Below, piece after piece: positions 1-7,944 of a DNA stretch of 7,944 bases. The notes beneath the pieces were generated by a model, which saw only the letters and a program-made list of their open reading frames with translations, made no database searches and was not told where the DNA came from. Position 1 is the first letter of the stretch. Every line of letters begins with the position of its first letter. This DNA comes from a bacterium (GTDB lineage: Bacteria > UBP15 > UBA6099 > DSWB01): assembly GCA_020061125.1 (NCBI GenBank), contig JAGUYV010000269.1, forward strand, positions 1 to 7,944, given 5' to 3'. A program made the position numbers and the translations under genes.

Positions 1-81
1 GGCGTGCGGCGCGGTTCCGCGGCAGCACAGGCCTGTGAACACGAGCGCGGCCAGCGCCAGGGCGATTCCCGTGCGTTTCAT
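1..81 (-). CDS. N-terminus of an exported protein (partial, runs off the left edge)
   Basis: Only the first 27 codons are in the window. They begin MKRTG, continue with a hydrophobic stretch of Ala, Leu, Val and Phe (residues 6-18), and then two cysteines (C19, C20). This is a typical bacterial signal peptide. The cysteines suggest a lipoprotein, but the residues before them (T-G-L-C) are not a proper lipobox, so cleavage by signal peptidase I is equally possible. The start is well supported: a GGAGGA Shine-Dalgarno (89-94) lies 7 nt upstream, and a perfect TATAAT is found further up (129-134). The gene follows the pentapeptide-repeat gene on the same strand after 92 nt and could be co-transcribed with it or read from its own promoter. 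The mature part is outside the window, so no function can be given. Confidence 0.75.
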   Translation of the reverse strand, partial: MKRTGIALALAALVFTGLCCRGTAPHA

Positions 82-88
82 GGCGGAG

Positions 89-134
89 TCCTCCGTGCAT
101 GCCCGGCGGGCATGCGTACTGTGCTTTCATTATA
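89..134 (-). promoter_or_regulatory. Promoter -10, leader hairpin and ribosome binding site of the left-edge gene
   Basis: On the minus strand there is a perfect TATAAT (129-134) without a convincing -35 at normal spacing. Transcription would start near 122. Right after it lies a perfect inverted repeat with 8-bp arms GCATGCCC and GGGCATGC and a 3-nt loop (97-115). The GGAGGA Shine-Dalgarno (89-94) follows only 2 nt beyond the hairpin. The hairpin would form at the very 5' end of the mRNA and abut the ribosome site, or the DNA palindrome could be an operator just downstream of the promoter. Confidence 0.5.
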
Positions 135-173
135 CCGGGAGAGCGCGCGGCGGGGAACAGGCGCGCGGCGTCG

Positions 174-1442
174 TCACCACTTGCAGGGGCCGGGGAGCGC
201 GTCGGGGCAGATGGTTTTTTCGTCGGTCTTGATGTTGTGCATGATGAGCAGTTTGTCCACGATGGCGCCTTCGAGGTTCGCGCCGCGCAGATCGGTGTTG
301 TCGAGGCCCGCGCCCAGGAGCACGGCGTTTCGCAGGCTTGCGCCCTGAAAATAGGAACCGAACAGGCGCGCGGCGCGGCGCTGGGGCCTGTCCGGGCTGC
401 GCATCTGCGCGCTGTCCAGAACGGCTTTTTCGAAATCGCAGTACACAAAAGCAGCGTTGTCCAGAATCGCATCCTGAAGGACTGCGCCGGAGAAGTCCGA
501 ATTGTGCGCATCGAACCCGGCCATGTTCGCGCCCGCAAGATTTGCGCCTGTGAAAAACGAGTCGTGCGCCCTGGCGTTGGACAGGTCCGCGCCCTCGAGG
601 TTTTGTCCGGCCAGGGTCACGCGGTCGAGCACGGCTTTGCGGAGCGTTGCGCCCGTGAAATCCGCCCCGGCCAGGCGCGCGCCGGTGAGGTCCGCAAAAG
701 AAAAATCCGCGCGCGAGAAATCGCCGCCTTCGAGAAATGCATCGCGCAGATTCACGGTCTGCAGGTCGCAACCCGGGCATTTGCCGAACACCTGCGCCAG
801 CCACAGATTGCCCCCGGCGCGCGTGCCGAAATATTGCAGGTACTTCATGGCGCTGTTGTCATAGGGGGTCTCGTATTCGGCCTGCCACCAGTCGTCGCCG
901 TTGTAGAAATGCACGGCGCTGTGATAGCGGAACCAGCCGTTGTTCGCACCGCGCCACAGCCAGCCGTGGTCCTGGAGGTGATAGAAGATGCGCACATGCA
1001 GCGCGTGCCAGCCCGGCTCGGGCAGCCCGGCGCCGTGCTGCAGGGTGATGTCGCAGTTTTTGAGATAGCCGTAGGGGATGGCGGGATAGGACACGCGGCC
1101 GTCGGGACTCCAGCCGTCGAGCAGATAGATCATGCGGTGCGTGAGTCCGCGCTCGAATGCGGAACCCTCGGATTTGAGCCGCAGGGAGAGGCCGCAGACT
1201 TCGAGCCGCGCCTCGGCCCGAGTGTCCGCGCCGCGCGCGTTGCCGGTGCGCACCTCCACGGCCAGAGCGTCAATGATGTCCCGCGGCCTGGGGTCCGGAT
1301 GGGCCGCGATGATCCGTGAATCCGGCAGGGTCCATACGCGCGCCGGGTCCACGACCGGGCCGGCGCCGGCGCGCGCTCCGGCAAACACGAGGATCGCCAG
1401 AATCGCCGCTGTGCAACAGAACCGTTTCGAGAAACCGGGCAT
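174..1442 (-). CDS. Secreted pentapeptide-repeat protein with an unknown N-terminal domain
   Basis: The protein has 422 residues. Residues 1-26 are a Sec signal peptide (positive FSKR, a hydrophobic core, then AGARAGA). Residues 30-220 form a region rich in Trp, Tyr and His around 105-210 that I do not recognise. From about 226 to 396 runs a series of A(D/N)LxxA-type pentapeptides (NLRDA, ADLTGARLAGADF, ANLAGANMAG, ADLRGANLEGA-like). These are interrupted at about 346-360 by a Pro/Arg-rich insert. Such repeats fold as a right-handed quadrilateral beta-helix, which usually acts as a binding surface rather than an enzyme. The short tail (397-422) has two cysteines. The open frame continues far upstream, antisense to the dehydrogenase gene. 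I chose the ATG at 1442 because it starts the signal peptide and has GGGAG (1452-1456) 9 nt upstream. It is probably periplasmic or surface-exposed; the role is unknown. Confidence 0.85.
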   Translation of the reverse strand: MPGFSKRFCCTAAILAILVFAGARAGAGPVVDPARVWTLPDSRIIAAHPDPRPRDIIDALAVEVRTGNARGADTRAEARLEVCGLSLRLKSEGSAFERGLTHRMIYLLDGWSPDGRVSYPAIPYGYLKNCDITLQHGAGLPEPGWHALHVRIFYHLQDHGWLWRGANNGWFRYHSAVHFYNGDDWWQAEYETPYDNSAMKYLQYFGTRAGGNLWLAQVFGKCPGCDLQTVNLRDAFLEGGDFSRADFSFADLTGARLAGADFTGATLRKAVLDRVTLAGQNLEGADLSNARAHDSFFTGANLAGANMAGFDAHNSDFSGAVLQDAILDNAAFVYCDFEKAVLDSAQMRSPDRPQRRAARLFGSYFQGASLRNAVLLGAGLDNTDLRGANLEGAIVDKLLIMHNIKTDEKTICPDALPGPCKW

Positions 1443-1463
1443 GACGGAATGCTCCCGCGCATT

Positions 1464-1480
1464 GCGCGGCCGGGCCGCGC
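1464..1480 (-). promoter_or_regulatory. GC-rich hairpin in the leader of the pentapeptide-repeat gene
   Basis: A perfect inverted repeat, GCGCGGC / GCCGCGC with a 3-nt loop, lies between the proposed transcription start (about 1482) and the Shine-Dalgarno (1452-1456). In the mRNA it would be a 7-bp GC stem at the extreme 5' end. A role in mRNA stability or translation control is inference. Confidence 0.45.
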
Positions 1481-1488
1481 TTGCCGAT

Positions 1489-1517
1489 ATTCTATCAGCA
1501 ATCCGGCCATATATGAA
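1489..1517 (-). promoter_or_regulatory. Promoter of the pentapeptide-repeat gene
   Basis: On the minus strand, TTCATA (1512-1517; 4 of 6 to TTGACA) is followed after 17 nt by TAGAAT (1489-1494). TGA directly before the -10 gives an extended -10 (TGnTAGAAT). The predicted start is about 1482, giving a leader of about 40 nt. Its -35 overlaps the -35 proposed for the divergent dehydrogenase promoter. Confidence 0.5.
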
Positions 1518-1541
1518 AGAGTGCGCGCGATCTGGTAAAAT
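1513..1541 (+). promoter_or_regulatory. Promoter of the dehydrogenase gene
   Basis: ATGAAA (1513-1518; 4 of 6 to TTGACA) is followed after 17 nt by TAAAAT (1536-1541). TGG before it makes an extended -10. The predicted start is near 1548. The leader then holds a 5-bp inverted repeat, GCGGC (1548-1552) with GCCGC (1570-1574), ahead of the Shine-Dalgarno at 1579-1584. Confidence 0.5.
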
Positions 1542-1592
1542 AAGACAGCGGCTAAGGCGTCGCGAGGCGGCCGCAACCCGGAGGTGTTCCCC

Positions 1593-2618
1593 ATGAAAAA
1601 TACCATGAAGGCGCTGATATTCCCGGAGCCTTGGAAGGTGGAATGCGTGGAGATTCCCATTCCCGAGCCAGGGCCGCACGATGTGCTCGCCCGGGTGGTG
1701 AGCTGCGGCATCTGCGGCTCGGATGTGGGCATCTACGAGGGCGGGCACTGGATTGTGGCGCACGGACCTGGAGGGCACGGGCACGAGAGCGGGTGCGAAG
1801 TGGTGGCCGTGGGGGACAGGGTTGACGGGATAAAGCCCGGGGACCGCGTGGCGCGCATGGGCGCGTGCTATGCGCAGTACACCACCGAGGTGAATGTGGT
1901 GGGGCACGGTCAGGATCAGGCCACGGGCGCGCTGCCCATCGTGCGCAATGATCTCACATGCGACGAGATTTCCTTTGCGGACGCCGTGGGGTGCGCGCTG
2001 AACTGCGCCGAGCGCGCCGAGCTGGACCGCATCAAAGGAAGGAAACCCCGCGCGGTCATTCTCGGGCTTGGACCCATAGGTCTGATCCTCGCGCGCATTC
2101 TGGCCATGCGCGGCGTGGAGGTGGCGGCGTCGGAGCCGTTCGCGCACAAGCGCGTGCTCGCGGCCGGGTCCGGGGTCAGGGTGTTCAATCCCTGCGAGTT
2201 CACCCGCGCGCGCCACGGCCGCGAGACTTATGTGGATGCGATTCTCGAGGATTTCGGCCCGGCCGATGCGGTGTTCGAGATGGTGGGGCACAACCAGACC
2301 CTGCTCGACGCCATTGCCCTGGTGCGGCCCGGATTCCGCGTGCTGGTGTTCGGCGCGCAGAGCATGCAGATGATCCCGTACAAGGAATGCCGGCTCAAGG
2401 GCGCGGAGCTGGTGTATCCCGAGGCCATGGTGAATTCCAAGAGCGGCGTGGATTACTGGACCCCGGCGCTGGATCTTCTTTCCGGGAAGAACGGCCCCAA
2501 ATTGCAGGTCATGGATTTAATCACGGATCGTGTGACCCTGGAGCAGGCCATGCATGCGTTCGAGCATTACAACCGCGAGGGATGGATCAAGATTATCGTG
2601 GAGCCGAACAGGGACTGA
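1593..2618 (+). CDS. Medium-chain zinc-type alcohol/polyol dehydrogenase-like oxidoreductase
   Basis: The protein has 341 residues, the usual length of the MDR (zinc-type alcohol dehydrogenase) superfamily. This family oxidises alcohols or polyols, or reduces carbonyls, with NAD(P). The N-terminal catalytic domain shows CGICGSD (residues 38-44; C41 as zinc ligand) and GHE (63-65; H64, E65). A later conserved KPGDRV (81-86) is typical. The third zinc ligand is less clear: sorbitol/threonine dehydrogenases have an E-P-L motif where this protein has D130-A-V-G-C134. The Rossmann fold follows, with GLGPIG (158-163) and a possible ribose-binding E181. The four-cysteine structural-zinc loop of classical ADHs is missing; residues 88-100 keep one Cys. 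An open GTG at 1584 exists, but CGGAGG (1579-1584) lies 8 nt before the ATG at 1593, so I start there. The substrate cannot be read from the sequence. The gene stands alone between divergent and convergent neighbours. Confidence 0.88.
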   Translation: MKNTMKALIFPEPWKVECVEIPIPEPGPHDVLARVVSCGICGSDVGIYEGGHWIVAHGPGGHGHESGCEVVAVGDRVDGIKPGDRVARMGACYAQYTTEVNVVGHGQDQATGALPIVRNDLTCDEISFADAVGCALNCAERAELDRIKGRKPRAVILGLGPIGLILARILAMRGVEVAASEPFAHKRVLAAGSGVRVFNPCEFTRARHGRETYVDAILEDFGPADAVFEMVGHNQTLLDAIALVRPGFRVLVFGAQSMQMIPYKECRLKGAELVYPEAMVNSKSGVDYWTPALDLLSGKNGPKLQVMDLITDRVTLEQAMHAFEHYNREGWIKIIVEPNRD

Positions 2619-2634
2619 CGGGCCGCCCGCGCGG

Positions 2635-2678
2635 AAAAAACAGGACCGGCGGCGCGGACGCCGAAGCGCCCGGCCGCC
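2635..2678 (-). terminator. Rho-independent terminator of the porin gene
   Basis: Read on the minus strand, a stem of 6 bp (GGCGGC with GCCGCC, 2673-2678 and 2648-2653) continues through a small internal loop. A second 6-bp stem (GGGCGC with GCGTCC) is closed by a C(UUCG)G tetraloop (2662-2665). After GGTCCTG comes a run of six T (2635-2640). This is a strong intrinsic terminator, about 90 nt beyond the porin stop. One pair is G-U in the minus transcript but A-C in the plus transcript, and the plus strand has no T run after the stem. It therefore serves the minus strand only. No terminator is apparent for the convergent dehydrogenase gene. Confidence 0.8.
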
Positions 2679-2768
2679 AATCCGGCTCCAAAGAGGCAAA
2701 GTCCGATGCTGCTCTGAAGGTTCGAGGAACGCCGCGCCGCGCGTCCCATTGTCAATCAGCAATTCTTC

Positions 2769-3494
2769 TCACAGTGAAAACCCGAACCCCACGCCGAACC
2801 AGAACTCGTTGTCCGGGTTCACCGTGTCTTCGGGCGTGATGACATAGTTGATGGATGGCGTGATGTCCACGGACCCGGATGTGAAGGTCATGGACAGGCC
2901 GATGTCAATGTCGCTGACGCCGGATTGCGCGCCCCACTGGGTGTCGTTGTATCCCACGCCCAGGCCGAGAGCCAGGGGCGGCGTGGACTCGTCATCCGCA
3001 AGCGTGAATTCCGTGCTTCCGCCCAGGAAGTAGTAGGTTCCGTCGCCCGCTTCCCAGTCGTGATAAATCTTCAAAGACGGGCTTAAGAGCGCGTCGGGCC
3101 AGGCCACGCCGATGAACGCTTCGCTGCTCTCTGTCTGGGCTTCCGCCGCGGACACCACGCTGGGGAATGTGTAGTGCGTGTATCCGGTGGAGAATTCGGC
3201 GTCCCCGGAGATCTTTGTTGCGTAACGCAGAGTGTAGTCCAGCTCGTCAATCTGCGGGTCGCCGTCCAGGGCGTAGCTGCCCCAGACATCGAACGCCATG
3301 CCCGAGGGCCAGGCCACGGTGACGCCGCCCTGCATTGCAGGCTCATTGGATGGCGCAAGGTCCCAGCCGCGCCAGATGTACTTGCTCACATAACTCAAAC
3401 TTCCGCTGGTTTCCACAGCGCCCAGCGCGCCCTTTCCCGTGCTCACGAGCAGCAGCACGGCCAGCGGCATTGCCATCAGTACAGTCCTTTTCAT
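2769..3494 (-). CDS. TorF-like putative outer-membrane porin
   Basis: The protein has 241 residues. A signal peptide (1-26: MKRT, a hydrophobic core, then KGALGA) precedes a beta-rich mature chain with many alternating hydrophobic and aromatic strands and Gly-rich turns. It ends in FWFGVGFGFSL, an outer-membrane-type final strand, though with Leu rather than the usual Phe as last residue. The start of the mature part (SGSLSYVSKYIWRGWD, 30-45, then AMQGGV, 53-58) matches the YxxRGxS...PALQGG signature of the TorF family of putative porins (about 220-250 residues). It should insert in the outer membrane as a barrel; the solute is unknown. The ATG at 3494 has GGGAGGA (3505-3511) 10 nt upstream. 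The gene is transcribed alone, convergent with the dehydrogenase, and ends at a clear terminator. Confidence 0.82.
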   Translation of the reverse strand: MKRTVLMAMPLAVLLLVSTGKGALGAVETSGSLSYVSKYIWRGWDLAPSNEPAMQGGVTVAWPSGMAFDVWGSYALDGDPQIDELDYTLRYATKISGDAEFSTGYTHYTFPSVVSAAEAQTESSEAFIGVAWPDALLSPSLKIYHDWEAGDGTYYFLGGSTEFTLADDESTPPLALGLGVGYNDTQWGAQSGVSDIDIGLSMTFTSGSVDITPSINYVITPEDTVNPDNEFWFGVGFGFSL

Positions 3495-3760
3495 GGTGAT
3501 TCAATCCTCCCTGGATCAGTGTGTGTTTCCCGCTTGCGCGAGTATTCGGCTGTGTGATTCATCCCGTGCACGGAGATCCTTTCACAGCGGGTTGCAGAGA
3601 TATTAGGAAAATTCGTGCCATGCCCGATTCAGCGGGGCTGCAGACAACGAAAACCTGCTGGAGACGCGCAAAAACCGCTTATGGCAAGAGGTATTTTTTG
3701 TTAAAGAAATTTTCAGGCGCTTTCTTGCGTCACGACCGCGCGGCCCGTGGTGCGCACCAT

Positions 3761-3800
3761 ATTGTTCCGTTTGGATCTGCGCGAAACAAAATTGTTCCGC
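3761..3800. promoter_or_regulatory. Operator-like repeats upstream of the tgt promoter
   Basis: ATTGTTCCG occurs twice in direct orientation (3761-3769 and 3791-3799), exactly 30 bp apart, close to three DNA turns. The second copy is half of an inverted repeat with arms GCGAAACAA and TTGTTCCGC around a 2-bp centre (3781-3800; one mismatch in nine). The group lies about 50-90 bp upstream of the predicted tgt start, a normal place for an activator or remote repressor. No known regulator is recognised from the motif. Confidence 0.35.
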
Positions 3801-3818
3801 TCGGCAGGACCGTTTTGG

Positions 3819-3882
3819 TGGACAGGGCGCACATGCGGCTATAATATCCCGTAAGCAGCGCGCGCCGCGCGCTGCGGGAAGG
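3819..3882 (+). promoter_or_regulatory. Promoter, leader hairpin and ribosome binding site of the tgt run
   Basis: A perfect TATAAT (3840-3845) is preceded by TGGACA (3819-3824; 5 of 6 to the -35 consensus), with a rather short 15-nt spacer. Transcription should start near 3852. A perfect 9-bp inverted repeat, GCAGCGCGC / GCGCGCTGC with a 3-nt loop (3855-3875), follows at once. A GGGAAGG ribosome site (3876-3882) comes next, 7 nt before the ATG. The hairpin touches the ribosome site and would sit at the 5' end of the mRNA. Confidence 0.6.
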
Positions 3883-3889
3883 CGGCGGC

Positions 3890-4993
3890 ATGGATTTTCA
3901 GGTACAGGCAATGGACGGGGCGTTGCGCGCCGGGCGGTGCGATCTGCCGCGCGGCGGGTTCCAGACCCCCGTTTTCATGCCCGTGGGCACGCGCGCCACG
4001 GTCAAGGCCCTTGGCCCCGAGGACCTCGAAGCAATCGGCGCCGGCATCATCCTGTCCAACGCATATCACCTGTATCTGCGGCCCGGCGCGGACATCATCG
4101 AGCGGCTCGGCGGCGTGCAGCGCTTCATGGGCTGGGACCGCCTGGTTCTCACCGACAGCGGCGGATACCAGATCTTCAGTCTCAAGGAATTGCGGAAAAT
4201 TCGTGACGACGGCGTGGAGTTCAAGTCCATAGTGGACGGGTCCGCGCACTTCATGACGCCCGAGGACAACATGCGGCTGCAGCGCGCGCTGGGGTCCGAC
4301 ATCGTGATGGCGTTCGATGTGTGCCCCGGTGCGGACGCGCCGCGCGAGGAAGTGGTGCGCGCACTGGAGCTGACCACGGCGTGGCTGCGCCGGTGCGCGG
4401 CCGTGGAGCTTCAGCCGCATCAGCGCCTGTTCGGCATTGTGCAGGGCGGGCTGGACAAGTCTCTGCGCCGCCGTTCGGCAGAAGAGCTTATTGCCCTGGA
4501 CCTGCCCGGTTACGCCATCGGCGGCCTGTCCGTGGGCGAGTCCCAGGAGCAAATGCTCGAGATTGCGGAATACACGGCCGCACTGCTGCCGCCGCACAAG
4601 CCCCGGTATCTCATGGGTGTGGGCATGCCGCTGGACATCGTGCGCGCGGCCGCGGTTGGCATAGACATGTTCGACTGCGTGCTGCCCACGCGCATGGCGC
4701 GCAACGGCACGGTGTTCACGCCAACCGGGCGGCTCACCATTCGCGCGGGCGCATGCAAGGACGACCCGCGGCCCATCCAGGAGGATTGCCCGTGCCCGGC
4801 CTGCCGCAGATTCTCGCGCGCCTACATCCGGCACCTGTTCAACGCGGGTGAAATCATGGGGCCGCGCCTGGCCACATTACACAATCTCACCTTTTATGCT
4901 ACAATGATGCATCACATGCGCGAAGCCGCGCTCCAGGGCCGGTTCGCGCAATGGCAACACGATTTTGAAACTTCGTATCAGAGTGGAGGATAA
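3890..4993 (+). CDS. tgt: tRNA-guanine transglycosylase (queuosine tRNA biosynthesis)
   Basis: This enzyme swaps guanine-34 in the anticodon of tRNAs for Asp, Asn, His and Tyr with the queuosine precursor preQ1, in the cytoplasm. The 367-residue protein is close to the usual bacterial length (about 375) and carries all family hallmarks. These include TDSGGYQ (88-94) with catalytic D89, AFDVCP (141-146) with D143, and the substrate-pocket GIVQGG (182-187) and GGLSVGE (211-217). GIDMFDCVLPTR (257-268) contains the expected nucleophile D262, followed by ARNG. The zinc site is CPCPAC (C300, C302, C305) plus H331 in HNL. Relative to E. coli Tgt the C-terminal ligands are shifted by a constant two residues, so the core is intact. 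The start at 3890 follows a GGGAAGG ribosome site. yajC begins 3 nt after the stop, indicating translational coupling. Confidence 0.97.
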   Translation: MDFQVQAMDGALRAGRCDLPRGGFQTPVFMPVGTRATVKALGPEDLEAIGAGIILSNAYHLYLRPGADIIERLGGVQRFMGWDRLVLTDSGGYQIFSLKELRKIRDDGVEFKSIVDGSAHFMTPEDNMRLQRALGSDIVMAFDVCPGADAPREEVVRALELTTAWLRRCAAVELQPHQRLFGIVQGGLDKSLRRRSAEELIALDLPGYAIGGLSVGESQEQMLEIAEYTAALLPPHKPRYLMGVGMPLDIVRAAAVGIDMFDCVLPTRMARNGTVFTPTGRLTIRAGACKDDPRPIQEDCPCPACRRFSRAYIRHLFNAGEIMGPRLATLHNLTFYATMMHHMREAALQGRFAQWQHDFETSYQSGG

Positions 4994-4996
4994 AAA

Positions 4997-5320
4997 GTGT
5001 TTGAACTGATTCCCGGCCTCGCCGGCGGCGGCCTGGCCCAGGCAAAGGGCATGGACATGTCCTTTTTCATCATGCTTGGCGGCATGATCCTCATTTTCTA
5101 TTTCATGCTCATCCGCCCCCAGAAACAGCAGCAGAAGAAACACGACGACATGATCAAGTCCCTTCAGAAGGGCGACAAGATCCTGACCCGCGGCGGCGTA
5201 TACGGCACCATCGAGAAAGTCACCGAGCACAGCCTGCGTGTGAAGGTGGCCGAGAATGTGGTGCTGCGCATGACCAAAAGCGCGGTGGCCAGCAAGACCT
5301 CTGTGGACGAAGCCGAGTAA
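4997..5320 (+). CDS. yajC: YajC, Sec translocase accessory membrane protein
   Basis: The 107-residue protein has the standard YajC plan. A short N-terminal segment is followed by one transmembrane helix (about 22-39), then the signature FYFMLIRPQKQQQKK (34-48) and a cytoplasmic domain with LQKGDKILTRGGVYGTI (56-72). YajC associates with SecD-SecF and the SecYEG channel in the inner membrane. The start codon is GTG, supported by GGAGGA (4985-4990) 6 nt upstream and overlapping the end of tgt; no other start would keep the N-terminal segment. tgt-yajC is a widely conserved pair, normally followed by secD and secF. Here a SPOR-domain gene follows instead after 159 nt. Confidence 0.96.
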   Translation: MFELIPGLAGGGLAQAKGMDMSFFIMLGGMILIFYFMLIRPQKQQQKKHDDMIKSLQKGDKILTRGGVYGTIEKVTEHSLRVKVAENVVLRMTKSAVASKTSVDEAE

Positions 5321-5396
5321 CCGGCGATGGATGCGGGCCGGAGCCTGCGGCCGCGTCATTTCCGCGTGAATTAATGGATAGTGGTTATACGGCCCG

Positions 5397-5420
5397 AGCC
5401 GGGCGCGCGTGCGCCGGGCT
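5397..5420 (+). terminator. Possible hairpin terminator or attenuator after yajC
   Basis: AGCC-G-GGCGC and GCGCC-G-GGCT form a 9-bp hairpin with one internal G-G mismatch and a GCGT loop, 77 nt after the yajC stop. The downstream strand is only moderately T-rich (ATTTGTGCTTTT), so termination would be partial at best. The hairpin also abuts the -35 region of the next promoter, so it could instead be a protein-binding site. Confidence 0.3.
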
Positions 5421-5440
5421 GCGGCATTTGTGCTTTTGCC

Positions 5441-5446
5441 TATAAT
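5441..5446 (+). promoter_or_regulatory. TATAAT promoter element of the SPOR gene
   Basis: A perfect TATAAT lies 33 nt upstream of the SPOR start codon, with no recognisable -35. The predicted start is near 5453 and leaves a leader of about 27 nt. It suggests that the SPOR gene and the genes after it can be transcribed independently of tgt-yajC. Confidence 0.45.
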
Positions 5447-5479
5447 GGAAACAAACCCTTTTTCGGGAGTGATGCGGGA

Positions 5480-6325
5480 ATGAAACGCCACACGCTGGAT
5501 CTGGAGCCTGGACGCAGTGCGCGCCGCGGGATCAATGCTACAGGCATACTTGCGGTCCTGGTTTTTTTCGCCGCGTCCATTGTCATAGGCAACTGGGCGG
5601 ACGGCAGGCTTCAGGCTCCGCGGCCCGCGGCGAAGCCGCGGGCATCCGGCGCGCCCCAAGCCGCCTCGCAATCTTCCGGCAAGGTCCAGACGCTGACCCT
5701 CGAACCGGAACGCGTTCCTGAAACTTCCGCGCAAGAACAAGCCGCGGACGAACCCGCGCAAGCCGCGCCGCGTGACTCCGCGCAATATGAGAACAACCTC
5801 GTAATCACGGATGCTCCGGTAAAACCGGCAAGGCAGCCCGCCCCCGCGGCTTCCCCGTCCGCAGCAGCCCCCGCAGCTTCCTCACGCCCCTCCCCTGCCC
5901 GCTCCGTTTCTCCCCCCGCGCCGCCGCAAGCCGCCGCGGCCGTCAAATCCGCCTCTCCCGCTCCAAAACCCCCGGCGCAGTCCAACCCCGCCATGAAACC
6001 CGCATCCTCCAAACCCACGGCCGTGAGCGCCGCGGCGCCGGACACGGTCGTGCGCGTCAAGCCCCCGGCCAACGCCTCGGCTTCGGACCCCTTCTATTCG
6101 GTGCGCCTCAACAAGGCCGAAAGCAAGGTCCTGGCCGATGTTGTCGCCGACACCCTCAAGAAGCACGGGTTCGACGATGCCGCCGCCGTGCGCACCCCGG
6201 ACGGCCAGTACTCGGTCAAGGTCGGAGATTTCAATTTCCGCTACGCCGCGGAAAACGCCAAAAAGCAACTCCAGGATCTCGGGTTCCAGGAGACTTACAT
6301 TGAGGAGAAGACCGTGGCGGAGTGA
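5480..6325 (+). CDS. Membrane-anchored SPOR-domain protein
   Basis: The 281-residue protein has a short cytoplasmic N-terminus and a single transmembrane helix (about 20-38). A long linker rich in Pro, Ala, Ser and Lys (about 43-202) follows, and then a C-terminal SPOR domain (about 204-277: FYSVRL, an amphipathic helix, GQYSVKVGDF, helix, LGFQETYI). SPOR domains bind the peptidoglycan strands stripped of stem peptides that occur at division sites, and the FtsN/DedD-like layout suggests a role in septation or wall remodelling. No catalytic domain is visible. The frame is open further upstream, but the ATG at 5480 has GGGAG (5465-5469) 10 nt before it, sits just after the TATAAT, and gives the canonical short N-terminus. 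Its TGA stop directly abuts the first heptad of the cassette that follows; the SPOR domain itself looks complete. Confidence 0.88.
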   Translation: MKRHTLDLEPGRSARRGINATGILAVLVFFAASIVIGNWADGRLQAPRPAAKPRASGAPQAASQSSGKVQTLTLEPERVPETSAQEQAADEPAQAAPRDSAQYENNLVITDAPVKPARQPAPAASPSAAAPAASSRPSPARSVSPPAPPQAAAAVKSASPAPKPPAQSNPAMKPASSKPTAVSAAAPDTVVRVKPPANASASDPFYSVRLNKAESKVLADVVADTLKKHGFDDAAAVRTPDGQYSVKVGDFNFRYAAENAKKQLQDLGFQETYIEEKTVAE

Positions 6326-6353
6326 GCGTGTAGCGTGTAGCGAGTAGCGTGTA
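6326..6353 (+). repeat. Left terminal inverted repeat of the cassette (four heptads)
   Basis: Four tandem heptads of the form GCGNGTA, with N = T, T, A, T, begin on the base after the SPOR stop codon. They are the inverted counterpart of 6870-6897 (26 of 28 positions complementary). The adjoining GGGAAAGGC (6354-6362) also pairs in part with GTTTTCCCC (6861-6869). Confidence 0.9.
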
Positions 6354-6424
6354 GGGAAAGGCAAAAGCAAAGAAAAATCGAATCGCCGGGGCGCACACGC
6401 GGGATGCAACAGTGAGGAGGTCGT

Positions 6425-6793
6425 GTGAAAACACGCAGCTACAAGGATCTCATTGTATATCAGAAGTCGTATGCTTTATGTTTGGAGATCTACCGGATTA
6501 CCGGGGAATTTCCCAAGGCGGAATTGTACGGACTGACATCGCAGATGCGGCGTGCGGCGGTTTCCATTCCATCGAATATCGCGGAAGGATACAGGCGCAG
6601 GAACAGGAAAGAATACATGCGCTTTTTGCGTATCGCCCATGGGTCCTGCGCCGAGCTTGAAACCCAGCTTGCACTATCAACAGATCTCGGGTTTATGCCG
6701 GAAGCTCACGGCCAGGAAGCGCTGGCCGCGCTCGACGAAGTCAGCCGTATGTTGCGCAAAATGCATCAAACACTGGAAAGCAAACAAACCTGA
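6425..6793 (+). CDS. Four-helix-bundle protein, 23S rRNA intervening-sequence (IVP/S23) family
   Basis: The 122-residue protein matches this family throughout. It begins SYKDLIVYQKSYALCLEIYRIT (5-26), has FPKAELYGLTSQMRRAAVSIPSNIAEG in conserved spacing (29-55), and continues with EYMRFLRIAHGSCAELETQL (63-82) and a final amphipathic helix (95-118). Four helices are predicted with no membrane segment. The family was first seen in insertions within 23S rRNA genes (Leptospira, Coxiella) and is related in fold to the Avd accessory protein of diversity-generating retroelements; its biochemical role is not established. Here it is not in an rRNA gene. The start is GTG with GAGGAGG (6414-6420) ending 4 nt upstream. 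Codon choice differs from its neighbours, including TTA, GTA and three AGG codons close together. It lies centrally between the two inverted heptad repeats. Confidence 0.92.
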   Translation: MKTRSYKDLIVYQKSYALCLEIYRITGEFPKAELYGLTSQMRRAAVSIPSNIAEGYRRRNRKEYMRFLRIAHGSCAELETQLALSTDLGFMPEAHGQEALAALDEVSRMLRKMHQTLESKQT

Positions 6794-6816
6794 TCAGTGG
6801 ACGGCGTCTGATTTTT
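6793..6816 (+). terminator. Weak candidate terminator after the four-helix-bundle gene
   Basis: ATCAG (6793-6797) can pair with CTGAT (6808-6812) just past the stop codon, followed by further T to 6816. The stem is only 5 bp with a 10-nt loop, so efficiency would be low. A GATAAT (6819-6824) lies next to it and could be a -10 for trxB, but no good -35 accompanies it. Confidence 0.25.
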
Positions 6817-6869
6817 GGGATAATTTACTGTCATGTACAGGGAACCGCCCGATCAATCCGGTTTTCCCC

Positions 6870-6897
6870 TACGCGCTACTCGCTACACGCTACTCGC
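6870..6897 (-). repeat. Right terminal inverted repeat of the cassette (four heptads)
   Basis: Four tandem heptads of the form TACNCGC, with N = G, T, A, T, end 4 nt before the AAGGAG ribosome site of trxB. Together they are complementary to the left repeat except at two of 28 positions. One of these would be a tolerated G-U pair in RNA. Confidence 0.9.
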
Positions 6898-6917
6898 TGA
6901 CAAGGAGTTTACAAGCA

Positions 6918-7856
6918 ATGGATAAATCCCGATACGATGTCATCATCATCGGCGCTGGCCCGGGCGGGCTGACCTGCGCCATGTACATAGCGCGGGCCGG
7001 TCTGACGCCCCTGGTGCTTGAGCGCGGCGGCCCGGGCGGGCAGATGCTCGCCACGGAGCTGATCGAGAATTATCCAGGCTTCCCGGATAATGTGACCGGA
7101 ACGGAGCTGGCCGAAAAGCTCGTGGAGCACGCCAAACGCTGGGGCGCGGAAGTGGCCTACGGAGATGTCAAAGAATTCTGCGCGCGCGGCGAGGACAATG
7201 CGATCTGCGTGCAAACCGCGGCGGGCGAACAGCTCACCTGCCGCGCGCTTGTGCTGGCCACGGGCGCGGCCCCGCGCAAGGTGGGCTTCAAGGGCGAGGA
7301 AGAATTCATCGGCCGCGGTGTGAGCTACTGCGCGCTGTGCGACGGCAACTTCTACCGCGGCCGCGATGTGTGCGTGGTAGGCGGCGGCGACAGCGCCGTG
7401 GAAGAAGCCGTGTATCTTAGCAACATCGCCAAAAGCATCACCGTGATTCACCGGCGCGAACAGCTTCGCGCCAAAAAGGTCGCCCAGGACGCGGCCATGG
7501 CGCGCGACAATATTTCCTTCCGTTGGAACTCGGAAGTCGAGGAAGTGTTTGGCACGCAGTTCGTCGAGGGCGTGCGCGTGAAAAACAACAAGACCGGGGA
7601 ACAGAGTGAGATCCCCTGCGACGGCATTTTCTTTTATGTAGGCATTGTGCCGGCCACGAGTTATGCGCCTGACTTCATCGAGCGCGACGAGCTTGGCTTC
7701 ATCAAAACCGACATGAAAATGCAGACCAGCAGCCCGGGCATATACGCCGTGGGAGATGTGCGCCGGCCCATGGGACGGCAGGTGGCCACGGCCGTGGGCG
7801 ACGGCGCGGACGCGGCTATCGCCATCCAGCACTATCTGCTCGAATATCCCTGGTAA
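6918..7856 (+). CDS. trxB: Thioredoxin reductase (NADPH)
   Basis: This FAD enzyme passes electrons from NADPH to thioredoxin in the cytoplasm. The 312-residue protein has the standard length and order. The FAD-binding GAGPGG (12-17) comes first, then GGQMLATELIENYPGFP (40-56) and ATGAAPR (114-120). The redox site is CALC (C138, C141) followed by DG, and the NADPH motifs are GGGDSA (155-160) and HRREQLRA (178-185). The C-terminal FAD motif is GIYAVGD (274-280), followed by RQVATAVGDGA (287-297). The usual CATC is CALC here, a common variant. The frame is open well upstream through the heptad repeat, but AAGGAG (6902-6907) with 10 nt spacing fixes the ATG at 6918 and the FAD motif near the N-terminus. 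The next gene's ribosome site overlaps its stop codon. Confidence 0.96.
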   Translation: MDKSRYDVIIIGAGPGGLTCAMYIARAGLTPLVLERGGPGGQMLATELIENYPGFPDNVTGTELAEKLVEHAKRWGAEVAYGDVKEFCARGEDNAICVQTAAGEQLTCRALVLATGAAPRKVGFKGEEEFIGRGVSYCALCDGNFYRGRDVCVVGGGDSAVEEAVYLSNIAKSITVIHRREQLRAKKVAQDAAMARDNISFRWNSEVEEVFGTQFVEGVRVKNNKTGEQSEIPCDGIFFYVGIVPATSYAPDFIERDELGFIKTDMKMQTSSPGIYAVGDVRRPMGRQVATAVGDGADAAIAIQHYLLEYPW

Positions 7857-7869
7857 GGAGACTCCGCCC

Positions 7870-7944
7870 ATGAACTGCCCGCGCTGCGGACAGGCCGTAA
7901 AACCAGGCGCCCAATTCTGCGCACAATGCGGCGCGTCCATGCCC
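7870..7944 (+). CDS. N-terminus of a zinc-ribbon protein (partial, runs off the right edge)
   Basis: The first 25 codons encode a complete zinc-ribbon knuckle pair: C3-P-R-C6-G, then ten residues, then F-C17-A-Q-C20-G. N-terminal ribbons of this kind are common in small bacterial membrane or regulatory proteins; what follows is outside the window. AAGGAG (7855-7860) overlaps the trxB stop codon and lies 9 nt before the ATG. The gene is therefore very likely co-transcribed and possibly translationally coupled with trxB. Confidence 0.85.
   Translation, partial: MNCPRCGQAVKPGAQFCAQCGASMP

Follow-up and report, generated by a model that had tools for sequence, protein, structure and literature searches.

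The window, that is, the whole stretch of 7,944 nucleotides analysed here, corresponds to the entire contig 13 of a bacterial genome of 4.1 Mb, assembled in 513 contigs and 79% complete. It carries a small cassette located between a SPOR-domain gene and a thioredoxin-reductase-type gene. The cassette is composed of one S23-family gene flanked by two inverted arms of heptads. The features of the locus are the following:

5480-6325, + strand: SPOR-domain gene, presumed insertion target (PF05036, E=2.5e-5, and the list of open reading frames); its stop codon TGA is 6323-6325
6325-6356, + strand: left arm, five AG anchors spaced by 7 nt, (AGCGNGT)x4 then AGGG, as read in the sequence; this form is common to 8/8 full-length arms of the same genome
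6357-6413, + strand: A-rich inner stretch and leader; the first ~20 bases (AAAGGCAAAAGCAAAG) are similar to the tail found after solo arms
6414-6420, + strand: ribosome-binding site of S23, GAGGAGG, as read in the sequence
6425-6793, + strand: S23 / 23S rRNA intervening-sequence protein gene, 122 amino acids, GTG start (TIGR02436, NF008911, PF05635 and PDB 2gsc matches)
6867-6898, - strand: right arm, inverted, five AG anchors, AGCGAGT AGCGTGT AGCGAGT AGCGCGT AGGG on the - strand, from the sequence and the other arms of the genome
6902-6907, + strand: ribosome site of trxB, AAGGAG, left intact, as read in the sequence
6918-7856, + strand: thioredoxin-reductase-type gene (trxB), downstream neighbour (PF07992, E=3e-52)

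An earlier note on this DNA described four GCGNGTA heptads on the left, four TACNCGC heptads on the right, a single IVP-family gene between them and TGA on both outer sides, the left one being the SPOR stop codon. Direct reading gives the same layout and coordinates. The left heptads are GCGTGTA GCGTGTA GCGAGTA GCGTGTA (6326-6353), the right ones TACGCGC TACTCGC TACACGC TACTCGC (6870-6897), and the two TGA are at 6323-6325 and 6898-6900. A slightly different outline, 6325-6898, suits the element better. Every one of the eight full-length arms in this genome has an A before its first GCG and AGGG as its innermost unit, which gives an arm of the form (AGCGNGT)x4-AGGG with five AG anchors. Since the outermost anchors take up the A of the left TGA and the T of the right one, the two TGA do not count as separate support for a 3-bp target duplication, and the duplication proposed for this locus is doubtful.

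The product of the cassette gene belongs to the S23/IVP family. It matches TIGR02436 with 129.7 bits (cut-off 24, E=5e-38), NF008911 (4e-41), PF05635 (1.9e-40) and the structure 2gsc (2.9e-23). The 2gsc entry holds five chains. In PMC4990558 the S23 structure is called a homopentamer made of four-helix bundles, and the same description appears in a title cited by PMC3936711. S23 genes were found in 19 of the 57 genomes searched. The dN/dS ratio is 0.04-0.21 in all ten informative pairs, three further near-identical pairs being uninformative, and S23 is therefore under purifying selection.

The S23 gene was previously known mainly from inserts in rRNA genes. Intervening sequences of this kind in Leptospira, Coxiella and Azospirillum encode S23/IVP, have a similar size and also carry terminal inverted repeats. 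The Coxiella one is 428 nt long with GACAGAT heptamers before the S23 ORF (PMC4990558), and inverted RGANGAC heptads are seen in the S23 insert of the Azospirillum 23S rRNA. In contrast, the window copy is located between the SPOR and trxB genes, and almost all the copies surveyed likewise stand between protein genes, at stop/start junctions. Because of this location, excision from rRNA by RNase III cannot be the function of these copies.

Inverted terminal repeats are also found in insertion sequences, DNA transposons and MITEs. However, S23 is the only open reading frame between the arms of the window cassette, which agrees with the earlier remark that no transposase is encoded. MITEs and REPINs are small as well, with inverted ends, many defective copies and short duplications, but the S23 element differs by its conserved protein gene, by tandem-array ends that vary between clades and by having no known parental transposase. 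An autonomous parent element with the same ends was not seen in the loci examined. Finally, Avd, an accessory protein of diversity-generating retroelements (DGRs), is a homologous four-helix bundle protein. Avd models match the window S23 below their cut-offs (NF033474, 2.5e-9; bAvd, 1e-7), and the S23 element is devoid of reverse transcriptase, template and variable repeat. As judged from the open-access literature, the S23 element lacks a defining feature of each class tested: the rRNA location of intervening sequences, the transposase of insertion sequences and the reverse transcriptase of DGRs. If rRNA intervening sequences were taken as the parent class, it would be a variant of that class.

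The arms are repeated in the genome to which the window belongs. The 24-base pattern TAGCGNGTAGCGNGTAGCGNGTAG occurs nine times in the 4.1 Mb and its reversed control does not occur, so the window arms are not due to chance. Seven further exact places have window-type arms but no S23 gene, several of them right at gene ends. In two solo arms, the host reading frame enters the array and terminates at its TAG. The only other S23 gene, on contig 488, is flanked by inverted arms built from another heptad, CCGGCNT, showing that the design of the arms is constant while the letters vary.

Solo GCGNGTA arms without S23 are located on contigs 8 (two), 31, 157, 164, 339 (two), 78 and 81, often directly 3' of stop codons. 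AAAAGC runs come after them, and in some cases also CCACAGAGG arrays like those of GxxExxY genes (see below), as if one arm had landed next to another. At the end of contig 81 (L024, 3922-4047), about 15 AAAGGC hexads adjoin a solo arm at the contig terminus, possibly reflecting an assembly break at a long simple repeat.

To what extent the arms accompany S23 in general was examined with 80 loci from genome contigs, 14 from plasmids and 5 from IMG/VR, the main count comprising 100 loci. A second sample contained 23 S23 loci from whole genomes, not picked for similarity to the window. The threshold for arms was derived from other lags. For the right flank, the stretch examined also took in the last part of S23, which arms overlap, and the mode at five units described below is then larger. 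Of the 100 loci, which come from at least 15 phyla, 89 have tandem arrays on their flanks, always with a period of 7 or 8; arms are not detectable in about 11% of S23 loci. According to record titles, the hosts include Nitrospirota, Desulfobacterota, Omnitrophota, Planctomycetota, Patescibacteria, WOR-3, Verrucomicrobiota, Acidobacteriota, Bacteroidota and Cyanobacteriota. In the second sample, 19/23 loci are above the arm threshold. Within 150-nt flanks, the mean signal is 8.9 at lag 7 and 7.1 at lag 8; control windows taken from these loci give 4.1 and 3.8, and lags 4, 5, 6, 9, 10, 11 and 13 stay at about the control level. The left and right flanks match as inverted repeats with a median of 30 within loci and 19 between loci. 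The median element length is 461 bp (80 armed loci).

Heptad arms accompany other IVP genes in almost all lineages that were sampled, a point that the earlier note had proposed to check. The idea of a class defined by the particular heptads of the window is not borne out as it stood, since the heptad sequence changes between S23 clades. All clades have in common a period of 7 or 8, AG anchors, an inverted layout and, as a rule, five units. S23 relatives are absent from 50,697 phage records and only five (L143-L147) were found among the 2.9 million viral contigs of IMG/VR; plasmids hold many. Among open-access papers, none was found that links S23 with heptad arms.

Comparison of filled and empty sites shows how these cassettes arrived. 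Five plasmid sites were compared on closed cyanobacterial plasmids, all empty sites coming from heterocystous cyanobacteria. In Trichormus variabilis plasmid C, a clean 428-bp insertion is observed with respect to 98%-identical empty plasmids of Nostoc linckia and Aulosira. The empty site reads AAAAAGTAATTAAC; the filled one reads AAAAAGTAAT, then the element (AAATCAG ... TTCTTT), then GTAATTAAC. Five base pairs, GTAAT, are duplicated across a stop codon. Scytonema has the same insertion, but its left arm is exactly two units (14 bp) shorter (L142 compared with L120): once inserted, an array changes in length by whole units. On a Nostoc plasmid, a cassette of about 417 bp is found in a second operon at TTCTAG..ATG with duplicated TTCT(A). 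One gene further down that operon, another plasmid has 506 bp with a different S23 and different arms inserted at a TAATG stop-start overlap, with ATG duplicated. At two more sites, one in Calothrix and one at TraM in Nostoc, the insertion is clear and its ends are less certain. A Nostoc ribonucleotide-reductase site, compared with an 85%-identical empty relative, is compatible with TTAG. L119/L132 also show a clear insertion, the exact duplication being masked by local rearrangement. The arms are absent from the empty sites and arrive jointly with S23. Decayed, internally deleted copies also exist (L129 and L134).

In the Nostoc plasmid pNPM1 (L135), a second heptad-armed stretch is nested within a disrupted S23 copy at about positions 985-1330. 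For Anabaena sp. 90, the Dolichospermum cas6-cas4 region was discarded as an empty counterpart, its intergenic DNA being unrelated.

These sites demonstrate mobility with duplications of 3-5 bp, and they bear out the view, first drawn from the window alone, of a mobile element of uniform design. The short target duplication is therefore retained for other loci, whereas its TGA version at the window locus is not. The window copy presumably moved in the same way. Four order-level relatives have no S23 between SPOR and trxB; a different gene of about 0.9 kb separates the two there, and these genomes provide no empty site for the window locus.

A preference for stop codons had also been suggested, and the association with stop codons turns out to be general. 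Among the 80 armed loci, the stop side of a neighbour facing the element is at a median distance of 2 nt, and at 30 nt or less in 55/73 cases. The stop is often supplied by the arm itself: when an arm faces a co-directional reading frame, the stop codon is inside the arm or shared with it in 59/116 cases, 46 of which are TAG. In 18 arms the AG of the stop codon is the first arm anchor. With a period of 7, TAG recurs in all three frames, and such an arm can therefore end any gene that it truncates. The stop association may mean that stops are chosen as targets, that harmless insertions survive, or both.

The number of units shows a preferred value. Exactly five AG (or GG) anchors in register are found in 40/89 left arms and 49/89 right arms, as well as in all eight full-length arms of the window's genome. 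Counts of four and six are the next commonest, and some arrays exceed ten. The peak at five holds for period 7 and period 8 alike. In the second sample it is weak (6/19 left arms, 4/19 right arms), and anchors other than AG or GG are frequent there. If slippage alone were at work, array lengths should show a declining distribution rather than a peak at five. These counts suggest one arm unit per S23 protomer, the five units corresponding to the pentamer, but the five chains and the five units may be a coincidence.

The arms look like protein-binding arrays, as judged from their sequences, because the motif is conserved and matched to the S23 tree while pairing between arms is not conserved. 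Mapped on the S23 protein tree, the array period requires 6 changes as compared with 22.8 after shuffling, with 0/500 shufflings as low; each period class spans several phyla, and related rows can inflate this test. When the two arms are placed in stem register, their variable positions match at 0.67, as compared with 0.659 with shuffled units (p=0.21, 48 loci). On this basis an RNA stem between the arms is disfavoured, covariation not exceeding the unit-shuffled level. This result weighs against an element acting at the RNA level, in which the arms would pair in the transcript, S23 would bind RNA as Avd is thought to do in DGRs, and a host reverse transcriptase would move the element. The relationship of S23 to Avd, the inverted arms, the like arms of rRNA inserts and the excision of the Coxiella intervening sequence by RNase III (PMC4990558) all speak for such a route. 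However, no reverse transcriptase domain (RVT_1, PF00078) was matched in the window's genome, 79% complete, and we regard the RNA route as unlikely.

Similar heptamers have been described on their own. The S23 arms of Nostoc-group plasmids (GGGAGTA, GGGAACA, GGTGACA, GAGTCAG and similar) are of the kind known as STRR. In Xanthomonas, Rehm et al. reported GGGAATC heptamers, mostly in four units and mostly just downstream of genes, at a mean of 28 nt from the upstream gene. They counted 70-75 convergent pairs in each genome and saw no general association with mobile elements (PMC4692102). The TAACTGA repeats of Beggiatoaceae are mostly upstream of start codons (PMC4679880). STRR, GGGAATC and TAACTGA repeats are all intergenic with 7-nt units, like the S23 arms. 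The heptamer papers propose regulation or G-quadruplexes. A word search of the texts of PMC4692102 and PMC4679880 returned no link to S23, and the TAACTGA arrays may be unrelated to S23 arms.

Could the heptads be neutral or regulatory microsatellites, generated by slippage or kept as G-quadruplexes, that stand near S23 by chance? S23-less heptamer arrays are indeed frequent in the window's genome, and the Xanthomonas and Nostoc arrays were described as G-quadruplex repeats (PMC4692102). This explanation is nevertheless already contradicted by the inverted pairing around a gene, the mode at five, the absence of arms from empty sites, their arrival with S23 and the agreement of period with clades. 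We give it almost no credit.

Altogether, we consider it fairly probable that the cassette is a mobile DNA element with S23 as its sole gene, in which the S23 homopentamer recognises the arrays and an enzyme supplied in trans performs insertion at gene junctions. The homopentamer would recognise the inverted end arrays, with one AG-containing unit of 7 or 8 nt per protomer. Two pentamers, one on each arm, would then pair the element ends in a synapsis. A nuclease or recombinase from elsewhere would insert the element at gene junctions near stop codons, giving the 3-5-bp duplication. On this view, rRNA intervening sequences that carry an S23 ORF would be copies of this element inserted in rRNA genes. 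Binding of S23 to the arms, synapsis, the enzyme in trans and the match of pentamer to five units are inferred. TRAP, an 11-mer ring protein, binds a series of NAG triplets in RNA at regular spacing and has a regulatory role. It can serve only as a working analogy for S23: it is an unrelated protein with an RNA target, and acts in regulation rather than mobility.

Alternatively, S23 could be a passenger, the arms being recognised by an ordinary trans-acting transposase as in a MITE. The inverted ends, the 3-5-bp duplications, the solo arms and the internally deleted L129 and L134 resemble MITE biology. On the other hand, the loci examined did not reveal any transposase between arms of this type. 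Moreover, the array period tracks the S23 tree and S23 is under purifying selection. Passive carriage of S23 appears very unlikely.

S23 might also be the recombinase itself, invariant polar residues on two helices forming an active site with which the pentamer cuts the arms. Across 95 S23 proteins, Q40, E54, G55, S74 and E77 are invariant and N51, R43, R58, Y23 and S47 nearly so. The invariant set, which makes this possibility worth considering, exceeds what a passive scaffold would seem to need, and the element holds no other gene. However, the role of these residues might just as well be to stabilise the bundle or the pentamer, profile searches revealed no known nuclease signature and no activity is reported in the literature examined. 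We view this proposal as improbable, and retain S23 as an arm-binding protein helped by an enzyme in trans.

A parallel case is provided by the GxxExxY family, which belongs to the PD-(D/E)XK nucleases according to a profile match. All three GxxExxY genes of the window's genome (L178 on contig 500, L179 on contig 72 and L180 on contig 285) are flanked by inverted arms with about three units of CACAGAGNN type. Loci beyond this genome were also sampled (L183-L209), and the 9-nt units seen around GxxExxY genes are CACAGAGNN, CACGGAGNN and CACGAAGNN. In 24 loci, lag 9 reaches 9.4 as compared with 4.8, and the flanks are inverted beyond the 99th percentile in 13. GxxExxY co-occurs with S23 (13/22 genomes as compared with 4/29, p=0.001, raw counts irrespective of genome size). 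A general class may tentatively be imagined, in which a small multimeric protein moves its own gene by means of tandem-array ends whose number of units follows the symmetry of the protein, five for S23 and about three for GxxExxY. Solo arms would then be the source of much of the heptad repeat content that is unexplained in bacterial genomes. We hold this broader idea to be possible, though on the doubtful side.

On two plasmids with type I-D CRISPR loci (L115 and L122), from two cyanobacteria, an S23 cassette is located between cas6 and cas4. IVP genes were reported as CRISPR-associated or near cas genes (PMC3936711, PMC10910872), and such reports may be explained by cassettes inserted in cas operons, as at cas6-cas4.

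The S23 cassette ties the rRNA intervening sequences to free-standing copies. On the basis of the cyanobacterial plasmids, it also offers a possible origin for unexplained heptad repeats of cyanobacteria and Xanthomonas. A candidate role now exists for S23, a common protein without an assigned function: that of recognising the arms of a mobile element devoid of transposase. This role is testable, since the heptad gives a ready prediction of the binding site for every S23 clade.
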